Part shown: positions 1 through 64,000 of the stretch, piece by piece
Layout of the letters: each line of letters begins with the position of its first letter
How positions within the stretch are numbered: position 1 is the first letter of the stretch
Source of the DNA: Candidatus Nitrosotalea okcheonensis
GTDB lineage: Archaea > Thermoproteota > Nitrososphaeria > Nitrososphaerales > Nitrosopumilaceae
Direction: 5' to 3'
Assembly: GCF_900177045.1 (NCBI RefSeq)
Contig: NZ_LT841358.1
Coordinates: 141,073 to 205,072 of the forward strand
DNA: 64,000 nt
Made by a program: the position numbers and the translations under genes
Notes under the pieces: generated by a model
What the model was told of the DNA's origin: nothing
The model's database searches: none
Seen by the model: only the letters and a program-made list of their open reading frames with translations

Positions 1-60
1 GTATACATGGAAATGTATCATGTAACATGCTCAAAATGTGGAAGACAACTTGTGTCATAA
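1..60 (+). CDS. C-terminal end of a small zinc-ribbon-like protein (partial)
   Basis: An open frame runs from the window edge to a TAA at 58-60. Its last residues contain a CSKC knuckle (CxxC) followed by a short GRQLVS tail. The same CSKC signature begins the small zinc-ribbon protein at 2587. The ATG at position 7 could be an internal methionine or the true start of a 17-residue peptide. Only the tail is visible, so the function is unknown. Confidence 0.3.
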   Translation, partial: VYMEMYHVTCSKCGRQLVS

Positions 61-153
61 ATTATTTTTTTAATTTTTTAAAAAATGCATGTACAAGGCA
101 ACAAAATTGCACAAGCGATGCTGGTATATTGCATTCTGTTCTTGGTTGTTGTT

Positions 154-384
154 TTAGACTGATCTGAAGATTAGTGCTATGAATCCTATTAGCACGCCTG
201 CCCATATCATACCTGCACTTTCCCAAAATGCTAGTTGATTGGAGCCTCCAGCGTATCCACCGCTTTGTGGATTGATCACAAATATCGTCACAAGGCAGCT
301 TGCCAATAGCAGCGCTACTCCTATGGGAAGATACTCATCATGTCGTTTTCCTGCTCTCTTATACGAATCTGTCTGTGTAGACAT
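154..384 (-). CDS. Small two-TM membrane protein, unknown function
   Basis: The 76-residue product has a short charged N-terminus (residues 1-18), a hydrophobic segment at about 20-38 (IGVALLLASCLVTIFVI), a Gly/Ser-rich loop, and a second segment at about 55-75 ending in FRSV. This pattern predicts two transmembrane helices with both ends on the same side. I recognise no family. It stands alone and is divergent from the next gene at 508. A run of T residues downstream on the minus strand would suit termination. Confidence 0.55.
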   Translation of the reverse strand: MSTQTDSYKRAGKRHDEYLPIGVALLLASCLVTIFVINPQSGGYAGGSNQLAFWESAGMIWAGVLIGFIALIFRSV

Positions 385-507
385 GGGGTATAATACGTGA
401 TTCTGGGATATACGGATATTGTTTCTAGGATGAATCGCTAGGCACTCAAATGTAACATTTATGAATAAAAACGTGTAACTAGAAGAGTTCAGAAGCTGAA
501 ATCAAAT

Positions 508-792
508 TTGTGGCCACCAAATACAAAATCAATAAAAATTCGAATCTTGGTTCTTGTAGCATTGTCTGTATCATTTATGCCAGTCTCATATTTTTGGTAT
601 GGCACATTAGCCAGTCTTGATTGCAAGGAATCTACTCAAAACCACATCGTGGTTGATATAAACTACAAAAAGAATGAATGTGTGTCTAAAACTGGTTTAC
701 ACTGGACTGTGTTCTATGGTCTTAATGCTGTGATATATGGTGTGCCACTGGTAACATTACTCATAAAACCAAAAAGAAACAGATCTCTCTGA
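508..792 (+). CDS. Small two-TM membrane protein with a Cys pair, unknown function
   Basis: The 94-residue frame starts at a TTG; no ATG lies near the N-terminus before the first membrane segment. Hydrophobic segments lie at about residues 11-33 and 68-87, and the tail is basic (KPKRNRSL). Two cysteines in the loop between them (DCKES and NECVS) could form a disulphide if the loop is outside the cell. The architecture of short cytoplasmic tails and a roughly 35-residue loop recalls vitamin-K-epoxide-like or sensor fragments, but there is no diagnostic motif. Confidence 0.5.
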   Translation: MWPPNTKSIKIRILVLVALSVSFMPVSYFWYGTLASLDCKESTQNHIVVDINYKKNECVSKTGLHWTVFYGLNAVIYGVPLVTLLIKPKRNRSL

Positions 793-946
793 AATTCTTG
801 AGAGGAGGCTTTCTGTGTAATGCTGAGAAGAAACAGGAGAAAACTATCACAAATATCCTTTCTCCAATTTCTTGATATCAAAAAACGAATCCATGTCTGA
901 ACATTGATCACTTTTAACTCTGGGCAATTGAATTAAAAAAAAGCAA

Positions 947-1050
947 CTCTATGCTTATTTGTAAACAATAAACATAGAGGGAGCGATAATGTTGTTTAGC
1001 CGATTAAGTTGGGCTAGGGCCTGTAATCGCTCGGGAGTAATCTCTGACAC
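947..1050 (+). ncRNA. Candidate structured RNA, copy 1 of a two-member family
   Basis: Two adjacent hairpins are visible. The first pairs CTCTATG (947-953) with CATAGAG (973-979) and continues after one mismatch as TTATT/AATAA around a 7-base loop. The second pairs GAGCGAT (981-987) with ATCGCTC (1026-1032) and encloses TAGCC/GGCTA (997-1001/1012-1016). The blocks GGGAG..AT.AAYGTWGTT, AAGWTGGG and ATCTCTGA recur in the same order near 34.66-34.73 kb with different paired bases. The stretch GGGCTAG...CCTGTAAT faintly recalls the 5' domain of archaeal SRP RNA, but no S domain follows. Strand and function are inferred. Confidence 0.4.
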
Positions 1051-1222
1051 TTGATTTTCGTGTATGACGTAATCAGTTTTAAAGATTAAATCCAAATTAT
1101 TCTAGTGATTGATCAATTATAATTTAACAACTTTTGATGATGAATCTGGCGATATCTATGATACCTATAGTGTCTATGGTAAATAGATATTGCTAAATTA
1201 CTGATTTAATCTTAGATTGACT
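1051..1222. other. AT-rich intergenic stretch
   Basis: This lies between the structured RNA candidate and the small coding frame at 1223. I see no open frame with coding character. It could be leader sequence of the downstream gene if transcription begins at the RNA element. Confidence 0.3.
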
Positions 1223-1393
1223 GTGAACAAGAAAGAAGCAATGGATAAATCAATCCAACTCTGCCAGGAACGAATCAATCAGGTAGATGCAAAGCTTAAA
1301 GATCAAAGTCTTAGTAATCTACAAAGAACCATGTATGAATCTGAAAAGACTATTGCTACTGAAGAACTGGCAAAAATACAGGCTGCAAAATAG
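1223..1393 (+). CDS. 56-residue helical protein, unknown function
   Basis: A GTG start opens a 56-residue frame ending in TAG. The product is rich in Lys, Glu, Gln and Ala with hydrophobics spaced at helical intervals (KSIQLCQERINQVDAKL, then ERTIATEELAKIQ-like pattern), so it should form one or two amphipathic helices, possibly a coiled-coil dimer. An internal ATG at codon 7 is an alternative start. There are no membrane segments or catalytic motifs. It lies about 190 bases downstream of the structured RNA candidate at 947-1050. Confidence 0.5.
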   Translation: MNKKEAMDKSIQLCQERINQVDAKLKDQSLSNLQRTMYESEKTIATEELAKIQAAK

Positions 1394-1589
1394 TCTAAAA
1401 CACAATTTCTTACATTCTGGATAGTATTGATTGTCATGCCTGAAGGTCATGGCAATGTTGGATTCCATCAAATGTCGTTATCATCACGTGGTTTACGGCA
1501 CACACAATCTCAATGAAAATAACCGATTAACCTAGTATGAGACAAAAACTAAAACGATCACCTTTTTATTTTATCAAGTGTATAACTGG

Positions 1590-1680
1590 GTGGGTAGCAA
1601 CCAACGGAATGAATCACTGACGCGCCTATGCCGGATCAGTGAAAAGGTAGTCTGAGGATTACCGGATAATTCCTATTGTA
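1590..1680 (+). ncRNA. Candidate three-way-junction RNA
   Basis: The segment folds into a closed three-way junction. The closing helix is GGAAT (1606-1610) with ATTCC (1669-1673), with CAA/TTG just outside it. Arm one is TCACTGA (1614-1620) with TCAGTGA (1636-1642), 7 bp. Arm two is GGTAGTC (1646-1652) with GATTACC (1657-1663), 7 bp with a TGAG tetraloop and one G-T pair, which favours the plus strand. A TATA-like TTTTTATTTTATC lies near 1560-1572, about 26 bases before the expected 5' end. It ends just before the stop of the minus-strand gene at 1694. Confidence 0.42.
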
Positions 1681-1693
1681 TTGCTATCCAGTC

Positions 1694-2056
1694 TTACTCC
1701 ATTCTTTTGTAAATTGACTTGAAATCTTCTGCAATCAGATATGCGGTATTCTCAATATGTGTCATTTCAGTCATATTTGACTTGCCTCTTGCAATTTGTC
1801 TTATGAGCGTCATACATTTGTGAATCTGGTTGTGATCAAGAGAATTTTCACCAGACATTACATTAAAACAATCAACAAAATCCAGACAAAAATTCAAGAC
1901 TATTAATTCCCAGTTATTTGTGTTGATTGGATATCCTATACCTTGGGCAAATATGCGAAATTCATTACTTCTATCAATGAGGAGCATTTTTAGGGCTTGA
2001 TGCGATTTCTTTAAATCATATTTATCCAGAGCGCTTGAACCTTGCACTATATACAT
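1694..2056 (-). CDS. Conserved archaeal hypothetical protein, paralogue of the gene at 9762
   Basis: The 120-residue soluble protein is clearly related to the 115-residue product at 9762-10109. Shared blocks in order are LLIDRSNEF, NNWE, L.FCL.F.DCF, HKCMTL/I, G.SN.T.M and Y.IA.DF..IY. The pattern is mostly helical, with two conserved cysteines and one conserved HKC. No catalytic signature was recognised. The next gene upstream on the same strand is a GIY-YIG protein, about 110 bases away. Having two diverged copies within 8 kb suggests a lineage-specific family. Confidence 0.65.
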   Translation of the reverse strand: MYIVQGSSALDKYDLKKSHQALKMLLIDRSNEFRIFAQGIGYPINTNNWELIVLNFCLDFVDCFNVMSGENSLDHNQIHKCMTLIRQIARGKSNMTEMTHIENTAYLIAEDFKSIYKRME

Positions 2057-2164
2057 ACGTGGAAATTGTATTTTAAGTGGATCTAAGATTGTCTAGTTGG
2101 TAAAACAAGTCTCAATTTGGATTCGAACTGTTATATTGATGTTCATATGGTATAGACGTTTATT

Positions 2165-2452
2165 TTATTTTGATTTATTACATTTTGGCAGTCTTCCGTG
2201 CTCGTACTGGAATGCTGTTAACTGTTTCTCTTCTTCAGCCTCTGGGAACAAGGTTTCATGGTAGCAAAATGAGACTGTACCCTTGATACATACATCTGTT
2301 GAATTCATGTGTTCTTCCAGTCTTTCGTGTATGTTGTTGCTTGCACCAATGTATGTCGTTTCATGTTCTGAGCCAAGAAAATAGACTCCTGCTTTGATTG
2401 GTACCTTGCCTATGTTTTCTTTGTTAAATGGCATCCAGTCAGAATATGACAT
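2165..2452 (-). CDS. GIY-YIG domain protein
   Basis: The 95-residue product is essentially one GIY-YIG domain. The two halves of the signature are AGVYFLG (residues about 21-27) and TYIGASNNIHERLEEH (about 33-48), with the usual Arg in the first helix. The family includes endonucleases such as UvrC-N and Slx1-type proteins as well as stand-alone members of unknown activity. The C-terminal part has Glu-rich PEAEEEKQLTAFQYEHGRLP, resembling the family's helix with a metal-binding Glu, and ends with a basic CNKSK. A DNA-processing role is inferred. Confidence 0.8.
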   Translation of the reverse strand: MSYSDWMPFNKENIGKVPIKAGVYFLGSEHETTYIGASNNIHERLEEHMNSTDVCIKGTVSFCYHETLFPEAEEEKQLTAFQYEHGRLPKCNKSK

Positions 2453-2586
2453 GACATGTTATTTCATATCTGACATTTAACGGATGAGGTCAACGGTTTG
2501 TAACAACAAGTTGATATCTGAATTATTTTACATTTGACGGGAAATATCTATCACCCTTAATAGTGTGGGCGACCATATATTATGTC

Positions 2587-2787
2587 ATGAATATCTACGA
2601 TAAAAAATCCGTCCATTGTTCCAAATGTGACAGGTTCATAGGCGAGATTGACTATGATGCTGTGGTAGTTCTGCCAAAATGCGGCAAGTGTGCAAATCCG
2701 ATGCCGGAAGGAGACGACAAGATACAGTACATTGTAAGCAAGTTTAACAAAAACCCCAAAAATCTGATAGATTCAACTACTGCCTAA
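2587..2787 (+). CDS. Small zinc-ribbon protein
   Basis: I choose the ATG at 2587 because the upstream GTG (2563) adds residues unlike the family. The 66-residue protein has CSKC (about residues 11-14) and CGKC (about 33-36), a classic two-knuckle zinc ribbon, then an acidic linker and a Lys/Asn-rich tail. Similar tiny zinc ribbons recur in this window at 5168, 6280 and 44436. Whether it binds nucleic acid or a protein partner cannot be read from the sequence. Confidence 0.6.
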   Translation: MNIYDKKSVHCSKCDRFIGEIDYDAVVVLPKCGKCANPMPEGDDKIQYIVSKFNKNPKNLIDSTTA

Positions 2788-3105
2788 ATTCTTTAGAGGG
2801 ATCCATTACTTTCTAATATTATCTCCATTGTGAAATTTCTCTAAATCGCTTTCTCCAGTCTTGATGTAACTAGATGTATCCATTATGATACACTGCCCGC
2901 ATCACATGATAGGAAATGTCAAATTTAAAATCCTTGAAGAATGAAAGGATGCATTTTGTTATCCGAGTCTTACTTGTTTCTCAAATTGAATAATGAACGC
3001 AGTAATTATGATAAAACTTAAAAACACCATGTGCTACATCTAAAAGAGGCTATGACATTAGCCTTGGAATAAACTCCTAAACTGCCCAAGAATGGCGCTG
3101 ATAAT
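2788..3105. other. Intergenic stretch, no gene seen
   Basis: About 320 bases of AT-rich sequence separate the zinc-ribbon gene from the surface protein at 3138. I see no frame with coding character. It must hold the promoter of the 3138 gene; CTTAAAAAC around 3019 is a TATA-like element, which would give a leader of about 100 bases containing the inverted repeat at 3106. Confidence 0.4.
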
Positions 3106-3135
3106 GTCTACCTAATGGCAATTAAATAGGTAGAC
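3106..3135 (+). promoter_or_regulatory. Perfect 9-bp inverted repeat just before a start codon
   Basis: GTCTACCTA (3106-3114) and TAGGTAGAC (3127-3135) are perfect complements separated by 12 bases. The ATG of the next gene begins at 3138. It may be an operator for a dimeric repressor or a hairpin in the leader that masks the start. Confidence 0.5.
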
Positions 3136-3137
3136 AA

Positions 3138-4307
3138 ATGAACACAAAAAAACAAAAATTGGGTCGGTACAAAAATCTGACATATTTACTAATACTTGCA
3201 ATTGTCATAGTTACAGGATTCATATCTCCTGCCAATGCAGTAGATTTTGTTGCACAACTTAGTACTACATCACATACCGCAAAACCGACATTTCAATTTG
3301 AAAGAACATACGTGATTGATTATTCACAAGGTGGAGAAATCAAGAACATGCTAAATGGTAAAAATATTACCATGACATTTCATGTTAACCCATCTGATCC
3401 AATGAAAACATCTCTTATCAGGAATCTTGATTCTGAAATTATTGGAAACCTTAAGAGTGCTTCAAATATTACGGATGTAGACATTACATATGAAGCGACA
3501 CTGTATCCAAGTGACAGTCAAGCACGTATAGATTACAAGATAATATTTGTTCCAACAATATCAAACTATGTGTTAAGGCCCGCAACTAGTGATAGTGCTG
3601 CCATACTTGATACTCAGTGGAGAGGATTGACAGTACAAGATCCTGTGTTGATTAATATTCCAAATTATGGACCGTTTGACATAAACTCGCCTATCGATTT
3701 TATCAAAAAACAGCTTCCAGATCTTTATGACAAACTGAAAGGGTCAAATGCGGAAAACCTATTTGAGATTCCATTGATGTCGTCAAATGATCTAATGAGT
3801 GATCCTATATCAAAATGGCAACACTTGTTTGATCCTGCATATACAATTGTTGATTCAAGTAATCTTGGATATCGTGGACAAAAAGTAGTTGTCTCTACAT
3901 ACGCAACTGGTGAGAGCAACATAAGTGAGGGAACCATGTATCCAATTGTCAAAAATTCAGATTTAAAATCAGATGTTGATTATCCAGTAAGCTATACTGA
4001 GAGAGCAAGCTCTGCTAGTATACAAATTGATGGCTATGTGGCAGTGACAAACATAGGCGGTATTGAATACTTTGGTGCTAGCCCTCAACCACCGCAAGGT
4101 AGTGGAATATCGTCTACAGGAAACTATTCTGCACAAGTGATCTATTCTATGACGGCATTTGCCGTTGTAATAGCTGTAGGCATATTTTGGTGGAGCAGCC
4201 GAGTGTCAAAGAGTGCAATGAAAAGAGGAAAAGATACAAGCCCGCCTCCAACATTCCAATATGAAACTCGAAAACATTGGGCAGACAGATTTGAGAATGA
4301 CAAATGA
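3138..4307 (+). CDS. Membrane-anchored extracytoplasmic protein, unknown function
   Basis: The 389-residue protein starts with a basic stretch and a signal sequence ending near SPANA-VDF (residue about 34). A long extracytoplasmic region with beta-rich character and many N-x-S/T sites follows. Near the C-terminus are a Pro/Gly/Ser linker (PQPPQGSG), a membrane helix at about 338-357 (IYSMTAFAVVIAVGIFWW), and a roughly 30-residue basic cytoplasmic tail. This is a type I topology with an envelope-exposed body. No enzyme motif is visible. The gene is preceded by the inverted repeat at 3106-3135 and is followed after 35 bases by crcB. Confidence 0.7.
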   Translation: MNTKKQKLGRYKNLTYLLILAIVIVTGFISPANAVDFVAQLSTTSHTAKPTFQFERTYVIDYSQGGEIKNMLNGKNITMTFHVNPSDPMKTSLIRNLDSEIIGNLKSASNITDVDITYEATLYPSDSQARIDYKIIFVPTISNYVLRPATSDSAAILDTQWRGLTVQDPVLINIPNYGPFDINSPIDFIKKQLPDLYDKLKGSNAENLFEIPLMSSNDLMSDPISKWQHLFDPAYTIVDSSNLGYRGQKVVVSTYATGESNISEGTMYPIVKNSDLKSDVDYPVSYTERASSASIQIDGYVAVTNIGGIEYFGASPQPPQGSGISSTGNYSAQVIYSMTAFAVVIAVGIFWWSSRVSKSAMKRGKDTSPPPTFQYETRKHWADRFENDK

Positions 4308-4342
4308 TTTACAATACCACATGCTTATAACAATCAAGAAAA

Positions 4343-4741
4343 ATGATCATACCAATGAAAGGAATTGAAATAATATTTCTGGCAGCAGGTGGACTGGCTG
4401 GAGTTTTTCTACGGTATGGTGTGACGAAATCGCCGTTATTGATTGGCGCATTGCCTGTCAATGTCTTGATTGTAAACGTTGTTGGTAGTTTCATACTTGG
4501 TTCATTTGCAATGCTTTCACAACAATGGAACCTGGATGAAAAATATACTTTGCTGATTGCAGTGGGGTTCTGTGGGGGGCTTACCACAATGTCTTCTTTT
4601 GCCTTAGAATCTGTTAATCTAATGGATGCCAAACAGTATTCACTGGTGATAATCGCTGTAATTGCAAATGTTGGCTTGTCACTTGGTGCAATCTTTGGAG
4701 GGAGAGCCTTGACAAGCGTAATACTTGGAGGGTTGAGATGA
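4343..4741 (+). CDS. crcB: Fluoride channel CrcB/Fluc
   Basis: The 132-residue, four-helix protein carries the CrcB/Fluc signatures: GGLAGVFLRYG near the N-terminus, NVVGSFILGSF around residue 47, the polar-track segment GFCGGLTTMSSF around residue 75, and a C-terminal GAIFGG. Fluc proteins are dual-topology dimers that export fluoride. A second ATG at 4355 (MKGIEI) may be the true start, because the TATA-like CTTATAAC at about 4322-4329 lies 26-30 bases upstream of it. The stop overlaps the start of the DUF190 gene (ATGA), a common crcB arrangement. I see no fluoride riboswitch upstream. Confidence 0.9.
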   Translation: MIIPMKGIEIIFLAAGGLAGVFLRYGVTKSPLLIGALPVNVLIVNVVGSFILGSFAMLSQQWNLDEKYTLLIAVGFCGGLTTMSSFALESVNLMDAKQYSLVIIAVIANVGLSLGAIFGGRALTSVILGGLR

Positions 4742-5052
4742 GAACAATGAAGATGTGGTCGCTTGTAATTAGAATAAAAAAGAACGACACCGTAAAGGGA
4801 AAACGTGTCCAGTCTCTGGTACTTGAGATACTGAAAAAAGGATCAATATCTGGTGCGACCATATGGACTGGCATGGGAGGATATGGTAAAAGAGGTGATT
4901 CTAATACCCATATCGAAGGCATATCGATAAACATGCCCCTTGTTATCGAGGTCATTGACGATTTACAAAAACTCGAAAAAGTATTACCTGAAATCAAAGG
5001 CTTGGTAGATGATAATGGCTTGATTACTCTGCATGAAGTTGGGGTTGTTTAG
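4738..5052 (+). CDS. DUF190 protein, partner of CrcB
   Basis: The 104-residue protein matches the DUF190 layout: a ferredoxin-like ferritin-PII-type fold with VKGKRVQSLVLEILKK, GATIWTGMGGYGKRG and MPLVIEVID, then a final beta strand GLITLHEVGVV. It shares ATGA with the end of crcB, so translation is coupled. DUF190 genes are often found beside crcB in bacteria and archaea, and a regulatory role in fluoride export has been proposed. PII-like trimer formation is inferred from the fold class. Confidence 0.85.
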   Translation: MRTMKMWSLVIRIKKNDTVKGKRVQSLVLEILKKGSISGATIWTGMGGYGKRGDSNTHIEGISINMPLVIEVIDDLQKLEKVLPEIKGLVDDNGLITLHEVGVV

Positions 5053-5167
5053 AGTTTGATGTTGTATACCTGAAATAATCTTTATTTTCTCGTCCTGTAT
5101 ATAGTTGCCAGTCATGTGACTAGAACTCATATGAAATGCTAAAATTGTTCCTTAAAGCCACCCTAAT

Positions 5168-5281
5168 TTGGGAATACTCGTGCCAATTTATTATTGTCTT
5201 GACTGTAAAAAAGTCATTTTTAGTAAGAGCCTCGACTATGGTCCTATTTGTCCCACGTGTAAACAAAAAAGAAAAACATAA
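5168..5281 (+). CDS. 37-residue zinc-ribbon miniprotein
   Basis: A short frame contains a two-knuckle ribbon: CLDC (residues about 10-13) and CPTC (about 29-32), then a basic KQKRKT tail. The frame opens after an in-frame TAA, with TTG at 5168 and GTG at 5180 as the only plausible starts. Longer frames on both strands across this stretch lack motifs, so this one is preferred. It lies between the crcB-DUF190 pair and the convergent methyltransferase gene. The basic tail would allow nucleic-acid binding. Confidence 0.5.
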   Translation: MGILVPIYYCLDCKKVIFSKSLDYGPICPTCKQKRKT

Positions 5282-5362
5282 TCCAAGTGAACCAAGGTAC
5301 CTAAGAGGACATGAATTGACCAGGAATAGTTTTGACAAGATTTAAAATAATCTGTCAGAATT

Positions 5363-6166
5363 TTACTGTCTGTTTTTTATCACAAGAAGCGTATTATGAT
5401 CTTTCCATGCTATCTTGTCTAGGTCATCATAATGGTTCAAAATGTTTTGGACAAACTTGTGCAATGCTTCCTTGAACTCTTGCTTTTTGTAAAACTTGAA
5501 TGTTGAATAGTGATGATTTTTTACCTGTTCGACTAGTTTTTCCAGTGGATATACTCGATGGTGTTCAAAGAATTTGATAGAATCGATGTTCAGGTTCTTA
5601 TCCTCTTCCAATGCCGACTTTAGCTCATCTAATTCGTATAACCTGTCTTCTTTTTTATTAAATGAGGGAAAATGCATTCCCCAAATAGTCTTGGCGTTTT
5701 GGTCTCGCAATCTGGTATACACAAACAACCTGCCATTGTTTTTGAGTACCCGTGAAGACTCTCTTAAAAAATCTGGAAGTGAAAAATGATGCACTGCATT
5801 AAATGACATGACGCAGTCAAGCGAGTCTGTCTTTAGTGGTATATTGTGCGAGTCGCTTCGAATTGGAGTAAAATTTGTGCTGCCATTTTTTATAAAATAT
5901 TCTCGTAGGTACCTTAACATCTCTCTGTTGTTGTCAAGGCAGAAAAGATGGCATTTTTCACCAAGATGCTGCACAAACTTGAGGCTATATCTGCCTGTCC
6001 CACATCCAATGTCTGCGGCATGTATCTTTGGAAGGCCTTGCAACTTGTTTGTGATAAACAATATGGGACCCAAATCTGTTGTTCGTAGATCACGATACTG
6101 GGGAGCAATGTGAAGAAAGTGGTCATACATTTTATTTAGAACCATTTTTTTACCGAATGAGCTCAT
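5363..6166 (-). CDS. Class I SAM-dependent methyltransferase
   Basis: The 267-residue protein has the Rossmann methyltransferase motifs. Motif I is AADIGCGTGRYSLKF (residues about 50-64). Motif II ends in CLDNNREML, with the acidic residue that binds the SAM ribose. Motif IV is DCVMSFNAVHHF (about 116-127), as in UbiE/COQ5-type enzymes, and the post-motif is SRVLKNNGRLFVYTRL. The roughly 90-residue C-terminal extension is rich in Lys, His and Phe and probably sets substrate choice. The substrate is unknown. The gene stands alone in minus orientation. Confidence 0.8.
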   Translation of the reverse strand: MSSFGKKMVLNKMYDHFLHIAPQYRDLRTTDLGPILFITNKLQGLPKIHAADIGCGTGRYSLKFVQHLGEKCHLFCLDNNREMLRYLREYFIKNGSTNFTPIRSDSHNIPLKTDSLDCVMSFNAVHHFSLPDFLRESSRVLKNNGRLFVYTRLRDQNAKTIWGMHFPSFNKKEDRLYELDELKSALEEDKNLNIDSIKFFEHHRVYPLEKLVEQVKNHHYSTFKFYKKQEFKEALHKFVQNILNHYDDLDKIAWKDHNTLLVIKNRQ

Positions 6167-6279
6167 TAGTTATTTACAATTTCATGATTTTAAAGTGTTG
6201 TCCAAAAGAAATAAAAACTATAAAATTCGAAAAAAAAATAAACATAATCTTATTGTAGAATGAAATATACGTTATTTTC

Positions 6280-6387
6280 ATGGAATGTCACAAGTGCGGC
6301 TCGCCAATGGACAAGTCTATAAAAGAATCCAAAACTGTTTACACATGTTTTTGCTGCAACAACAAAATAGAGGGTGAAACTAGTTAA
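6280..6387 (+). CDS. 35-residue zinc-ribbon miniprotein
   Basis: The frame starts MECHKCG and contains CHKC at residues 3-6 and CFCC around 24-27, spaced as in a minimal zinc ribbon, and ends IEGETS. It overlaps the GTG start of the next gene by 14 bases, so the two may be translated together. Its length and knuckle spacing match the other ribbon miniproteins in this window. No partner can be named. Confidence 0.5.
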   Translation: MECHKCGSPMDKSIKESKTVYTCFCCNNKIEGETS

Positions 6388-6712
6388 ATCAAAGATTGTC
6401 TGTATCAATACCGTGAAGTTTGACGAGTTTTGGGGTATGATGGTGGTAGATCTTGCAGAGCCCAAACAGTTTACAACCCAGACCAAGTCATTTTCTGCCA
6501 AGTATTCTGGTGGCAGGATAATGGTAACAACAAACGATTCCTTGTGGCCAATTGATAGGTCTACCATGAAACAGATATGGACAAAAGCATTGTCTATACA
6601 TGAAAAAATGAGGTTTATTCATACAAACTATTCACATGAGAACATTCGTACGTCATCGTACATCATTTCGTTAATGAAGCATTATGTGGCTGATGAATCT
6701 ACGATGGAATGA
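6374..6712 (+). CDS. Conserved-looking hypothetical protein
   Basis: A 112-residue frame begins with GTG at 6374; the ATG pair near 6437 is a possible later start. The composition is that of a real soluble protein: an N-terminal mixed alpha/beta part (VKFDEFWGMMVVDL) and a helical C-terminal part (MKQIWTKALSIHEKMRFIH, then SYIISLMKHYV). I recognise no family or catalytic motif. It overlaps the zinc-ribbon miniprotein and precedes a short helical protein, so the three may form one transcript. Confidence 0.5.
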   Translation: MKLVKSKIVCINTVKFDEFWGMMVVDLAEPKQFTTQTKSFSAKYSGGRIMVTTNDSLWPIDRSTMKQIWTKALSIHEKMRFIHTNYSHENIRTSSYIISLMKHYVADESTME

Positions 6713-6750
6713 TCTCTTGATAGATATAGTGGAAAACAATTGATGGTATC

Positions 6751-6891
6751 ATGGAAGAAAAAAAGAAGATGAAATCAAACACTGAAGAGGAGTACAACAG
6801 GGTATTGGCCACAGAAGATCCCACTATAATATCCGAAGAAGAAAAAGAGAGATTGGCAAAAGAGGCAATAAAGAAATTCAAGTCATTGTAA
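6751..6891 (+). CDS. 46-residue charged helical protein
   Basis: The short frame encodes a very charged protein: MEEKKKMKSNTEEEY..., then PTIISEEEKERLAKEAIKKF. It predicts a helical hairpin or single amphipathic helix with no cysteines. The frame follows the 6374 gene by 38 bases on the same strand. Function is unknown; size and charge resemble small adaptor or nucleoid-associated peptides, but that is speculation. Confidence 0.45.
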   Translation: MEEKKKMKSNTEEEYNRVLATEDPTIISEEEKERLAKEAIKKFKSL

Positions 6892-7092
6892 ATCTAGGGT
6901 AGATTGTAGCATGCTCTTACAAGCAGATGTGTTTTGCACTTGGACCGTAGAAGGTTGAGAAAAATCGCTCTTAAAAAACATAAAACCGCAATCTGGCATA
7001 ACACTTGGCAACGATCTTTTTACTTGACATGCACTCAATTGATAACAATACTGTTATTTTCTGACTTGTGAAAGCAAAAGGGATGATGATTA

Positions 7093-8541
7093 ATGGATGA
7101 CAATGACAAACCAGACAGCCATGTTACTACAATATCTACTTCTGCATGGATGTCACTTGCGATAATCAGCAGCCTTGCTCTAGTTACAATGTATGGCGAA
7201 ACAATGGTATTGCCAGCAATTCCTAATTTTATAAAAGATTTTGGTATTTCATACAGCACATCATCTTGGATCCTGTCCTCATATCTTATTGCCGGTGCGG
7301 TGATGACGCCAATTGCAGGCAAACTCTCAGACATGTACGGCAAAAAAAAGATTTTGCTTGTTGTGATGATGATATATGCTGTAGGAATCCTGGGAGGCGG
7401 GTTTGCAAATTCATTCTATTTTATGATATTTGCAAGAGTCGCACAAGGTATTGGAATTTCCATGTTCCCGATAGCATTTGGCATTGTGCGTGATATTTTC
7501 CCAAAAGAAAAGCTTGCAATTGCACAAGGGATATTCACCTCGACATTTTTTGGGGGCTCTGTGGTTGGACTAATTGTCGGTGCTAGAATCATCTCAAATT
7601 ATGGATGGCACGCAACATTTTTTTCTGTATTTCCAATTGCCATAATGCTCGCAGTGATAATGTCAAAATTTATTTGTATTCCAAAAATAGATCCTGGGAA
7701 ATATCATGGTCTTGACATCAAAGGTGCAATCGCACTTTCTGTTACGGTGATTTTATTTCTGATGGGCGTATCATATCTTGAAGAAATAGCAATTGGAAAC
7801 ATGAATTCTCTTGTCTTTTTTGCAGGATCTACAGCATCTGTGATCGTATTTATTGCTCTGGAAAAAAGGACGCCTCACCCATTAATTGATCTCAATATTC
7901 TTGCAAACAAAATACTCCTGCCAACTAATGTGATATTGATGATTGTAGGCATATCTACATTCATGGTATATCAGACCATTCCTATATTGATACAGAGTCC
8001 AAAACCATTAGGCTTTGGAGGAGATGCAATATCAACAGCAAATGTCCAGCTTCCCTTCATGATAATATCGCTAACAGTTTCTGCAGCATCAGGCTTTATA
8101 GTATCAAAGGTTGGAAATTTCAGGCTTACTGCACTTGGAACCATTGTGTGCACAATAGGATTTTTTGGGTTAGTGGCATTTCACTCTACTGAATTTATGA
8201 TATCTTTAGCACTTGGTATAATATCTGTAGGATTATCGTTTGCATTTGTAGGCGGATTTAATATAATCTTGGTATCATCTCCGCCAAAAGTTGAAGGGAT
8301 ATCGCTTGGCATGTCTGTATTACTTATTCTTGTAGGACAATCACTTGGACCATCAGTTGCAGGTATGTTTCAGCAGATGTATAGTCAAACAATTCCTAAT
8401 GTATCAGGCGTGTTTCCATCGGCACTGTCTTACATGCAAATATTTTCTAGTGCTGGAATAATATCTATAATTTCAGTTGCACTTGTTGTTGTTCTACGAA
8501 ACAAAGTAAAAACACTGACAAGCTGCAATTCAAAAATTTAG
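7093..8541 (+). CDS. MFS exporter, DHA2 (EmrB/QacA) type
   Basis: The 482-residue protein has the length and hydrophobic pattern of a 14-helix drug:H+ antiporter. After a polar N-terminus it shows the helix-1 segment TMYGETMVLPAIPNFIKDFG, the motif A loop GKLSDMYGKKKILL (about residues 76-89) and the motif B-like ARVAQGIGISMFPIAFGIVRDIF. The C-terminal half has SSPPKVEGISLGMSVLLILVGQS with the expected Gly/Pro pattern. DHA2 proteins export drugs, dyes or metabolites with proton uptake; the substrate is not predictable. It stands alone and is convergent with 8554. Confidence 0.85.
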   Translation: MDDNDKPDSHVTTISTSAWMSLAIISSLALVTMYGETMVLPAIPNFIKDFGISYSTSSWILSSYLIAGAVMTPIAGKLSDMYGKKKILLVVMMIYAVGILGGGFANSFYFMIFARVAQGIGISMFPIAFGIVRDIFPKEKLAIAQGIFTSTFFGGSVVGLIVGARIISNYGWHATFFSVFPIAIMLAVIMSKFICIPKIDPGKYHGLDIKGAIALSVTVILFLMGVSYLEEIAIGNMNSLVFFAGSTASVIVFIALEKRTPHPLIDLNILANKILLPTNVILMIVGISTFMVYQTIPILIQSPKPLGFGGDAISTANVQLPFMIISLTVSAASGFIVSKVGNFRLTALGTIVCTIGFFGLVAFHSTEFMISLALGIISVGLSFAFVGGFNIILVSSPPKVEGISLGMSVLLILVGQSLGPSVAGMFQQMYSQTIPNVSGVFPSALSYMQIFSSAGIISIISVALVVVLRNKVKTLTSCNSKI

Positions 8542-8553
8542 GAAAAATGGATT

Positions 8554-8811
8554 TTATGAGTGATAATTGCTACCCAAATATGCTCCACTGTCCATAGCAT
8601 TCTGTGGTATGATGTTGTACGTACTATTGCATCCTGTCTGAAATGAATAGCAATTTGTTGTACTAGCGGGTGCTCTTGATGCATCACTTGTTCCAGTATA
8701 TGTGCCTGGAGTACTCCATCCTGATGCTGATAGCATGCCAACAGATATGACAATTGCACCACATACACTTGCAGCAAGTATGATTAGGAATATTTTTACC
8801 ATGATATACAT
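8554..8811 (-). CDS. Small secreted protein with two cysteines
   Basis: The 85-residue product has a signal-type hydrophobic N-terminus (MVKIFLIILAASVCGAIVIS, starting at the first or fourth codon) followed by a Ser/Thr/Gly/Asn-rich mature part with CYSFQTGC that could form a disulphide loop. Cleavage might fall near ASG-WST, or the helix may remain as an anchor. There is no family match. It is convergent with the MFS exporter, only 12 bases from its stop. Confidence 0.55.
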   Translation of the reverse strand: MYIMVKIFLIILAASVCGAIVISVGMLSASGWSTPGTYTGTSDASRAPASTTNCYSFQTGCNSTYNIIPQNAMDSGAYLGSNYHS

Positions 8812-8957
8812 TGGTTTTTTTTCATTTAACTCTTACCTAACAATGTTCATGAATGATGTCATGTGTAAACTCTGTAATCCCTGACTGGTTCAACAAACAT
8901 TTGTTGGTCAAAAGAAACCGACATATCTTCATATCTTCCAGTTTTTTTGATGGTGTG

Positions 8958-9743
8958 ATGGACATTCAAATTGGATGTACAGGCTGGAGCTATCAAGGTT
9001 GGATTGGGTCATTTTATCCAAAGGCTGTGGCAAGCTCCGATTATCTAAAATATTATTCAAAGACATTTGGTATCACCGAAATAAATTCAACATTCTACAA
9101 TATTCCGTCCCAGTCCACAACAAAAAAATGGTTCTCTGAAACGCCTGATGATTTTATCTTTACTGCCAAGATGCCAAAACAAATAACACACGATGCACGA
9201 CTCAAGCCTGGGCCAATTTTGGACCAATTTCTAAACACTATCCGAAATCTTGATCATAAAATGAAAATTCTTGTAATACAACTTCCACCATCGTTGTCAT
9301 TTGCAGAAGCAAGGATAAACCTTGAAAAAATGTTAAAGCATCTTCCAAATGGTTATCGTTACGCAGTGGAAGGCAGACACCATTCGTGGTTTACAGACGA
9401 GTCATACAAATTTCTCTCAGGAAATAATGTTTGTCTTGTATGGAATGAAGTACAGGGCGTGATAAATCCATGTAATGTGACAACAGACTTTGTATATGTC
9501 CGGCTGATTGGAGACAGGACAATTCCTGAACGCTTGTTTGGGACCATTCAAAAAGATAGAGTCACATCTATAAAAAAATGGGCAGAAAAACTAGATGATG
9601 TAAAAAACAAGATATCGTTTGCGGTGATAATGGCAAACAATCATTTTGAAGGATTCTCACCTGTTACTGCAAACAAGCTACGGCTTGCAATGGGACTGGA
9701 TGAAATTACATGGTATGGTAAGAACCAGGAAAAATTATTTTAA
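8958..9743 (+). CDS. DUF72 (YecE-like) family protein
   Basis: I choose the ATG at 8958, which gives 261 residues; the longer frame from 8853 adds a Cys/Phe-rich tail foreign to the family. DUF72 signatures are the opening IGCTGWSYQGWIGSFYP, FGITEINSTFYNIPS, FTAKMPKQITHD and YAVEGRHHSWF, with YVRLIGDRTIPE and a late MANNHFEGFSP. The fold is a TIM-barrel-like domain of unknown activity that occurs widely in bacteria and archaea. The length is normal for the family. It ends 18 bases before the convergent gene at 9762. Confidence 0.85.
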   Translation: MDIQIGCTGWSYQGWIGSFYPKAVASSDYLKYYSKTFGITEINSTFYNIPSQSTTKKWFSETPDDFIFTAKMPKQITHDARLKPGPILDQFLNTIRNLDHKMKILVIQLPPSLSFAEARINLEKMLKHLPNGYRYAVEGRHHSWFTDESYKFLSGNNVCLVWNEVQGVINPCNVTTDFVYVRLIGDRTIPERLFGTIQKDRVTSIKKWAEKLDDVKNKISFAVIMANNHFEGFSPVTANKLRLAMGLDEITWYGKNQEKLF

Positions 9744-9761
9744 TTCTAGCTCAAAATACTG

Positions 9762-10109
9762 TCATAGCCTGTCATATATGACATTGAAATCCTTGGCTAT
9801 TCTGTATGCCATGTTCTGAATTTTGGCCATCTGTGTAATATTTGATCTTCCATGCCCGATTTGGTTCATTATTGTCATACACTTGTGTACCATGTGATGG
9901 TCTTCGTGATTGCTCCTGTTTGACCACATTTTAAAACAATCGTTGAACTCTAGACAGAATTTCAGGATAAACCCTTCCCAGTTGTTGTGTCTTGTCGAGT
10001 ATTCTATGGCACTTGCAAGTTCATGAAATTCATTACTTCTGTCAATCAAAAGCATGTCAAGGGATCTTTTTGTCCTAGCATTGTCTTGGAAATCTTGAAT
10101 GGATGTCAT
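9762..10109 (-). CDS. Conserved archaeal hypothetical protein, paralogue of the gene at 1694
   Basis: The 115-residue soluble protein shares with the product at 1694 the blocks LLIDRSNEF, NNWE, FCLEF.DCF, HKCMTI, GRSN.TQM and YRIAKDF..IY. It is likely all-helical. Its start overlaps the stop of the 10106 frame by four bases, so it seems to be the last gene of a three-gene minus-strand operon (10290, 10106, 9762). The conserved HKC and DCF positions are candidates for a metal or thiol site, which is inference only. Confidence 0.65.
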   Translation of the reverse strand: MTSIQDFQDNARTKRSLDMLLIDRSNEFHELASAIEYSTRHNNWEGFILKFCLEFNDCFKMWSNRSNHEDHHMVHKCMTIMNQIGHGRSNITQMAKIQNMAYRIAKDFNVIYDRL

Positions 10110-10330
10110 AATGTATAATGTGACTTGAAAATATTAAGCACTAGGAATATACTGCAATCAAGTGCAACCATGATTCTGATGGAATACTCTTGAATCTTGT
10201 CTTTTTCAGAACTAAAAATCAGAAATGTTACGATCAAAATGATGTAACCCTGAAAACACCATTCAGAATTGCATGAATCATACTTATCTTTAGGTGTCAA
10301 CATCATTGAAAATAACAGGTTTGGATCCAC
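10106..10330 (-). CDS. Small two-TM membrane protein, overlapping its neighbour
   Basis: The 74-residue frame has hydrophobic segments at about residues 28-40 (GYIILIVTFLIF) and 50-68 (IRIMVALDCSIFLVLNIF), separated by a charged loop. Its first 41 bases overlap the end of the upstream 10290 frame, and its stop overlaps the start of the 9762 gene. This tight packing fits an operon, but the two membrane frames could also be one gene split by a frameshift near 10290-10330. Confidence 0.4.
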   Translation of the reverse strand: MDPNLLFSMMLTPKDKYDSCNSEWCFQGYIILIVTFLIFSSEKDKIQEYSIRIMVALDCSIFLVLNIFKSHYTL

Positions 10331-10547
10331 AAGAATGAAAAGGCCAAAAGCCTATTGTACCAACAACTATGGAAAAGAACACACGCCATTTTCTTTCATT
10401 TTTTTTATCTGACACTATTTCAATAAACATCAGACCATAAAATGTGTATCCTGTTGGATTGTTACAAGGCGTCATGTGCTTGTAACAGACTGGTTTCCAA
10501 GTCAGTTTATTATTGTTGTAAGGAGAATTCCAGTCCATAAAATTCAT
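10290..10547 (-). CDS. Small membrane protein, unknown function
   Basis: The 85-residue frame has a polar N-terminus with two Cys (VCYKHMTPC), a weak hydrophobic stretch GYTFYGLMFIEIV, a charged linker, and a clear membrane segment FFSIVVGTIGFWPF near residues 58-71. The C-terminal tail overlaps the next frame by 41 bases. If the two frames are joined by a +1 or -1 shift near 10310, a single protein of about 145 residues with four hydrophobic segments results. Confidence 0.4.
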   Translation of the reverse strand: MNFMDWNSPYNNNKLTWKPVCYKHMTPCNNPTGYTFYGLMFIEIVSDKKNERKWRVFFSIVVGTIGFWPFHSCGSKPVIFNDVDT

Positions 10548-10694
10548 TTATTCTAAAAAAGTAAATCAAGACAAGGGAATCACGTCCCTTTCATTAGTGG
10601 CATATTCCATGCAGGTCTAAATCTTGTTTCTTGACTAGTGGGTAAAACATGTTGCCCGTTATTTATGATTACATCTTGTCTGTATGGCGAAAAT

Positions 10695-11285
10695 TTACCA
10701 TCCGCGTTGGATTAGAATCTGCATGACTTGGGGATCTACACAGGCTGGTGATCCGTCATCTGCTTTCATGATCAAGGTAAAACCCTGCTTGCATGTAACA
10801 TCTTTTGGACTAACTCCTGATTTGACTTGCTCAAGTGGAGGCAATCTACTGAATGTACTATTGGTTGACATGTAAGTACTTGATGATGGGCTCATGTTTC
10901 CAAGACCTGTCATGTTGTCTTGACCTACGATATTTACATTATCTGTCATGTTGTCTGGACTTGCCATGTTTCCAAGACTTGTCATGTTGTCAATTGATGG
11001 GATTGTGTTACTGTAGTTCTGATTCATGCTGCTTGCATCTGGGATACCATCCATGGGGTTTGTAATTGCAGTTGGATCTGTAGAATTGTCCTCAGGAATT
11101 GGACCAGTACTTGTGATGGTGAAGTTGCCTTCGGGAATTGGACCTGCATTAGGGTCACCAGGAATTTGAGCAAATGCATTAAATTTTAATTGTGAATCAA
11201 ATACAAGATAAGATGAAATCAAAATTACTGAAATCCCAAAAAGCAATATAGCGGATGTCATTTTTTCATTCACTCTAGTATGCAA
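10695..11285 (-). CDS. Secreted Asn/Ser-rich protein with a C-terminal Cys-pair domain
   Basis: The 196-residue protein has a signal segment (MTSAILLFGISVILISSYLV, cleavage near NAFA-QIP), then a low-complexity region with repeated DNMT, GNM and NST runs, all potential N-glycosylation sites. The last 45 residues form a compact unit: LEQVKSGVSPKDVTCKQG, then DGSPACVDP and a final LIQRGW. A related unit lies inside the surface protein at 56109 (STNEIKCDDG ... SCVKP ... LEHLGW). The paired cysteines suggest a small disulphide-bonded or metal-binding module. Function is unknown. Confidence 0.7.
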   Translation of the reverse strand: MHTRVNEKMTSAILLFGISVILISSYLVFDSQLKFNAFAQIPGDPNAGPIPEGNFTITSTGPIPEDNSTDPTAITNPMDGIPDASSMNQNYSNTIPSIDNMTSLGNMASPDNMTDNVNIVGQDNMTGLGNMSPSSSTYMSTNSTFSRLPPLEQVKSGVSPKDVTCKQGFTLIMKADDGSPACVDPQVMQILIQRGW

Positions 11286-11504
11286 TACCTCTGTGTCACC
11301 ATTAGTCGGATAATTAAGAATTGCTTATGATTAATACTATGAAAACTATGTGAGACATATTGTGCTGCATGTGATGATAACAAGTAGCAGACCGTACAAT
11401 ATGTGTTTGATAAAGATTTCTTCTCAGTTCCACTGTACTTTGTTAGTTTACAAAGTTCCGTAATGCCTTATATCCACATGCTATAACACTTGGCAAGAAA
11501 CAAC

Positions 11505-12527
11505 ATGAATACCACAAAAACAACCAAGGTAATCAAATCGAATCTGACAAAAAAAGCGACAGCATTTACAGTAGCAGCTGTACTGTTTGTCTCAATTTTT
11601 GGAGGTAATTTGATGACTTTGCAGGCGATGGCAGACACCGGCAATGGTAAAAATACTAATGCTGGCGTAAATGCCAATGTAGGAACTAGTGAAAAGCAAA
11701 CTGCAAGACAAACACTAAGGCAAACATTGCAAACTGATGCAACAACATACCGTCAGGCAGTGCAAACAGCATCTCTTGCATACAGACAAACCGTCCATGC
11801 TGCACAACTTGCTCACTCTCAAGCAGTACGGGATGCAAATATTGCATATGATCAGGCTGCACAACAAGCACGAGCTGCATACAATACTGCAGTCAGAGGT
11901 GCACATGGAAGTGTAACAGTGATTGGTCCTGCTATGGCAACAAGAGACCAAGCAATTGCAACAGCTCAGAATGCAAGAATAACTGCAACTGTGTCAGCAG
12001 ACGTTACTCGTGACAAGGCAGTAGATAATGCATTGTCAGCATACCAGAACTCTGTCTATGGTGCACTTGCAACACGTGATGGTGCAGACGGGACGGCACA
12101 GAGTACATTCTATACCGCAATTGGTAACTCTACTCTTGCAACGCGTTCACAGACAATAGGTCAAGCACATGTCACTGCAGATAATTCTATTCTACAAGCT
12201 AGACAGACAAGAATAACAGCAGTGGAAACTGCTGATGTAACAAGAGACCAAGCAATTGGATCTGCGCAGACTGCATACATTACTGCAGAAAGCACAGCAC
12301 ATGTTACACTTGACAATGCTTACACAAAAGATAGTAAGGCTTGGAATACTGGCTTGCAGTCATACTGGAATTCTGTAGCTCCAATGGCTCAAACACGAGA
12401 TAGCGCAATTGCCACAGCAAATTCAAGCCATGTAACTGCAGTTGGCAATGCTGATGCTACAAGAGATCAAGCAATCGATCAAGCATATGCCACAATGTAC
12501 GGTTCAATCGCGGCAGCTTATTCCTAA
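11505..12527 (+). CDS. Ala-rich repeat surface protein
   Basis: The ATG at 11505 is preferred over the TTG at 11490: the TATA-like CCTTATATC centred near 11470 is about 35 bases upstream of the ATG and 20 of the TTG. The product has a signal peptide (ending near ALQAMA-DTG), then about 300 residues dominated by Ala, Thr, Gln and Asp. A motif like TRDQAI.TAQ recurs around TRDQAIATAQ, TRDKAVDNAL, TRDQAIGSAQ, TRDSAIATAN and TRDQAIDQAY at roughly 30-50 residue spacing. It probably forms a long helical rod outside the cell. A T-rich stretch (12540-12557) follows and may terminate transcription. Confidence 0.7.
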   Translation: MNTTKTTKVIKSNLTKKATAFTVAAVLFVSIFGGNLMTLQAMADTGNGKNTNAGVNANVGTSEKQTARQTLRQTLQTDATTYRQAVQTASLAYRQTVHAAQLAHSQAVRDANIAYDQAAQQARAAYNTAVRGAHGSVTVIGPAMATRDQAIATAQNARITATVSADVTRDKAVDNALSAYQNSVYGALATRDGADGTAQSTFYTAIGNSTLATRSQTIGQAHVTADNSILQARQTRITAVETADVTRDQAIGSAQTAYITAESTAHVTLDNAYTKDSKAWNTGLQSYWNSVAPMAQTRDSAIATANSSHVTAVGNADATRDQAIDQAYATMYGSIAAAYS

Positions 12528-12712
12528 TCTGCCATCCATCTTTTTTTATTTTTAATCATGAGTCATTAAAAGAAAATGTTTTTTCTAAATTATTTCTCAT
12601 GCATCTCTGACATTGTCTATGTGTGAAACACTGATTTTTCCCTGTAATGTCATATCACTAGATGTGATCCTGTGTTTGATTGTATTACAGTGTATACGTA
12701 CCGACTTTAATA

Positions 12713-12730
12713 ATCTAAAAAAAGTTAGAT
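12713..12730 (+). promoter_or_regulatory. Inverted repeat at the start of a HTH regulator gene
   Basis: ATCTAA (12713-12718) and TTAGAT (12725-12730) are complements separated by six A/G bases and end three bases before the ATG at 12734. A TATA-like CTTTAATAA is at 12705-12713. The position over the expected transcription start suits autorepression by the encoded HTH protein. Confidence 0.4.
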
Positions 12731-12733
12731 AAT

Positions 12734-13066
12734 ATGCAAATTTTATCTTCCATTGGAACCAAATCAGAAACAAACGAGGATGTGATTTTACGAACTCTGT
12801 TGGATGGGCATTGCAGGGCCATTTTGGGCGTGACAACTGGGAACCCCTCTACTGCTTCTGCTATTTCGTTGGCTTGTAACATGCCCCTGAGTACCGTCTA
12901 CAGGAGATTGAAAACACTCCGGGCTCTCAAATTCCTGCATGTATCTTGTACTTTGAGGCCTGATGGTAAAAAATTACTGTTGTTTCAAAATAGGCTTGTA
13001 GGCATTGACATATCTTGGAATGATGCCAAACTGCAAATTAGTACCAATTTTTCAAGTGTAATGTAA
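12734..13066 (+). CDS. Winged-helix transcriptional regulator
   Basis: The 110-residue protein has an N-terminal helix (NEDVILRTLLDGHCRAILGV), a helix-turn-helix TASAISLACNMPLSTVYRRLKTL (residues about 44-66) and a wing-like segment LKFLHVSC..RPDGKKLLLFQNR. This is the ArsR/TrmB-type winged helix seen in many archaeal regulators. There is no obvious ligand domain, though two Cys in the HTH region (ACN and SC) could sense redox or metal. An inverted repeat lies next to its start, so self-regulation is likely. Confidence 0.75.
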   Translation: MQILSSIGTKSETNEDVILRTLLDGHCRAILGVTTGNPSTASAISLACNMPLSTVYRRLKTLRALKFLHVSCTLRPDGKKLLLFQNRLVGIDISWNDAKLQISTNFSSVM

Positions 13067-13118
13067 TCTCTTTTTGTTGGCTGTATTTGCAGTGTCTACA
13101 AACACCGTTATTGCAGGG

Positions 13119-13235
13119 ATGGGAAAACCAGAGAAGATTTACAGGTATCGTTATACTGGATTGTCATTGTATGCCAAGACTAATTTTGCAGACAAACTTT
13201 ATTTTAAACTCTGCATGACTCGGACCATTTTTTAG
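13119..13235 (+). CDS. Possible 38-residue basic protein
   Basis: A short frame starts at ATG 13119 (MGKPEKIYRYRYTGLSLYAK...) and ends at TAG 13233-13235. The residues are basic and aromatic and do not look random, but there is no motif. It lies between the HTH gene and the end of the convergent zinc-ribbon gene. Treat it as tentative. Confidence 0.2.
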   Translation: MGKPEKIYRYRYTGLSLYAKTNFADKLYFKLCMTRTIF

Positions 13236-13251
13236 ATATTTCTTTGAAATG

Positions 13252-14256
13252 TTATAACCCTATGCTGTTGATGGCATTTCCAGAATTTGCGTCAATTATC
13301 AGGATTATCTTTTTGCCTTTATGGTCATATTGGGCAAACCATATTGGTACGTGTAATAATTCTCCTTCTGATACATCTTCTTGCGTTTCCATCTGGCGAA
13401 TCATGTGATATTTGGAATGAACTTTCTGTGATTGTATTTGGTCTACAATAATTTTTGCTTGGTTTTTTGCAGTATCCTCATTGATGTCGCCATTTAAGAT
13501 CTTGACTGACTTGGGAATATTTTTCGAATCGAAATCTACTCTGCTGTCTAGTGTAAACTCATATCCATGTGGTTGGTATGCTGTCAATGATTTTACTGAA
13601 ATTACGGGACAGTTGTAATTCTCATCTACTGTATATGATTTTGTGGCATTGCCGCCCCCGCCCATCATTCCACCGCCGCCCATCATGGTGCCAAACAACA
13701 TCCCATCCATCATTCCACCGCCGAAACTTCCTCCTCCACCTTGTCTTGAATTTCCACTCATTGCTCCTCCCATGAGTCCGGCCATTGCAACAGTTGCTGC
13801 AATGCTCCCAACTTGGACTGCAATGTCTGTAGCAATAAGATTTGTCTTTGCTGATACTGGAATAATCCAATATGGTACCATGGAAAGTTCAAGATCGTCT
13901 AGTTTTGAACTCTCTTGGAGATGTCGATGCAATAGACCCTTGTCCATCATCTGGTGTAGTCTTGCAGTGATCTGGTCCTGGTCAGATATTGTAATCGGCA
14001 GCATTGTGTGCTTTGCAATGTTTTTCCATCCCTTGTTTTCAAGACTTATGCTGCTTCCACAATACTCACATGTCACCACCATCTCTCCAAACTTGGGTGT
14101 GATTGAGGCATTACAATTTGGGCATTTTATCTCCTTTACTTCTGTACTTGTATCTGATGAACTAACAGGTGTCTCAGGTGCTGTCTGTTTTGTACCACAC
14201 TTGATACAAAAGACCGCGTTGTCCGGAAGTTGTATACCACATTTTTCACAAAACAT
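13252..14256 (-). CDS. Zinc-ribbon membrane-associated protein, third gene of the SPFH operon
   Basis: The 334-residue protein opens with one zinc ribbon (CEKCGIQLPDNAVFCIKC, residues 3-20) and continues with a second (CPNC...CEYC, about 45-65). A mixed region contains HLQESSKLDDLELSMVPYWIIPV and a Gly-rich hydrophobic stretch GSIAATVAMAGLMGGAMSG, followed by a Gly/Met run (MMGGGG). The C-terminal 120 residues are beta-rich, with VPIWFAQYDHKGKKIILIID resembling a cytoplasmic sensor fold. It lies 10 bases after the SPFH gene and surely shares its transcript. A role in membrane-stress handling is inferred from context. Confidence 0.7.
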   Translation of the reverse strand: MFCEKCGIQLPDNAVFCIKCGTKQTAPETPVSSSDTSTEVKEIKCPNCNASITPKFGEMVVTCEYCGSSISLENKGWKNIAKHTMLPITISDQDQITARLHQMMDKGLLHRHLQESSKLDDLELSMVPYWIIPVSAKTNLIATDIAVQVGSIAATVAMAGLMGGAMSGNSRQGGGGSFGGGMMDGMLFGTMMGGGGMMGGGGNATKSYTVDENYNCPVISVKSLTAYQPHGYEFTLDSRVDFDSKNIPKSVKILNGDINEDTAKNQAKIIVDQIQSQKVHSKYHMIRQMETQEDVSEGELLHVPIWFAQYDHKGKKIILIIDANSGNAINSIGL

Positions 14257-14266
14257 TTTCTTTTAC

Positions 14267-15343
14267 CTATCCTGATTTCATCTCATTTCCACAATGAGAG
14301 CAGAATTTGGAATCTGTTGCAACTATGGTATTGCATTTTGGACATGTGATTCCTTGAGGTTTTTGCGTTGTTTGCTGTTGAGATGCTCCGCAGTTTGGAC
14401 AAAAATTATTTGATACTGGCATCATCATAGCACACTTTTGACACTGTTTCATTGGGGGCTGGTACATTCCTTGTCCCATCTGGCCTGCCATTGCGTAACC
14501 AATACCCGATCCTGCTCCAAATCCAACTCCAAGGCCTGCCATAGATCCTGCTCCACCTGAAGGATTTTTTGCCGCTTCTGTCATGGCCTGACCTGCTTGG
14601 TACTGCATGTAATTTACACCAAGTACTGACATCTCTGACCTTGTATTGATTGCTTTTTGTACCTCTTCTGGAAGGCTGATTGTTAATCCCGATATCTTGT
14701 TTATTTCTAATCCATATTGTCCAAAGCTTGAAGGTGCGTTGGCCAGTACAACCTGTTCAATGTTTTGCAAGTTTGATGCCAGGTCGGTAACCTTCATTCC
14801 ACTTTCTTTCATCTTTCCAATTGCATTGAACAACAAGAGGACAATCTGCTCTTTTAGTCGTGATTCTATTGCATCAGATGTCTGCATTGCAAATGTTCCA
14901 ACAAACTGGTTCACAAAGTTCTCTGGAGAAGAGATCTTCCATCTGTATTCTCCAAATATTCTTAAATTTACTATGCCAAGAACAGGGTCAACAAACTGAT
15001 ACGGTCCCTGCGAGCCAAACTTGCCATCAATGTATCTATTTTGCAAATAGTATACTTCGGCAGCTTGCTCAACTCCTGTGAAAAACTTCAAGAGTCCGCC
15101 TACTATTGGTGCATTAAAGTCTGTCAATGCATATCTATTTGGCTTGTCAAAATATGTTAAAACCTTACCATCTCTGAAAAATACTGCGACCTCGTCCTCT
15201 CGGACTACTATGTTATCATTGAGTCTTATTAATCGTGGAACCTTCCACATGATATTGCCCTCCTTGTATTGTGATTCCCATTCTATGGTAGTTGAACCAA
15301 CTACGCTTCCACCCAAATCTTGATCTTTTTTACGTCCAAACAT
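14267..15343 (-). CDS. SPFH-domain protein, YdjI-like, with C-terminal zinc ribbons
   Basis: The 358-residue protein has an SPFH/band-7 domain (about residues 20-230). It begins with TTIEWESQ and IVVREDEVAVFFRDGKV, which match the YdjI/virion-core-like subfamily, and continues with LRIFGEYRWKISSPENFVNQFVG and IEQVVLANAPSSFGQYGLEINKISG. After a Gly/Ala/Met-rich linker come two zinc ribbons, CQKC...CPNC (about 290-310) and CPKC...CSHC (about 330-350). In Bacillus, YdjI sits with YdjF (PspA), YdjG and YdjH and takes part in membrane-stress responses. Here it is the middle of a three-gene operon. Confidence 0.8.
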   Translation of the reverse strand: MFGRKKDQDLGGSVVGSTTIEWESQYKEGNIMWKVPRLIRLNDNIVVREDEVAVFFRDGKVLTYFDKPNRYALTDFNAPIVGGLLKFFTGVEQAAEVYYLQNRYIDGKFGSQGPYQFVDPVLGIVNLRIFGEYRWKISSPENFVNQFVGTFAMQTSDAIESRLKEQIVLLLFNAIGKMKESGMKVTDLASNLQNIEQVVLANAPSSFGQYGLEINKISGLTISLPEEVQKAINTRSEMSVLGVNYMQYQAGQAMTEAAKNPSGGAGSMAGLGVGFGAGSGIGYAMAGQMGQGMYQPPMKQCQKCAMMMPVSNNFCPNCGASQQQTTQKPQGITCPKCNTIVATDSKFCSHCGNEMKSG

Positions 15344-15375
15344 TTACAGATAATCTCCAATCTTTGTCATTTTTA

Positions 15376-15918
15376 TCACTTTGTAACCAATATGTTTTCA
15401 ACTGATTCTAATCTCTGTCTCCAAGAATTGTCCAGAGCATCGAGCATGGAATTGATATTGGATGTAATATCTTGTATTGATTTGCCTGAATTATATTCTG
15501 ATATGGAATTTGAGCATGCTGAAAAAATCTGTTCCGCAGTGTTTACAAAATTAAAATCATACTCATATAACTTGTTAAGAACTCCGCCATCGATTTTTAT
15601 GTTTGGGGATATCCCTGCAGATCCTTGCTGGGAATGTTGTACAATACCTGATATTTGCTGTATCTGAGATATGGTGTCTCCAACTAGGGTAAGGTTACCA
15701 AAATCCCCCTTTGCTGTTATTGCTTTTCGCAGATCCTCCATCTTTGACTTGGACTCGTTTATGTTATCTGATACCTGTTTGCGTAATAACTGATCTGCCG
15801 CTCTCAAGTCTTCAAGATTTCGATATTCTCTTAATCCTGGTATCTTTAATTGCAATTTTTTCCATGTACCCCTATTTTCAACTATTTTCTCTCTGAGGTC
15901 TGGATTATTTTCTGCCAT
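15376..15918 (-). CDS. Coiled-coil protein, first gene of the SPFH operon
   Basis: The 180-residue protein is helical throughout. Residues 1-70 form a charged coiled-coil (LREKIVENRGTWKKLQLKIPGLREYRNLEDLRAADQLLRKQV split by a kink), and a Ser/Gly/Ile-rich middle links to a second helical part. It contains no membrane segment and no cysteine ribbon; one Cys (FSACSN) is present. Its position is that of the PspA/YdjH partner in bacterial modules, but the residues are not clearly PspA-like. It precedes the SPFH gene by 32 bases. Confidence 0.6.
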   Translation of the reverse strand: MAENNPDLREKIVENRGTWKKLQLKIPGLREYRNLEDLRAADQLLRKQVSDNINESKSKMEDLRKAITAKGDFGNLTLVGDTISQIQQISGIVQHSQQGSAGISPNIKIDGGVLNKLYEYDFNFVNTAEQIFSACSNSISEYNSGKSIQDITSNINSMLDALDNSWRQRLESVENILVTK

Positions 15919-16063
15919 GTGTCTATTGATCCATGTTACAAACTTAAAGATTCCGAGAACAATGTTACTTTATCAAGCCTGTTACAGCATGGACAATGTA
16001 ACAACAACATATCTTATGACAATTAAAGTCATATAATACAAAGATACATCCCAATCTCACCAC

Positions 16064-18007
16064 ATGAAAAAAACAGTCCTGCCTGTAGTCATATCATTTC
16101 TTTTGATCATATCTACAATACCATCATTTGCACAAACAAACTCTACAGTTCAGGATTTTAAAACATTACAGCAGCAAAGAAACCAAGATAGCTCAAATCT
16201 ATCATATGCAGTATTTTACATAACGGAAAATGACAAATGTTCTGATTCTGAATACAAGAGCTTGAAATTTTATCAGGTAGTTACAGACGAATATCTTTCA
16301 TTGTACGGTATATCTCATGATCTACAGGGTTCACTCTGCATACCACTCAAGAACTACCAATCGTATTTTTCTGGACTGTCTACATTTACTCTTCCTGTGG
16401 TAATATCTGATAATACGGTCGGTCAACAGCTAGTTCAACAGGGATTTTATGGAATGTATAAAATAACCGGCACTGGCATGCAGGCAATCTATGTCTGTTC
16501 TTGTGATACCAAGATTGAGAGCTGGGCAGGAGCATGGATCTTGTCTCATGAATTATCACACTTTTCACTACGATATATTGGGGAGCCTGACACAATTGCA
16601 GTTTCATGGGTTCATTATATCCAGGCACTAGAAAATGACTGTCAGCGGGGTAATTTTGCCAAAGTTTGTCCGCAATACTCTGCATCAGTAACATCCCCCT
16701 CTGGAAACCAAATTCCGGTAATGGTAGTATATGGACAGGGGCCATCAACCAATCTTCCACAAAATGCTCCGCAGAGTGAGGTGGTAACTCTGCCTGAAAA
16801 CTCTATTGTTCAAACTCAAAACCCGGCATGTCAAACAAACCAGATATGTGCATTGCCTGGAGATTATCTAAAATACCAGATCACGACACCTGATCTAAAT
16901 CAAACTATACGATTTGATTTTGAAAATCCGACTGACAACAAGAACATTACAATCAAGACAAGTGCAGTACAAAATGGTTTACCTGTCTCTGAATATGATA
17001 CACTTGATCTGTCAAAAGCATTGTTTACAAGACCAAGCGGTAATGCATCTAATTTCATGTATATGCTACCAACTCCTCTGAGACTAAACAGTGCGTATCA
17101 TCAACAAGCCGTACAATTTAACAACTATACAAGAGATGTCATGTCCGCACAAAACAACAATCAGACAAACTCTATTCTGGTGCAGATTGATAAAGATACT
17201 GGAATATTGATACAGCTTGCAATTTCACATGTTGTAAATGTAAACGGGGCGGTCTCTGTTAGTCAACAATCATACAAACTGATTGATACAAACAAAATTG
17301 CTTACTCTAATTATGCAACCGGACAAGTTTTCATTCCATCATGGATAAAAATTGATGCCAAGTTTTGGTCTGATGGTTCGATAACTGATGCACAATTTAT
17401 TCAAGAAATGCAATATCTAATTGATAATAGAATGATAACTATTCCACAAACTATTCACGCTGATAATCCATCCTCTCAGATTCCTTCATGGATAAAAGAC
17501 GATGCAAAGTATTGGTCATCAGGTTCTGTATCTGATAATGAATTTGCGGGGGCAATCCAGTATCTTGTCTCAAATGATGTCATATCTATATCCAGTTCTC
17601 AAAATGACACTAGTCCAAATTTGACTGGTCTACCAAAGGGCCAAGTCAAGATAGGTAATGTGTTACTTGACGTTGAAATTGCAGATACTCTACAGCGACA
17701 GAATAAAGGACTACAATATCACACTCCACTATCATATAGTCAGGGCATGCTTTTTCCATTTGCGCAGCCACAGGTTATATCGATATGGATGAAGGACATG
17801 CAATTCCCTATTGATATTATATGGCTTGACAGTTCAGGAAATGTCTTGTATATAGAAAAAAATGCCCCACCATGCATTTCGGATCCTTGCACTATATACG
17901 GCCAAAGCTTGATGCATGCACAGTATGTCTTGGAGGTGGCTTCTGGTTTTGTAGACAAGTTTGGGATAACTCAAAACTCACACATGCAGCTACTGACACC
18001 TGTTTAA
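16064..18007 (+). CDS. Secreted multidomain protein: HELSH zincin-like region, two WIK repeats, DUF192
   Basis: The 647-residue protein has a signal peptide ending near SFA-QTN. The N-terminal domain contains SHELSHFSLRY around residue 161, an HExxH zinc-binding motif. A beta-rich middle follows. Two copies of a roughly 55-residue unit come next, IPSWIKIDAKFWSDGSITD and IPSWIKDDAKYWSSGSVSD, each ending in MQYLIDN or IQYLVSN. The last 115 residues are a DUF192 domain (GNVLLDVEIADTLQRQNKGL, PLSYSQGMLFPF, IWMKDMQFPIDIIWLD). A TATA-like TCATATAATA is at about 16029-16038. The combination of a possible protease and DUF192 in one extracytoplasmic chain is unusual. Confidence 0.75.
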   Translation: MKKTVLPVVISFLLIISTIPSFAQTNSTVQDFKTLQQQRNQDSSNLSYAVFYITENDKCSDSEYKSLKFYQVVTDEYLSLYGISHDLQGSLCIPLKNYQSYFSGLSTFTLPVVISDNTVGQQLVQQGFYGMYKITGTGMQAIYVCSCDTKIESWAGAWILSHELSHFSLRYIGEPDTIAVSWVHYIQALENDCQRGNFAKVCPQYSASVTSPSGNQIPVMVVYGQGPSTNLPQNAPQSEVVTLPENSIVQTQNPACQTNQICALPGDYLKYQITTPDLNQTIRFDFENPTDNKNITIKTSAVQNGLPVSEYDTLDLSKALFTRPSGNASNFMYMLPTPLRLNSAYHQQAVQFNNYTRDVMSAQNNNQTNSILVQIDKDTGILIQLAISHVVNVNGAVSVSQQSYKLIDTNKIAYSNYATGQVFIPSWIKIDAKFWSDGSITDAQFIQEMQYLIDNRMITIPQTIHADNPSSQIPSWIKDDAKYWSSGSVSDNEFAGAIQYLVSNDVISISSSQNDTSPNLTGLPKGQVKIGNVLLDVEIADTLQRQNKGLQYHTPLSYSQGMLFPFAQPQVISIWMKDMQFPIDIIWLDSSGNVLYIEKNAPPCISDPCTIYGQSLMHAQYVLEVASGFVDKFGITQNSHMQLLTPV

Positions 18008-18048
18008 TGTCATAAGACTATTAAATTCCGCCAAAGCAACTGTTTGTA

Positions 18049-18351
18049 ATGCCAAATAAAATAATGATAAATCTTGACAAGGCAATGTATAGCGAAGGAG
18101 AATATGTCAAGATAAAATTGGACTATGAAACGCTTTCTCCAAAACAAACGATGCATTTGGTTATCTTTGATCCCTCTGAAAAAGAGGTGTTCAGTGAAGA
18201 TCAATATATGAATTCACAAAAGGGATTGTATTCTAATGTTCTACGATTTGATACAAAACAATGGCGAACTGCAGGGCGATACAAGGTTGCTGCCTGGGAT
18301 CAAGAGGGAACAAGAAAAGAAGTATTTTTTCAATTCAAAACAAAAGCCTAG
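18049..18351 (+). CDS. Small Ig-like/MG-type beta domain protein
   Basis: The 100-residue protein lacks a signal peptide and shows alternating beta-strand pattern: IMINLDKAMYSEGEYVKIKL, MHLVIFDPSEKEVF, GLYSNVLRFDTKQW and RYKVAAWDQEG. This resembles a single macroglobulin or Ig-like domain as found in archaeal surface proteins, but here free-standing and apparently cytoplasmic. A TATA-like ACTATTAAATTC about 28 bases before the ATG supports the start. The stop overlaps the end of the convergent matrixin gene by four bases. Confidence 0.6.
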   Translation: MPNKIMINLDKAMYSEGEYVKIKLDYETLSPKQTMHLVIFDPSEKEVFSEDQYMNSQKGLYSNVLRFDTKQWRTAGRYKVAAWDQEGTRKEVFFQFKTKA

Positions 18352-19319
18352 ACAGACTTTTGTGGTCCACATGCTATATCGCTTAGATCCTTGCCGTCGT
18401 ATAGATCCTTTATTGCATTCACGTCACAATCTGAGATGAATGGAAAATTTGTCTGGATTATATAATGCATCAAATCGTTCTCATCAGAGGAATGCCCCAG
18501 CCCCAATGCATGACCAAATTCATGCCTGACTACTGCACCGAGTCGTTCAGGCGAAAGGTTGTCTACATTATAAATTGTTATTGATGATTTTAGTGTCTCC
18601 TGACCATCTGTAATATTCTTAGTGTATCCTGAAAATCCGTCTGGATCTTCCAGGCTGGTAAGAACTATTGTAATGTCACCTTCTCCGGTTGGAGATTCAA
18701 TTATGTTGAACTTGGTTGGTATGTGAAATACTGTATTTTCATCTTGCGTGCCTTGGAGCGCACCTTGCCATCCTTTGTAATATACTGAAACAGTACCAAC
18801 TGGTCCCCTATCAAGCAAAGAATTGTCTATCTTTACAGATTCTTCTGAGAGTATTGCATCCTTGATGGCAGATATTTTTTCTTTTGAAACCTTGTCAGCA
18901 TTTACTATGTTGATGTTAAGAACTTGATTGTTTATGATATGCCAAGGTTTCCATGTGTTAACTGTGTTACTTTTTAGGTTTTGCACCAAGTATTGTGTTT
19001 TGAGCGGCGTGTTGTTAGAACTGTAAAATGACTGTAAATCGCTTGGCACATAAGAAATAAAGATGAAGACTGCAAGTCCGAGCGCAATTACTATTGTTAC
19101 ATTTCGTAAAATCTTATTTTTACGTGGTTCACTCAGTAAGCCAGCTAATACTTTCTTGTCTTCGCGAAGCTCTTCAATTATCTTTTTTTTCTCTGAAATA
19201 TCATGCTCAAGATTTGCCGTATCTGCTTCCAAGTTGTCGACACGTTTCTTGAGTTCTAAATTCATCTCTTTGAGAAGTATCTTTTGGGATGCAAGATCCT
19301 CGAATAACTCTTGTTTCAT
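18348..19319 (-). CDS. Membrane-anchored matrixin-type metalloprotease with a cytoplasmic coiled coil
   Basis: Residues 1-70 form a charged coiled coil (LKKRVDNLEADTANLEHDISEKKKIIEELRED). A single membrane helix lies near 73-92 (VTIVIALGLAVFIFISYV), and the rest is extracytoplasmic. The catalytic signature HEFGHALGLGHSSDENDLMHY (residues about 264-284) is a full metzincin HExxHxxGxxH with a Met-turn. The orientation is N-in/C-out. The ATG abuts the stop of the CheY-like gene upstream, so the two are translationally coupled. The link suggests an intracellular signal controlling, or being relayed to, a surface protease; that is inference. Confidence 0.85.
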   Translation of the reverse strand: MKQELFEDLASQKILLKEMNLELKKRVDNLEADTANLEHDISEKKKIIEELREDKKVLAGLLSEPRKNKILRNVTIVIALGLAVFIFISYVPSDLQSFYSSNNTPLKTQYLVQNLKSNTVNTWKPWHIINNQVLNINIVNADKVSKEKISAIKDAILSEESVKIDNSLLDRGPVGTVSVYYKGWQGALQGTQDENTVFHIPTKFNIIESPTGEGDITIVLTSLEDPDGFSGYTKNITDGQETLKSSITIYNVDNLSPERLGAVVRHEFGHALGLGHSSDENDLMHYIIQTNFPFISDCDVNAIKDLYDGKDLSDIACGPQKSV

Positions 19320-19739
19320 TTATGAAGCCACTCTGATAGTGTATAGTTTATCCAAGGCACGCATTATCTCGTTAATATCATAAGGCTTGTAAATTATTGC
19401 AGATGCCCTAAGATCAAGTAATTTCTCATGGGTATCATTTGTCAAGTCGGCTGTTACCATTATAACAAGGGCATCAGGATGAATTTCTCTAATTTTCTCT
19501 AATGCGTATAACCCATCACATGTTTCCATCATTACATCTATAAATACAGCATCTGGCTTGAGCCTCTTGTAAATTTCAACTGCCTCTAATCCATCATACC
19601 CCTTTCCAATCACTTTGATACCTTTTATCTGCAAAAAATCTGATAGTACTGATACCGTATCCTTGTCATCATCAATTACTATGGCCGTAATGGGATTATC
19701 CATGCTGCCGGAATGAGACTGGTAAAAAACTTTCACCAT
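19320..19739 (-). CDS. CheY-like response regulator, receiver domain only
   Basis: The receiver domain has the acidic pair in VIDDDKD, the phospho-acceptor Asp in AVFIDVMME, the conserved Thr in MVTADL and the Lys in IYKPYD. There is no output domain. The full frame is 139 residues; the internal ATG at 19703 (MDNPITAIVIDD) gives a 127-residue protein that fits the family better. The stop codon directly precedes the ATG of the membrane-anchored matrixin. A cognate kinase is not adjacent, although the soluble kinase at 21147 is within 2 kb. Confidence 0.85.
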   Translation of the reverse strand: MVKVFYQSHSGSMDNPITAIVIDDDKDTVSVLSDFLQIKGIKVIGKGYDGLEAVEIYKRLKPDAVFIDVMMETCDGLYALEKIREIHPDALVIMVTADLTNDTHEKLLDLRASAIIYKPYDINEIMRALDKLYTIRVAS

Positions 19740-19939
19740 TTATGTATAATATTGAATATATATTAGATGAATTTTGTTTAGTTTGATCAAACTAATTTTC
19801 TGTACTCGATGGAAAAACATGCGAAACATTTTGCCATTGTCTTGATTGAAAACTGATATCTTTTACAATTATGATAAGAAAGTGCGATCAATCTTTATTA
19901 AAATGGCTAACACAATGATTTGTTGTTGAATATTGAGTA

Positions 19940-20297
19940 ATGCTATGAACTGCTTGGGTTACAACAAGGCGCATCTATACCTGAGATAAAAAATGCATAT
20001 CGTAAAATGGTTCTAGCGCATCATCCTGACAAAAATATGTCAACCAAAGACGATGTGAAATTCAAGTTGATAACAGCGGCATATCGAACAATACGTACCA
20101 AAAATAGAGGTACTGACAACAGTTTTACCTATCAAAAGTCAAAAAATCAATACAATTCCTATCTGAAACCTCTAACATGGACTTTTTACATGCATTTGCT
20201 TCATGATGTAGTTATTTATGGCCAAAAAATACTACATATGAGAACAGTTTATCGATATTTTCGTGCCGGCCAATCATTCTTACACGTGGTAAACTGA
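19940..20297 (+). pseudogene. DnaJ-like J-domain gene without an intact start
   Basis: The frame reads YELLGLQQGASIPEIKNAYR then KMVLAHHPDKNMSTKDD, which is a clear J domain with the HPD tripeptide. An in-frame TAA sits just before the TGC TAT GAA that begins it, and no ATG, GTG or TTG precedes the J domain in that frame. An ATG at 19940 is one base out: removing the C at 19943 would give M-Y-E-L-L-G. The 60 residues after the J domain are basic and unlike known DnaJ regions. It is either a decayed co-chaperone, a frameshifted gene or a sequence error. Confidence 0.55.
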
Positions 20298-20458
20298 CAC
20301 AGAAGTATGTTAATATAATTACACCTGGATTTATTGTCTCATCATATGTCAAAATCAAGTCCATTATTCTATGCGTCATACGTGAAGGAGTTGTAGTGGA
20401 CTTGCTAAAATATTTGGGTCTGCATTAATAGAATGCCCCAGCTGATTCTATCTGGCTG

Positions 20459-21037
20459 ATGTCTACTGCTTGGGCAGAGGTATTTTTAAATAGAAAAGAT
20501 ACCCATAAGTTCTCAATGCGATCTGGTATCAGGAGCATAATACTTGCAATATCTGTCATAACTATGGTTACATTTGTCCTGGGACAGGGTGCTCCTGCAT
20601 TGGCTCAAACAATTCCAGCAACAGCTAACTTGGTCAAGCGAGACTTTTCTTCTACTAATAATCAACACCTTACTGCAAGTTCTGGTAATCATGCAGTATG
20701 TGGAGATCATCTATGTGCGCCTGGTGAATGGACCCAGTTGCAAGACAATCTAAATCAAGCCCAAATTTCATATTTTGCAATAAATTCAACAAAAACAACA
20801 TCAGTTCCATCAAACTCTACCACAATGCAAATGCCTACCAATTCCACAATGCCTGTTTTGACAAACGCTACGCAAATTCCATCTCCTTATCCAGTACAAC
20901 CGGCTCCAGTACCAATCCCGGCACCTCCATCAACACCGTCTTATGTCTGCACTGCAGTAAAGATAGCTCTTGGAAATTCAACCATATCGTCTAGTGTGAC
21001 TGCAAAAGTAATGTCAGACCTTGGTTGCATTAGTTAG
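20459..21037 (+). CDS. Secreted Pro/Ser/Thr-rich protein with a CGDHLC motif
   Basis: The 192-residue frame starts at ATG 20459, but the ATG at 20516 (MRSGIRSIILAISVITMV...) gives a standard signal peptide, cleaved near ALA-QTI. The mature part carries VCGDHLCAPGEW, a Cys-bounded motif seen in archaeal envelope proteins, then an Asn/Ser/Thr/Pro-rich stretch with repeated NST sites and a PVPIPAPPSTPS linker. A short C-terminal domain with two further Cys (YVCTAVKIAL, DLGCIS) ends the protein. A cell-surface, heavily glycosylated role is inferred. Confidence 0.65.
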   Translation: MSTAWAEVFLNRKDTHKFSMRSGIRSIILAISVITMVTFVLGQGAPALAQTIPATANLVKRDFSSTNNQHLTASSGNHAVCGDHLCAPGEWTQLQDNLNQAQISYFAINSTKTTSVPSNSTTMQMPTNSTMPVLTNATQIPSPYPVQPAPVPIPAPPSTPSYVCTAVKIALGNSTISSSVTAKVMSDLGCIS

Positions 21038-21146
21038 ATGTTGAATAGTTGAAATGTATCTAATATTTGTAATGTGCTCTTAGTGTGACTAGCTTGTTTT
21101 TCTAGAACACACAACAAGTATTCTGGCATGTTTTCATATGTGATGT

Positions 21147-23216
21147 ATGTCCGGTACCATGAGTAAATCTGGGACGAGATCAAAAAAAGATTCTGTACTT
21201 GGGTCTGATGAAGAGAAAAAAAGGTTACCGAATTCCGCATCCTGCTATAATGTAAAAAACTCTTCAATATCGCCTCATCTATATGGCCTCTTGGGACAAA
21301 ATTACCTGGATCTGTATGAGAAAACTCCATGTATGCTACGTTCTACAACAGTTGATGGAATTATTTTTGCATGTAATGAATTTTATGCAAAAAACCTTGG
21401 ATATCAAAAAAATGAAGTTATAGGAAGCTCCATCTTTGATCATACTGCAGAAAAAAGTATTCAAAAACTATTGGATGAGACTGAATATTGGAAAACCTCT
21501 ACAACCATATCTGACGTAGAAATTTGGCTAAAAAGAAAAGATAGCTCTACATTTCCAATTCTAATACATGGAACCAATTTATTTGATAAAAATAAAAAGT
21601 TGATTGGAAATACATCTGTTTTGGTTGACATGACTGAAATCTATAAAGCACGAGAAATGATGGATTCTCAAGGACAAATAAAAACACAACTTGATGAACT
21701 TGAAAAATCAAATGCCCTTATGAAGACAGAGAGAAAATACAGAGACATGTATGAAAATTCTCCGGATCTTTTGTACACTATGAATCTAGAAGGGATAATT
21801 TTTGACTGCAACAGCTCTTGTTGTAAATATTTGGGATATACAAAAAAAGAAATGATAGGAAAAACTATCTTTGATTTTGTGGCAATTCAAAGTATTGACG
21901 AATATGAAAATTCCTTTCAAGCATGGAAGAATACTGGCAGTGTATCAAATACCAAGACTTGGTTCAAAAGAAAAAATAACTCTGAATTTCTTGGATTGAC
22001 CAATACTGTCAATCTATATGACATTAACGGGGAATTGACTGGAAGTGACACTACACTGAGGGACATCACTGATTTGTATGAAATAAAAAAAACCGTTGAA
22101 GATAATGAGAGGAAACTCAAACAGCAAAACGAAGCACTCAAAATTGCATATGATCATTTGTTGGAGACTGAACAAAAATATCGAATTCTGTATGAAAAAT
22201 CCCCTGATCTCTTACGCACTATTGATCTGGCCGGGAATATCATTGATTGTAACGATGCCTATTGTATCAGTCTTGGTTATTCACGAGAGGAAATTGTGGG
22301 GAAATCAATGTTTGTGCATGTTGCAGAAAGAAGTGTAAGTGACCTCAAGGATGCTATGCTGGAATGGGATAAAACTGGTTCAATAAAGAATAGGGAGATT
22401 TGGCTTCAGAGAAAAATAGGAAATATCTTTCCTACGTTACTTATGTCCACGAATCTTTATGATATCAATGGTAATTTGATTGGGCGAATTGGCGCATTAA
22501 GAGATATGACTGTAATGTATGATGCTCAAAAAGAAATTGAAGAACACAAAACAAAACGATTGTCTGCAATAGGGGAACTCTCTGCTCGTATAGCACATGA
22601 TCTTAGAAATCCTCTGTCTGTGGTACATAACACTCTCGAAATAATTAGAATACAAAACCCAGATTTTGAGAAAAACAACCAGCCAAAATTTGACAGAATT
22701 GAGCGTGCCATAAAAAGAATGACTCATCAGATAGATGAAGTGATGGAATACGTTGTACCAAATCCATTGAAACTCCAACAACACATTTCTTTGCTTGGCG
22801 TGATAAATTCCTCGGTCACAAACGTTGTAACAAAAAATACGGAAATTCATCTACCTCAAAATGATATCAGTATTGAATGTGATCCTGAAAAACTAGAAAT
22901 TGTGTTTACAAACCTGTTGCTAAATGCGACTCAAGCAATGAATAACCAAGGCAGTATATATCTTCGAATAAAAGACTGTCAAATCAACAATAGCATAAAT
23001 AATGGTTTTGCAACAATTGAAATCGAAGACACTGGTCCTGGCATTCCAAAGAGTCTACTGAATAAAATATTTGATCCATTGTTTACAACAAGACAGATAG
23101 GCACGGGGTTGGGTCTAGTGAGCTGTAAAAGTATTATTGAAAAGCATGGAGGTCGTATTGATATAAAAACCGCGGTTGGTAAGGGTACCATGTTTATCAT
23201 AAATATTCCAAAATAA
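21147..23216 (+). CDS. Soluble histidine kinase with three PAS domains
   Basis: The 689-residue protein has three homologous PAS units starting near residues 52 (LYEKTPCMLRST), 205 (MYENSPDLLYTMNLEG) and 350 (LYEKSPDLLRTIDLAG), each followed by a WxKRKD/N-like strand and a PAC tail. A coiled linker leads to the HisKA box ARIAHDLRNPLSVV and an HATPase with NLLLNATQAM, DTGPGIP and FDPLFTTRQIGTGLGL. No membrane segment is present, so it senses a cytoplasmic signal. Near-identical PAS openings suggest internal duplication. No response regulator is adjacent. Confidence 0.9.
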   Translation: MSGTMSKSGTRSKKDSVLGSDEEKKRLPNSASCYNVKNSSISPHLYGLLGQNYLDLYEKTPCMLRSTTVDGIIFACNEFYAKNLGYQKNEVIGSSIFDHTAEKSIQKLLDETEYWKTSTTISDVEIWLKRKDSSTFPILIHGTNLFDKNKKLIGNTSVLVDMTEIYKAREMMDSQGQIKTQLDELEKSNALMKTERKYRDMYENSPDLLYTMNLEGIIFDCNSSCCKYLGYTKKEMIGKTIFDFVAIQSIDEYENSFQAWKNTGSVSNTKTWFKRKNNSEFLGLTNTVNLYDINGELTGSDTTLRDITDLYEIKKTVEDNERKLKQQNEALKIAYDHLLETEQKYRILYEKSPDLLRTIDLAGNIIDCNDAYCISLGYSREEIVGKSMFVHVAERSVSDLKDAMLEWDKTGSIKNREIWLQRKIGNIFPTLLMSTNLYDINGNLIGRIGALRDMTVMYDAQKEIEEHKTKRLSAIGELSARIAHDLRNPLSVVHNTLEIIRIQNPDFEKNNQPKFDRIERAIKRMTHQIDEVMEYVVPNPLKLQQHISLLGVINSSVTNVVTKNTEIHLPQNDISIECDPEKLEIVFTNLLLNATQAMNNQGSIYLRIKDCQINNSINNGFATIEIEDTGPGIPKSLLNKIFDPLFTTRQIGTGLGLVSCKSIIEKHGGRIDIKTAVGKGTMFIINIPK

Positions 23217-23474
23217 TTTACTCGTCAATTAATATGTGAAATACATATATCGATTAAACTATGGCTTGTTGATAAAATCTAAAAGCAGGATGCATTATAT
23301 TCCATGAATATATAATATCTGATTTTTGGGTGTTTGTATCGCGGTATTGATATGACATCTCATGCATTAGGTGACACAAATTCCAGCATGTCTGTTGATG
23401 GATGTTTTATGTGATTACATCTATTATGCAATAATTTTTACAATATTGTTTTGACGGTGTTATTTAGTCAAGAC

Positions 23475-24038
23475 CTAATCCCCTTCCGGGAATTGGTAGA
23501 ATGTGGGCATATTCTGTGGTACCTCTCCGTATACGAGTACAATTTCATCATGCGCATTCATTTTTGTATTGTTCAAGTTTGTACTTGCCAAGTTTCCATT
23601 TACAAAAATTTCTGGGCTGTTAGTTGTTGTGGGATAACCACTACGAGTTGACTTCCAAACGTCAACAAATTGCCCTATTGTAAAGTCTCTTTTTTTGGGT
23701 GATTCTATGTGTACTATTCCATCAGGCGTGTGGGTGTGTAACCAATACAGACACGTATTTTCTAATCCTATTTGTGCAGGAATTTGTATGTGCTGACCAT
23801 TGACAAAAATATCCATATGTGCATGAATGTGAAATGTTGTGTATTCCTGGGTTTCGCAGGGTATGCCATCAATTGATGCAAAGTTGGTATCAACTGTGTT
23901 ATCTGATCTATATGTTACATAAGCTACTACTGCTATTATGCCAACAAGGATTCCTAGCGCAATGAACTTGTTTCTACCCGAAGACGGTTTTGCCTTTATT
24001 TCCTTTGAACGGTCGTTGTCTTTTTTTATCTTGGTCAT
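23475..24038 (-). CDS. Membrane-anchored His-rich extracytoplasmic protein
   Basis: The 187-residue protein has a Lys-rich cytoplasmic start, one membrane helix at about 24-43 (FIALGILVGIIAVVAYVTY) and an outer domain. That domain contains a cluster of potential metal ligands: CETQEYTTFHIHAHMDIFVN and LYWLHTHTPDGIVHIESP. The pattern FHIHAHM...LHTH....H recurs in a family of small archaeal and bacterial envelope proteins, and copper or another soft metal is a reasonable ligand. Activity is unknown. It is convergent with the PAS kinase. Confidence 0.65.
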   Translation of the reverse strand: MTKIKKDNDRSKEIKAKPSSGRNKFIALGILVGIIAVVAYVTYRSDNTVDTNFASIDGIPCETQEYTTFHIHAHMDIFVNGQHIQIPAQIGLENTCLYWLHTHTPDGIVHIESPKKRDFTIGQFVDVWKSTRSGYPTTTNSPEIFVNGNLASTNLNNTKMNAHDEIVLVYGEVPQNMPTFYQFPEGD

Positions 24039-24293
24039 GCTCTATTAGTACACGTTTTCAAATCAAGTATTAATATATTTCAGCATGACAACTAATTGAT
24101 AAAATTTCGACAAATATCATACTTGGATCATTCTGTCACTTTTACTGTAAAAATGTTATATGGAAAATCCTATTATTGCAGACAATGTTGTCATTGTAAA
24201 CCCTATGGTGGGAAATGAAACCATTAATGGCATAAATGATGTTCGTCTACCTATTCGTTCTTGTAGCAAAGCTCAGAAACAACGATCTGAACA

Positions 24294-24524
24294 TCATTTG
24301 ATCATTCCCTTTAGCTGTTCCGGGGTGGCATTTAGTATCTCGTCTTTGGTGTATAGTTTGTTTAATTTCTTGTTTATCAAGACGATACTCATGCCCCTTG
24401 GAATCTCTCTTCTTGAACTCAAAAACCTGAGATACTGCTCCTTTTCGTCATTTGTACAAAATACCGTCTCGTAATTACTTGAAACCCAGACTTCCCCAAA
24501 TGCCTCTTCGTTCATGCGCATCAT
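24294..24524 (-). CDS. Hypothetical 76-residue soluble protein
   Basis: The product reads as a compact alpha/beta protein: FGEVWVSSNYETVFCTNDEKEQYLRFL, then REIPRGMSIVLINKKLNKLYTKDEIL and a short final helix. No motif is recognised. A longer frame on the opposite strand (24160-24474) overlaps it but has poorer composition, so the minus frame is preferred. It stands alone in a sparsely coding stretch. Confidence 0.5.
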   Translation of the reverse strand: MMRMNEEAFGEVWVSSNYETVFCTNDEKEQYLRFLSSRREIPRGMSIVLINKKLNKLYTKDEILNATPEQLKGMIK

Positions 24525-24706
24525 GCAATAACTACGCTTGAGAATCTATAAGGAATTGCGACACATTGTTCAGTAACAAAGTTACTTTCATTATATGCAT
24601 TGGCAACATATCCATCAAATATGACAAAACGACATTCTAGTGAATTTATCTTTTAGTGAGGAATCATACGTTTCTTTTTTAATCATAATGGGGTATATTA
24701 TGTCCA
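24525..24706. other. AT-rich intergenic stretch
   Basis: No coding frame is seen. The T-rich, TATA-like CTTTTTTAATCAT near 24674-24686 would suit a promoter for the structured segment that follows. Confidence 0.3.
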
Positions 24707-24773
24707 GGCAAACGGGAAGATCTCTTGTGAGGAAAGCCCAAATCCATCCCCATATCATGTGAACCTGTTTGCC
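24707..24773 (+). ncRNA. Candidate small structured RNA with a GAGGAAAG loop motif
   Basis: GGCAAACGGG (24707-24716) pairs with CCTGTTTGCC (24764-24773) over 10 bp including one G-T pair. The roughly 47-base loop contains CTC/GAG around TTGT and the string GAGGAAAG (24729-24736). That string resembles conserved region I of RNase P RNA, but the rest of RNase P is absent and the element is far too short. A TATA-like sequence precedes it. Independent transcription or leader function for the gene at 24823 are both possible. Confidence 0.35.
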
Positions 24774-24783
24774 CTATGAACAT

Positions 24784-24812
24784 AATCACATCTTATATCT
24801 GGTTATGTGATT
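24784..24812 (+). promoter_or_regulatory. Perfect 8-bp inverted repeat before the 24823 gene
   Basis: AATCACAT (24784-24791) and ATGTGATT (24805-24812) are perfect complements separated by 13 bases, 10 bases before the ATG at 24823. CTTATATC in the spacer is TATA-like, so a bound repressor would block the promoter directly. Confidence 0.45.
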
Positions 24813-24822
24813 CTCTTGTATA

Positions 24823-25194
24823 ATGTCTGATATTGACGATTTGACAAAAGCAGAGATAGTTGCATTGATCCTAGATAAAAAGACAGAGCAAGCATTAGAC
24901 TGGCTAAGCAAGTTGTACAAGGTCGATGTTCCACAAATCGTGGTAGGTACAATAAAGAAGAAAAGAAGAACAGTCTATGCAGTGTATGTAGTACAAGAAA
25001 AAAAGATTTATGCCTCAAGCTCTGAGATATTCTATAATCCGTTTGTTGTTTTACACGAATATTATCACCACATTCGCTCCAAGCTTGGAACTCACAGAGG
25101 CTCAGAAAAACATGCAAACATGTATGCACAACAATTCATTGACGCGTACATACATGTCATGAAAAAATTAAATCAAGCATGTCTAAAAAATTAA
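24823..25194 (+). CDS. HEYYH-motif zincin-like protein
   Basis: The 123-residue soluble protein has an N-terminal helical part with TKAEIVALILDKKTEQALDWL and a beta segment around KKKRRTVYAVYVV. The motif VVLHEYYHHIRSKLG (residues about 75-89) is an HExxH zinc site. It is followed by GSEKHANMYAQQFI, where a downstream Glu could be the third ligand. This resembles the stripped-down gluzincin/SprT-like fold seen in phage and archaeal proteins. A small cytoplasmic metallopeptidase is plausible but unproven. It lies downstream of a hairpin RNA and an inverted repeat. Confidence 0.65.
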   Translation: MSDIDDLTKAEIVALILDKKTEQALDWLSKLYKVDVPQIVVGTIKKKRRTVYAVYVVQEKKIYASSSEIFYNPFVVLHEYYHHIRSKLGTHRGSEKHANMYAQQFIDAYIHVMKKLNQACLKN

Positions 25195-25249
25195 AATAGA
25201 ATTTTTTCCAAAGTCTTATCTGATAGTTTCTCTTAAAACTACAAAGTCC

Positions 25250-25804
25250 ATGATACTTTCACAAATGACAATACTGGTAATGGTTACTGTACTGTTATGC
25301 AGTGTCATCTTAACTGCAAATGTATATGCGTCTGGAGGGGAAAAATATTATCCAATTGTTATATCACGCGGTGATCTTTCTAGCTCACAGATCAACATTC
25401 TAATTCATGCACCTGACTTTAATTCAAATTCATATGCCCTTGATACTATTGGAGTAGATGGAAGTAAGGTTACAATATCCACAAGAGAATCTAGTATTTC
25501 GTACAAGCTAGTGGAAACTGGCCCTGATACTGGGGACTTTGCAGGTTATGTTATCCTGTCCTCTACAACATCTGTATGCTCTCCAGTGTGTGGACCTACC
25601 GATGGATTTTTGGCAGCGGGGGGCAATGATGATGTGACCGTCTCGTTCACATATGCTACTGGACATACCGTTTCCGCCACATCTAATGATAAAATGCCCA
25701 GTCAAGCAGGTCATAGCACGATATCTGAGTTCCCTTATGCGGAATTTGTACTAGTCAGTATGATGTCCTTTATCATGATCTTCAAAATGAACTTTATATT
25801 GTAA
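25250..25804 (+). CDS. Secreted beta-domain protein with a PEF-CTERM-like tail
   Basis: The 184-residue protein has a signal peptide ending near VYA-SGG. Its beta domain is homologous to the N-terminal domain of the 398-residue protein at 47466: INILIHAPDFNSNSYALDTIGV, KLVETGPDTGDFAGYVIL and CSPVCGPTDGFL match YITIYAPDFNSDPN, RLVETGPNTGIFSGYVTL and CSPTCGPTNGFL there. The C-terminus ISEFPYAEFVLVSMMSF..MIFKMNF is a PEF/PEFG-type sorting signal with a final membrane helix. It is probably anchored to the envelope after processing. Confidence 0.75.
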   Translation: MILSQMTILVMVTVLLCSVILTANVYASGGEKYYPIVISRGDLSSSQINILIHAPDFNSNSYALDTIGVDGSKVTISTRESSISYKLVETGPDTGDFAGYVILSSTTSVCSPVCGPTDGFLAAGGNDDVTVSFTYATGHTVSATSNDKMPSQAGHSTISEFPYAEFVLVSMMSFIMIFKMNFIL

Positions 25805-25821
25805 AAAACACTCGTAAAAAT

Positions 25822-26294
25822 ATGCAGTCAGCAAAAAATACAAAAAATGCTCAATGCAAAAGATGTATGAATAAATTCAAGGAAAAAGAGATCTTTACCA
25901 TTCAACAATTTCAATATAGGAGATTGCCTACCTATGACTGGACAAGGGAATTTTTTAACTTGCTTGAAATAAGCGAATGGGACTCTTTCTGTGAGAATTG
26001 TATGTTATATTATGGAAAAATATCACACGCAGTATGGCTACGATATTGTACCGTGAATTGATTACGCCTAAACATCTATCTGAAAGGGAAAATGTCTTGT
26101 TCTGTACATCTCCTGTTTCTTTTGACACTACACGTGATGAATTTGCAAATGCATGACCAGTTCTGGATCCAGTCATCCGGTGCTATCTTTGTGGTAATTA
26201 GTCAGTAGATAGAATCACAGATGGTGAATTAGGCTCTTGCATTGATTGTAAACGTTGTATATGTTCTGATGTCCCATGTAAAAGGTCGGCATGA
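25822..26294 (+). pseudogene. Decayed zinc-ribbon protein with one frameshift and in-frame TGA and TAG
   Basis: The first part (25822-26020) encodes CKRCMNKFKEKEIF and later CENCMLYY. Coding character then moves to another frame at about 26020: KNITRSMATILYRELITPKH, then LSERENVLFC...TRDEFANA. That frame is cut by TGA (26154-26156), resumes as PVLDPVIRCYLCGN, is cut by TAG (26199-26201), and resumes as SVDRITDGELGSCIDCKRC through ICSDVPC to a TGA at 26292. Four Cys knuckles in a row across the breaks show that it was one zinc-binding protein of about 155 residues. No programmed recoding signal is obvious. Confidence 0.65.
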
Positions 26295-26469
26295 ATTGTA
26301 ATTTAATTTTGAGATATGTAATTTTTCCAGTTTGTTTTTGACTATCTTGCAACATGTTTCATAACTAGACACTGGATTTTCTATAGCCTGAATGTATCTT
26401 CATATACGCTATGAATGTCATTTTGAACAATTGATTATTCTTATATGCAATCAAGTGCATATACTAGTC

Positions 26470-26856
26470 ATGTCTCAATCTGCCCAATATCTTGACAGAG
26501 TTCTTGAAAACATCATGCATACTGATAAGCAGATTAGATACGCAACAATCTTTGACAATGATGGAAATGAACTAAGTACTAAAATACGTGATGGAGTGGA
26601 GCCATTTCTAAATGATGCAGACACAAAAGAGACTCTACACTATGCCGCCAATGCTTGGAAAATACGAAGGACTTTTGCACCAAAAATTGGAAAAGGCAAG
26701 TACGTCTTGGCAGTCTATGAAAATCTACGACGGTTAACGATGCCTCTTGGGGATAAATATCTCATAATGGTGACATGGGGAATAGATGGTGGCTCGTCTC
26801 AAATAATAGAACACTTGGAAAACATGTTTTCAGGCGATCCGACTAAAGATTGGTAA
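26470..26856 (+). CDS. DUF6659-like protein
   Basis: I choose ATG 26470, which lies about 30 bases after the TATA-like TCTTATATGC; the longer frame from 26392 adds unlikely residues. The 128-residue protein has the family pattern: an N-terminal helix YLDRVLENIMHTDKQIRYATIFDNDGNEL, then a helical core and YVLAVYENLRRLTMPLGDKYLIMVTWG. Related proteins in this window are at 28588 and 45492. The fold looks like the roadblock/profilin-like class used for small-molecule or protein sensing. The function is unknown. It is convergent with the kinase at 26879. Confidence 0.7.
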   Translation: MSQSAQYLDRVLENIMHTDKQIRYATIFDNDGNELSTKIRDGVEPFLNDADTKETLHYAANAWKIRRTFAPKIGKGKYVLAVYENLRRLTMPLGDKYLIMVTWGIDGGSSQIIEHLENMFSGDPTKDW

Positions 26857-26878
26857 CAGCATAAAAGAAATCATTGTT

Positions 26879-27811
26879 TTAATTTTTATCTACGGACAGC
26901 AATCTTTCAATATGTTTTGACAATGTGATGGTAAATGTAGTGGGATTGTTTGAGGCATATATTGTTCCATGGTGTTGTTCAATTATATTTTTTGAGCTTG
27001 GCAAGCCAAGGCCGGTTCCATGTTGTTTTGTTGTAAAGAGAGGCTCAAATATTTTAGTCAAAAGTTCATCTGGAATTGGAGGGCCTGAATTTTGAATCTT
27101 GATCTGAACTTTATCATTTGTTTTTTCAATAAACTTGATTATAATTTCACCATCATGCATCTCGCCAATGGATTGAATTGCATTCATTATCAAGTTGTAA
27201 AAGACGGATTCTAGTTTTGGACCATCGACCTTTAACACGATGTCCTTTTGAGGGAATGTTATTTTGATATTCTGAGGAATTTTAATTGGCGCAATAGAAT
27301 GAGTGATGGTATTCATCAGGGAATGGTCTTCTAAATGTAAATATTGAGTTCTTGCAAAATTTAGCACGTCATTTATCATCATGCTCATGCTAAAAATAGC
27401 ACGATCTATCTTTGAGATCTGATCTAAAACTCCTGGACTGAATTGATCTTTATACTTGATACTCAACAAGTCTACTGAATTTTTTATAACTGCCATTGGG
27501 TTTCTTAGATCATGACTAATGTTCGAGCTCATTTGGCCCAAGATCGCAAGTTTTTCGGTCTTTGTAGTTTTTTCTGTCTTGACCTGATCTACCTCTGTAA
27601 TAAAATCACATTTGAAACCTGCTGCCTCATGGTGTTTCCAGATGGATTCTTCGTCTGGGGCATCTAGTACGCAGTAAATTCTGTCTTCTTTTTTATTGAA
27701 AAATAACTCTAGGTGGGTGACTCCAAATTTGTCTGGAGGTAAATCAACTAGTTTTTCTAATTCTTCATGAGTCAATCCTTTTGAACTGTGACCGTCAATA
27801 AATATGGGCAT
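26879..27811 (-). CDS. Soluble histidine kinase with an N-terminal DUF4242 domain
   Basis: Residues 1-75 match the DUF4242 ferredoxin-like fold: MPIFIDGHSSKGLTHEELEK, VTHLELFFNKKEDRIYCVLD and APDEESIWKHHEAAGF. After a linker come the HisKA box SSNISHDLRNPMAVI and an HATPase with NLIMNAIQSI, NSGPPIPDELL and KQHGTGLGL. DUF4242 (SCO4226-like) proteins include nickel-binding members, so a metal-sensing kinase is conceivable. No membrane segment is present. Fusion of this domain to a kinase is not common. The DUF6659-like gene at 26470 is convergent. Confidence 0.8.
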   Translation of the reverse strand: MPIFIDGHSSKGLTHEELEKLVDLPPDKFGVTHLELFFNKKEDRIYCVLDAPDEESIWKHHEAAGFKCDFITEVDQVKTEKTTKTEKLAILGQMSSNISHDLRNPMAVIKNSVDLLSIKYKDQFSPGVLDQISKIDRAIFSMSMMINDVLNFARTQYLHLEDHSLMNTITHSIAPIKIPQNIKITFPQKDIVLKVDGPKLESVFYNLIMNAIQSIGEMHDGEIIIKFIEKTNDKVQIKIQNSGPPIPDELLTKIFEPLFTTKQHGTGLGLPSSKNIIEQHHGTIYASNNPTTFTITLSKHIERLLSVDKN

Positions 27812-28196
27812 ACAATCTCTGAAATCTAAAATGTTTCATAAAAACTTTTCACAAAATATACAAAATAATGGAATTATTCAAACAACTCTATATATTATCA
27901 ATAAAATTTTACATGATTATCCTACTTGTTACTTTATGTTGAAATTATTACAGCATGTTTCGATTCTTCCCTGACCTTCTCCCAAGAAACTTGAGACTAA
28001 TATCTTGGTAAAATGGTTTTTCATATTGTAAAAGAAATAATATTTTGATTATCGTATTCTGCAATCTCGTCTATCTTTCATATTAAATGTAATTTTGAAT
28101 ATGTGATTGTTAATGACGTATGTTTTCTGTAGCATGCATGTGGTTATACTTGATTACATCTTGTTCTTAAAATAGCACCAAGTAATGTAATTCTGC
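27812..28196. other. Intergenic stretch of about 385 bases, no gene seen
   Basis: The stretch is very AT-rich and has no coding frame on either strand. It holds the divergent promoters of the kinase (27811) and TPR gene (28197). GTTCTTAAAATAGC near 28160-28173 is a good TATA-like element about 28 bases before ATG 28197. Confidence 0.45.
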
Positions 28197-28598
28197 ATGG
28201 AAGATATCAAGCATAATTCTTGGTATGATGTAGGCAATGAAAATGCAAAGAACAATAATAATGAAGATGCACTAGTCGCTTATGACAAGGCCCTTGAGAT
28301 AGATCCAAACCATGTGAGCGCTTGGAATAACAAGGGAATTGTCTTATCTAGGCTGAAGAGATTTGAAGAATCGTTAATCTGTTATGACAAGGCAATCGAG
28401 ATAAATCCAGAGTATGTAAATGCGTGGTATAACAAAGCAAACGCATTACGAAATTTTGCCCAATCACTAATTGACAAGGCAAACGATGATCGTACAAATG
28501 CTCCAAAACTGGTCAATAGATCAATTGGATTGTTTGATTTTGCTGACAAGTGTTATGACAAGGGAGACATTCTCTCGGGAAAAAAACATGAATCTTGA
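28197..28598 (+). CDS. TPR protein
   Basis: The 133-residue protein contains two clear tetratricopeptide repeats, EDALVAYDKALEIDPNHVSAWNNKG and FEESLICYDKAIEINPEYVNAWYNKA split across residues 23-90, with flanking partial repeats including YDKGDIL at the end. TPRs mediate protein-protein contacts. The stop overlaps the start of the DUF6659-like gene at 28588 by 11 bases, so the two proteins are probably made together and may interact. Confidence 0.8.
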   Translation: MEDIKHNSWYDVGNENAKNNNNEDALVAYDKALEIDPNHVSAWNNKGIVLSRLKRFEESLICYDKAIEINPEYVNAWYNKANALRNFAQSLIDKANDDRTNAPKLVNRSIGLFDFADKCYDKGDILSGKKHES

Positions 28599-28944
28599 AA
28601 AGATATGCAATGAAATAATACAATCTGATGAAGATATTACACTGGTTGCAGCGTCTTATAGGGCAGAATCATATTTTAAAGAACGTCCGGGAGTCAAAAG
28701 TCTTCAAACAAAAGAGGATATAGAAAAATCATTAGCTGATGCATCATTGCGATGGGTTACAAGAAGATCTCAAAGGACACTTGGCGAACCTCTTTATGCT
28801 ATGGCAAAGTATGAGAAAGCAAAACGCATTACTGTACCGCTTGGCATGTATGGTATAATCCTATGTGTTCTATTGCCAAATTCTGATGCTGAAAAGATTG
28901 CTACAAAATTGATCAAACTTGCAAAGAAATATTCTGACTCTTAA
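28588..28944 (+). CDS. DUF6659-like protein
   Basis: I choose ATG 28588 (MNLEKICNEIIQSDEDI); the upstream extension of this frame lies inside the TPR gene. The 118-residue product has the N-terminal helix, a core ending in RRSQRTLGEPLYAMAKYEKAKRITVPLG and a strand MYGIILCVLLP, paralleling 26470. Y.KAKR.TVPLG is the best-conserved block among the copies here. Overlap with the TPR gene implies joint expression. Confidence 0.7.
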   Translation: MNLEKICNEIIQSDEDITLVAASYRAESYFKERPGVKSLQTKEDIEKSLADASLRWVTRRSQRTLGEPLYAMAKYEKAKRITVPLGMYGIILCVLLPNSDAEKIATKLIKLAKKYSDS

Positions 28945-28998
28945 AACATGTATGTAAACAATTCAAAGTTGTCTCAATGATTAAATTGTTGTAAAAAA

Positions 28999-29397
28999 CT
29001 ATCCGCCAAAACCAGAATTTCCAACAAAGCTAATGCTTGCAGGAGTTCTGTATTCCTTGGTCACGTTGATCCCTTGATCTGTTGTTACTCGCACTTCATT
29101 AAGCGAACTTCCATCTGGAGGAGAAAGTGACACTTTTTCTCCGGGATTCAATATGGGAATGACATCTGGTTTTGTAGCTCCTCCGTATTCTACAACAATA
29201 TTGGTCAGAGCATTTGTGCCAGTGTTTCTGATGGCAACATGTGTTTCAGTACCCATTTCATCTTGTATTATTATTGGATCAACTGACATGCTATATTTTT
29301 CAGAGACAGGAATTATTGGTAAGAGAATAATTAGAAAAAACACCATGATTACGACAAAAGATCCTCCTATTACCACTGCAAGGATGGATTTTTTCAA
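28999..29397 (-). CDS. Membrane-anchored extracytoplasmic beta protein
   Basis: The 132-residue protein has an N-terminal membrane helix (residues about 5-29) and an outer beta-sandwich-like domain: MSVDPIIIQDEMGTETHVAI, RNTGTNALTNIVVEYGG and PILNPGEKVSLSPPDGSSL. The pattern of N-T-G-T and L.PGE is that of a CARDB/NEW-like adhesion domain. It ends in a Gly/Phe tail. Function is unknown. Confidence 0.6.
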   Translation of the reverse strand: MKKSILAVVIGGSFVVIMVFFLIILLPIIPVSEKYSMSVDPIIIQDEMGTETHVAIRNTGTNALTNIVVEYGGATKPDVIPILNPGEKVSLSPPDGSSLNEVRVTTDQGINVTKEYRTPASISFVGNSGFGG

Positions 29398-29549
29398 TCA
29401 ATAATATAATGACCTCCTAAATATTTCAATTCTACTGTTGACAGATTTGTTAAAATGGTGCATTTTAAGCGATTTTAATTCTGTGGTGGCAATTGCAGGG
29501 AATTTTTTTCGAATAATCTATAATGCCTGTATATTGAATCCTTTTTTGC

Positions 29550-29813
29550 ATGTCTGTAGCTATATCTCTACCAAATTTCGTAGAATGTAAAGTCATTTTA
29601 CCTAATGCCTGTTGGGTTGAGGCACAAAATGATCAAAAGGATGCAATTCTCTTGGTTTCAGTACCATGCGAGGATGTTTCATCTATCACACTAATAGAGA
29701 TGAGCGGAAAACGCAGCGAAATGTGTTTCTTGACCGGCTCTGTTGTAAAAATTGAGAATAACAAACTATACTATGATAAAAATAGGCTAGAAGATTGTGA
29801 TACCGAAGAATGA
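29550..29813 (+). CDS. Hypothetical 87-residue protein
   Basis: The product is a soluble, beta-rich protein: FVECKVILPNACWVEAQNDQ, then KDAILLVSVPCEDVSSITLI and MCFLTGSVVKIENNKLYY. Four Cys are spread through the chain without knuckle spacing. There is no family match. It ends close to the convergent glycosyltransferase gene (8 bases). Confidence 0.5.
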   Translation: MSVAISLPNFVECKVILPNACWVEAQNDQKDAILLVSVPCEDVSSITLIEMSGKRSEMCFLTGSVVKIENNKLYYDKNRLEDCDTEE

Positions 29814-29820
29814 TCTGATT

Positions 29821-31476
29821 CTACTTGGCCGTTATCCCTGTCTTATTTTTAAATTGAATTGCCATCATGTATGCGAAAAATGCCACGAATACTATGTTGA
29901 TAAACAACGTGACTGGGTTCACAAGAGACTCTTGAAGTGTTCCATATGGCAGTGGATTTGTCCAGAATGTTCCGGGGGAAAAATAGATCTTTTGCCAGTA
30001 TGACATTGAAGTAGCAGCATGAGCAAGTAAAGCACAAGCTACAAATGAAATTTGTATTTTTTTACTTGGAATATGTCTTACAAATTTACAAAACCCATAT
30101 GACGAAATTACTATGATTGAGATTAAAAATGGCAACATGTATCTTTCAAGTGACAGGTCTCTGGCGATCATGAGCGTAGCAATGAATGTGCTGACAAACC
30201 AAATTAAGACAAGTATTTCTGGAATACAGTCTTTTGATCTTCGCACCTTTTGAATCATATATGTTATGCCGACGAAGAAAAAAATGGTTAGCGGTACGCT
30301 AGAATAAGTGGGAGGACTATTCCATCCTAAATTGAAGGTAGAATTTGGAAATGCGCCTGGTATGGTATTTTCGGTGGGGCTTGGAAATAGGGCATAGTAA
30401 AAGAGCAAGAGCATTCTGATTGGCTGTAATCCTTGTACGGTAGGATATGCAATAAACCAAACATCGTGGTTATAGTTGTCCATGTCTGATTTTATAGTTT
30501 TGATTTGAAGTACTGGATTTTTGTAAAATCCTGGCTCTGTTAGCAGGAAAGCAAATGCCGCAATACTGAAAAATATCACAAGTGTCACACTAATTTTCAA
30601 GATCTGTTTCTTGTCTATTGATGATCCTAGTTGTCTTTGAAACATGCCATTCAGTAAGATAATTCCTGTAAATAGTACAGAAAATTCGATAGCCAGTAGC
30701 TTTGAGGTGAGTGCACATCCAAATACTATTCCGCTTAAAACTAGATATTTTACTTTGAGGCAACCTGTTTTAAAGGAATAAAGCAAAATCAATAGGGCAA
30801 GCATACTGAAGAAAATATAATGAACCTCAGTCATTATAGTTCTACTGTACCATATCCAAAGGTTGTAAAACATGAAAACTAGTGAAAAAATCACTCCAGC
30901 ATTTCTATTGAAGAGAATTTTTCCAATAAGAAATGCAACAACTACCGTGAGTGCTCCAAAGATTGGTGATAGCGCGCGTCCTGCAGTCATTTGTTCAACG
31001 GTTGGCGAATTATGAAAATTGTAGCAAGTAAACCAATAACAAGACCAATCATAATAATCTCCAGTGTCTTGATGCTCAAGACTTAGAGGTACTCCAATCA
31101 AAATCATGCGCAATGGACTGTATGTTATACCATGTGCAGGTATGTGGTATAGTGAATTACAGTTGTCAATTGATATAAGACATGTGTTGGCAAGATCCCC
31201 GTTGGTTATCAGGTGTATGTAATTTCCTGCCCATCCAAGATAGTTTATCTCGTCTCCATGATGCGGTTGTCCCTCCAAACTATACGCGTAAATCAAAATA
31301 GAGGCAATGAATAATGCAAGAGGTATTGTATAACTTGATCTTGCACTGATTGAATGTATTAAACTCACTTGTACTGCACCATGGCTTTTTCTTGTTTTTT
31401 TGTAATTGATTGATATCTCTATCTGTTGAATATAGTCTTTGGCTAGAAAGATTATAAAATCAACATGTGTTTCCAA
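29821..31476 (-). CDS. GT-C type membrane glycosyltransferase (PMT/ArnT-like)
   Basis: The 551-residue protein has about 12 hydrophobic segments. The first periplasmic-type loop carries the acidic motif GQPHHGDEINYLGWAGNY (Asp-Glu after the first helix), typical of GT39/ArnT-like enzymes that move sugars from polyprenyl-phosphate donors onto acceptors outside the membrane. Further marks are TAGRALSPIFGALTVVVAFL, YNLWIWYSRTIMTEVHYIFF and SLERYMLPFLI. The frame begins with TTG at 31474-31476; no good ATG lies near. It probably acts in glycosylation of the many Asn-rich surface proteins nearby. Confidence 0.75.
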   Translation of the reverse strand: METHVDFIIFLAKDYIQQIEISINYKKTRKSHGAVQVSLIHSISARSSYTIPLALFIASILIYAYSLEGQPHHGDEINYLGWAGNYIHLITNGDLANTCLISIDNCNSLYHIPAHGITYSPLRMILIGVPLSLEHQDTGDYYDWSCYWFTCYNFHNSPTVEQMTAGRALSPIFGALTVVVAFLIGKILFNRNAGVIFSLVFMFYNLWIWYSRTIMTEVHYIFFSMLALLILLYSFKTGCLKVKYLVLSGIVFGCALTSKLLAIEFSVLFTGIILLNGMFQRQLGSSIDKKQILKISVTLVIFFSIAAFAFLLTEPGFYKNPVLQIKTIKSDMDNYNHDVWFIAYPTVQGLQPIRMLLLFYYALFPSPTENTIPGAFPNSTFNLGWNSPPTYSSVPLTIFFFVGITYMIQKVRRSKDCIPEILVLIWFVSTFIATLMIARDLSLERYMLPFLISIIVISSYGFCKFVRHIPSKKIQISFVACALLAHAATSMSYWQKIYFSPGTFWTNPLPYGTLQESLVNPVTLFINIVFVAFFAYMMAIQFKNKTGITAK

Positions 31477-31484
31477 AATATTTC

Positions 31485-32498
31485 ATGGAATCAAACCAAA
31501 AAACTTGGCAATTGGCACCCGATCTAAAAATATGTAGAATATTAAACGGAATGTGGCAAGTGGCAGGAGGTCACGGTGATGTTGACCCTGAATCTGCAGT
31601 ATCTGCAATGTTGTTATACCATGATTCGGGTTTTACTGCTTGGGACATGGCAGACATTTATGGCCCTGCAGAGCAATATTTTGGAGATTTTAGAAAAAAA
31701 CTGGAAAAACAGAGAGGCAAAGATGCAGCAGAAAAAATTCAAGCGCTTACAAAATTTGTGCCAAATCCCGGACCTATGACCAGCTCAATAGTTAGACACT
31801 GTATAGAAAAGTCAATCCGCAGAATGAATGTTGAATCCCTAGATGTACTCCAGTTTCATTGGTGGGATTATGCTGATACTAGATACATTGACGCATTATA
31901 TCATCTCTCAAAGCTTTGTGATGAAGGGAAGATACGGCATGTTGGATTGACAAATTTTGATACTGATACAATGGCGTCAATATTGGGACAAGGATTCAAA
32001 CTTGTATCTAATCAAGTACAATATTCTATCATTGACCAACGACCACAAATAAAAATGGCGCAGTTTTGTCAGAAAAACAGAATAAGTCTTCTCACATATG
32101 GAACTCTTTGTGGAGGGTTTCTATCCGACAAATATCTTGGAAAATCTGAACCTGTAAGATCAGGTCTGAATACCTATAGTTTACAAAAATACAAAAACAT
32201 GATTGATCAATGGGGAGGTTGGGATCTGTTTCAGGAACTTCTGCACACACTAAATGAAATTGCAATAAAACATGATTCCAGTATTGCAAATGTTGCTACT
32301 AGATACATATTGGACAAGCCTGCTGTGGCCGGCGTGATAATTGGTACCAGACTTGGAATCTCTGACAATAGATCTGACAACTTGAAGGTGTTTTCATTAC
32401 AATTAGACAAAGAAGATGACCACAAAATAAAATCAATCATATCAAGATCAAAAGATCTTTTTATGGTGATAGGTGACTGTGGTAATGAATATCGGTAG
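31485..32498 (+). CDS. Aldo/keto reductase
   Basis: I choose ATG 31485 (MESNQKTWQLAPDL) over the upstream ATG at 31467, which would lie in the divergent promoter. The 337-residue product is a (beta/alpha)8 aldo/keto reductase: GFTAWDMADIYGPAEQYFGD holds the catalytic Asp and Tyr, FHWWDYADTRYIDAL follows the catalytic Lys/His region, and IRHVGLTNFDTDTM, VQYSIID, GTLCGGFLS and GVIIGTR are typical NADP-binding family marks. The substrate is unknown. It is distinct from the aldo/keto reductase in the mobile element at 59702. Confidence 0.85.
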   Translation: MESNQKTWQLAPDLKICRILNGMWQVAGGHGDVDPESAVSAMLLYHDSGFTAWDMADIYGPAEQYFGDFRKKLEKQRGKDAAEKIQALTKFVPNPGPMTSSIVRHCIEKSIRRMNVESLDVLQFHWWDYADTRYIDALYHLSKLCDEGKIRHVGLTNFDTDTMASILGQGFKLVSNQVQYSIIDQRPQIKMAQFCQKNRISLLTYGTLCGGFLSDKYLGKSEPVRSGLNTYSLQKYKNMIDQWGGWDLFQELLHTLNEIAIKHDSSIANVATRYILDKPAVAGVIIGTRLGISDNRSDNLKVFSLQLDKEDDHKIKSIISRSKDLFMVIGDCGNEYR

Positions 32499-32543
32499 TA
32501 AAATTCCATTTTCTTAATATTGGCAAGGTATTTCACATAACTT

Positions 32544-33614
32544 GTGAAGGCCCTAGTCTATGAAAAATACGCTCCCGATGATGATTATGAAAAAATACTC
32601 AAGGTAATGGACGTACCTGAGCCTACGCCAAAACCCAACGAGGTAGTCTTTAAGGTTGTAACAGCAGGATTGAACTATGATGATATCTGGGGAATGCGTG
32701 GAAAACCAATACAAATACCAATGCCTCACATTTCAGGAACTGATGCAGCAGGTCAGGTTGTTGCAGTGGGTGAGGATGTTTCCACAATCGCAGTAGGAGA
32801 CAGAATTGTATCGCATGGTAATCTTTCCTGTAGGGTATGTGTCGCATGCACAGAAGGCCGTGAATATGATTGTAGGTACAGGAAAATCTGGGGTTTTCAA
32901 ACAGGTCCTTTATGGGGTGGATACTGTGAATATGCGCACCTACCTGAGATGAATGTTGTAAAAATTCCTGAAAATGTATCATATGAAGATGCAGCAGCTG
33001 CGTCTATGACAATGACAACATCTTGGCACATGCTTGTGGGAAGAGCAAAAATCCAGCCTGGTCAAACAGTACTCATAATGGGTGGAGGTTCGGGTATGGG
33101 CACATTTGGAATTCAAATTGCCAAACTCTATGGTTGTGATGTGATTGCAACTGCAAGTTCAAACAAATTAGAAGAATGTCTAAAACTCGGTGCAGATTTT
33201 GCAGTGGATCATAGAAAAGAAGACTGGGACAAACAGGTCTTTACAATATCTAAAGACTTGGCAAAACAAAAGCAATCAAGTCCTGGAATTGATGTAATTT
33301 TTGAGCATATTGGAGGTTCACATTGGAACAAGGAACTTGCTTTGCTAAAATATGGTGCCACTATTGTTACAACTGGCGCTACAACTGGATATGATGTAAT
33401 CTCTGATCTGAGACATATATTTTTCAAAGGGACTAATATCTTGGGCTCTACTCAAGGAACACGTTCTGAGCTTGAATCTGGAATTTTTTGGATGTCTAAA
33501 GGAAAGATAAAATCTATAGTTGACTCGATCTATACGTTTGAAAATGCAGTTGAAGCTCACACAAAAATGTTACAGGGAAACTTGTTTGGAAAAATATTGA
33601 TGAAACCTGGATGA
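32544..33614 (+). CDS. Zinc-containing MDR alcohol dehydrogenase
   Basis: The 356-residue protein starts with GTG. It has the GroES-like domain with GLNYDDIWGMRG, HISGTDAAGQVVAVGED, and a structural zinc lobe CRVCVACTEGREYDC (residues about 93-107). The Rossmann part has GGGSGMGTFGIQIAKLYGCD and DVIFEHIGG. The pattern resembles quinone-oxidoreductase and crotonyl-CoA-reductase-like MDR members annotated in Nitrososphaeria. It follows the aldo/keto reductase by 45 bases on the same strand, so the two may be co-expressed. Confidence 0.85.
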   Translation: MKALVYEKYAPDDDYEKILKVMDVPEPTPKPNEVVFKVVTAGLNYDDIWGMRGKPIQIPMPHISGTDAAGQVVAVGEDVSTIAVGDRIVSHGNLSCRVCVACTEGREYDCRYRKIWGFQTGPLWGGYCEYAHLPEMNVVKIPENVSYEDAAAASMTMTTSWHMLVGRAKIQPGQTVLIMGGGSGMGTFGIQIAKLYGCDVIATASSNKLEECLKLGADFAVDHRKEDWDKQVFTISKDLAKQKQSSPGIDVIFEHIGGSHWNKELALLKYGATIVTTGATTGYDVISDLRHIFFKGTNILGSTQGTRSELESGIFWMSKGKIKSIVDSIYTFENAVEAHTKMLQGNLFGKILMKPG

Positions 33615-33647
33615 GTTGTACAATTCAACACTATATGTTTTTAGACT

Positions 33648-34262
33648 ATGACGTTATACCTTAAGATGTTGACATCGAAACTGCTTTGTATATTTATGGT
33701 ACTATTGATCCTTAATGTCACTTTGTTGTCGTCAATGCATGTAGGGTATGCGCAAACTACAAACTTTTCTACCAAGGGCGCAGTAGCCGGAAACAGTAAC
33801 TTTCGAGGTGCGATAATGTGGACAATAATTGATGGAAACAAGGGCACAATAATAATCCAATCTCCTGTTGGTAGAGGACTGGTTCATACTTCGATATCTC
33901 CAAGTACTACATGTGGTTCATCTGTGCCTACATGTCTCTCCTCTAATGTTATTGATGCTACTGATACCGACATATTCAAAGCAGGAGATACTACCAGATT
34001 TTCAATTGACCTAAATGCAAAACAAGAAACTGTTTCAATACTTACTGGTGTTTTGGCTGGGGTTGATGTTACTGTAAATCTTTCTAAAGTGTGGAATGCA
34101 ACTTCTGTCTCTGCAGGAGTAAACTCTACAACATCTTCTAACGCGACCGCAATGATAAACTCTACAACATCTTCTAACGCGACTGCAATGGTGCACTCTC
34201 CAGCACCTAGACATTTTACTCTGTCATTGAATGAATCTGTAGGTATCAGCGGAAAAGGCTAA
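33648..34262 (+). CDS. Secreted Thr/Ser/Asn-rich protein
   Basis: The 204-residue protein has a signal peptide ending near GYA-QTT, a beta-rich domain with one Cys pair (TTCGSSVPTCLSS), and two tandem copies of NSTTSSNATAM before a short SLNESVGISGKG end. The repeats are encoded by nearly identical DNA, indicating recent duplication. Many N-x-S/T sites imply glycosylation. No membrane anchor is visible at the C-terminus. Confidence 0.65.
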   Translation: MTLYLKMLTSKLLCIFMVLLILNVTLLSSMHVGYAQTTNFSTKGAVAGNSNFRGAIMWTIIDGNKGTIIIQSPVGRGLVHTSISPSTTCGSSVPTCLSSNVIDATDTDIFKAGDTTRFSIDLNAKQETVSILTGVLAGVDVTVNLSKVWNATSVSAGVNSTTSSNATAMINSTTSSNATAMVHSPAPRHFTLSLNESVGISGKG

Positions 34263-34320
34263 GCCTGGGATACCTGAAAAATTTCTTGGCAACTAAAACA
34301 CAAATGAACCAATAGTATCT

Positions 34321-34485
34321 TTAGGAGCGATGTCTTTTGACCTTTTGACTTTTGCCCATAAGTAACATTAGGAATGTGCTGTTGTCAAGTTCTGGGTCTT
34401 CCTGTTTTGCTTTTTTTACTGCTTTGGCAAACTGATGAAAGGTTTCAACTTTCACCGTGATTGTCTTGTATTCTTTTCTTGGCAT
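34321..34485 (-). CDS. 54-residue basic protein, ribbon-helix-helix-like
   Basis: The frame runs from ATG (34485) to TAA (34321). The product has an initial strand-like RKEYKTITVKVETFHQF, a helix AKAVKKAKQEDPEL, a turn and a second helix NSTFLMLLMGKSQ, followed by a basic end KVKRHRS. A strand plus two helices is the ribbon-helix-helix plan of small archaeal DNA-binding proteins. A role as a transcription regulator or nucleoid factor is inferred. It is convergent with the 33648 gene. Confidence 0.55.
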   Translation of the reverse strand: MPRKEYKTITVKVETFHQFAKAVKKAKQEDPELDNSTFLMLLMGKSQKVKRHRS

Positions 34486-34645
34486 AGTTAGACTCGTCCG
34501 GTACTATTGATAAACAATGCGTAGAATTTTTTTATGAAATTGTCCAAATACTGTCCAAAACACGAAAAAATATTTGTAATATTACCTTAAACAGAAACCA
34601 CATATGTACACCAAGTTGTACCGTTGTCACATTTGTGTCAAAAAC
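34486..34645. other. Promoter region of the minus-strand basic-protein gene
   Basis: AT-rich, no coding frame. GTAATATTACC near 34574-34584 is a short palindrome-like element. It lies between the minus-strand gene and the RNA candidate. Confidence 0.3.
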
Positions 34646-34727
34646 AATCTCAACGATCGAAAGGGAGATTAACGTAGTTGATTATTCAAGATGGGACAAC
34701 GCTGGAGCCATATCTCCTATCTCTGAT
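34646..34727 (+). ncRNA. Candidate structured RNA, copy 2 of a two-member family
   Basis: GGGAGAT (34663-34669) pairs with ATCTCCT (34712-34718), enclosing GTTG (34677-34680) and CAAC (34697-34700). The primary blocks GGGAG.AT.AAYGTWGTT, AAGWTGGG and ATCTCTGA match the copy at 947-1050, while both stems differ in sequence and stay paired. An alternative pairing of AATCTC (34646-34651) with GAGATT (34665-34670) competes with the outer stem, a switch-like arrangement. It lies about 190 bases before ATG 34918, much as copy 1 lies before the gene at 1223. Confidence 0.4.
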
Positions 34728-34917
34728 TAATTATAACGTAAACACATTTTGAATTAATTGGAAAATTCTTTCAAATATTGTATTGGGTATGGTACTGATA
34801 AAGGTCCTTAATTCTATGTAACTGAGATTGTAATATTTTTATCACACAAGGCTTCTGCACTTACAATCCTAAACCTTTTAGTCAAATCTGTAAACAATTA
34901 CCCTTATTTTTAATGGA
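34728..34917. other. AT-rich leader or promoter region
   Basis: No coding frame is seen. Several TATA-like strings (TTTTTATC, CCTTATTTTTAATGG) lie before ATG 34918, the closest of them only about ten bases away. Confidence 0.3.
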
Positions 34918-35655
34918 ATGGATTCTAAAATCACGGACAAATATTGTACATATGATGGTCGTAAGGTGGATGAAACTCTAAGCAACCTATGTAAACTGTG
35001 TGGATATGTCTATTGTAGAGAACATTTGTTGCCACAGAGACATCGATGCGCAATGTTGCAAAATGTGGAATATGTTAAAACTGATTCATTTTCAAGTATG
35101 GATCAATCTACTTCATCTGATAAATTCGAAAAAACTTTGGACAGATCAGTTACTCAAATAGAGACTAGTGTGGAAAAAATAAGTGTACCAATAACTCGTA
35201 CTGTAGAAGATGCTACTTATTGGTTATCTGATTGCTTAAAAGATGCACAGAATATGATAATAGAACATCATCATGAAAAACCCGATGACATGAATTTTGG
35301 AGACTGTGCAACATTCTTTGCGAGTAAGACTTTTGGTGTGAAAATACAAAACAATGATAATGCTTCTGGTGATATCAATATGATCAGAGATCTACCAAGT
35401 CAACCATCTTACACAATATGTATCAATGATGTGCTCGGTTATGATACTAGAGACAACAGACGAATGGTAACAATTATTCTCATCCATCAACTACTGCATG
35501 CTATTCATCCTTCTAGAATGCATGACTCCACAAATAAACAAAATGGTATCAATAGGCTAGAGCATGAAATTGCAAATAAGGCAAGTTATCACGATGGATT
35601 GTTAAACTTGGAAAGTCTGTATCAGTGTGACAAGATTACTCATTGTCATGTTTAG
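34918..35655 (+). CDS. AN1-type zinc finger protein with a degenerate zincin domain
   Basis: The 245-residue protein opens with an AN1-like finger: CTYDGRKVDETLSNLCKLCG, then YVYCREHLLPQRHRC. A Ser-rich and coiled linker follows. The C-terminal domain has a zincin-like helix IILIHQLLHAIHPSRMHD (residues about 190-207) and then LEHEIANKASYH. Where an HExxH would be expected the sequence is HQLLH, so the catalytic Glu is Gln. It may bind zinc without cleaving peptide bonds, or be an inactive relative. No membrane segment is present. Confidence 0.65.
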   Translation: MDSKITDKYCTYDGRKVDETLSNLCKLCGYVYCREHLLPQRHRCAMLQNVEYVKTDSFSSMDQSTSSDKFEKTLDRSVTQIETSVEKISVPITRTVEDATYWLSDCLKDAQNMIIEHHHEKPDDMNFGDCATFFASKTFGVKIQNNDNASGDINMIRDLPSQPSYTICINDVLGYDTRDNRRMVTIILIHQLLHAIHPSRMHDSTNKQNGINRLEHEIANKASYHDGLLNLESLYQCDKITHCHV

Positions 35656-35662
35656 ACAGTTT

Positions 35663-35962
35663 TTAATATTTTTTTCTAAGTTCTTTTAACTGTTCATATT
35701 CTTCCTGTGTCTTGTTGGATTTGATTCCGGGCTTGTTTCTTGGTCTTGATCTTACCATGCAATTACAGCAATTGCAATACAAATCCATGGTATTTTCCGT
35801 TGCAGGTTTGTCTTCTCTGTCATGACATGCCTCTCTTGACATAAAGACTCCGCAAATCTGACATCTGACTTGGCCTGACAAATAACGACTAGAACCATCT
35901 CTTGGTTTTCTAACCTTGTGTTCTTTACACAGCCCTTTACAAATGCCTTTGTCTTTGTTCAT
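35663..35962 (-). CDS. Cys-rich zinc-binding protein
   Basis: The 99-residue protein is basic with many potential zinc ligands: CKGLCKEHKV, RCQICGVFMSREACHD, and YCNCCNCMVRSRPRNK. The order CxxxC, CxxC, CxCCxC suggests two or more zinc sites. A helical tail QEEYEQLKELRKKY ends it. It is convergent with the AN1 gene, seven bases apart. The RSRPRNKPG tract would favour nucleic-acid binding, which is inference. Confidence 0.6.
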   Translation of the reverse strand: MNKDKGICKGLCKEHKVRKPRDGSSRYLSGQVRCQICGVFMSREACHDREDKPATENTMDLYCNCCNCMVRSRPRNKPGIKSNKTQEEYEQLKELRKKY

Positions 35963-36267
35963 GATTTACTCTATTATGAGAGAATAAACACTGCTTTAAT
36001 TTGATTCTGTTTATTTTATCATGGTTTCTTGTTTTGGGATTCTTGTAGTTAGTTCTAGCATATGCGCGAAAACTATGTTATATTAGGCTAATATCATGTA
36101 CAATGAGTAACTAGGCACGATTTCTCTTAACACTGCACGCACAAATATTTTCTACAGGTTTGTTCATCTCAAAGAAGCTACTGGTTTATTGGTGCATTAA
36201 CAATAAATTTTGTATGCATAATACGCATTCTTTTTATCTTTTTACTGGATATGTGGAGTAGTATGAC
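35963..36267. other. Divergent promoter region of about 300 bases
   Basis: No coding frame is seen. The stretch separates the minus-strand zinc protein from the NDH-2 gene. CTTTTTATCTTTTTAC near 36230-36245 is a TATA-like element about 30 bases before ATG 36268. Confidence 0.4.
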
Positions 36268-37650
36268 ATGATACGAAAATTCAACACAAACAATCCTGCA
36301 AAAACCAAGATATTGATACTGGGAGGAGGATTTGCTGGAAGCAACGTATTGCGCGAAATGCAAAAACAATCCGAAAGAAATGACGTGGAAATTACTTTGG
36401 TAAGTCAAGATAATTTTTTCCTTTTTACACCTATGTTACCAGAAGTCTCATCTGGGATGCTTCATGCAAGCGATATAACTACACCAATTCGTTCTTTTTG
36501 TAAAACTGCAAACTTTTGCCATGCAAAGATTCTCTCAATTGACATAGAAAACAAACATGTTTCCATAATTAGAATATTTGATCAAAAAGAAACTGTATTA
36601 GAATATGACTATCTAGTACTTGCACTTGGTAGCAAAGATAATTTCTTTGGAAACATTAACATTGAAGAATTTGCATTTACTATAAAAACACTAGAAGACG
36701 CAATAGCAATTAGAAATCATATAATTAGTGTACTGGAATGTGCAGATCAAGAAAGAGATCAAATTCTTCAAGAACAGCTTTTGAGATTTGTTGTAGTTGG
36801 CGGGGGATTTGCAGGTGTTGAGATTGCTACCGAAATACATCATTTTTTACAAGATGCAACAAAAAACTATTACAAAAATATTGATTCTGCAAAAATTCGT
36901 ACTATTATTGTATCTGCAAGAGAAGGAATTTTGCCTGAGGTTGGAGAAGAACTCGGTAAATTTGCACTTGATCATGTTAGAAAATCGGGGATCGAAGTAA
37001 TCACAAATACTAAAGCAGTTGATGCTGGAGAAGATCACGTGCTTTTGAGTGACAATACCATAATTCCATGTGCTACATTGATTTGGGCAGGGGGAGTTAC
37101 GGTAGATCCGTTGATATCTACACTCAGGTGCGAACATGGTCAATCTGGCCGCTTGGTCGTTGATCAGTATATGAGATTAAAAGACTATCCTAGCATTTTT
37201 GCGTTAGGAGACTGTGCTAATCTGGTTGATAGTAAAACTAACATTGTATATCCCACCACTGCACAAATTGCTATAAGGCAAGCCAAACTAGTCTCAGAAA
37301 ATTTGATTGCAGAGATTACAGGTACAATGAATTCTATGAAGCCATTTCTGTATCATAACAAAGGGGTGATGGCCACAATAGGCAAGAGAACTGGAGTTGC
37401 ACTTCTAAATGGCAGAAAAATATATGGATTTACTGCATGGCTCTTGTGGAGATCATTTTATTGGACCCACTTGCCAACACGTGAAAAGAAGATCAAAGTT
37501 GGATTTGACTGGTTTCTTAGCTTGATCTTCCGTGCTGATATAATGACTGTGGGATTCATCAAGAAAAAGACTTTGAGTAGATTAGAAACCCCTATCTATT
37601 CTGCAATAGAACGTGGTATTGATCAGTCTCAAAATACATCATACCTGTGA
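36268..37650 (+). CDS. ndh: Type II NADH dehydrogenase (NDH-2)
   Basis: The 460-residue flavoprotein has two Rossmann motifs: ILGGGFAGSNVLREM (FAD, residues about 17-31) and VVVGGGFAGVEIATEI (NADH, about 175-190). Also present are YDYLVLALGSKDN, ATLIWAGGV and the late FAD motif FALGDCANL. The C-terminal part has WLLWRSFYW and IKVGFDWFLSLIFR, amphipathic segments that attach NDH-2 to the membrane face. It would oxidise NADH and reduce quinone without pumping protons. It is followed by two FMN reductase-type genes. Confidence 0.85.
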   Translation: MIRKFNTNNPAKTKILILGGGFAGSNVLREMQKQSERNDVEITLVSQDNFFLFTPMLPEVSSGMLHASDITTPIRSFCKTANFCHAKILSIDIENKHVSIIRIFDQKETVLEYDYLVLALGSKDNFFGNINIEEFAFTIKTLEDAIAIRNHIISVLECADQERDQILQEQLLRFVVVGGGFAGVEIATEIHHFLQDATKNYYKNIDSAKIRTIIVSAREGILPEVGEELGKFALDHVRKSGIEVITNTKAVDAGEDHVLLSDNTIIPCATLIWAGGVTVDPLISTLRCEHGQSGRLVVDQYMRLKDYPSIFALGDCANLVDSKTNIVYPTTAQIAIRQAKLVSENLIAEITGTMNSMKPFLYHNKGVMATIGKRTGVALLNGRKIYGFTAWLLWRSFYWTHLPTREKKIKVGFDWFLSLIFRADIMTVGFIKKKTLSRLETPIYSAIERGIDQSQNTSYL

Positions 37651-37700
37651 ATATATTTTTGAAGTGATTATATTATACAGATTTTATTTTACAACAAACC

Positions 37701-38321
37701 ATGAAGACGCTGCTTGTAAAATATACACCACGGGAAGAAAGATCTAGTAGCAAAAAATTATTGGATGCTTTTAAAAATGAAATAAAAAACTCGGAAATTG
37801 AGATTCTTGATCTCTGCATTGATATTCCAGACTTGTTCAATCCTGAAAGAATAGATGCATACATTCACAGGAACTATCTAAAAGAAGAACTTTCTCAAGA
37901 ACAAAAGAAATCTTTGGAAAAAATGGATCGGATGACTCACCAAGTACAATCTGCAGATGTCGTTGTAATTGCTTTTCCAATGCATAATTTTTCAATGCCT
38001 GCCTCAGTAAAAGCATGGTTTGATTCCGTTATGTTAAAGGGCCAAACATGGGATACTGATAGTGGAAAATATTTTGGTTTGATGGCTAACAAAAAAGCAC
38101 TGATAATTATCTCATCTGGTGGAGTTTATACTAATAATCAAATGATAAACTGGGAACATGCCATGTCTCTTGCCAAAATCGAATTCCAATTCATGGGGTT
38201 CTCAGATGTCAGGGGAATCTTAAACGAGGGTATGAATGCAGTAGGCGAAACCATGTCTAGTAGTATTCAAAAATCCCTTGATGATGTCCAAAAAATAGCA
38301 ACAGAGTGGTATGGAATCTAA
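37701..38321 (+). CDS. FMN-dependent NADH-azoreductase-like flavoprotein
   Basis: The 206-residue protein has a flavodoxin-like fold: a first strand TLLVKYTPREERSSSKKLL with the phosphate-binding Ser cluster, ADVVVIAFPMHNFSMPASVKAWFD (the AzoR-type PMHNFS FMN loop), and KALIIISSGGVYT. The length and motifs fit AzoR. It lies 50 bases downstream of the NDH-2 gene. Azoreductases reduce quinones and related compounds with NAD(P)H; here a quinone-detoxifying role beside NDH-2 is inferred. Confidence 0.8.
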   Translation: MKTLLVKYTPREERSSSKKLLDAFKNEIKNSEIEILDLCIDIPDLFNPERIDAYIHRNYLKEELSQEQKKSLEKMDRMTHQVQSADVVVIAFPMHNFSMPASVKAWFDSVMLKGQTWDTDSGKYFGLMANKKALIIISSGGVYTNNQMINWEHAMSLAKIEFQFMGFSDVRGILNEGMNAVGETMSSSIQKSLDDVQKIATEWYGI

Positions 38322-38384
38322 ACACGTGTCATATTTACCAGGTTGCTATGAAAAATATTTTGTATAACATAAAGCATACGTGTT

Positions 38385-38582
38385 TTATCCATACCAAGGA
38401 AAGTTTTCTTTATCTGCTTTTTTTGGAAGCTCCTCTATTATTGCTTGTACTACTTCTGTGTGATTGTATGTTATGTGCCGTAAAAATTTCTTAGAATTCT
38501 CATCTGTGGGAATGTTTTCATTTATTTCTCTGATGATGTCTTTGCATTCTCTGCATGGATTGAACTCTATGTAAAATTTCAA
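38385..38582 (-). CDS. Hypothetical 65-residue protein with a CxxC
   Basis: The product MKFYIEFNPCRECKDIIREI... has one CxxC (CREC), a helical middle NSKKFLRHITYNHTEVVQAI and a charged end. A single CxxC near the N-terminus followed by a helix resembles a thioredoxin-like redox site or a half zinc site, but the chain is too short for a full thioredoxin. It sits between two FMN reductase-type genes on the opposite strand. Confidence 0.45.
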   Translation of the reverse strand: MKFYIEFNPCRECKDIIREINENIPTDENSKKFLRHITYNHTEVVQAIIEELPKKADKENFPWYG

Positions 38583-38714
38583 ATTATGTAGTGCCCTCCA
38601 AATGATGCTTGGAGATGTCTCATATTATTTGACTTGGAATTGTAAAACTTGGTCACACCTTGTCTGACTCTGTCTAAAACAAGATTATTTATCTCAGAAA
38701 AATGAGGGGTATGT

Positions 38715-39296
38715 ATGACACTTAGAGTGCTAGGCATCGGATCTAGTTTGCGTGCTAATGCTTCCAGTACCACTGGGTTATCTGTTACACTAGATCTTGC
38801 AAAAAAATATGGAGCAGAAACGCGATTGTTAGACCTCAAGCAAAATAAGTTACCATTGTATGATCCAGGTGAAAGCCAGTCAAGTCCTGAAATAAAGAAA
38901 ACAAAAGGTGATGTAATATGGGCTGATGCCTTGATTCTTTCCACCCCTGACTATCATGGTTCAATGTCAGGAGCAATGAAGAACTTTCTTGATTATTTTT
39001 GGGCAGAATTTGCAGGGAAAACCTTTGGATACATCTGCGCATCGCATGAAAAAGGTCTGACTGCAATGGATCAAATGAGAACGGCGGTACGACAATGTTA
39101 TGGCTGGAGTATGCCATATGGGATATCTATAAGCGATAGCGAAGATTTTACAGGCGGTAAAATAAATCCCAAGCTAGAATCACGATTAGATATGTTGGCA
39201 CGAGATCTGGTTGTTTATGGCAGTCTTTTACGTCAGCAATTTATACGAGACTTGGATGATACTGCCAACACCTTTGCATCTAGATATGGAAAATGA
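38715..39296 (+). CDS. NADPH-dependent FMN reductase (SsuE/ChrR-type)
   Basis: The 193-residue flavodoxin-fold protein has the FMN loop GIGSSLRANASSTTGLSV, ADALILSTPDYHGSMSGAMKNFLDYF (the PxYxxSxxGxxKN motif) and the pocket GKTFGYICASHEKG. It belongs to the NADPH_dep FMN reductase family. With AzoR and NDH-2 upstream it forms a group of FMN/FAD oxidoreductases on one strand. The substrate (quinone, chromate, free FMN) cannot be told. Confidence 0.85.
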   Translation: MTLRVLGIGSSLRANASSTTGLSVTLDLAKKYGAETRLLDLKQNKLPLYDPGESQSSPEIKKTKGDVIWADALILSTPDYHGSMSGAMKNFLDYFWAEFAGKTFGYICASHEKGLTAMDQMRTAVRQCYGWSMPYGISISDSEDFTGGKINPKLESRLDMLARDLVVYGSLLRQQFIRDLDDTANTFASRYGK

Positions 39297-39336
39297 TTTT
39301 AAATAATTTCTTGTTTATACATTTGTCATTTTACAA

Positions 39337-39751
39337 TTAGGACCGGGCAGTAGGAATGTTGAGATACTTCACTTGTGACCTTTCAAGAAGCGATTTTTTA
39401 AAACCTCCAAACCCGCGTGAACTCATTATTATCAAATCAACATTATGAGATTTTGCGTATGAAAGCAATGAATCTGTATTGATCTTACTTTTAATATCTC
39501 GGTTTTGTACAGCATCTTTAATTTTTTTAATTGGGATTCTAGGACAAGTTGATTTCTCAGCGTCTTCTTTTAGCAGCCTTGCTAGCTAAATGTCTGCCGC
39601 ACCAAAATATAGATCTGTTGGAGCCTGTGTTGAAATACATGTTATGATACCTAATACTAGAACTGTATTTTTCAGCAAGATCTATAGCATATTCAAATGC
39701 ATGGGAGACAGACTCTGATTTATTATATGGAATCACGATGTGATTTACCAT
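39337..39751 (-). pseudogene. Universal stress protein (UspA) gene, disrupted
   Basis: The start reads MVNHIVIPYNKSESVSHAFE then YAIDLAEKYSS, the opening of a UspA domain. Coding then shifts frame to VLVLGIITCISTQAPTDLYF, is cut by TAG after GAADI, and continues in that frame as LARLLKEDAEKSTC through KINTDSLLSYAKSHNVDLII and MSSRGFGGFKKSLLERSQ to a TAA at 39337. The G-x-x-G style ATP loop region (SSRGFGGFKKSLL) remains intact. One frameshift and one nonsense codon separate it from a normal protein of about 138 residues, so the decay is recent. Confidence 0.75.
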
Positions 39752-39889
39752 TTGTCTGCTTGACTATGGTTTGATTTAAATAATTTTTTTTAGATTTTTG
39801 TCTCTTTTGTTCCGTCTGATTGCAAGTATGTTTGATTGTTCTACTTGTTCTCTTAAGATTTATTAGCAATATCGAAATAGGGTATCTCT

Positions 39890-40195
39890 ATGTTGTTTGG
39901 AGTCTTTGCAATACACAGTCCTGATTTATGCCCCATGAATAATAAAAATAGCAAAAAAATATTCCTGGGAATACAAGGGAAAATGAAGGCAACGCAAAAA
40001 AAGTTCAATATAAAAAAAATATTGGGTTTTTACATGTCTGTTCTTGAGCATGAATGGATAATAATTTTGGATGCAGAAAATGCACATGATATAGAGCAGA
40101 TGTGCATACAAGTAGGGATTTCAACTACGAGTACAGTGAAGATTGTTCCAATAAATGATATGCAAAAGGTAATGGATGCTCTAAAATCTGATTAA
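39890..40195 (+). CDS. Hypothetical 101-residue alpha/beta protein
   Basis: The product MLFGVFAIHSPDLCPMNNKN..., then KMKATQKKFNIKKILGFYMSVLEHEW split across residues 30-56 and IIILDAENAHDIEQMCIQVG, follows a beta-alpha-beta pattern like small ferredoxin-fold domains. The order strand, helix, strand (ILGFYMSVLEHEWIIILDA), helix and a final VKIVPIND strand is complete. I know of no assigned function. A good terminator hairpin lies 41 bases after the stop. Confidence 0.55.
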   Translation: MLFGVFAIHSPDLCPMNNKNSKKIFLGIQGKMKATQKKFNIKKILGFYMSVLEHEWIIILDAENAHDIEQMCIQVGISTTSTVKIVPINDMQKVMDALKSD

Positions 40196-40236
40196 TTTTT
40201 GTAAAAATAATGTTTTTTGAATTCCTTCAAAACATT

Positions 40237-40262
40237 CTATCTCATAAAGAGATAGTTTTTTT
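40237..40262 (+). terminator. Hairpin followed by a T run
   Basis: CTATCTC (40237-40243) and GAGATAG (40249-40255) form a perfect 7-bp stem with a five-base loop, followed by seven T residues. It lies between convergent genes and suits termination of the 39890 gene. Confidence 0.6.
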
Positions 40263-40353
40263 GCACTTGTAACAATCATGATTTTATGATGTTAAAACTA
40301 AGCGGGAATTGTTGTATGTGATAAAAAATACTGATAGCAAGTACTGACTAGTG

Positions 40354-41526
40354 TTATTTTTTATAAAACTTTTTTAATGCTCTGGATATGTTTTGTTGAA
40401 GTCTTAGGTCTCCTACATTTGATATGATGTTGTCATAACGTAATTGTTTTTTTGGTATTGTATTTGAAATTGCTACGGCTACGGCATAAAGTATTTCTGT
40501 CTCTATTTTGGATATGCCATGGTCCAAGATTGCTCTCATGATGTATGGAAAAACTAGAGCATTGTTTACTCTGTTGTGAAATTGATAGCTACCAGTAGCA
40601 ACAATTCTCGCACCTGCTTTTTTTGCAATAACTGGATCAATTTCCGGTTCTGGATTGGTAAGTGCAAAAACTATTGCATCCTTTTTCATTTTTTTTACTG
40701 TATCCTTTGTAATCAAATTACTTATTCCTGAGACTCCTATGAAGACATCTGCATTTTTTATAACATCTTCAAGAGATCCTTTCTCTCTTTTTGGATTGGT
40801 ATGTGCAGCAATCTCGTTTTTGTACTGGTTCATGTTTTTTCTTCTACCTTTGTATATTGCCCCTGTTGAATCTGACACAATCACATTTTTACATCCTGCA
40901 AATACGAGTATCTCTGTTATGCCTACACCGGCAGAGCCTGCTCCAGCTACAATTATCTTGACAGACTCTAATTGTTTTTTAACAAGCTTGAGTGCATTCA
41001 AAAGAGCTGCAAGTGCTACAACAGATGTACCATGTCTGTCATCATGAAATACAGGAACTGGTATTTTTTTTTGTAATTCTTGTGAAATATCAAGAACCTT
41101 TGGCGATTCAATATCTTCCAAATTTATTGCACCAAATGATGGTTCTATTGCAATTATTGTTTCAATTATCTTTTTTTTATCTGTTGTACTCAAACATATT
41201 GGAAATGCAGTGATTCTTGCATATTGTTTGTACAACATAGCTTTTCCTTCCATTACAGGCATTGCAGCATAAGGACCTATGTTTCCAAGACCTAGAATTC
41301 TTGTTCCATCCGTCACGATTGCTACATTGTTTCTTTTTGATGTGAGAACAAATTTTTTTTCTGGATGATCAAATACTTCTTTTGATACTGCTGCAACACC
41401 TGGTGTGTATATCATCTGAATTTCCTTAATGCTAAGACGGCGTGATTTTTGTCCTAGCAGTATAGTGCCTTTTAGTCTCTTATGATACATGATGGATTTT
41501 TTGGCAATATCGCGTGACGAAGACAC
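40354..41526 (-). CDS. NAD(P)-dependent malic enzyme
   Basis: The 390-residue protein shows the malic enzyme signatures in order: MIYTPGVAAVSKEVF, AIVTDGTRILGLGNIGPYAAMPVMEGKAML, INLEDIESPKVLDI, VPVFHDDRHGTSVVALAALLNALK with the divalent-metal site, a Rossmann GAGSAGVGITEILV and FALTNPEPEIDP. The length matches the short bacterial/archaeal form without the phosphotransacetylase domain. It decarboxylates malate to pyruvate with reduction of NAD(P). It is a single gene with its own promoter. Confidence 0.9.
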   Translation of the reverse strand: MSSSRDIAKKSIMYHKRLKGTILLGQKSRRLSIKEIQMIYTPGVAAVSKEVFDHPEKKFVLTSKRNNVAIVTDGTRILGLGNIGPYAAMPVMEGKAMLYKQYARITAFPICLSTTDKKKIIETIIAIEPSFGAINLEDIESPKVLDISQELQKKIPVPVFHDDRHGTSVVALAALLNALKLVKKQLESVKIIVAGAGSAGVGITEILVFAGCKNVIVSDSTGAIYKGRRKNMNQYKNEIAAHTNPKREKGSLEDVIKNADVFIGVSGISNLITKDTVKKMKKDAIVFALTNPEPEIDPVIAKKAGARIVATGSYQFHNRVNNALVFPYIMRAILDHGISKIETEILYAVAVAISNTIPKKQLRYDNIISNVGDLRLQQNISRALKKFYKK

Positions 41527-41648
41527 TATACCTAATGATATTGTCTCCCTATTTAAAATTCAAAATTGGTTTATCTGTTAAAAGTAAAATGTGGAATAAA
41601 TTAAAAGTCTAGAAAAAGGATAAGACCTTTTTTACAGGTCAACTTGCT

Positions 41649-41702
41649 TTATTTCTTCTTTGCTTTTGATTTTGCTTTTGGTTTTGCTTTGGCTTTTGCC
41701 AT
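41649..41702 (-). CDS. 17-residue Lys/Ala peptide
   Basis: A frame from ATG (41702) to TAA (41649) encodes MAKAKAKPKAKSKAKKK. The repeat of AK and PK looks like a histone H1-type tail. No start lies upstream in frame, and a TATA-like TATACTTAA is about 30 bases upstream on the minus strand. It could be a nucleoid or ribosome-associated micropeptide, or a chance product of a short repeat. Confidence 0.3.
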   Translation of the reverse strand: MAKAKAKPKAKSKAKKK

Positions 41703-41843
41703 GGCTATTTGCTTTCGGTATCGGTATTAAGTATAATGAAATGGCACAATGATCGAAAAAGAGTCAAAATTTTGACATCAAAAGCAGATTTCGAGCATTT
41801 TTATTGAGTGATATCTAAACCACGTTTAGAAGGAGGTGCGACG

Positions 41844-42143
41844 ATGAGTTACAACGATAGAGGCGGTTCATACGGTGGACGATCAGGTGGCGGATACGGC
41901 GGCGGTCGAAGATTCGGCGGCGGTGGCGGTAGAAGTTTTGATAACAGTCCAAAACCAGTAGAAACCGGAAAGGAATACGACGTTTCCATTACTGAAATCA
42001 GTAGAAAAGGCGACGGTATTGCAAGAGTAGAAGGCTTTGTAATATTTGTTAAAGACGGCAAAGCTGGCCAGAATGCTAAGGTAAAAATTACCCAAGTAGG
42101 CCAGAGATTTGCTTCTGCTGAAATAGTAGAAGGTTCTCAATAA
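41844..42143 (+). CDS. Gly-rich TRAM-domain RNA-binding protein
   Basis: I choose ATG 41844 because a strong Shine-Dalgarno AAGGAGGTG (41830-41838) lies just upstream; the longer frame from 41808 would include it. The 99-residue product has a Gly/Arg-rich N-terminal part (GGSYGGRSGGGYGGGRRFGG) and a C-terminal TRAM domain: VETGKEYDVSITEISRKGDG, IARVEGFVIFVKDGKAGQ and VKITQVGQRFASAEIVE. TRAM proteins of this size act as RNA chaperones in archaea. The disordered Gly/Arg tail would add RNA binding. An RBS is rare among genes in this window. Confidence 0.85.
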   Translation: MSYNDRGGSYGGRSGGGYGGGRRFGGGGGRSFDNSPKPVETGKEYDVSITEISRKGDGIARVEGFVIFVKDGKAGQNAKVKITQVGQRFASAEIVEGSQ

Positions 42144-42305
42144 AATAAAGGCAATTCAGACAAACATCTGATTCCTATATTTTTCTCAATTTTTATCTAA
42201 TGTTATAATTTACGGCATCTATTGTCGGTATAACTCATGTCTTGTTTGTTCATAATGCCCTGACTGTTTCTTATATGATAATTTTTACATTATTTTTTAT
42301 CTGAA

Positions 42306-43073
42306 TTGGAAAACAAACCCTTGACTACAAACATAGTCTCAAATAAACAAGAGCGGGTACCTGAAATATGTTCCTTAGACATGTCTGTAGCAAATCACGA
42401 TATGAAGACTCATCTTTCTCCAATAAAGATGTGCGTAGAAATGTTAGAATCTCATGTATCTGGCCCGCTAAATGAAAAACAGGAGAGGATGATTGGAACT
42501 ATACATCGGTGTGTGGATAAACTAGAGTCATTGATTAAAGATATTTCAGATGTGTATAAACTAGAATTACAGTCTCTAGAGTTGTCAAAAATGGAATTGA
42601 ATGTGCAAAGTCTCATGAATGAATGTGCGGATCTATTACAACCTTTGATAGTAGGAAAATCTATTGAGCTAAAGATAGTAGGAATGGATGGACTAATTTA
42701 TGCAGATAAAAACAGAATTGAGCAGGTCATCGTAAACTTGGTAAAAAACTCCATAGATTTTGTTCCTAAAATTGATGGCAAAATCACAATAGTGGTTGAA
42801 AAAGATGGATTTTCTAATTTGTTGTTTTCTGTTAGAGATAATGGTGAGGGAATAAAATCTGAAGATCTAGAAAAAATATTTGCCAAGTTTTACAGGGGTG
42901 TATCCAAACCGTCTCGAATGTACGGAGGTTCAGGACTTGGGTTGGCAATTTGTAAGGGTATTGTAGAAGCACATGGGGGGAAAATATGGGCTGAATCTGG
43001 ATTGCGAAACGGTTCTCTGTTCAAGTTCACTATCCCAATCTGGGTGCCACAATCACAAAATGTTTGCCCGTGA
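42306..43073 (+). CDS. Soluble histidine kinase
   Basis: The frame begins with TTG at 42306 (no upstream ATG). The 255-residue protein consists only of the kinase core: HisKA SVANHDMKTHLSPIKMCVEML with the phospho-His, and an HATPase with NLVKNSIDFV, DNGEGIKSEDLEKIFAKFYR and YGGSGLGLAICKGIVEAHGGK. No sensor or membrane domain is present. It would need a partner for sensing. It is convergent with the gene at 43076 (two bases apart). Confidence 0.85.
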   Translation: MENKPLTTNIVSNKQERVPEICSLDMSVANHDMKTHLSPIKMCVEMLESHVSGPLNEKQERMIGTIHRCVDKLESLIKDISDVYKLELQSLELSKMELNVQSLMNECADLLQPLIVGKSIELKIVGMDGLIYADKNRIEQVIVNLVKNSIDFVPKIDGKITIVVEKDGFSNLLFSVRDNGEGIKSEDLEKIFAKFYRGVSKPSRMYGGSGLGLAICKGIVEAHGGKIWAESGLRNGSLFKFTIPIWVPQSQNVCP

Positions 43074-43075
43074 CG

Positions 43076-43375
43076 TCATCTAGCTTTAGAAATGGCGTCT
43101 CTTATTTCGCCTGATTTCGCAAAAATTGTCTTTCCTATGTCATCAACTTCTGTTCCCGTTGGCTTTTTTCCCGAATGGACAACAAAATAATATGTTTCAA
43201 ACTTACCTATGATGGAACCATGTGTATATCCGTAAACATACTCTGATTCGTTTGCTATCTGAAAGACTCCTTGAAATTGCGGAAGACGAATATTTTTAAC
43301 AAGCCCTGGAATCTTGGATATTTCTTCTTCTATCATTGTATCAAGGATTTTTTTATCTTTTTTCTCTAATACCAT
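43076..43375 (-). CDS. Hypothetical protein, member of a tandem pair
   Basis: The 99-residue soluble protein is related to the next gene upstream (43421). Shared features are the MVL opening, Y.YGY..G...G (VYGYTHGSIIGKF versus IYGYLVGQMEGYI) and a C-terminal helix with EI.K or AEEIRQ after a GK.P segment. A likely alpha/beta fold with a central sheet is inferred. It is found as the second gene of a two-gene minus operon. No function is known. Confidence 0.55.
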   Translation of the reverse strand: MVLEKKDKKILDTMIEEEISKIPGLVKNIRLPQFQGVFQIANESEYVYGYTHGSIIGKFETYYFVVHSGKKPTGTEVDDIGKTIFAKSGEIRDAISKAR

Positions 43376-43420
43376 GTTTGAAAGACGATTGGGTTCAATA
43401 AAAGTCTGATACCATTTTTT

Positions 43421-43729
43421 TCAACTTGTCTCATCTTTTTTTTCATGTACTGTCATTACTTGTCTGATCTCTTCCGCCCTTTCCTCTACCATCTTCCTAA
43501 TCTCTTTACTCTCTTCTGAATCTGGTATCTTACCATGTCTTCCAACTATGAGGCCTGCAATATATCCCTCCATCTGGCCAACCAGATAACCGTATATGAA
43601 ATCTGAGCCGCTTTTGAATTTCCAAATCTTCTGTAAACGAGATTCACCTTTTTTCAATAGGGTCACATTGGGGCACCAGTTCTTGATGGCACTCTCTACC
43701 TCTTTTCTAATGTATACGCCTAGTACCAT
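43421..43729 (-). CDS. Hypothetical protein, member of a tandem pair
   Basis: The 102-residue product is a paralogue of 43076: MVLGVYIRKEVESAIKNWCP, SRLQKIWKFKSGSDFIYGYL, EGYIAGLIVGRHGKIPDSEE and RKMVEERAEEIRQVM. It lies 46 bases upstream of its partner, in a run of minus-strand genes. The pair probably arose by tandem duplication. No motif for catalysis or metal binding is visible. Confidence 0.55.
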   Translation of the reverse strand: MVLGVYIRKEVESAIKNWCPNVTLLKKGESRLQKIWKFKSGSDFIYGYLVGQMEGYIAGLIVGRHGKIPDSEESKEIRKMVEERAEEIRQVMTVHEKKDETS

Positions 43730-43795
43730 TAGATCTCTTTTCCTGACTCAACTCTAAAAAGTTTATCGAGTTGATTTCCAGTTGTATTGCTGCAG

Positions 43796-44371
43796 TCACT
43801 GAAAGACAATGGGCCGTAATCCATATGATGTAACTATGTCATTAATCCCATCCACTAGTCTCACAATACCTGGAGTCTGGGCCTTATTTTTGATTAGATC
43901 TGTTTTAATTATGTTTAGGTAGTATAGTTTCTTTTTCATCTCCTTTGTTTTTCTTGTCTTTGAAAATGATGAATTTTTTAAATCTCTGAGATTTGCAGAT
44001 ATGCTGCATAATTTTATTATCTTTGCCTCAAGAGGCGATTCTTTTAGTTGTTTTACATATTGTTCCTCTTGCATTGATCTTGGAAGACTTTGGTCCTTTG
44101 ATATTGATAAGACTAGGACTGCCACTCTTGAACCAAATCTCTTATCTAATTCATCAAAACTTGTCTTACAATTGTCGATTATATCGTGGAGCCAAGCAGC
44201 TGATAATACATCATCATTTGTTATTCCAAGACTCTTGAGTCTCGCAACTACTGCTGACAAGTATTCTTGATGTATGACACCATCATTTTTTATCCTGCCC
44301 ATGTATCGTTCTTTTACAAAATTTTCTGCTGATTGCTTCTGGGACATGGTTGAATTCTTTCTGAAAATCAA
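43796..44371 (-). CDS. HD-domain protein, Mesh1/RelA-hydrolase-like, degenerate
   Basis: The 191-residue protein follows the (p)ppGpp hydrolase HD fold: IHQEYLSAVVARLKSLGITN with the first His, SAAWLHDIIDNCKTSFDELD with the HD pair, and FGSRVAVLVLSISKD. In active enzymes HD is followed by two acidic residues (HDxxED) and a later Asp occurs in a KLADKxxNL block; here these read HDIIDN and KLCSISANL. Loss of the final Asp suggests altered or lost hydrolysis. An internal ATG (MSQKQSAENF) may be the true start. Confidence 0.65.
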   Translation of the reverse strand: MIFRKNSTMSQKQSAENFVKERYMGRIKNDGVIHQEYLSAVVARLKSLGITNDDVLSAAWLHDIIDNCKTSFDELDKRFGSRVAVLVLSISKDQSLPRSMQEEQYVKQLKESPLEAKIIKLCSISANLRDLKNSSFSKTRKTKEMKKKLYYLNIIKTDLIKNKAQTPGIVRLVDGINDIVTSYGLRPIVFQ

Positions 44372-44435
44372 CTTAACCTTTCTGATCTAACAATATGGGA
44401 CTAGATCAAAAAAATTTTTTTAAGCGTTTTTCAGC

Positions 44436-44579
44436 CTAAAATCTGCGTGCTGGACGATGTTTTGGTAAACATTCTTTGCAATATACTGGTCTACCTTCTG
44501 CTGGTTTGAAGGGAACCTGTGTTTCTTTTTTACAGTCTGCACATGTGGCAGGAAACATTTGTCTGTCTTCAGTTGACAT
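44436..44579 (-). CDS. 47-residue zinc-ribbon miniprotein (VPFKP type)
   Basis: The frame runs from ATG (44579) to TAG (44436). The product is MSTEDRQMFPATCADC..., then VPFKPAEGRPVYCKEC and a basic end KHRPARRF. CxxC, VPF.P, RPVYC..C is a signature seen in short archaeal and bacterial zinc-ribbon proteins and at the end of some helicases and RNA-binding proteins. The basic tail suits nucleic-acid binding. It lies between the Mesh1-like gene and the PEF-CTERM gene. Confidence 0.65.
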   Translation of the reverse strand: MSTEDRQMFPATCADCKKETQVPFKPAEGRPVYCKECLPKHRPARRF

Positions 44580-44735
44580 GATTTTTGTTGATAAATGCTA
44601 CATAATAACTGTTCACTCAGGATTTTTAGACCTTTATCACGTGTTTGCCTATCCGAAGTCTGCTGGGAAGACAATTTCACGAGTATTCTAGTACCATACT
44701 TGTCTAGGTACATGACTGTTAGTGATCAATTGCTC

Positions 44736-45437
44736 TTATGATGACTTTATTCTGAAAATGAAAATAACTGAAAACATTCCGATTACAAGTATTGTAGGAG
44801 CTATGGGGAATTCTGGAACAGGGTTAGTTTGACTTGCCAAAAATGTACTTGCAGAATCTTCGAATAACTGTGAGTTTTTGTCAATGTTGTCTGGATTGCT
44901 TGTTAGATCTAATGTGTACTGATTTCCATTATCTAAAAAATAAATTATGTTTTCACTCAATGATGTGGAATTGTCTAAAGAATAGTGTGTGGCAGAACTA
45001 ATTGTAACACGTACTCCATCAGTGAATCTGTCCACTACTCCGTTGTATACTATTGTATTAGAATCTGTATCTTTATGTGTCATCTCTTGGGCTATTGTAG
45101 CAAGAATATCATTATCTGTGTGGTTGTTTATGGCATCTATTACATTCGATGCTATGTACCTGTGATAAATTCCAAATGTGGCCAACTGGGTTTTATCATT
45201 GTTTGAAAATGTTACTATTGATTGATTTGATATGTTTGGTGGTAAGTTATTCAGGGCTTCCCAGTTGAGAGGTGGCTGGATGGAAATACCATAGTTAGAA
45301 TTTTTGTAGGTATTAGAATCTGCAAATCTGAGAGCATCCGCAAATATGGAAACATTGTGATTTGTTGCATATGCTATACTTGTAGAAAATAGAGTTAGCG
45401 CAATCGCTGCTGTGATTATCGGTATTGTTTTATTCAT
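44736..45437 (-). CDS. Secreted PsbP-like protein with a PEF-CTERM tail
   Basis: The 233-residue protein has a signal peptide (cleaved near AYA-TNH), a domain beginning with YKNSNYGISIQPPLNWEALN, a pattern typical of PsbP-like envelope proteins, and many N-x-S/T sites. The C-terminus VPEFPIAPTILVIGMFSVIF is a PEF-CTERM sorting signal with a membrane helix and a short basic end. Presumably it is processed by an archaeosortase and anchored to a lipid. Its ligand is unknown. Confidence 0.75.
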   Translation of the reverse strand: MNKTIPIITAAIALTLFSTSIAYATNHNVSIFADALRFADSNTYKNSNYGISIQPPLNWEALNNLPPNISNQSIVTFSNNDKTQLATFGIYHRYIASNVIDAINNHTDNDILATIAQEMTHKDTDSNTIVYNGVVDRFTDGVRVTISSATHYSLDNSTSLSENIIYFLDNGNQYTLDLTSNPDNIDKNSQLFEDSASTFLASQTNPVPEFPIAPTILVIGMFSVIFIFRIKSS

Positions 45438-45491
45438 GATTTTTCTTGATGGTACTGTTATTTATTGTTCAAGATTTTCCTAGATTGGTTA

Positions 45492-45866
45492 TTATGAAAA
45501 ATGTTTTACTATGGGTAGGCAATTATCTATTATTCTGAGCACTTCGGAACGAATTACTTTTTTATCAATTGATACCCAGACGGTATTCTTACCTACTGCA
45601 AAAGAGATGGTTTGTACTTTTTCTCTTTCCTCCCACATGAATTGTACGTCGCCAAGCTGTCTGTTAAACTGTGATGCCATACGGGTCTTGATTGCAAGAT
45701 GTGAAAACTGATCAGTCGTATTTTTTATGTTAAGCAGTGGTTCATGCCCATGCCTTCTCTCATATACCATGATCTTTCCCTTACTATCTATTACGCCTGC
45801 AAATCTAACATACTGGCTAATCGCTCGTATTGCTTTTACTATTCCTTGGGCGTCTTTTTTATTCAA
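45492..45866 (-). CDS. DUF6659-like protein
   Basis: The 124-residue protein has the family layout: an N-terminal helix AQGIVKAIRAISQYVRFAGV, then IDSKGKIMVYERR, a helical core (QFSHLAIKTRMASQFNRQLG), EEREKVQTISFAVGKNTVWV and a final helix. It resembles the copies at 26470 and 28588 in organisation, and least in residues. These proteins look like roadblock-type sensors. It lies between the PEF-CTERM gene and the TPR gene on the same strand. Confidence 0.65.
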   Translation of the reverse strand: MNKKDAQGIVKAIRAISQYVRFAGVIDSKGKIMVYERRHGHEPLLNIKNTTDQFSHLAIKTRMASQFNRQLGDVQFMWEEREKVQTISFAVGKNTVWVSIDKKVIRSEVLRIIDNCLPIVKHFS

Positions 45867-45982
45867 TATCCCATGTGCTAATTTTTTGCTATATAACCAT
45901 TGTTCACTTGTTCTTGATAATGACTTGGGGGTTAGAGGTATTTACTACAAATTTGATGTCTAACTTTTGATAAAATGGGGAT

Positions 45983-46597
45983 TCACTGGGAAAAATTTTG
46001 TCTCATGCTCTTTTCAGCTTGTTGTCTTAATTGCGTTGCAAAAAAATTATCTGGCTCATAATCTAGCACTGTATCAAAATAGGCAATAGCCTCATCATAT
46101 TTGCCAAGGTGGGAAAGAGACAGGCCTTTGTTTATTATTATGTTTATTTCCCTTGGTTTGGTTTCAAGGATCTTGTCAAAACAATCTATTGCTTCCCTAT
46201 ACCTGCCTATGTTGTCAAGCGAATATCCCTTCAATGACAGAGCTCCGGGATCATCTGGCATCAACCTTAAAGCCTGATCAAAACACCGCAGTGCATCCTC
46301 ATGTTTGCTTATGTTTGGATTTGAAAGACACAGTCCTTTGTTGACGAATGCACCAAAGTTATTCGGATCTATCTTCAATGACTTGTCATAGCACTCAATT
46401 GCGTCATCAAATTTTAGTAGCATTTGAAATGATATTGCTTTATCATATAATAACTCGGCATTATTTGGAGATGACTCTAAAGCCTTGTCTAGGTATGAAA
46501 TTGCCTCTTCCTGACTTCCTTCTTTTTGCAACATGAGCGCTTTTTTATGTAATGATTCCACGGAATTGTTTTTGGATGTAGTATCAGCTCTGCCCAA
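45983..46597 (-). CDS. TPR protein with five repeats
   Basis: The 204-residue protein consists of tandem tetratricopeptide repeats of about 34 residues: EEAISYLDKALESSPNNAEL, DDAIECYDKSLKIDPNNFGA, EDALRCFDQALRLMPDDPGA, REAIDCFDKILETKPREINI and DEAIAYFDTVLDYEPDNFFA. It ends with a short basic QLRQQAEKSMRQNFSQ. The order of residues places it in the Sel1/TPR scaffold class. It is divergent from 46644 and follows the 45492 gene in direction, so it may be linked to DUF6659 proteins, as at 28197-28944. Confidence 0.85.
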   Translation of the reverse strand: MGRADTTSKNNSVESLHKKALMLQKEGSQEEAISYLDKALESSPNNAELLYDKAISFQMLLKFDDAIECYDKSLKIDPNNFGAFVNKGLCLSNPNISKHEDALRCFDQALRLMPDDPGALSLKGYSLDNIGRYREAIDCFDKILETKPREINIIINKGLSLSHLGKYDEAIAYFDTVLDYEPDNFFATQLRQQAEKSMRQNFSQ

Positions 46598-46643
46598 TGA
46601 TACTATTACGTGATCCTGACTGATAAAGATTGGAATTACACAT

Positions 46644-47006
46644 ATGTATTATTGTACATTGAATATTGTTGCTACAATTGATAATGACCCTGACAATTAT
46701 AATGATCTTCTACCAAGTTGCACTGTCTTGGATTTCAGTCGCAAGAAAACAATTAACATATTTGCAATTATTCTTGTATTGTTAATAGCGGTACCTGAGA
46801 TTGTTGGTCATACTTTATTTGACAAGGCTCATCCTGAAAACTCGTCTGTTGTTGCAGCACTCGCTCTTGCGAAAAAGTTTGAAGCAAATAAACATTCCAG
46901 TCCGTCCTGCAATCTTATAATTCAAAATGATACTTCTGGCGCAGGAATTGCACGGGCAGCTGGTCTACAAGGGCAATATGGGAACTTTACTTGTACCAGC
47001 CCTTGA
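46644..47006 (+). CDS. Membrane-anchored small protein, unknown function
   Basis: The 120-residue frame has a polar N-terminus of about 35 residues, a membrane helix at about 36-53 (INIFAIILVLLIAVPEIVG) and an extracytoplasmic C-terminus with two Cys (SPSCNLII, FTCTSP) that may pair. The N-terminal part may be over-extended, and no family is recognised. It is divergent from the TPR gene and precedes a decayed gene on the other strand. Confidence 0.45.
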   Translation: MYYCTLNIVATIDNDPDNYNDLLPSCTVLDFSRKKTINIFAIILVLLIAVPEIVGHTLFDKAHPENSSVVAALALAKKFEANKHSSPSCNLIIQNDTSGAGIARAAGLQGQYGNFTCTSP

Positions 47007-47040
47007 CGTCTACTGATTATCCTTTATTTCTAGGTTGAAT

Positions 47041-47408
47041 CTACTTGATGATCTTACACTTGGATGTGATGTCCCTTATTGATGAATAATAAGTATAACC
47101 CAAGACTGCAATTGACACCAGTCTTAACGGCATCTCATAATTTGTAAGAAACGCAGTATCTGTTCCTCCTATGGTTCCAAATATGGATATTGCAGAAAAC
47201 CCAAGTGATCCACAACTGCATGCACTGCACTTGCATCTATGATGGAGCCAAAGAAACCGATCCCTGATCTTTTCAAACCATTATTTGACATACGCATATG
47301 CTAAATGCTCAAACTTGTGACAATTCAAGATAGTAGTACAATTGCAACAATTAGAACAAAGTCTACGATTGAATTTGTTGGTACGTAGAACGTCCATACG
47401 CTCGGGAA
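47041..47408 (-). pseudogene. Decayed Cys-rich small membrane protein
   Basis: Reading the minus strand, the frame starts with VWTFYVPTNSIVDFVLIVAI, a membrane helix, then meets TGA, runs IVTSLSI, meets TAG, and runs HMRMSNNGLKRSGIGFFGSI. It must then shift frame to CKCSACSCGSLGFSAISIFG, TIGGTDTAFLTNYEMPLRLV and SIAVLGYTYYSSIRDI, ending at TAG 47041. The clustered CKCSACSC before a Gly-rich helix resembles small metal-transport membrane proteins of the Mer type. Two stops and one frameshift are the only defects I see; the start codon is also lost. Confidence 0.55.
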
Positions 47409-47465
47409 TTATTTAATCACATTTTTCACAATATCTTAATTGTTGATGTGTAAACACATGATATG

Positions 47466-48662
47466 CTACTCTACCCGAATTTGTAGCGGCAGTGAAGGAG
47501 CTAATGCATTTGGACTTGATATGCTCTGCCAGACAAAAATTTGAGCAGTATAAGTCCCGGCAGTACTTGGTAGCCATGATTGGCCAAGACTGAGAGTCTG
47601 TCCTGGAGTCATTGAACCTGTTATCCAAGATAATGAAACTGTGATTCCATTATTGTCTTGTATTTGTACAAGATACGCAAATGGTTGATCTCTTTTTTGC
47701 TGATTTGTAACATCTGACACAACTTGTATCTGTTGGTTTACATTGACTTTGCTCAATACTTTTCCAGTCGAGTCTACAATTCTTGCATTGCTCAAAGCTG
47801 CTTGCTCAAGTGGAGCAAGAACCGTACCTGCAGTTGTTGTTGCAGTAAGACGCAATTGGTCCGATGGTGAATATGGCAGTGGAAGGGTATTGTCTGTATA
47901 TTCTGCAGTTATGGTATCGCCGGGTGATACATGTAATCTACTTCCTGCTGATCTCAAATCGGTGGTAAGATACACCGTTCCCTGAAATATTCCCGTGTTT
48001 GGACCTGTTTCAGTCATTGTTAGATTGATGCCTCCTGAATCCGAGTCTGACCAAACACTTGTATCAAATTTGTCAATTGCACCTGGGTTGAGATTCATGT
48101 CAGGATCTGTTATCTGTACTATTGCCTGACTATTTACCGGATAACTTGATTGTAACCATTGTATGCTGCCTTGATTCCAACTGATTGTACCAGATCCTGT
48201 TACAACTTCATTACGGTTGTACTCAAACGAGACCGTAACTCCATCATTATTACTGCTTGGGAGAAACCCGTTTGTAGGACCGCATGTGGGGCTGCACGTT
48301 GATTGGATTCCAGTAGGATTTGTACCCTGACCGTCTACGCCTGTTGATCCCTTCAATGCTGGATCACCAGTAAGTGTAACATATCCACTAAATATTCCCG
48401 TGTTTGGACCTGTTTCAACCAAACGATATGGTATGCTGTGACCGCTTGTAGAGACAGTTATCTTATCATCCGCAGTAACACCTATCTCATCAATTATGTT
48501 AGGATCTGAATTAAAATCCGGTGCATAAATTGTAATGTATACCCGGTCAGTCCAACTGAATATTTTTTTGTTAAGCTGTATGGGAGATGATGTTGAAAAT
48601 GCATTTTGAGGCATTATGAGAAAACATATTACAATCATCGAAACTATGATAATTTTCTTCAA
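47466..48662 (-). CDS. Secreted multidomain surface protein
   Basis: The 398-residue protein has a signal peptide (AFS-TSS) and two homologous beta domains: one with TIYAPDFNSDPNIIDEIGV and RLVETGPNTGIFSGYVTLTG, the other with ITDPDMNLNPGAIDKFDTSV and MTETGPNTGIFQGTVYLTTD. A third C-terminal domain, resembling a CARDB-like fold, has VNVNQQIQVVSDVTNQQKRD and GQSWLPSTAGTYTAQIFVW. The repeat ETGPNTGIF is shared with the 25250 protein. No membrane anchor is visible, so it may be held by other surface proteins. Confidence 0.75.
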   Translation of the reverse strand: MKKIIIVSMIVICFLIMPQNAFSTSSPIQLNKKIFSWTDRVYITIYAPDFNSDPNIIDEIGVTADDKITVSTSGHSIPYRLVETGPNTGIFSGYVTLTGDPALKGSTGVDGQGTNPTGIQSTCSPTCGPTNGFLPSSNNDGVTVSFEYNRNEVVTGSGTISWNQGSIQWLQSSYPVNSQAIVQITDPDMNLNPGAIDKFDTSVWSDSDSGGINLTMTETGPNTGIFQGTVYLTTDLRSAGSRLHVSPGDTITAEYTDNTLPLPYSPSDQLRLTATTTAGTVLAPLEQAALSNARIVDSTGKVLSKVNVNQQIQVVSDVTNQQKRDQPFAYLVQIQDNNGITVSLSWITGSMTPGQTLSLGQSWLPSTAGTYTAQIFVWQSISSPNALAPSLPLQIRVE

Positions 48663-48762
48663 ACGTTATCTGGTACTGTAAATGGTCGTCATAAACATTG
48701 AGATAGAGGATACACACGAATCATTTTTACACCATATACGCGTACGACTCTTACTGCAAGTT

Positions 48763-48771
48763 TCTTATAAG
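48763..48771 (+). promoter_or_regulatory. TATA box for a leaderless TTG start
   Basis: TCTTATAAG is centred about 27 bases before the TTG at 48794. This spacing places transcription start on or next to the start codon, so the transcript would be leaderless. Confidence 0.45.
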
Positions 48772-48793
48772 GTGCTTTGAAAGTTTTTAACAC

Positions 48794-49363
48794 TTGGCAA
48801 AACTATCCCTGGCACGCGGTCCTGTAATTGCAGCAATTGGATTGATTGTAGTAGTGATAGGTGCCAATCTTTTCGATACATCATACCGATCCGTGGAATC
48901 TGTAATGGGAACCACATCTAGTATATTTGCAGACAAGGAAATTCTTCCAAATCAATTCGTCAATTCTACGATAGCGTCATCACATCTCCAAGAACATAAT
49001 GTCATTATAGTGCATGTCATACCCTCATCTGGTTCTGTCAAGCTAGAAGGTATTGACCCAAATGGTATGACTTTTGAGAAAGACAGCAGTGATGGTTTTC
49101 TATATCATATTATACAAAGAAGTCCTCAGGGTGGAGCATATGATCTCAAAATACTTGATACTGGAAGTAGGTCAGTGAGAATCAACGCTGTAATAGGTGA
49201 GGATCCGTTCTTAGGTAATAGCTGCAATACGTCATATGGGATGAAGTGTAACATTGTGCACCTAGCAGTGGGCATGGTAGCAACTGGTATTATTGCATTT
49301 GTTGTTGGAATTGGTATTGGAATGTATGATTTCAAAAAAGAGCAAAAACTTCAAAAAAAATAA
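48794..49363 (+). CDS. Two-TM envelope protein
   Basis: The start is TTG at 48794, supported by the TATA box spacing and because the sequence MAKLSLARGPVIAAIGLIVV follows at once. The 189-residue protein has a membrane helix at about residues 10-26, an outer domain of about 110 residues (IIVHVIPSSGSVKLEGIDPN, GGAYDLKILDTGSRSVRI) with a Cys pair (SCNTSYGMKC), and a second helix near 160-180 followed by FKKEQKLQKK. Function is unknown. The topology puts both termini inside. Confidence 0.65.
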   Translation: MAKLSLARGPVIAAIGLIVVVIGANLFDTSYRSVESVMGTTSSIFADKEILPNQFVNSTIASSHLQEHNVIIVHVIPSSGSVKLEGIDPNGMTFEKDSSDGFLYHIIQRSPQGGAYDLKILDTGSRSVRINAVIGEDPFLGNSCNTSYGMKCNIVHLAVGMVATGIIAFVVGIGIGMYDFKKEQKLQKK

Positions 49364-49492
49364 CGGTCAGTCTATTTTCTAAACTGTCTGATGTCTTGAA
49401 TAATTGGTGTGTTTCTATCTGGGCGTGTATTTTTTAACTTTACATATGATAGCCATCAATAATCTTATCAAGTGATATGACCATATGGTATC

Positions 49493-49843
49493 ATGTCAAA
49501 AGAATCTGCTCCCAAAGATTGGGACAAGATGTGGCTTGAATATAATAAATCGCTCAAGACATGGATGCACGCATTTGAAACACTTCAAAAGGCAACCAAT
49601 GATGTCCAGTCCAAATATAATGATGTCATGGCAAAAGCACTCAAAGAATCTAGTGATAAAACCATGAGTCAATTTACTGAAAACTGGCAGAAATCAATGA
49701 GCCAAGCAGGAATTGAGACATTCAAACAATTTGGTACCAACTGGCAAAAATCATTTAGTCAATCTGGAATGGATCAAATGAAAGCATATGGTGATGTGAT
49801 GAATAAATTTGCCGAAACTTGGCAAAAAATGTGGAACAAGTAA
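49493..49843 (+). CDS. Phasin-like helical protein with NWQKS repeats
   Basis: The 116-residue soluble protein is helical and amphipathic, without Cys. Internal repeats are visible: FTENWQKSMSQAGIETFKQ, FGTNWQKSFSQSGMDQMKA and FAETWQKMWNK. The N-terminal part (DWDKMWLEYNKSLKTWMHAF) carries the same Trp-x(5-7)-Trp spacing. Such Trp-rich amphipathic proteins coat polyhydroxyalkanoate granules or lipid surfaces, but no PHA synthase gene is in this window. Function is inferred from pattern only. Confidence 0.55.
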   Translation: MSKESAPKDWDKMWLEYNKSLKTWMHAFETLQKATNDVQSKYNDVMAKALKESSDKTMSQFTENWQKSMSQAGIETFKQFGTNWQKSFSQSGMDQMKAYGDVMNKFAETWQKMWNK

Positions 49844-49994
49844 AATTTTCACATCTTCATTTTTATTCATAATTTGCCTTGATTTGTCACGAAAGGAATT
49901 TTTTAACTGGAAAAAGAGTATTCGTTTTGTTAAAAGTCTGATTTGTAAAGATCCTAAAAACCGTCTTGCTCATTTTTGGATCAAAAATGGATCA
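49844..49994. other. Intergenic AT-rich sequence
   Basis: No gene is seen. T-rich strings after the 49843 stop may terminate transcription. Confidence 0.3.
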
Positions 49995-50008
49995 TTTTGA
50001 GCTCAAAA
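49995..50008. promoter_or_regulatory. Perfect 14-bp palindrome
   Basis: TTTTGAGCTCAAAA is a perfect palindrome about 80 bases before the TATA box of the PKD protein gene. A near copy (TTTTGGATCAAAA) lies about 20 bases upstream, so two sites for one dimeric regulator are plausible. Confidence 0.4.
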
Positions 50009-50078
50009 ATCAATTTTAAGATAAAATTTGTTGCCAACTTTCTTAGCGATCCTAGCTAACAAATCATTTAACAGAAAG

Positions 50079-50088
50079 GTTTTTAATA
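50079..50088 (+). promoter_or_regulatory. TATA box for the PKD-repeat gene
   Basis: TTTTTAATAT is centred about 28 bases before the TTG at 50112, so transcription should begin at the TTG. This decides the start codon of the next gene. Confidence 0.5.
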
Positions 50089-50111
50089 TTCGAAAATTTA
50101 GAACACACAAG

Positions 50112-51371
50112 TTGAATTCCAAAGTACTTTTCTCAGTATTGGCAGTTATGTTGCTCTCCTTGACAATATCTTCAGTATCAGCATATGCTGCAACTGGAAC
50201 AACCAAAACTAGCGAGGCTACCGTAAATGAACAAACAAGTATTACATTGTCTGGTGCAGACTCGACTGATCCACACTTTCAAGCTATTTCATACCATTGG
50301 CAGCAGTTGTCTGGTGAACCTGTAACTCTGTCATCTACCTCTGATGCTGATATTACTTTTACAACTCCGGCAGTTGATCCAGGTCAGGTAAAAGATCTCA
50401 AGTTTTCGTTAATTGTGACAAATCCTCAGGGACTTACAAGTATTACTGCATTTACATTACATGTTATTCACATAAATCATCCTCCAGTGGTAACCACTGA
50501 TCATGAATTGACCGTGATGGAAGGAAGTCCTATGACTTTGATGGCATCTGCCACTGATCCAGATGGTGACAACATGACTTATGCGTGGACTCAGGATGCT
50601 GGATCTAATGTAACCTTGTCTAACCCAACTGATCTTACCACTCTATTTACCGCACCTGTGATTAATTCTGGTAATAACTCCACTTTGCACTTTACAATTA
50701 CTGCAACTGATCCATATGGTGGTGTAGGCTCTGATTCTGTTTTAGTTCATGTCATCAGTGCATCTGCGTACAAGCTTGCATCACTGAGCTGCGGTCCAAT
50801 AATTAGATCACATGAGGGCGGTAGTGCAACTCTTGCAGAATCAATTGACAACCCATCTAATGCTCCATTGACATATCAATGGAACCAAGTCTCTGGAATG
50901 CCACTTCAAATTTCATCTACAACAGATGTTTCACCAACAGTATCCCTGCCATCTGGTTCAGGTGGAAGTGTATTTGCATTTCAATTAACACTTAATCAAG
51001 GTGGTTCAATTGTAGGGAACTGTGAACAATATGTTTATGCCGCATACCCAGAACCAGGTAATCCACCGGTCGCAAATGCAGGTCCAGACCAAGTAGTTAA
51101 TACTGCAAGTCAAGTACAACTTGATGGTACAAACAGTACAGGTGGATACTTGCAATTCTCTTGGATGCAAATCTCGGGTGAACCAGTACAGTTACTTTAT
51201 GCAAACACTGCAAAACCAGTCTTTACTGCCCCTGATGTACCACTTGGTCAGTCAATGGATATGACATTCTCTAATACAGTGAGCAATTCATTTGGAAAAG
51301 ATGCCGCAGTGGTACATGTTACAGTGGTCAATCCGTCATCACCACCGAACGCTGTAATTACAATCAAGTAA
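50112..51371 (+). CDS. Secreted PKD-repeat surface protein
   Basis: I choose TTG 50112 (MNSKVLFSVLAVMLLSLTIS), supported by the TATA box and a signal peptide ending near AYA-ATG; the frame from 50028 adds unrelated residues. The 419-residue product carries four PKD/cadherin-like beta domains. These are marked by YHWQQLSGEPVTLSS...FTTP, YAWTQDAGSNVTLSN...FTAP, YQWNQVSGMPLQISS and FSWMQISGEPVQLLY...FTAP. It has no C-terminal anchor. It probably forms part of the cell surface or an extracellular matrix. Confidence 0.8.
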   Translation: MNSKVLFSVLAVMLLSLTISSVSAYAATGTTKTSEATVNEQTSITLSGADSTDPHFQAISYHWQQLSGEPVTLSSTSDADITFTTPAVDPGQVKDLKFSLIVTNPQGLTSITAFTLHVIHINHPPVVTTDHELTVMEGSPMTLMASATDPDGDNMTYAWTQDAGSNVTLSNPTDLTTLFTAPVINSGNNSTLHFTITATDPYGGVGSDSVLVHVISASAYKLASLSCGPIIRSHEGGSATLAESIDNPSNAPLTYQWNQVSGMPLQISSTTDVSPTVSLPSGSGGSVFAFQLTLNQGGSIVGNCEQYVYAAYPEPGNPPVANAGPDQVVNTASQVQLDGTNSTGGYLQFSWMQISGEPVQLLYANTAKPVFTAPDVPLGQSMDMTFSNTVSNSFGKDAAVVHVTVVNPSSPPNAVITIK

Positions 51372-51372
51372 A

Positions 51373-51404
51373 CCTGTAGGGTTTTTTCTACAATAGGTTT
51401 TTTT
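51373..51404 (+). terminator. Hairpin and T run after the PKD-repeat gene
   Basis: TGTAG (51375-51379) pairs with CTACA (51388-51392), CC/GG can close outside, and seven T residues follow at 51398-51404. The element starts two bases after the stop codon. Confidence 0.5.
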
Positions 51405-51606
51405 GGATTGTATTTGATTGATTTGGACATGTTACTAGTCCATTTGTAGATGGCCAAACGTACGTGGATGGAGAGTTAAAAAAGCATCTTGTGGCTAGTC
51501 TTAATACTTTTTGACGGAATTATGGGTAAAGAATAGACTGATTCGGTTGTTGGCACTCAAAAATCATGAACTAAATCGATGAGAAAACAACACAGAACTA
51601 AACTAG

Positions 51607-52233
51607 ATGAATAAAACCCCTTTCGAACTCGCGGGAATGGCAACGATACAAATTTTCTTGAAGTGCTATCGCTTTTATCTGGGTAAACTTTTGTCCAAAC
51701 TGTTGTCAGATGATCTAATTGGAGCAATCCAACAAATCTTACTTCTTGGTAAAGGCGACCGGGGTAGACTAGAATATCTTCTTGATCTGCTGCAAAAGGG
51801 CAGACCACTTACAGACTCTGATCAAAATTATCTACAAATGATGGTGCCACTATACCTCAGTCCAAAAGATTCCTATCAGCAAAATACTGAACTTGTGATA
51901 GGCCGATTGTCAGATGAAATAAAGGAGTTACATCAAAAAATTCAGCAAATGCAAAGAAAAGGATTTGAAAAATATGTGGGAAGAAAGGCTGTCTTGTTCT
52001 TTTTTACCGTATTTGTAGGATGGAACGCATGTCAAACCTATCTGCAACCCATGCTGTCAGGCTTTGTATCTGATAGTTTGATATCTTACGTATTTCCCTT
52101 GAATCTGGTTGCAAATTACTTTAATTATGGCATGGTTGTCTGGCTTGGATTCTTGGTATTGTTGTCGTCATGGCCATTTATTGGTTCAATACATCTTGCC
52201 AAGTTCATCATGTCTAGAAAAATTTCAAAGTAG
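51607..52233 (+). CDS. Membrane protein with N-terminal helical domain
   Basis: The 208-residue protein has a helical soluble part (residues 1-110, including DLIGAIQQILLLGKGDRGRL and a coiled coil RLSDEIKELHQKIQQMQRK) and two membrane helices near 130-150 and 172-195. It ends with a short basic tail. No family is recognised. Its stop (52233) abuts the stop of the convergent HD-domain gene (52234). Confidence 0.6.
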   Translation: MNKTPFELAGMATIQIFLKCYRFYLGKLLSKLLSDDLIGAIQQILLLGKGDRGRLEYLLDLLQKGRPLTDSDQNYLQMMVPLYLSPKDSYQQNTELVIGRLSDEIKELHQKIQQMQRKGFEKYVGRKAVLFFFTVFVGWNACQTYLQPMLSGFVSDSLISYVFPLNLVANYFNYGMVVWLGFLVLLSSWPFIGSIHLAKFIMSRKISK

Positions 52234-53565
52234 CTATTGTAAAACTACACGATAATAATCCCAGCGCTCTGGGTCAAATTGTTTTACAAATTCAATCTGC
52301 TCGTTTCTTTCAATTCTGCTTGCAATTACATCGCGTAATGCAAAGCTTGTGAGATACTTGTATCCCTTTGACTGTACCTGCATATTAAACAACAATCTCA
52401 TTTCTCTTCCACCTCTCTGTCCCCAATATCCCATTCTGATTGCGAGTGGTTCCATAAATGCAGTATTTTTGAGTCCATAGTTTACGTCATTTATCTCTGG
52501 TCTGAGCTTGTATGTTTCCAAGGGCCCTCCTTTTGTGAATCCTATGACTGGACCATCGTCACTTCCAAGCCTTAGTGTATTAAGTATGGTATCTTTTGCC
52601 ATGACTGATTCTACAAACTCATCTTTTTTGAATTGAAGTGGCTTTGGCAACTGTTTATGTATCTCTGATAATATGTCTACGAATCCGTGTTCTTGTCTGT
52701 TTGACATGGGTTCTATTACTGCAAAAAATTTGGTATTGTCATAAACTAGAGATCCCTCAATCTCTATTTCTTGTTCCCGTAGTTTCATAAATGATAGTAC
52801 ATTGTTTGTAAAATGTTTTCTCATGTCTTTTGGAAGTGACTGCAGGACGCTCTGATACATCTCTGCATCATTATTGAGTAGATCCTCGAAATATGCAACA
52901 GATCTTCTGACAATGTAATATGGATGCCATGCCAATGCGTGGGCGTTTTTTTGTGCCATCTCTAGTGCTTTTGCAAAGTCGCCAAGAGTATATCCTGCTA
53001 TCCTGTCTGTAACTGAGAGAAACCAACCTACCTTCTTAAAATGCTCTCTCTTGTCTTTGTCGTCTCTTGTAATTTCTGACAAGTTAAGACAATCTTCGAT
53101 TTTTTTCTCTGTGGCCTCTTTTATCTCTCCACTCCAAGGGTATGTGGTTCTATGGATTAGTACTGCAATCAAATTCTTATCAATGCTTGCATCTCTTAAT
53201 AAAGAATCTAATTTCTCGTCTGTCATGACAAATTTTACAGCGTCCTCTTCATGTGGCTTGTCCACCTTTTTTTGCGGATCATAATCATGGAATAGTGATG
53301 CAACAAAAAGATATGGAAAGTCTTCGGGTCTTAGAATACTTCTGGTGTTCTCGGACTGGGCTGCAAGCAGCGTGACATAGGTCACTTCTAATTCGTGAAT
53401 AATATTGTGGTATCCATAATACTCTATACCGAGACCCTTTGATTCGAATAGGTTTATTGTATAATCTAGGATCTTGGAGTAACACTCTCGCTTAAAGCCA
53501 TTAGCTACCATGATTCTTTGAATCTCTTCACGTAGGGCTACTGGATCCTGATTCTGTAGCAACAT
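52234..53565 (-). CDS. HD-domain phosphohydrolase with a C-terminal extra domain
   Basis: The 443-residue protein has an HD fold in its N-terminal half: YYGYHNIIHELEVTYVTLLA, VASLFHDYDPQKKVDKPHEE and LIAVLIHRTTYPW, with His and Asp positions usual for metal-dependent phosphohydrolases. SVTDRIAGYTLGDF may hold the last Asp. The C-terminal 150 residues contain TKGGPLETYKLRPEIND, MEPLAIRMGYWGQRGGREMR and YLTSFALRDVIASRIERNEQ, a possible acetyltransferase-like or sensor part. The substrate is unknown. Confidence 0.7.
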   Translation of the reverse strand: MLLQNQDPVALREEIQRIMVANGFKRECYSKILDYTINLFESKGLGIEYYGYHNIIHELEVTYVTLLAAQSENTRSILRPEDFPYLFVASLFHDYDPQKKVDKPHEEDAVKFVMTDEKLDSLLRDASIDKNLIAVLIHRTTYPWSGEIKEATEKKIEDCLNLSEITRDDKDKREHFKKVGWFLSVTDRIAGYTLGDFAKALEMAQKNAHALAWHPYYIVRRSVAYFEDLLNNDAEMYQSVLQSLPKDMRKHFTNNVLSFMKLREQEIEIEGSLVYDNTKFFAVIEPMSNRQEHGFVDILSEIHKQLPKPLQFKKDEFVESVMAKDTILNTLRLGSDDGPVIGFTKGGPLETYKLRPEINDVNYGLKNTAFMEPLAIRMGYWGQRGGREMRLLFNMQVQSKGYKYLTSFALRDVIASRIERNEQIEFVKQFDPERWDYYRVVLQ

Positions 53566-53611
53566 GTTGGTAATTGAAACTGATGGTTTTAAGTTCTCGC
53601 TCGAATTCCAA

Positions 53612-54595
53612 TCATGTTTTAGAAAGAGGTTTCCTTTTTTGGTAAATTGTCAGCGAAACTAAAACTGCAACTATGACTATGCTAATTATGGAGACATTGG
53701 TATAATCCTCAGACCAGTTGGCCACCATAACCTTTGGTGAGTCCGCTATTGTCTCTACAGACTCGTGATCCGAATTTCCTATGACAGTTCCTTGCCACCC
53801 CGAAAATACGTGGTTTACAAGAATGTTGTTTCCTGGAATGACACTTACATCTACGATCGCACCTGAATCATACCATCCTGTTCCCAATACCCGTCCGAAA
53901 TTTGAAATGACCTTGATGTAATATTGGGTCTTGTACTCTAGACCAATCTCGTGCATACTAGACATGTGGATTTGGGGGGACATGAAAATGCCTGATTCCT
54001 GCCTTGGGATGACGTTTATGTCTGGGTTATCAAGTGACCATCCGTCAAGTATCTGTCTTGTATATTGATTGTCGGATTGTATCACATGAGGTACCACAAA
54101 TTGTACATGTGTGCCAACATCAAACCAGCTGTCGCCTGTGGGAGATGGTGGAACAAAAGTTACATTGTTATCTCCATGTATAGCTATTTCAAATTGGTGT
54201 ACTGCAAAAAATGTCAGGGAGTGATTTCTGTCAGCGATTACATTCAGGGTGAAATTTCCACCGGCTGTCCTGTTGATTGGAACTGCCTGACTGTTATCAA
54301 TGGAGTACGAATACAAATTGTATCTGCCATTATCTGTCGTCCATGAATGTTGTTGGAAAACTGTATAGTTCTGGCCATTGTTTACAAGAACGGTGTATCC
54401 TGTCGATGTATTGTTTGCATATCTGACATTGATGATTGACACTTGGTTATTTTGTACATATGCTGACACTTGATTATCTGAAACAATGATGCAAAATAAT
54501 AACACTGGAATTAAAAAGAAAATGACCTGTTTTCTCAAAAATAAACTTGACAAATCTCTCTGTACATGATATTTGCTTTTCAACTCTCTAAACAA
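53612..54595 (-). CDS. Membrane-anchored surface protein, beta-rich
   Basis: The 327-residue protein has an N-terminal hydrophobic segment (VIFFLIPVLLFCIIVS) ending near VSA-YVQ, a beta-rich body with many N-x-S/T sites, and a C-terminal membrane helix at about 303-320 (IISIVIVAVLVSLTIY) with a basic KRKPLSKT tail. Repeats such as YYIKVISNFGRVLGTGWYDS and VNHVFSGWQGTVIGN are like bacterial InlB-type or other listed adhesion repeats. It is divergent from the PEFG-CTERM gene at 54622. A surface role is inferred. Confidence 0.65.
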   Translation of the reverse strand: MFRELKSKYHVQRDLSSLFLRKQVIFFLIPVLLFCIIVSDNQVSAYVQNNQVSIINVRYANNTSTGYTVLVNNGQNYTVFQQHSWTTDNGRYNLYSYSIDNSQAVPINRTAGGNFTLNVIADRNHSLTFFAVHQFEIAIHGDNNVTFVPPSPTGDSWFDVGTHVQFVVPHVIQSDNQYTRQILDGWSLDNPDINVIPRQESGIFMSPQIHMSSMHEIGLEYKTQYYIKVISNFGRVLGTGWYDSGAIVDVSVIPGNNILVNHVFSGWQGTVIGNSDHESVETIADSPKVMVANWSEDYTNVSIISIVIVAVLVSLTIYQKRKPLSKT

Positions 54596-54621
54596 TATCC
54601 ATCCCTAGCAAAGGTCAAATA

Positions 54622-55143
54622 ATGCTTGGTAAAAAAGAATCTATGCAATCATACTCTTATGTTATAATTATTTGCCTTGTCTTTTCAATGGGTGTTGCAC
54701 CAGTCTTTGCGCAAACATCATCGCAATATTTGATAAAAGATGCACAAAGTGGGCAGTCATTTCAGGTGCCGTATTCCATAACGGGTGCAATAGTCAGTGA
54801 CATGTCAATTAGTTCTTCAGATACATCTCTTGTGGTGTTTCTTCAATCATCTGATGATGGAAACCTGACTCTGACTCTTCCAAGAGCACTAATTGATGCA
54901 AAAAATGGTACAAACGATGATCAGTTCTTTGTTCTAGTGGATGGTGCAGACACTGATTTTACAGAACACAAAACTAGTACTGACAGAACAATAACCGTGT
55001 TTATTCCAAAAAACACTGAACAGGTAGAGGTGATTGGTACACAGGTGGTTCCAGAGTTTGGTGCATTATCCTCCGTGGTGCTTATTATGGCAATAATTTC
55101 AATAGTTGCAATATCTACAAAAACCCGCCTCAAGTTTGCCTAG
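54622..55143 (+). CDS. Secreted protein with a PEFG-CTERM tail
   Basis: The 173-residue frame starts at ATG 54622; the ATG at 54643 (MQSYSYVIIICLVFSM) gives a cleaner signal peptide, cleaved near FA-QTS. The beta domain (YSITGAIVSDMSISSSDTSL, NLTLTLPRALIDAKNGTNDD) is one seen in many PEFG-CTERM proteins of Nitrososphaeria. The C-terminus VVPEFGALSSVVLIMAIISI and KTRLKF is a textbook PEFG-CTERM sorting signal. It is presumably processed by an archaeosortase. Confidence 0.8.
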   Translation: MLGKKESMQSYSYVIIICLVFSMGVAPVFAQTSSQYLIKDAQSGQSFQVPYSITGAIVSDMSISSSDTSLVVFLQSSDDGNLTLTLPRALIDAKNGTNDDQFFVLVDGADTDFTEHKTSTDRTITVFIPKNTEQVEVIGTQVVPEFGALSSVVLIMAIISIVAISTKTRLKFA

Positions 55144-55160
55144 AAAACGTACGATCTCTC

Positions 55161-55412
55161 TTAGCTGAATCCTGCACCAAACTGATCTCCATGTTGAAGA
55201 GGATCTGCAGATTCTGCACCCTTGAGCTTTAGATACAAAAATGCTTCATTTACCAACTCTATTGCAAGCTCATCTTGCAAATGAAATTGTTTTTTTACCA
55301 AGTCGTGATATTTTTTTAATTTTTTTTCCTCTTGCTCATCCAACGAGATCCCGTCTTTAACTATGATTGCGGCAATCGTTTCAATCTGAGAATTATGCTG
55401 GGCATCATTCAT
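55161..55412 (-). CDS. Hypothetical 83-residue helical protein
   Basis: The product is a soluble, helical protein: MNDAQHNSQIETIAAIIVKD, EEKKLKKYHDLVKKQFHLQD and ELAIELVNEAFLYLKLKGAE. It has no Cys and ends with a Gly/Phe tail. The layout is like small archaeal adaptor proteins. It is convergent with the PEFG-CTERM gene. Confidence 0.5.
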   Translation of the reverse strand: MNDAQHNSQIETIAAIIVKDGISLDEQEEKKLKKYHDLVKKQFHLQDELAIELVNEAFLYLKLKGAESADPLQHGDQFGAGFS

Positions 55413-55464
55413 TATTTGTGATAGTCATTTCTTACTTTTAAGTGATTGTCCTATTTGATGTAAT

Positions 55465-55584
55465 TCAAGATTTTTCAGAATCCAATTCTTCTTCAAATTC
55501 GTCATCCAAGAATTCGTCTGTATCATCATTGTTCTCAGAAGGTTCATCTAGAAAGTCTTCTTTTTCTTTATTCTTTTTAGACAT
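55465..55584 (-). CDS. 39-residue acidic-tail protein
   Basis: I choose the start MSKKNKEKEDFLD (ATG at 55584) inside a longer frame that begins at 55647. The product has a basic head and a very acidic tail (DDTDEFLDDEFEEELDSEKS). It could bind a basic partner such as a histone or ribosomal protein. There is no family match; low complexity limits the call. Confidence 0.4.
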   Translation of the reverse strand: MSKKNKEKEDFLDEPSENNDDTDEFLDDEFEEELDSEKS

Positions 55585-55785
55585 GTTTTCATTCTTTTCT
55601 TTGCACTTATAACTTTTGAAATATTCTTGATATGAAAAATCTCTCACTCGTATAATATGGTATCATGCGACATTGTATGCTATTCCACAATAGTTTTTTC
55701 TTTGTCGACTAACTCCGCTTCTAACTGATTTTCTGATCTAATTTTCTGTACCAGACAAGCTTTGGATCAGAGTACCTCTGACCAG

Positions 55786-56011
55786 TTACCAGCAGGTGTT
55801 GCTATCAGAGGAAAGTATCTATGATATCACAGATTGAAAGGCACAATTACTGGAAGGACAGTGTGAGCGATGGAAAGCGATGGATAGCAGAATATATCTT
55901 CTCCGTACTGAAGAGATCTTTGGTGAGCACGTGATGGCTCACAAGCGGCAGAACATGGAAAAGGAGTTGCAGCTGAAGGTAGCATTGTATAACAAGTTCG
56001 TGAGCATGTGA
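55786..56011 (+). pseudogene. IS5-type transposase remnant (C-terminal part)
   Basis: The frame with QIERHNYWKDSVSDGKRW and IAEYIFSVLKR ends early, and the rest, FGEHVMAHKRQNMEKELQLK and VALYNKFVSM, is one frame away. This is the C-terminal E region of IS5/ISH-like transposases (RW..E..FS..KR.FGEH). Upstream PAGVAIRGKYL in another frame may be part of the same gene. One or more single-base losses and missing N-terminal two-thirds make it inactive. No inverted repeats were found around it. Confidence 0.6.
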
Positions 56012-56108
56012 TAGAAGACACCATTATGGCGATATCTTGATTAGTTTAGGAGTTAGTCGACAGAGCAATTTTTAATATTGTATACGGTACAAGTTATAAA
56101 TAATTAAA

Positions 56109-57848
56109 ATGAAAACTCCATACTATTTCATAATTGTAATTGTCAGTGCATGTATCATAATCACAAATAATCTTGTATTTGCTGATAATGCGATTCCGCA
56201 TGTAGTCATAGACGGAACCATTTCTGAAAATGGTTGCAACGTCATAAATGGCATCATAACGCAAGCATTAGACATACAAAATACGCCAATTCAAGCATGC
56301 AAGTATCATGGCAAATACTTCAAGATATCAGCATATCTTGGATGTCCATTGATCAGCGTTGGAGATACAAGAGATCCGGAAACAGGACAAAAATTCAATT
56401 TCAATGTAGTGTGTGACGAACCAACAACATGCGGTCTTAAAAATTCATGGGGCGGATACAACTTGGGAAATGCTGGAAATGCTGACTTGTTAAACGCATC
56501 AACAATTAATGGAACAGGATACGTAATCACTGCAAATTATGGTGAGGGTGTATGCCTGTCAGAAAAATATGACGAACAAAAAAAGAAAATTACCATGATT
56601 GCTGATGGTCTGTGGAAAAACGAAACAGTTCTAAATGTACTGGTTCCAAGGGCACTTTTGACAGATACTACAGTAACAATTGATGGAAAGAAAGCAGATG
56701 CCAAGATTGAAGAGCACAACCCAAAAAATGAAACCACAACCTGTAATCTATGCTATTATACGATAAACATTCCTCTCTTGTCTTCACAAACTTCTAAGAA
56801 AATTGAGATTGGTGTACAGGATACTGTGTATAACAACGCAGAAAATTGGAATAATTACTATATGTTAGGAAGCTTTGATAATTCATTTCCAAAAAAACCT
56901 ACTCAGATCTTTGTCTTTCAATACAAGATAACAAACGGAACTGTAAGCGAGTTTAAGGGCCAACGAGGGATACTTTCAGCAGAGGTTCACAGCACTGGTA
57001 ACGCAACACTTGATATCAAATTTCCACGCAACTATCCATATACAAATCAGCCTAAACAGGGGCCACAATACGGAGATACATCGCCAATCGTACTAGTAGA
57101 CGCGTATGATCTTGTAAAAGTACAGCACTTTAAACCTGATACAAAAACTACCGATTGTTTCTTTGAGTATTCTATTCCATTTTCAGGAGATCACAAGATA
57201 GATTTGGCATGGTTTTATCTTTTATCTACAAGCTTCCCACTTCATGGTGACAACATACCACAATCTTGTAATACTCAAACAATTGCAAACTGGCCACCGC
57301 TAAAACAAATTAACATTGGAATGTCTACAAATGAAATCAAATGCGATGACGGATTTGATAAAATACTGCATCCTGACAACAAGACCGTTTCATGTGTCAA
57401 ACCTTCCACACTGTCAAGACTTGAACACCTTGGATGGATTAAACCACATTTTGATCCACGTATGAATCCAAAGATTGTACTTACAAACTCTTCTTATGCA
57501 GGAATAGATAAACAAGACAGAACCATGGTTTCTATAAACAACCAAACTTTTTATCAGCTTACACTTGAGCACACCATTGATCAATTACAATCTGGAGAGT
57601 CAATCAAGTTTCAAAATGTCACATTTAGTTTTCCAGACGGATTGATGAAAACCATATCTGGAGGCATGACAACAGTTGATATCAAATTCTCTGATGGGAA
57701 TGAAGAAATCTATGAGAAAATCCCAACAAGGTATGGTGGTACTTATGCAGAAAATGACATCACAATTCTTAGCAACCATTTAGGTCCACAAGCCGGTCTT
57801 ACATACTATAAAGATGAAATCAAGTTACTTGTTGGAGAAGAAAAATGA
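56109..57848 (+). CDS. Secreted multidomain surface protein
   Basis: The 579-residue protein has a signal peptide (cleaved near VFA-DNA), followed by domains rich in beta strands and N-glycosylation sites, with several Cys (ENGCNVINGI, IQACKYHG, YLGCPLISVG, CDEPTTCGLKNSW, TTCNLCYY). Around residue 395-440 a module with STNEIKCDDGFDKILHPDN, VSCVKPSTLSRLEHLGW matches the C-terminal unit of the 10695 protein. The last 130 residues form a separate domain (VTFSFPDGLMKTISGGMTTV). A TATA-like ATACGGTACAAGTTATAAAT lies close to the ATG. Confidence 0.7.
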   Translation: MKTPYYFIIVIVSACIIITNNLVFADNAIPHVVIDGTISENGCNVINGIITQALDIQNTPIQACKYHGKYFKISAYLGCPLISVGDTRDPETGQKFNFNVVCDEPTTCGLKNSWGGYNLGNAGNADLLNASTINGTGYVITANYGEGVCLSEKYDEQKKKITMIADGLWKNETVLNVLVPRALLTDTTVTIDGKKADAKIEEHNPKNETTTCNLCYYTINIPLLSSQTSKKIEIGVQDTVYNNAENWNNYYMLGSFDNSFPKKPTQIFVFQYKITNGTVSEFKGQRGILSAEVHSTGNATLDIKFPRNYPYTNQPKQGPQYGDTSPIVLVDAYDLVKVQHFKPDTKTTDCFFEYSIPFSGDHKIDLAWFYLLSTSFPLHGDNIPQSCNTQTIANWPPLKQINIGMSTNEIKCDDGFDKILHPDNKTVSCVKPSTLSRLEHLGWIKPHFDPRMNPKIVLTNSSYAGIDKQDRTMVSINNQTFYQLTLEHTIDQLQSGESIKFQNVTFSFPDGLMKTISGGMTTVDIKFSDGNEEIYEKIPTRYGGTYAENDITILSNHLGPQAGLTYYKDEIKLLVGEEK

Positions 57849-57927
57849 AAACCACCTCCAAACTCTTTTTGTTATCAATCTAGCAAAATCATTTAGTAAC
57901 GAGTGTAAAGATTGTAAATTCAACTAA

Positions 57928-59022
57928 ATGAAAGTTCTCAGTTTCAAGCATGTTATAATAATTGCAGTTATAACTTTCTTGTTATCGTTTCTTCTACACT
58001 ATCCACTTTTGCCATCAAAAGTATATGATGATGTATCATATTTTTGGACTTCAAGACCTGAGATACACGGATATCAGGTACCATATACAGATTACAACCT
58101 AGAATATCCTGCAATTTCTGGTCTTGTGTTGTATCTGTCCGCTCAATGGCACAATATTTTGGGATATTATATCACAATATCTCTGATAACACTCGGGTTT
58201 GTTCTAGTTAGCGTATGTGTTCTTGACAAGATTCTTCTAATCACAAACCAGCCAAGAAACAAGATAATCTACTATGTAATTTTGACACCTGTTTTTGTTG
58301 TTTATTCAATTTACAGTTTTGATTGGATAGGAATTGGACTGTTATTACTATCAATATATTGTTGCCAGAAAAACAAGGCGTATATTTCTGGCGGATTTAT
58401 GGGACTGGCAATTGCAACAAGAATCATACCAATTGTATGCGTTCCGTTTATCTTGCGGGAATTCAAATCTTGGAAACAAAAGGCAGGATTTCTCTGTGTT
58501 GCGTTTTTGGCATGGCTTGGACCAAACATCTACTTTATGTTAAAAAACTTTGGAGGCTTTCTATATTCATATGCGTTTCAAAATTCCTGGCATGCTGAAG
58601 ACAGCTGGCTTGTGATCTTTGGTACTGAATTTCCAGAAAGGCAATATGTATCGCTAGGATTGCTTGCGGCTTTGCTTGCTATCATCTATTCTAAAAAAAG
58701 ATTCAATGTTTGGCAGGCATGCTTTTTAGCTCTTCTTGCATTTGTATTGACAAGCTACAAGTTTCCGCCACAATACATGATTCTCTTGCTTCCTTTTTTT
58801 GCTCTAGTCCAAACAAGATATCTGCTTTTTATTGTTGCAAGTACTTTGGATGCATTGATAATTCTACTCTTGCCTGCATTTCAAGGAGCAGGTCTAGCTT
58901 CATGGGATATATCAAGCCCAGTCCAGTGGATTGCCATTGCAAGACAAGTGATTCTGGTACCAGTGTTTGTAAGCATCTTTATGTCAAATAAAAAGAGGGT
59001 AAATTCTACACCAGTTTTTTAA
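57928..59022 (+). CDS. GT-C type membrane glycosyltransferase (DUF2029/PIG-M-like)
   Basis: The 364-residue protein has about nine or ten hydrophobic segments. The first outer loop contains KVYDDVSYFWTSRPEIHGYQ and then PYTDYNLEYPAISGLVLYLS, with acidic residues typical of GT87/PIG-M-like mannosyltransferases that use polyprenyl-phosphate sugars. GLAIATRIIPIVCVPFILRE and SYKFPPQYMILLLPFFAL are also family-like. It precedes a truncated surface-protein gene by three bases and follows a large surface protein, so it likely glycosylates envelope components. Confidence 0.7.
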   Translation: MKVLSFKHVIIIAVITFLLSFLLHYPLLPSKVYDDVSYFWTSRPEIHGYQVPYTDYNLEYPAISGLVLYLSAQWHNILGYYITISLITLGFVLVSVCVLDKILLITNQPRNKIIYYVILTPVFVVYSIYSFDWIGIGLLLLSIYCCQKNKAYISGGFMGLAIATRIIPIVCVPFILREFKSWKQKAGFLCVAFLAWLGPNIYFMLKNFGGFLYSYAFQNSWHAEDSWLVIFGTEFPERQYVSLGLLAALLAIIYSKKRFNVWQACFLALLAFVLTSYKFPPQYMILLLPFFALVQTRYLLFIVASTLDALIILLLPAFQGAGLASWDISSPVQWIAIARQVILVPVFVSIFMSNKKRVNSTPVF

Positions 59023-59025
59023 ACT

Positions 59026-59436
59026 ATGCCTCTCCAGTACAAATACAAAATGAAAATGTATTTTGCAATAATCATAATATCATTTGTGTTTGTTTTCTTT
59101 TCACCATTTCAAGTCTTTGCACAAGAGTATGTTACAGTAAATCCTGTATTTTCAAAAGATCAATCAGATTCATGCTCTAAACTGGAAAAGAAATTTCCTG
59201 GAAGTGGTTATTCTGATAGTTGGGTAATACATGTAGCAATAAATTTTGTACCAACTATTAGCTCAAACCATACAAGAACAACAATGGTTGACTATAACGA
59301 TACTAAATTCATAGTAACATTAAATGATTATAACCAAACAATCTACAACGATTATCCAGTTAACACACTCTTACAGTCTTCAAATTACACCACTCAAAAT
59401 ACGACTCTGTTCAATCTTAGGGGTTTTTCTTTGTGA
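59026..59436 (+). pseudogene. Secreted protein gene truncated by a mobile element
   Basis: The frame encodes a signal peptide (cleaved near VFA-QEY) and a beta-rich part with N-x-S/T sites up to NYTTQNT. From 59403 the codons are those of the element's terminal repeat (the end reads LFNLRGFSL). The original 3' part is not found directly after the element at 61760, where a second terminus-like sequence begins. The gene follows the glycosyltransferase by three bases. It probably encoded a longer surface protein. Confidence 0.6.
59395..59402 (+). repeat. 8-bp direct repeat, left target-site duplication
   Basis: CAAAATAC lies directly outside the left terminal repeat and is repeated exactly at 61752-61759, directly outside the right one. 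Confidence 0.75.
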
Positions 59437-59557
59437 TGTTCAATTAGGGGTTTGAAGTGTTAATTTAGGGAGATGATTAATGGATAACCTTAATTCAAAA
59501 TACAAGTAAAAACTATACTGCTGATTGAAAAAGATTTGTAAAATATGACACTGGTAA
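59403..59557 (+). repeat. Left terminal inverted repeat, 155 bp
   Basis: It starts GACTCTGTTCAATCTTAGG and ends GACACTGGTAA. Within it, three iterated motifs follow one another: GTTCAATCTTAGGGGTTT, GTTCAATTAGGGGTTT and GTTAATTTAGGG, likely transposase-binding sites. Confidence 0.85.
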
Positions 59558-59701
59558 AAGTTCGGGTGGTACGATCTAAATAGCTATGAAATCAATCAAG
59601 CAGCACCACCAACACTCTCCTTGAAGAAGAGCAAGTAAAGCGTAACAGGATGGTAGAAGACTACGAAAAAGGAATTAGTAGCGGAAGCACATACAAAACA
59701 T

Positions 59702-60574
59702 ATGAAGGATAGACTTGTTCTTGGTACTGCGAACTTCGGCTCCGCTGTTCCTGAGACAGAGGCTCTGGAAATAATAGATTATGCTCTCTCCCAAGGTATC
59801 AAAGCGATAGATACCGCAAACTCCTACGGATCAGAGGAGATTGTAGGGAAAGCGTTGAAAGGAAGGAGAGACAATGTGATTCTTTCTACCAAAGTCGGCA
59901 ACCCGGCACCAATGGGTTCCGGTCTCTCGCGTAGACATATGGAGGAGGCAATAGAAGATTCCCTGAGACGGTTACAGACGAACTATGTGGACGTGTACTA
60001 TGCCCATAATTGGGACAAGATGGTCCCATTGGAAGAGACGCTCAAAACCTTCGACAAAATGATATTTGAGGGAAAGATATTGTCAGTTGGTTGTTCAAAC
60101 TTCTCCGCAGAACAATTGGAAGAGTCGCTTGACATATCAAAGAAAAATCACATCACTCGATTCGGGACAATCCAGTCCGTCTATAATTTAATAGAACGTG
60201 GTGCAGAGAATGTTCTGTTTCCTTTGGCGAAGAAAGAAGGAATCAAGATTGCAACATATAGCCCCCTTGCAGGTGGAATCCTAACGGGCAAGTATTCCGA
60301 GGGAGTGAGAGAAGGAATGCGTGCGGCACAATTTTCTGGTGCTAATCCTCGTGAAGCAGGATTCATCCCCAAAATAACACCAGAGAATATAAAAATGGGA
60401 AAGAAAGTAGCAAAAATAGCCCAGAAGTTTAGCATCACTCCATCACAATTAGCTATAGGATGGGTACTTTCCAATCCTCTCGTCGATTCGGTCATAATCG
60501 GCGTCCGCAGTCTTGAGCAATTAAAAGAAATACTTTACTCAAATACTCCAAAAGAGGCATTAGTATTGATATGA
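59702..60574 (+). CDS. Aldo/keto reductase carried by the element
   Basis: The 290-residue enzyme has AKR motifs: LVLGTANFGSAVPETEALEI, AIDTANSYGSEEIVGKAL with the catalytic Asp and Tyr, VILSTKVGNPAPMGSGLSRR with Lys, VDVYYAHNWDKMVPLEETLK with His, and GWVLSNPLVDSVIIGVRS for NADP. Codon use (CTC, CGT, GGA, CCC) and base composition differ from neighbours. The stop overlaps the start of the epimerase gene by four bases (ATGA). Sugar-related oxidoreduction together with the epimerase is inferred. It is unlike the chromosomal AKR at 31485. Confidence 0.85.
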   Translation: MKDRLVLGTANFGSAVPETEALEIIDYALSQGIKAIDTANSYGSEEIVGKALKGRRDNVILSTKVGNPAPMGSGLSRRHMEEAIEDSLRRLQTNYVDVYYAHNWDKMVPLEETLKTFDKMIFEGKILSVGCSNFSAEQLEESLDISKKNHITRFGTIQSVYNLIERGAENVLFPLAKKEGIKIATYSPLAGGILTGKYSEGVREGMRAAQFSGANPREAGFIPKITPENIKMGKKVAKIAQKFSITPSQLAIGWVLSNPLVDSVIIGVRSLEQLKEILYSNTPKEALVLI

Positions 60575-61401
60575 AAGTTGTTATAGTGGGCGGAGCCGGA
60601 TTTCTCGGCTCGTACCTTGTCAATGAATTGAAATACGACCATGACGTGTTGGTGTTCGACAGAGTAGCGAATCCTGACGTTGAATCACATGTTGGAGATT
60701 ATATGAATATTGAGAACTGTCTTGAATCTTTGAAGGGGGGGGGGGGGGATGCAGTGATTCATGTCGCGGCGATTTCCTCTCCCGCCTACGATCCTCCCGA
60801 GCTTGTGTTCAAATCCAACGTAACGGGAACGTTCAATGTCCACGAAGCAGCAAGAAAATTAGGCATTAAAAAAGTTATCTCGACTAGCAGCGAAGCGGCA
60901 TATGGCTTCTTCTTCGGAGAGAAAGAATTCCTGCCGAACTATCTTCCCATAGACGAGAATCATCCTCTGCGCCCCCAAGACCCCTACGGACTTTCCAAGA
61001 AGGTTAACGAGGAGATAGCACAGAGCTTCTCGGATAAGGGCATCATGAGCACGTCAGTCATTCGTCCGCCATGGATAGTCAAGCCGGAGGATTACACGGG
61101 TCACAAGGGATTCATTGCGGGGAGGGGATTCCCTCTCGATAAGTTCAACACTTTCGCGTATGTGGATGTACGGGATTTGACAAAAGCATTTAGATTGCTT
61201 TTAGAGACAGACATTCCTAGGTATGAAATCTACAACGTATGTGCAGATGACAGCACCTCTAACATGCCACTCAGCGAACTTCTCCCGAAGATAAACCCTA
61301 CACTTGAAGACATGGCTCAATCCATAAAGGGCAATAAGTCTGGACTTTCTAATGAGAAGATAAAGAAGCTAGGTTGGATTCCCAAATTCGCACGCCGATA
61401 A
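60571..61401 (+). CDS. NAD-dependent epimerase/dehydratase (extended SDR) with a G14 tract
   Basis: The 276-residue protein has GGAGFLGSYLVNEL (NAD loop), DAVIHVAAISSPAYDPP, STSSEAAYGFFFGEKEF and the catalytic YGLSKKVNEE. SVIRPPWIVKPEDY and FAYVDVRDLTKAF are typical of GalE/RmlB-like sugar-nucleotide enzymes. A run of 14 G (60735-60748) encodes Gly-Gly-Gly-Gly between LESLK and DAVIHV, where relatives usually have one or two residues. The tract is prone to slippage and the frame would be lost by one-base changes. It is the second gene of the cargo operon. Confidence 0.8.
   Translation: MKVVIVGGAGFLGSYLVNELKYDHDVLVFDRVANPDVESHVGDYMNIENCLESLKGGGGDAVIHVAAISSPAYDPPELVFKSNVTGTFNVHEAARKLGIKKVISTSSEAAYGFFFGEKEFLPNYLPIDENHPLRPQDPYGLSKKVNEEIAQSFSDKGIMSTSVIRPPWIVKPEDYTGHKGFIAGRGFPLDKFNTFAYVDVRDLTKAFRLLLETDIPRYEIYNVCADDSTSNMPLSELLPKINPTLEDMAQSIKGNKSGLSNEKIKKLGWIPKFARR
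60735..60748 (+). repeat. G14 homopolymer within the epimerase gene
   Basis: Fourteen consecutive G residues lie inside a coding region of an AT-rich genome. They encode four Gly codons plus flanking bases. Length variation would switch the reading frame. Confidence 0.85.
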
Positions 61402-61597
61402 AAATCATTATATTAGCAAATGCACTGGTCGCCTTCACAGATGGTCATGATATTACGCTACACCTAGATTCGTATCCTCCCAAGCTTTAGTTGCATCGCT
61501 TATTGTATTTGATGCAATAGCCAAGTGCATAATTTGGGACTGGATCGACATAAATAGTAAGTTTGTTGGTTAGGGGTCATGTTGATCATCCGAGGAA
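61402..61597. other. Non-coding segment inside the element
   Basis: About 195 bases between the epimerase stop and the right terminal repeat carry no convincing frame. Confidence 0.4.
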
Positions 61598-61751
61598 TTA
61601 CCAGTGTCATATTTTACAAATCTTTTTCAATCAGCAGTATAGTTTTACTTGTATTTTGAATTAAGGTTATCCATTAATCATCTCCCTAAATTAACACTTC
61701 AAACCCCTAATTGAACATCACAAAGAAAAACCCCTAAGATTGAACAGAGTC
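61598..61751 (-). repeat. Right terminal inverted repeat, 154 bp
   Basis: This is the reverse complement of the left repeat with one A fewer in the A-run (GTAAAACTATAC here, GTAAAAACTATAC at left). Confidence 0.85.
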
Positions 61752-61759
61752 CAAAATAC
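61752..61759 (+). repeat. 8-bp direct repeat, right target-site duplication
   Basis: CAAAATAC is an exact copy of 59395-59402. Confidence 0.75.
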
Positions 61760-61860
61760 GACACCGTTACATCTTAGGTTGATTTCAGGATTTTGGATGG
61801 ACTGTTACGAAAGGGTGATTGGGTGTTACGTTAGGGAGATAGTGAATTTATACACTAGTA
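61760..61860 (+). repeat. Diverged copy of the element's terminus
   Basis: Directly after the right direct repeat, GACACCGTTACATCTTAGG matches the left terminus GACTCTGTTCAATCTTAGG, and TGTTACGTTAGGGAGAT (61824-61840) matches TGTTAATTTAGGGAGAT of the left repeat (59458-59474). Orientation equals that of the left repeat. This looks like the left end of an older, related element that continues to the right. Confidence 0.55.
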
Positions 61861-61967
61861 AATCTTGGGAGGATGACTGTTCCTTCGGTTACTGAATAGC
61901 TTTAGCTTGTTCAAAAAATCACTCCATACAATATTCAATTAATAGAGGTCGAATACCTTTTAGATGA
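61861..61967. other. Leader region of the NitrOD5-like gene
   Basis: AT-rich sequence with no frame; it joins the terminus-like copy to the next gene. Confidence 0.3.
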
Positions 61968-62261
61968 ATGGGGAGAGTTATGGATAGCGATGAAATGTTG
62001 GGGGACGTCGTAGCCTCAATTGTTGAAAAAATTCTCATGAATATCGGGTTTGATGCTCATGCCAAAATAAGCAATATACTTGAAGCCCACAACCTTAATT
62101 TTTCTGACTGTTACAAAAACCCTGATGTCTTGAACTTTGCCCTCAAGGAAGTGTTCGACCATGACTATATCTCGATAGTGGAAAAGATCAGAAAAGAATT
62201 TGGCGGTATTGTGGATGATGATCAACGTTTAGTAAAATTCATGCAAAAATTAAGTGAATAA
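61968..62261 (+). CDS. NitrOD5-like protein
   Basis: The 97-residue frame has starts at 61968 and 61980 (MDSDEMLGDVV). Helical pattern: DVVASIVEKILMNIGFDAHA, KISNILEAHNLNFSDCYKNP and DVLNFALKEVFDHDYISIVE, then KIRKEFGG. The order helix, LG/IG-x-x-A, LE-x-H-x-L, NPD-x-L-x-x-AL, F-x-x-x-x-x-x-IVE fits the NitrOD5 output domain of Nitrososphaeria, though assignment is from pattern only. It lies two bases from the convergent transposase stop and may be a passenger of the older element. Confidence 0.55.
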   Translation: MGRVMDSDEMLGDVVASIVEKILMNIGFDAHAKISNILEAHNLNFSDCYKNPDVLNFALKEVFDHDYISIVEKIRKEFGGIVDDDQRLVKFMQKLSE

Positions 62262-62263
62262 AT

Positions 62264-63607
62264 TTAGGAGAGTAGTTTTAGCCAACAACTATCCTTTCCA
62301 TTGGACAGCCAGTTAAAACCACTCAGTTTTAGAATGTCGTTAATCTCTCTCCAAGTCTGTTTTTCCATCCATCCCTTGCATGTTACCTTGATGGAATCCT
62401 TCTCGTTCACAATGTTTACTTTATCAATTCTTTTTCCTAGTTGAACTGCAAAGTTACTTTTAGATTCTACACTTTTGGTGATTAGATCCTTGATCTTGTC
62501 ATGTCCCAAGTTTAGATTGATTCCTGAGGCTTCGGCAGGAGTGATATTTCCTAACCCTTCATGAGGTCTGACATAGTTGTGATATGTCATGTATGCTTCT
62601 GCAAATTTTTGAGCAGATTCATCATTTCCCAAACCACGTCTAGTCTTTAGTTTCTCTCTGATTTCATTATGGTATCTCTCAATAGGTCTGTTTTGAAAGC
62701 CATCTGAGAGGGATTTTGTCTTGATATGTGCTGTCTTTCTTGCATCAAGTTCTGTTCTGATTGCTTGCTGGTAGGAGTTGAGCGAATCTGTAATTACATA
62801 ACTTGGGTTTGAAACCTTTTTTCCCTTTGCTATGATATTTCTTGCATCTTCTACCTTGCGTTTCTTTGATACTTCTGTAGCAATTACAAATCTCGTTTTT
62901 GGATCTATGATAGTCCATACCCAATCATAGAAGCCTTTTCCAGTTTTTTGAGTATCTTTTACGTTGAGCATCATTTCATCTAGTGACCATACATCGCTTA
63001 CTAGTGGATTAAGAGTTTCAACATATTCCTTGATTATATCCATGTATTTTCTCATCCATCGGTTTATTGCAACATGACTAATCGACATGTCATGGACTGA
63101 CTTGATATGCCTTGCAATGTTTCTATAAGACATCCCAGATAGAAAGAGGTTCAACGCTTCTGTGATTATTTTTGGATCTGAACTTACCTTTGAGAAGCCA
63201 TTCTCACCTAGAGTGAATTTGTAGTTGCATTGTAGACAAGAATATCTCTGTCGCTTTGTACCGTTTTTGACAATTCTAAATCCATTTCTTATTATGGTGC
63301 TTGAATAGCATCTTTGGCATATCTTTGCCCTTTCGACTCGTTCAATTTTCTTTTCATTCTGTACTGTATTTACAAGTAATTGGCAACTTATGATATGCTT
63401 GCATCTCTTATCGTCCTTTCTTGTTAGGTTGTATAGGAAATCAGGACAGTCGCAAGTCCATGTGTCAGAATCTTGAAGTTTTCTTATACTGTAAGTCTTG
63501 TTTTGTGATTGTGAATCTACTGAATAGTGATTCTTTGTTATCTTTCTGATGTGGCTTCCCTCAGAAAGGATTTGGATTCCTTTTTCATTTCTTGAATTGT
63601 CTATCAT
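62264..63607 (-). CDS. IS6-like DDE transposase with an N-terminal SWIM zinc finger
   Basis: The 447-residue protein starts with a SWIM finger (TWTCDCPDFLYNLTRKDDKR...CKHI, CxCx(n)CxH, about residues 48-72). Two Cys knuckles (CQRC, CLQC) follow, then an HTH region (GMSYRNIARHIKSVHDMSIS) and a DDE catalytic core: VWSLDEMMLNVK (D), VITDSLNSYQ (D) and NRPIERYHNEIREKLK (E), with HNYVRPHEGLGNITPAEASG at the end. The core is IS6/IS240-like. It may be an intact mobile gene or a domesticated relative. Its right inverted repeat was not found in the window. Confidence 0.85.
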   Translation of the reverse strand: MIDNSRNEKGIQILSEGSHIRKITKNHYSVDSQSQNKTYSIRKLQDSDTWTCDCPDFLYNLTRKDDKRCKHIISCQLLVNTVQNEKKIERVERAKICQRCYSSTIIRNGFRIVKNGTKRQRYSCLQCNYKFTLGENGFSKVSSDPKIITEALNLFLSGMSYRNIARHIKSVHDMSISHVAINRWMRKYMDIIKEYVETLNPLVSDVWSLDEMMLNVKDTQKTGKGFYDWVWTIIDPKTRFVIATEVSKKRKVEDARNIIAKGKKVSNPSYVITDSLNSYQQAIRTELDARKTAHIKTKSLSDGFQNRPIERYHNEIREKLKTRRGLGNDESAQKFAEAYMTYHNYVRPHEGLGNITPAEASGINLNLGHDKIKDLITKSVESKSNFAVQLGKRIDKVNIVNEKDSIKVTCKGWMEKQTWREINDILKLSGFNWLSNGKDSCWLKLLS

Positions 63608-63629
63608 ACCTTAGTATATACCACCGTAT

Positions 63630-63649
63630 GTATATAAATTTTTATATAC
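63630..63649. promoter_or_regulatory. Palindrome between the transposase and AbrB-like genes
   Basis: GTATATAAA-TT-TTTATATAC is a perfect palindrome with a two-base centre, placed between divergent starts (63607 minus, 63668 plus). It contains TATA-like sequence for both directions and could be the target of the AbrB-like protein. Confidence 0.5.
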
Positions 63650-63667
63650 GATATGATATACTGATGT

Positions 63668-63847
63668 ATGTACATGGTGAATGAGACTAAGATCAAAATA
63701 TACAAGGTAGGATCAAGGCATAGCATCAATCTACCAAGTGACTTTGTAACGGATAGTGCATTTCCTTTTGAACCGAGTGAGGAGTTGATTGCTAGAATAG
63801 AAGGAAAAGCGGTCATTATCGAAAAAAGAAAGCATGTAAAGGCATAA
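63668..63847 (+). CDS. AbrB/SpoVT-like small DNA-binding protein
   Basis: The frame runs from ATG 63668 (alternative ATG at 63674) to TAA at 63845. The product has a strand-rich swapped-hairpin pattern: TKIKIYKVGSRHSINLPSDF, VTDSAFPFEPSEELIARIEG and KAVIIEKRKHV. G-SRHSINLPSDF matches the AbrB motif (G-R--IPLP-x-V/F) of antitoxins and transition regulators. It is divergent from the transposase, with a palindrome between them. It may repress the transposase promoter. Confidence 0.6.
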   Translation: MYMVNETKIKIYKVGSRHSINLPSDFVTDSAFPFEPSEELIARIEGKAVIIEKRKHVKA

Positions 63848-63908
63848 TGTGTTGATTGTAGCTATCAATAGTAATCATCCCTCTTATCAGGGCTAAGAAC
63901 TATATATA

Positions 63909-63952
63909 GTTACTATACATATTTATAGTACCATGTAACTATGTATAGTAAC
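63909..63952 (+). promoter_or_regulatory. Perfect 13-bp inverted repeat before a partial gene
   Basis: GTTACTATACATA (63909-63921) and TATGTATAGTAAC (63940-63952) are perfect complements separated by 18 bases, two bases before ATG 63955. The spacing places it over the promoter or leader. It is the best operator-like site in the window. Confidence 0.5.
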
Positions 63953-63954
63953 AA

Positions 63955-64000
63955 TGCAAACAGAAAAAATCTACAAATTAGAAAGAAATGAAATGCTCAA
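63955..64000 (+). CDS. N-terminal end of an unknown protein (partial)
   Basis: The frame starts MQTEKIYKLERNEML and runs off the window. It lies two bases after the strong inverted repeat. Nothing more can be said. Confidence 0.4.

What the first reader, a model, noticed from the sequence alone, without database searches (positions are those of the whole stretch)
947..1050. First copy of a two-member structured RNA family
Two stacked hairpins occur here, and the blocks GGGAG..AT.AAYGTWGTT, AAGWTGGG and ATCTCTGA recur in the same order at 34.66-34.73 kb. Outer stems are GAGCGAT/ATCGCTC here and GGGAGAT/ATCTCCT there; inner stems are TAGCC/GGCTA here and GTTG/CAAC there, so pairing is kept while bases change. 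A stretch also faintly resembles the 5' domain of SRP RNA.
Basis: partly seen in the sequence, partly recalled or inferred. Interest (0 to 1): 0.65.

Follow-up and report, generated by a model that had tools for sequence, protein, structure and literature searches.

The report
Archaeal RNA complementary to 23S rRNA
A short, strongly conserved RNA gene of acid-soil ammonia-oxidising archaea (Nitrosotalea) reads on the opposite strand to the one first proposed, and its first 40 bases are complementary to helix 69 of the large ribosomal RNA, the contact between the two ribosome halves, which suggests that it acts on the ribosome itself.

Summary
The structure at 947-1050 is real, but its strand and family were misread. 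It is a stand-alone RNA gene of about 112-118 nt on the MINUS strand (about 1053 to 935). It has an invariant TATA-like promoter, a conserved body, a hairpin and a T-run, after which conservation stops. It occurs in 28 Nitrosotalea-group genomes (25 of the window's genus, 3 of a related genus), in single copy, and in no other Nitrosopumilaceae of 250 searched. It diverges far less than rpoB third positions. Rfam does not know it.

The 34.66-kb "second copy" is not a member. The SRP idea is refuted, because SRP RNA is a separate gene.

The unexpected result is that the RNA's 5' 40 nt are antisense to 23S rRNA helices 68-69 (E. coli 1883-1923). The match scores 50, against at most 35 in 1000 shuffles, and all 27 aligned homologues match the same site. 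The exposed junction of the RNA is the part that would pair with H69, and its most variable base is the one bulged out of that duplex. No C/D or H/ACA guide features are present.

Best explanation: an antisense RNA that masks H68-H69 of (pre-)23S, either as an assembly chaperone or a ribosome silencer. Expression and function are untested.

The parts
935..1053 (-). RNA gene (about 112-118 nt), 5' end near 1053, 3' end in the T-run at 942-935
   Evidence: 27-genome alignment; conservation 0.87-0.97 inside and 0.4 beyond the T-run; CM hit 138 bits
1078..1084 (-). TATA-like box CTTTAAA, invariant in 27 genomes, 32-35 nt before GTGTC
1085..1128 (-). Conserved upstream promoter region (GTTAAATTATAATTGAT ... 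GAATAATTTGGATTNAAT); its downstream part is found nowhere else in the genome
   Evidence: conservation mostly 0.85-0.94; unique in own genome at up to 3 mismatches
1010..1051 (-). 23S-antisense block: complementary to 23S H68 3' strand and H69 (E. coli 1883-1923)
1033..1045 (-). Junction J1/2 (AGAGNUUACYYCC), unpaired in the RNA's own fold, complementary to the H69 5' strand and loop; N = bulged, variable base
943..1050 (-). P1: GUGU (1050-1047) with 946-943 (ACAC in most genomes); closes the molecule; weak in the window species
   Evidence: 95% of cells paired, 16 G-U cells
981..1032 (-). P2: GAGCGAU (1032-1026) with AUCGCUC (987-981); inner helix UAGCC (1016-1012) with GGCUA (1001-997)
   Evidence: 98% and 96% of cells paired
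947..979 (-). P3 hairpin CUCUAUG...CAUAGAG
   Evidence: 100% of cells paired, one compensatory U-A to C-G pair
935..942 (-). T-run terminator (U8)
   Evidence: at least 6 T in all 27 genomes; conservation collapses beyond

Best explanation
The element is an independent minus-strand gene for a small structured non-coding RNA of the Nitrosotalea group. Free, the RNA folds into a closing stem P1, a two-part hairpin P2 and a 3' hairpin P3, leaving a 13-nt junction exposed. That junction, with the neighbouring 5' strands of P1 and P2, is antisense to helices 68-69 of 23S rRNA. Proposed mechanism: the exposed junction nucleates pairing with H69 (loop and 5' strand), then P1 and P2 open and the duplex extends into H68, masking the H68-H69 region of (pre-)23S. 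The likeliest use is a transient antisense chaperone or timer of 50S assembly, with the RNA released by refolding into P1 and P2. The nearest alternative is silencing of free 50S by blocking intersubunit bridge B2a. Shown: gene anatomy, strand, conservation, distribution, and complementarity far beyond chance. Inferred: transcription, pairing in the cell, and the biological outcome.
For: Gene: invariant CTTTAAA at a near-fixed distance, an invariant T-run after P3, and a sharp conservation edge. Strand: 37 G-U cells on minus against 10 that would be G-U on plus; fold z -4.4 minus, -2.7 plus. Constraint: 5-20% divergence from the window's copy where rpoB third positions differ by 10-46%. Not a leader: the nearest downstream genes are mostly convergent and neighbours vary. 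Single copy in its genome. Antisense: local score 50, against a best of 35 in 1000 dinucleotide shuffles and 28 over 42 3-kb pieces of window DNA; all 27 homologues hit the same rRNA span; duplex -37 to -59 kcal/mol; co-fold gain -24.2, against a shuffled mean of -4.9 and best of -16.8; the 3' half shows no match. J1/2 is unpaired in the RNA's own fold yet 9 of 13 columns are invariant, and its most variable column (13) is the base bulged from the rRNA duplex. Site mapped to E. coli 1883-1923. The gene lies 2.3-3.4 kb downstream of and convergent to 23S in G013, G062, G001, G002 and G032.
Against: No expression data. The rRNA target is identical in the species checked, so intermolecular covariation could not be tested. 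Three sequences (L024, L027, L028) carry a C-A mismatch in the duplex. Observed substitutions harm the pairing less than random ones only at p = 0.06. Changes in the inner P2 helix break pairs on the minus strand. A partial inverted copy of 23S near the rRNA operon could explain the origin of the complementarity without its use. At least six genomes of the same genus that are 95% or more complete lack the gene, so it is probably dispensable.
Confidence: 0.6

Rival explanations
1. The RNA is a real, conserved non-coding RNA, but the 23S complementarity is only a relic of its origin as an inverted partial copy of 23S next to the rRNA operon. It now acts otherwise, as a trans-acting regulator of mRNAs or a protein-binding RNA.
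For: The gene lies near the rRNA operon in several genomes. Parts with no rRNA match (apical loop, P2 3' strand, P3 stem) are also conserved. The selection test on the pairing is only p = 0.06.
Against: The unpaired junction is conserved except mainly at bulged or wobble-tolerant positions. Complementarity to one site is kept in all 27 species over large rpoB distances. No second target stands out: the complement of the junction has 9+6 matches in the genome at up to 3 mismatches, itself included, against 2+5 for the reversed control.
Confidence: 0.22
2. It acts on mature ribosomes: the RNA accumulates in starvation or acid stress, anneals to H69 of free 50S and blocks 30S joining (a hibernation antisense RNA). 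This is a variant of the best explanation and shares its probability.
For: The seed J1/2 is complementary to H69, including its loop. [quoted passage not shown]
Against: The duplex continues into H68, which is structured in mature 50S, so strand invasion would be costly. No stress-expression data.
Confidence: 0.25
3. A modification guide (degenerate C/D or H/ACA) for the known H69 modifications.
For: H69 carries universally conserved pseudouridines and, in haloarchaea, a 2'-O-methyl G (PMC2584109).
Against: No box C on either strand and no C+D combination in any of 27 sequences; no ANA box after P2; the ACA after P3 is missing in the window species and some others, and P3 has no guide pocket. 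Pairing is one long, nearly continuous duplex, not 10-12 nt beside a D box or a split pocket.
Confidence: 0.05
4. A helper of the group I intron at LSU/1931, holding the upstream exon open for splicing.
For: The window's own 23S has an insert that matches the group I intron family (RF00028, 43.5 bits against a curated cut-off of 50, E 1e-9), starting about 9 nt 3' of the paired region; G016 also has an insert there.
Against: G035, G013 and G062 have the RNA but no insert at that site.
Confidence: 0.04
5. A leaderless mRNA for a 31-aa peptide (GTG start at 1050, minus strand; VSEITPERLQALAQLNRLNNIIAPSMFIVYK).
For: The frame is open for about 30 codons in most genomes and starts within a few nt of the likely transcription start.
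Against: Frame shifts in L024, L026 and L029; variable columns by codon position 16/9/11, so third positions are not the freest; pN/pS 0.73; no Pfam match.
Confidence: 0.04

Closest known systems
Trans-encoded antisense small RNAs of archaea and bacteria
   Same: Own promoter and T-run terminator, about 110 nt, a seed kept unpaired in a structured molecule, trans complementarity
   Different: The apparent target is 23S rRNA, not an mRNA, and the complementarity runs over about 40 nt
snoRNA-type rRNA chaperones (U3, U8, U14; own knowledge)
   Same: Would pair with (pre-)rRNA in a functionally central region
   Different: No C/D or H/ACA boxes; an archaeal stand-alone RNA restricted to one lineage
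Archaeal C/D and H/ACA guide RNAs
   Same: The target region H69 is known to be modified in archaea
   Different: Defining boxes absent; pairing geometry wrong
   Same: Structured archaeal RNA
   Different: No model match; the real SRP RNA gene is elsewhere in the genome

Membership tests
Archaeal SRP RNA | Match to RF01857 | tested here: not met
   No hit at the element; SRP gene found at G000:C1:1289167
Any Rfam 15 family | Score above the family's cut-off | tested here: not met
   No match at or above any cut-off; nothing relevant among E up to 5 in the window copy or E up to 1 in five diverged homologues' loci
C/D box guide RNA | Box C (RUGAUGA) and box D (CUGA) | tested here: not met
   0 of 27 have box C on either strand
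H/ACA guide RNA | ANA box 3' of a pocket hairpin | tested here: not met
   None after P2; ACA after P3 in most species but not in the window, and P3 has no pocket
H/ACA guide RNA | K-turn or K-loop, binding by Cbf5 and L7Ae | not tested
   No motif scan made; none recognised by eye; no binding data
Cis-acting leader or riboswitch | Lies at the 5' end of a co-directional gene | tested here: not met
   Terminator follows at once; nearest downstream genes mostly convergent; neighbours vary
Stand-alone small RNA gene | Own promoter, conserved body, terminator, single transcription unit | tested here: met
   (sequence level only)
Stand-alone small RNA gene | Transcript observed | not testable with these tools
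   No RNA-seq available
rRNA antisense or chaperone RNA | Complementarity to rRNA beyond chance, conserved | tested here: met
rRNA antisense or chaperone RNA | Intermolecular covariation with the target | tested here: inconclusive
   Target invariant in G000, G035, G013, G062 and G016
Family with 34.66 kb | Matches the covariance model of the first copy | tested here: not met
   6.7 bits against 138

The most novel reading that the evidence does not exclude
A dedicated, box-less antisense RNA that controls assembly or activity of the large ribosomal subunit by masking H69, the universal intersubunit bridge, evolved in one lineage of acidophilic ammonia-oxidising archaea.
Probability: 0.35. Interest if true: 0.85.

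Novelty: new variant of a known kind. Interest (0 to 1): 0.68.

Why it matters
Helix 69 contacts tRNAs and forms the bridge between the two ribosomal subunits in all life. A conserved cellular RNA aimed at it would be a new way to control ribosome assembly or dormancy, in organisms that are prominent nitrifiers of acid soils and whose regulatory RNAs appear little studied. The claim can be tested directly with ordinary RNA-seq, gradients and RNA-RNA crosslinking on existing Nitrosotalea cultures.

Tried and rejected
Second copy at 34.66 kb: rejected. SRP RNA and any Rfam family: rejected. Plus-strand RNA: rejected on promoter, T-run and G-U pattern, although the inner P2 helix taken alone leans the other way. 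Peptide: disfavoured. Weak model hits in G026, G057 and G007 (E 0.09-0.9): not accepted; the G026 stretch was read and looks like unrelated, partly coding sequence, the other two were not inspected. mRNA targets: the complement of the junction gave no clear excess in the genome. 16S complementarity: none beyond shuffles. Viral contigs: no match. Shared promoter motif with SRP RNA: not seen, and the promoter motif is unique in the genome. Intermolecular covariation: sought by retrieving 23S of G016, where the RNA has a changed junction, but the target is identical. Literature: no description of such an RNA found in the held library; the N. devanaterra genome paper counts seven unnamed small RNA genes, which may or may not include it.

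Full report
What is there. The window lies in a complete 1.97-Mb genome of the Nitrosotalea group: the homologues carried by named records are Ca. Nitrosotalea devanaterra, bavarica, sp. TS, sp. FS and Nitrosotalea MAGs. Around 935-1140 a 27-genome alignment shows a typical small-RNA gene footprint on the MINUS strand. There is a conserved upstream region (1128-1085), an invariant CTTTAAA at 1084-1078, and a variable spacer. A highly conserved body then starts about 1053 and ends in a hairpin and a T-run at 942-935, present in all genomes, and conservation drops to 0.4 immediately beyond. The downstream part of the upstream element is unique in the genome at up to 3 mismatches.

Strand. Promoter and T-run exist only for the minus strand. 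Folding relative to shuffled sequence is stronger on minus (z -4.4) than on plus (z -2.7). Changes in P1 and P3 give G-U pairs on minus (37 cells in the whole structure) far more often than they would on plus (10 cells). The inner P2 helix taken alone points the other way, which I leave as a weak counter-sign.

Structure. P1 GUGU/ACAC, P2 GAGCGAU/AUCGCUC with inner UAGCC/GGCUA, and P3 CUCUAUG/CAUAGAG pair in 98% of cells, against 28-48% when the partners are slid. True covariation is almost absent (one compensatory pair) because the RNA is too conserved, so structure is supported mainly by G-U tolerance and the slid control.

Constraint and distribution. The element differs from the window's copy by 5-20% where rpoB third positions differ by 10-46%. 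The covariance model finds it in 28 genomes (25 of the window's genus, 3 of one other genus) and in no other of 250 Nitrosopumilaceae; one further hit, in G026 at 21.6 bits, was not accepted. It is single-copy in its genome. On an rpoB tree its carriers are spread over the clade, and several lineages lack it, so loss or assembly gaps are likely. Neighbouring genes vary between subclades and the nearest downstream genes are mostly convergent, so it is not a leader.

The second copy. The 34.66-kb region is not a member: rank 31 of 2547 by similarity, 6.7 bits with the model, and a single relative at 75% that does not keep the named blocks. It has no unusual similarity to 23S either.

The unexpected part. 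A duplex scan against own rRNAs gave -25.8 kcal/mol for the RNA's junction with 23S, matched by at most 1 of 40 shuffles in either genome tested. The full alignment is: RNA 5'-AG-U-GUCAGAG-(N)-UUACUCCCG-(A)-GCG-A-UURCAGGCCCU-AGC-3' against 23S 5'-GAGCUAAGGGCCUGUAAACGCCGGGAGUAACUCUGACUCU-3'. The score is 50; 1000 dinucleotide shuffles reach at most 35, and 42 pieces of 3 kb from the window at most 28. All 27 homologues have their best match to 23S at this site, with duplex energies of -37 to -59 kcal/mol. Co-folding with a 115-nt 23S fragment gains 24 kcal/mol over the separate folds, against a mean of 5 for shuffled RNA. By comparison with an E. coli 23S gene the site is E. coli 1883-1923, that is, the 3' strand of H68 and H69 (helix boundaries from own knowledge). 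The 3' half of the RNA has no rRNA match.

Why this may be functional. The 13-nt junction is unpaired in the RNA's own fold yet 9 of 13 columns are invariant. Its most variable column (A/C/U) is the base bulged out of the rRNA duplex, and the other common changes (C19 to U, C21 to U, A31 to G) keep G-U pairing with the rRNA. L029 shifts its register (GA to AG) and keeps pairing. A formal test of all single changes is only suggestive (p = 0.06), and U18 to C in three sequences makes a mismatch. The target is identical in G000, G035, G013, G062 and G016, so compensatory changes cannot be expected there.

Where it came from. In G013, G062, G001, G002 and G032 the gene lies 2.3-3.4 kb downstream of and convergent to the 23S gene. 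In N. devanaterra it is about 11 kb away, and in the window's genome about 850 kb. An inverted partial copy of 23S is a plausible origin (inference).

Mechanism (inferred). [quoted passage not shown] The exposed junction can nucleate on H69, after which opening of P1 and P2 would let the duplex extend. I favour a transient chaperone or timer of 50S assembly, because the duplex extends into H68, and hold silencing of free 50S as the nearest alternative. Guide RNA classes fail on defining boxes. The group I intron-like insert at LSU/1931 in the window's own 23S (RF00028 at 43.5 bits, below the curated 50 but E 1e-9) is not required, because three carriers of the RNA have no insert there.

Limits. 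No transcript data, no binding data, no mutants; the literature search covers an open-access library only.

Noticed in passing
3039-3117 (+): Fluoride riboswitch (RF01734, 34.7 bits, just above the curated cut-off) 21 nt upstream of a 389-aa ORF (3138-4307) without a confident Pfam family: an unusual partner for a fluoride riboswitch.
   Followed up: partly
L175 2462-3152 (own 23S rRNA gene, outside the window): Group I intron-like insert of 691 bp at LSU/1931 with an ORF resembling a LAGLIDADG endonuclease by eye; G016 has a shorter insert at the same place.
   Followed up: partly
1085-1128 (-): The region upstream of the TATA box is conserved far more than a core promoter needs, suggesting a dedicated regulator of this RNA.
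   Followed up: partly
34500-34780: Intergenic stretch with a run of more than 50 nearly identical bases in one relative (G003, L034) but no match in the other relatives searched.
   Followed up: no
L103, relative +151 to +8470 from the element (N. devanaterra): A 2772-aa ORF lies directly convergent to the RNA gene in N. devanaterra and may have separated it from the rRNA operon.
   Followed up: no
955-1050 (-): A GTG-started frame of 31 codons runs through the RNA in most genomes; probably chance, but a dual-function RNA is not excluded.
   Followed up: partly
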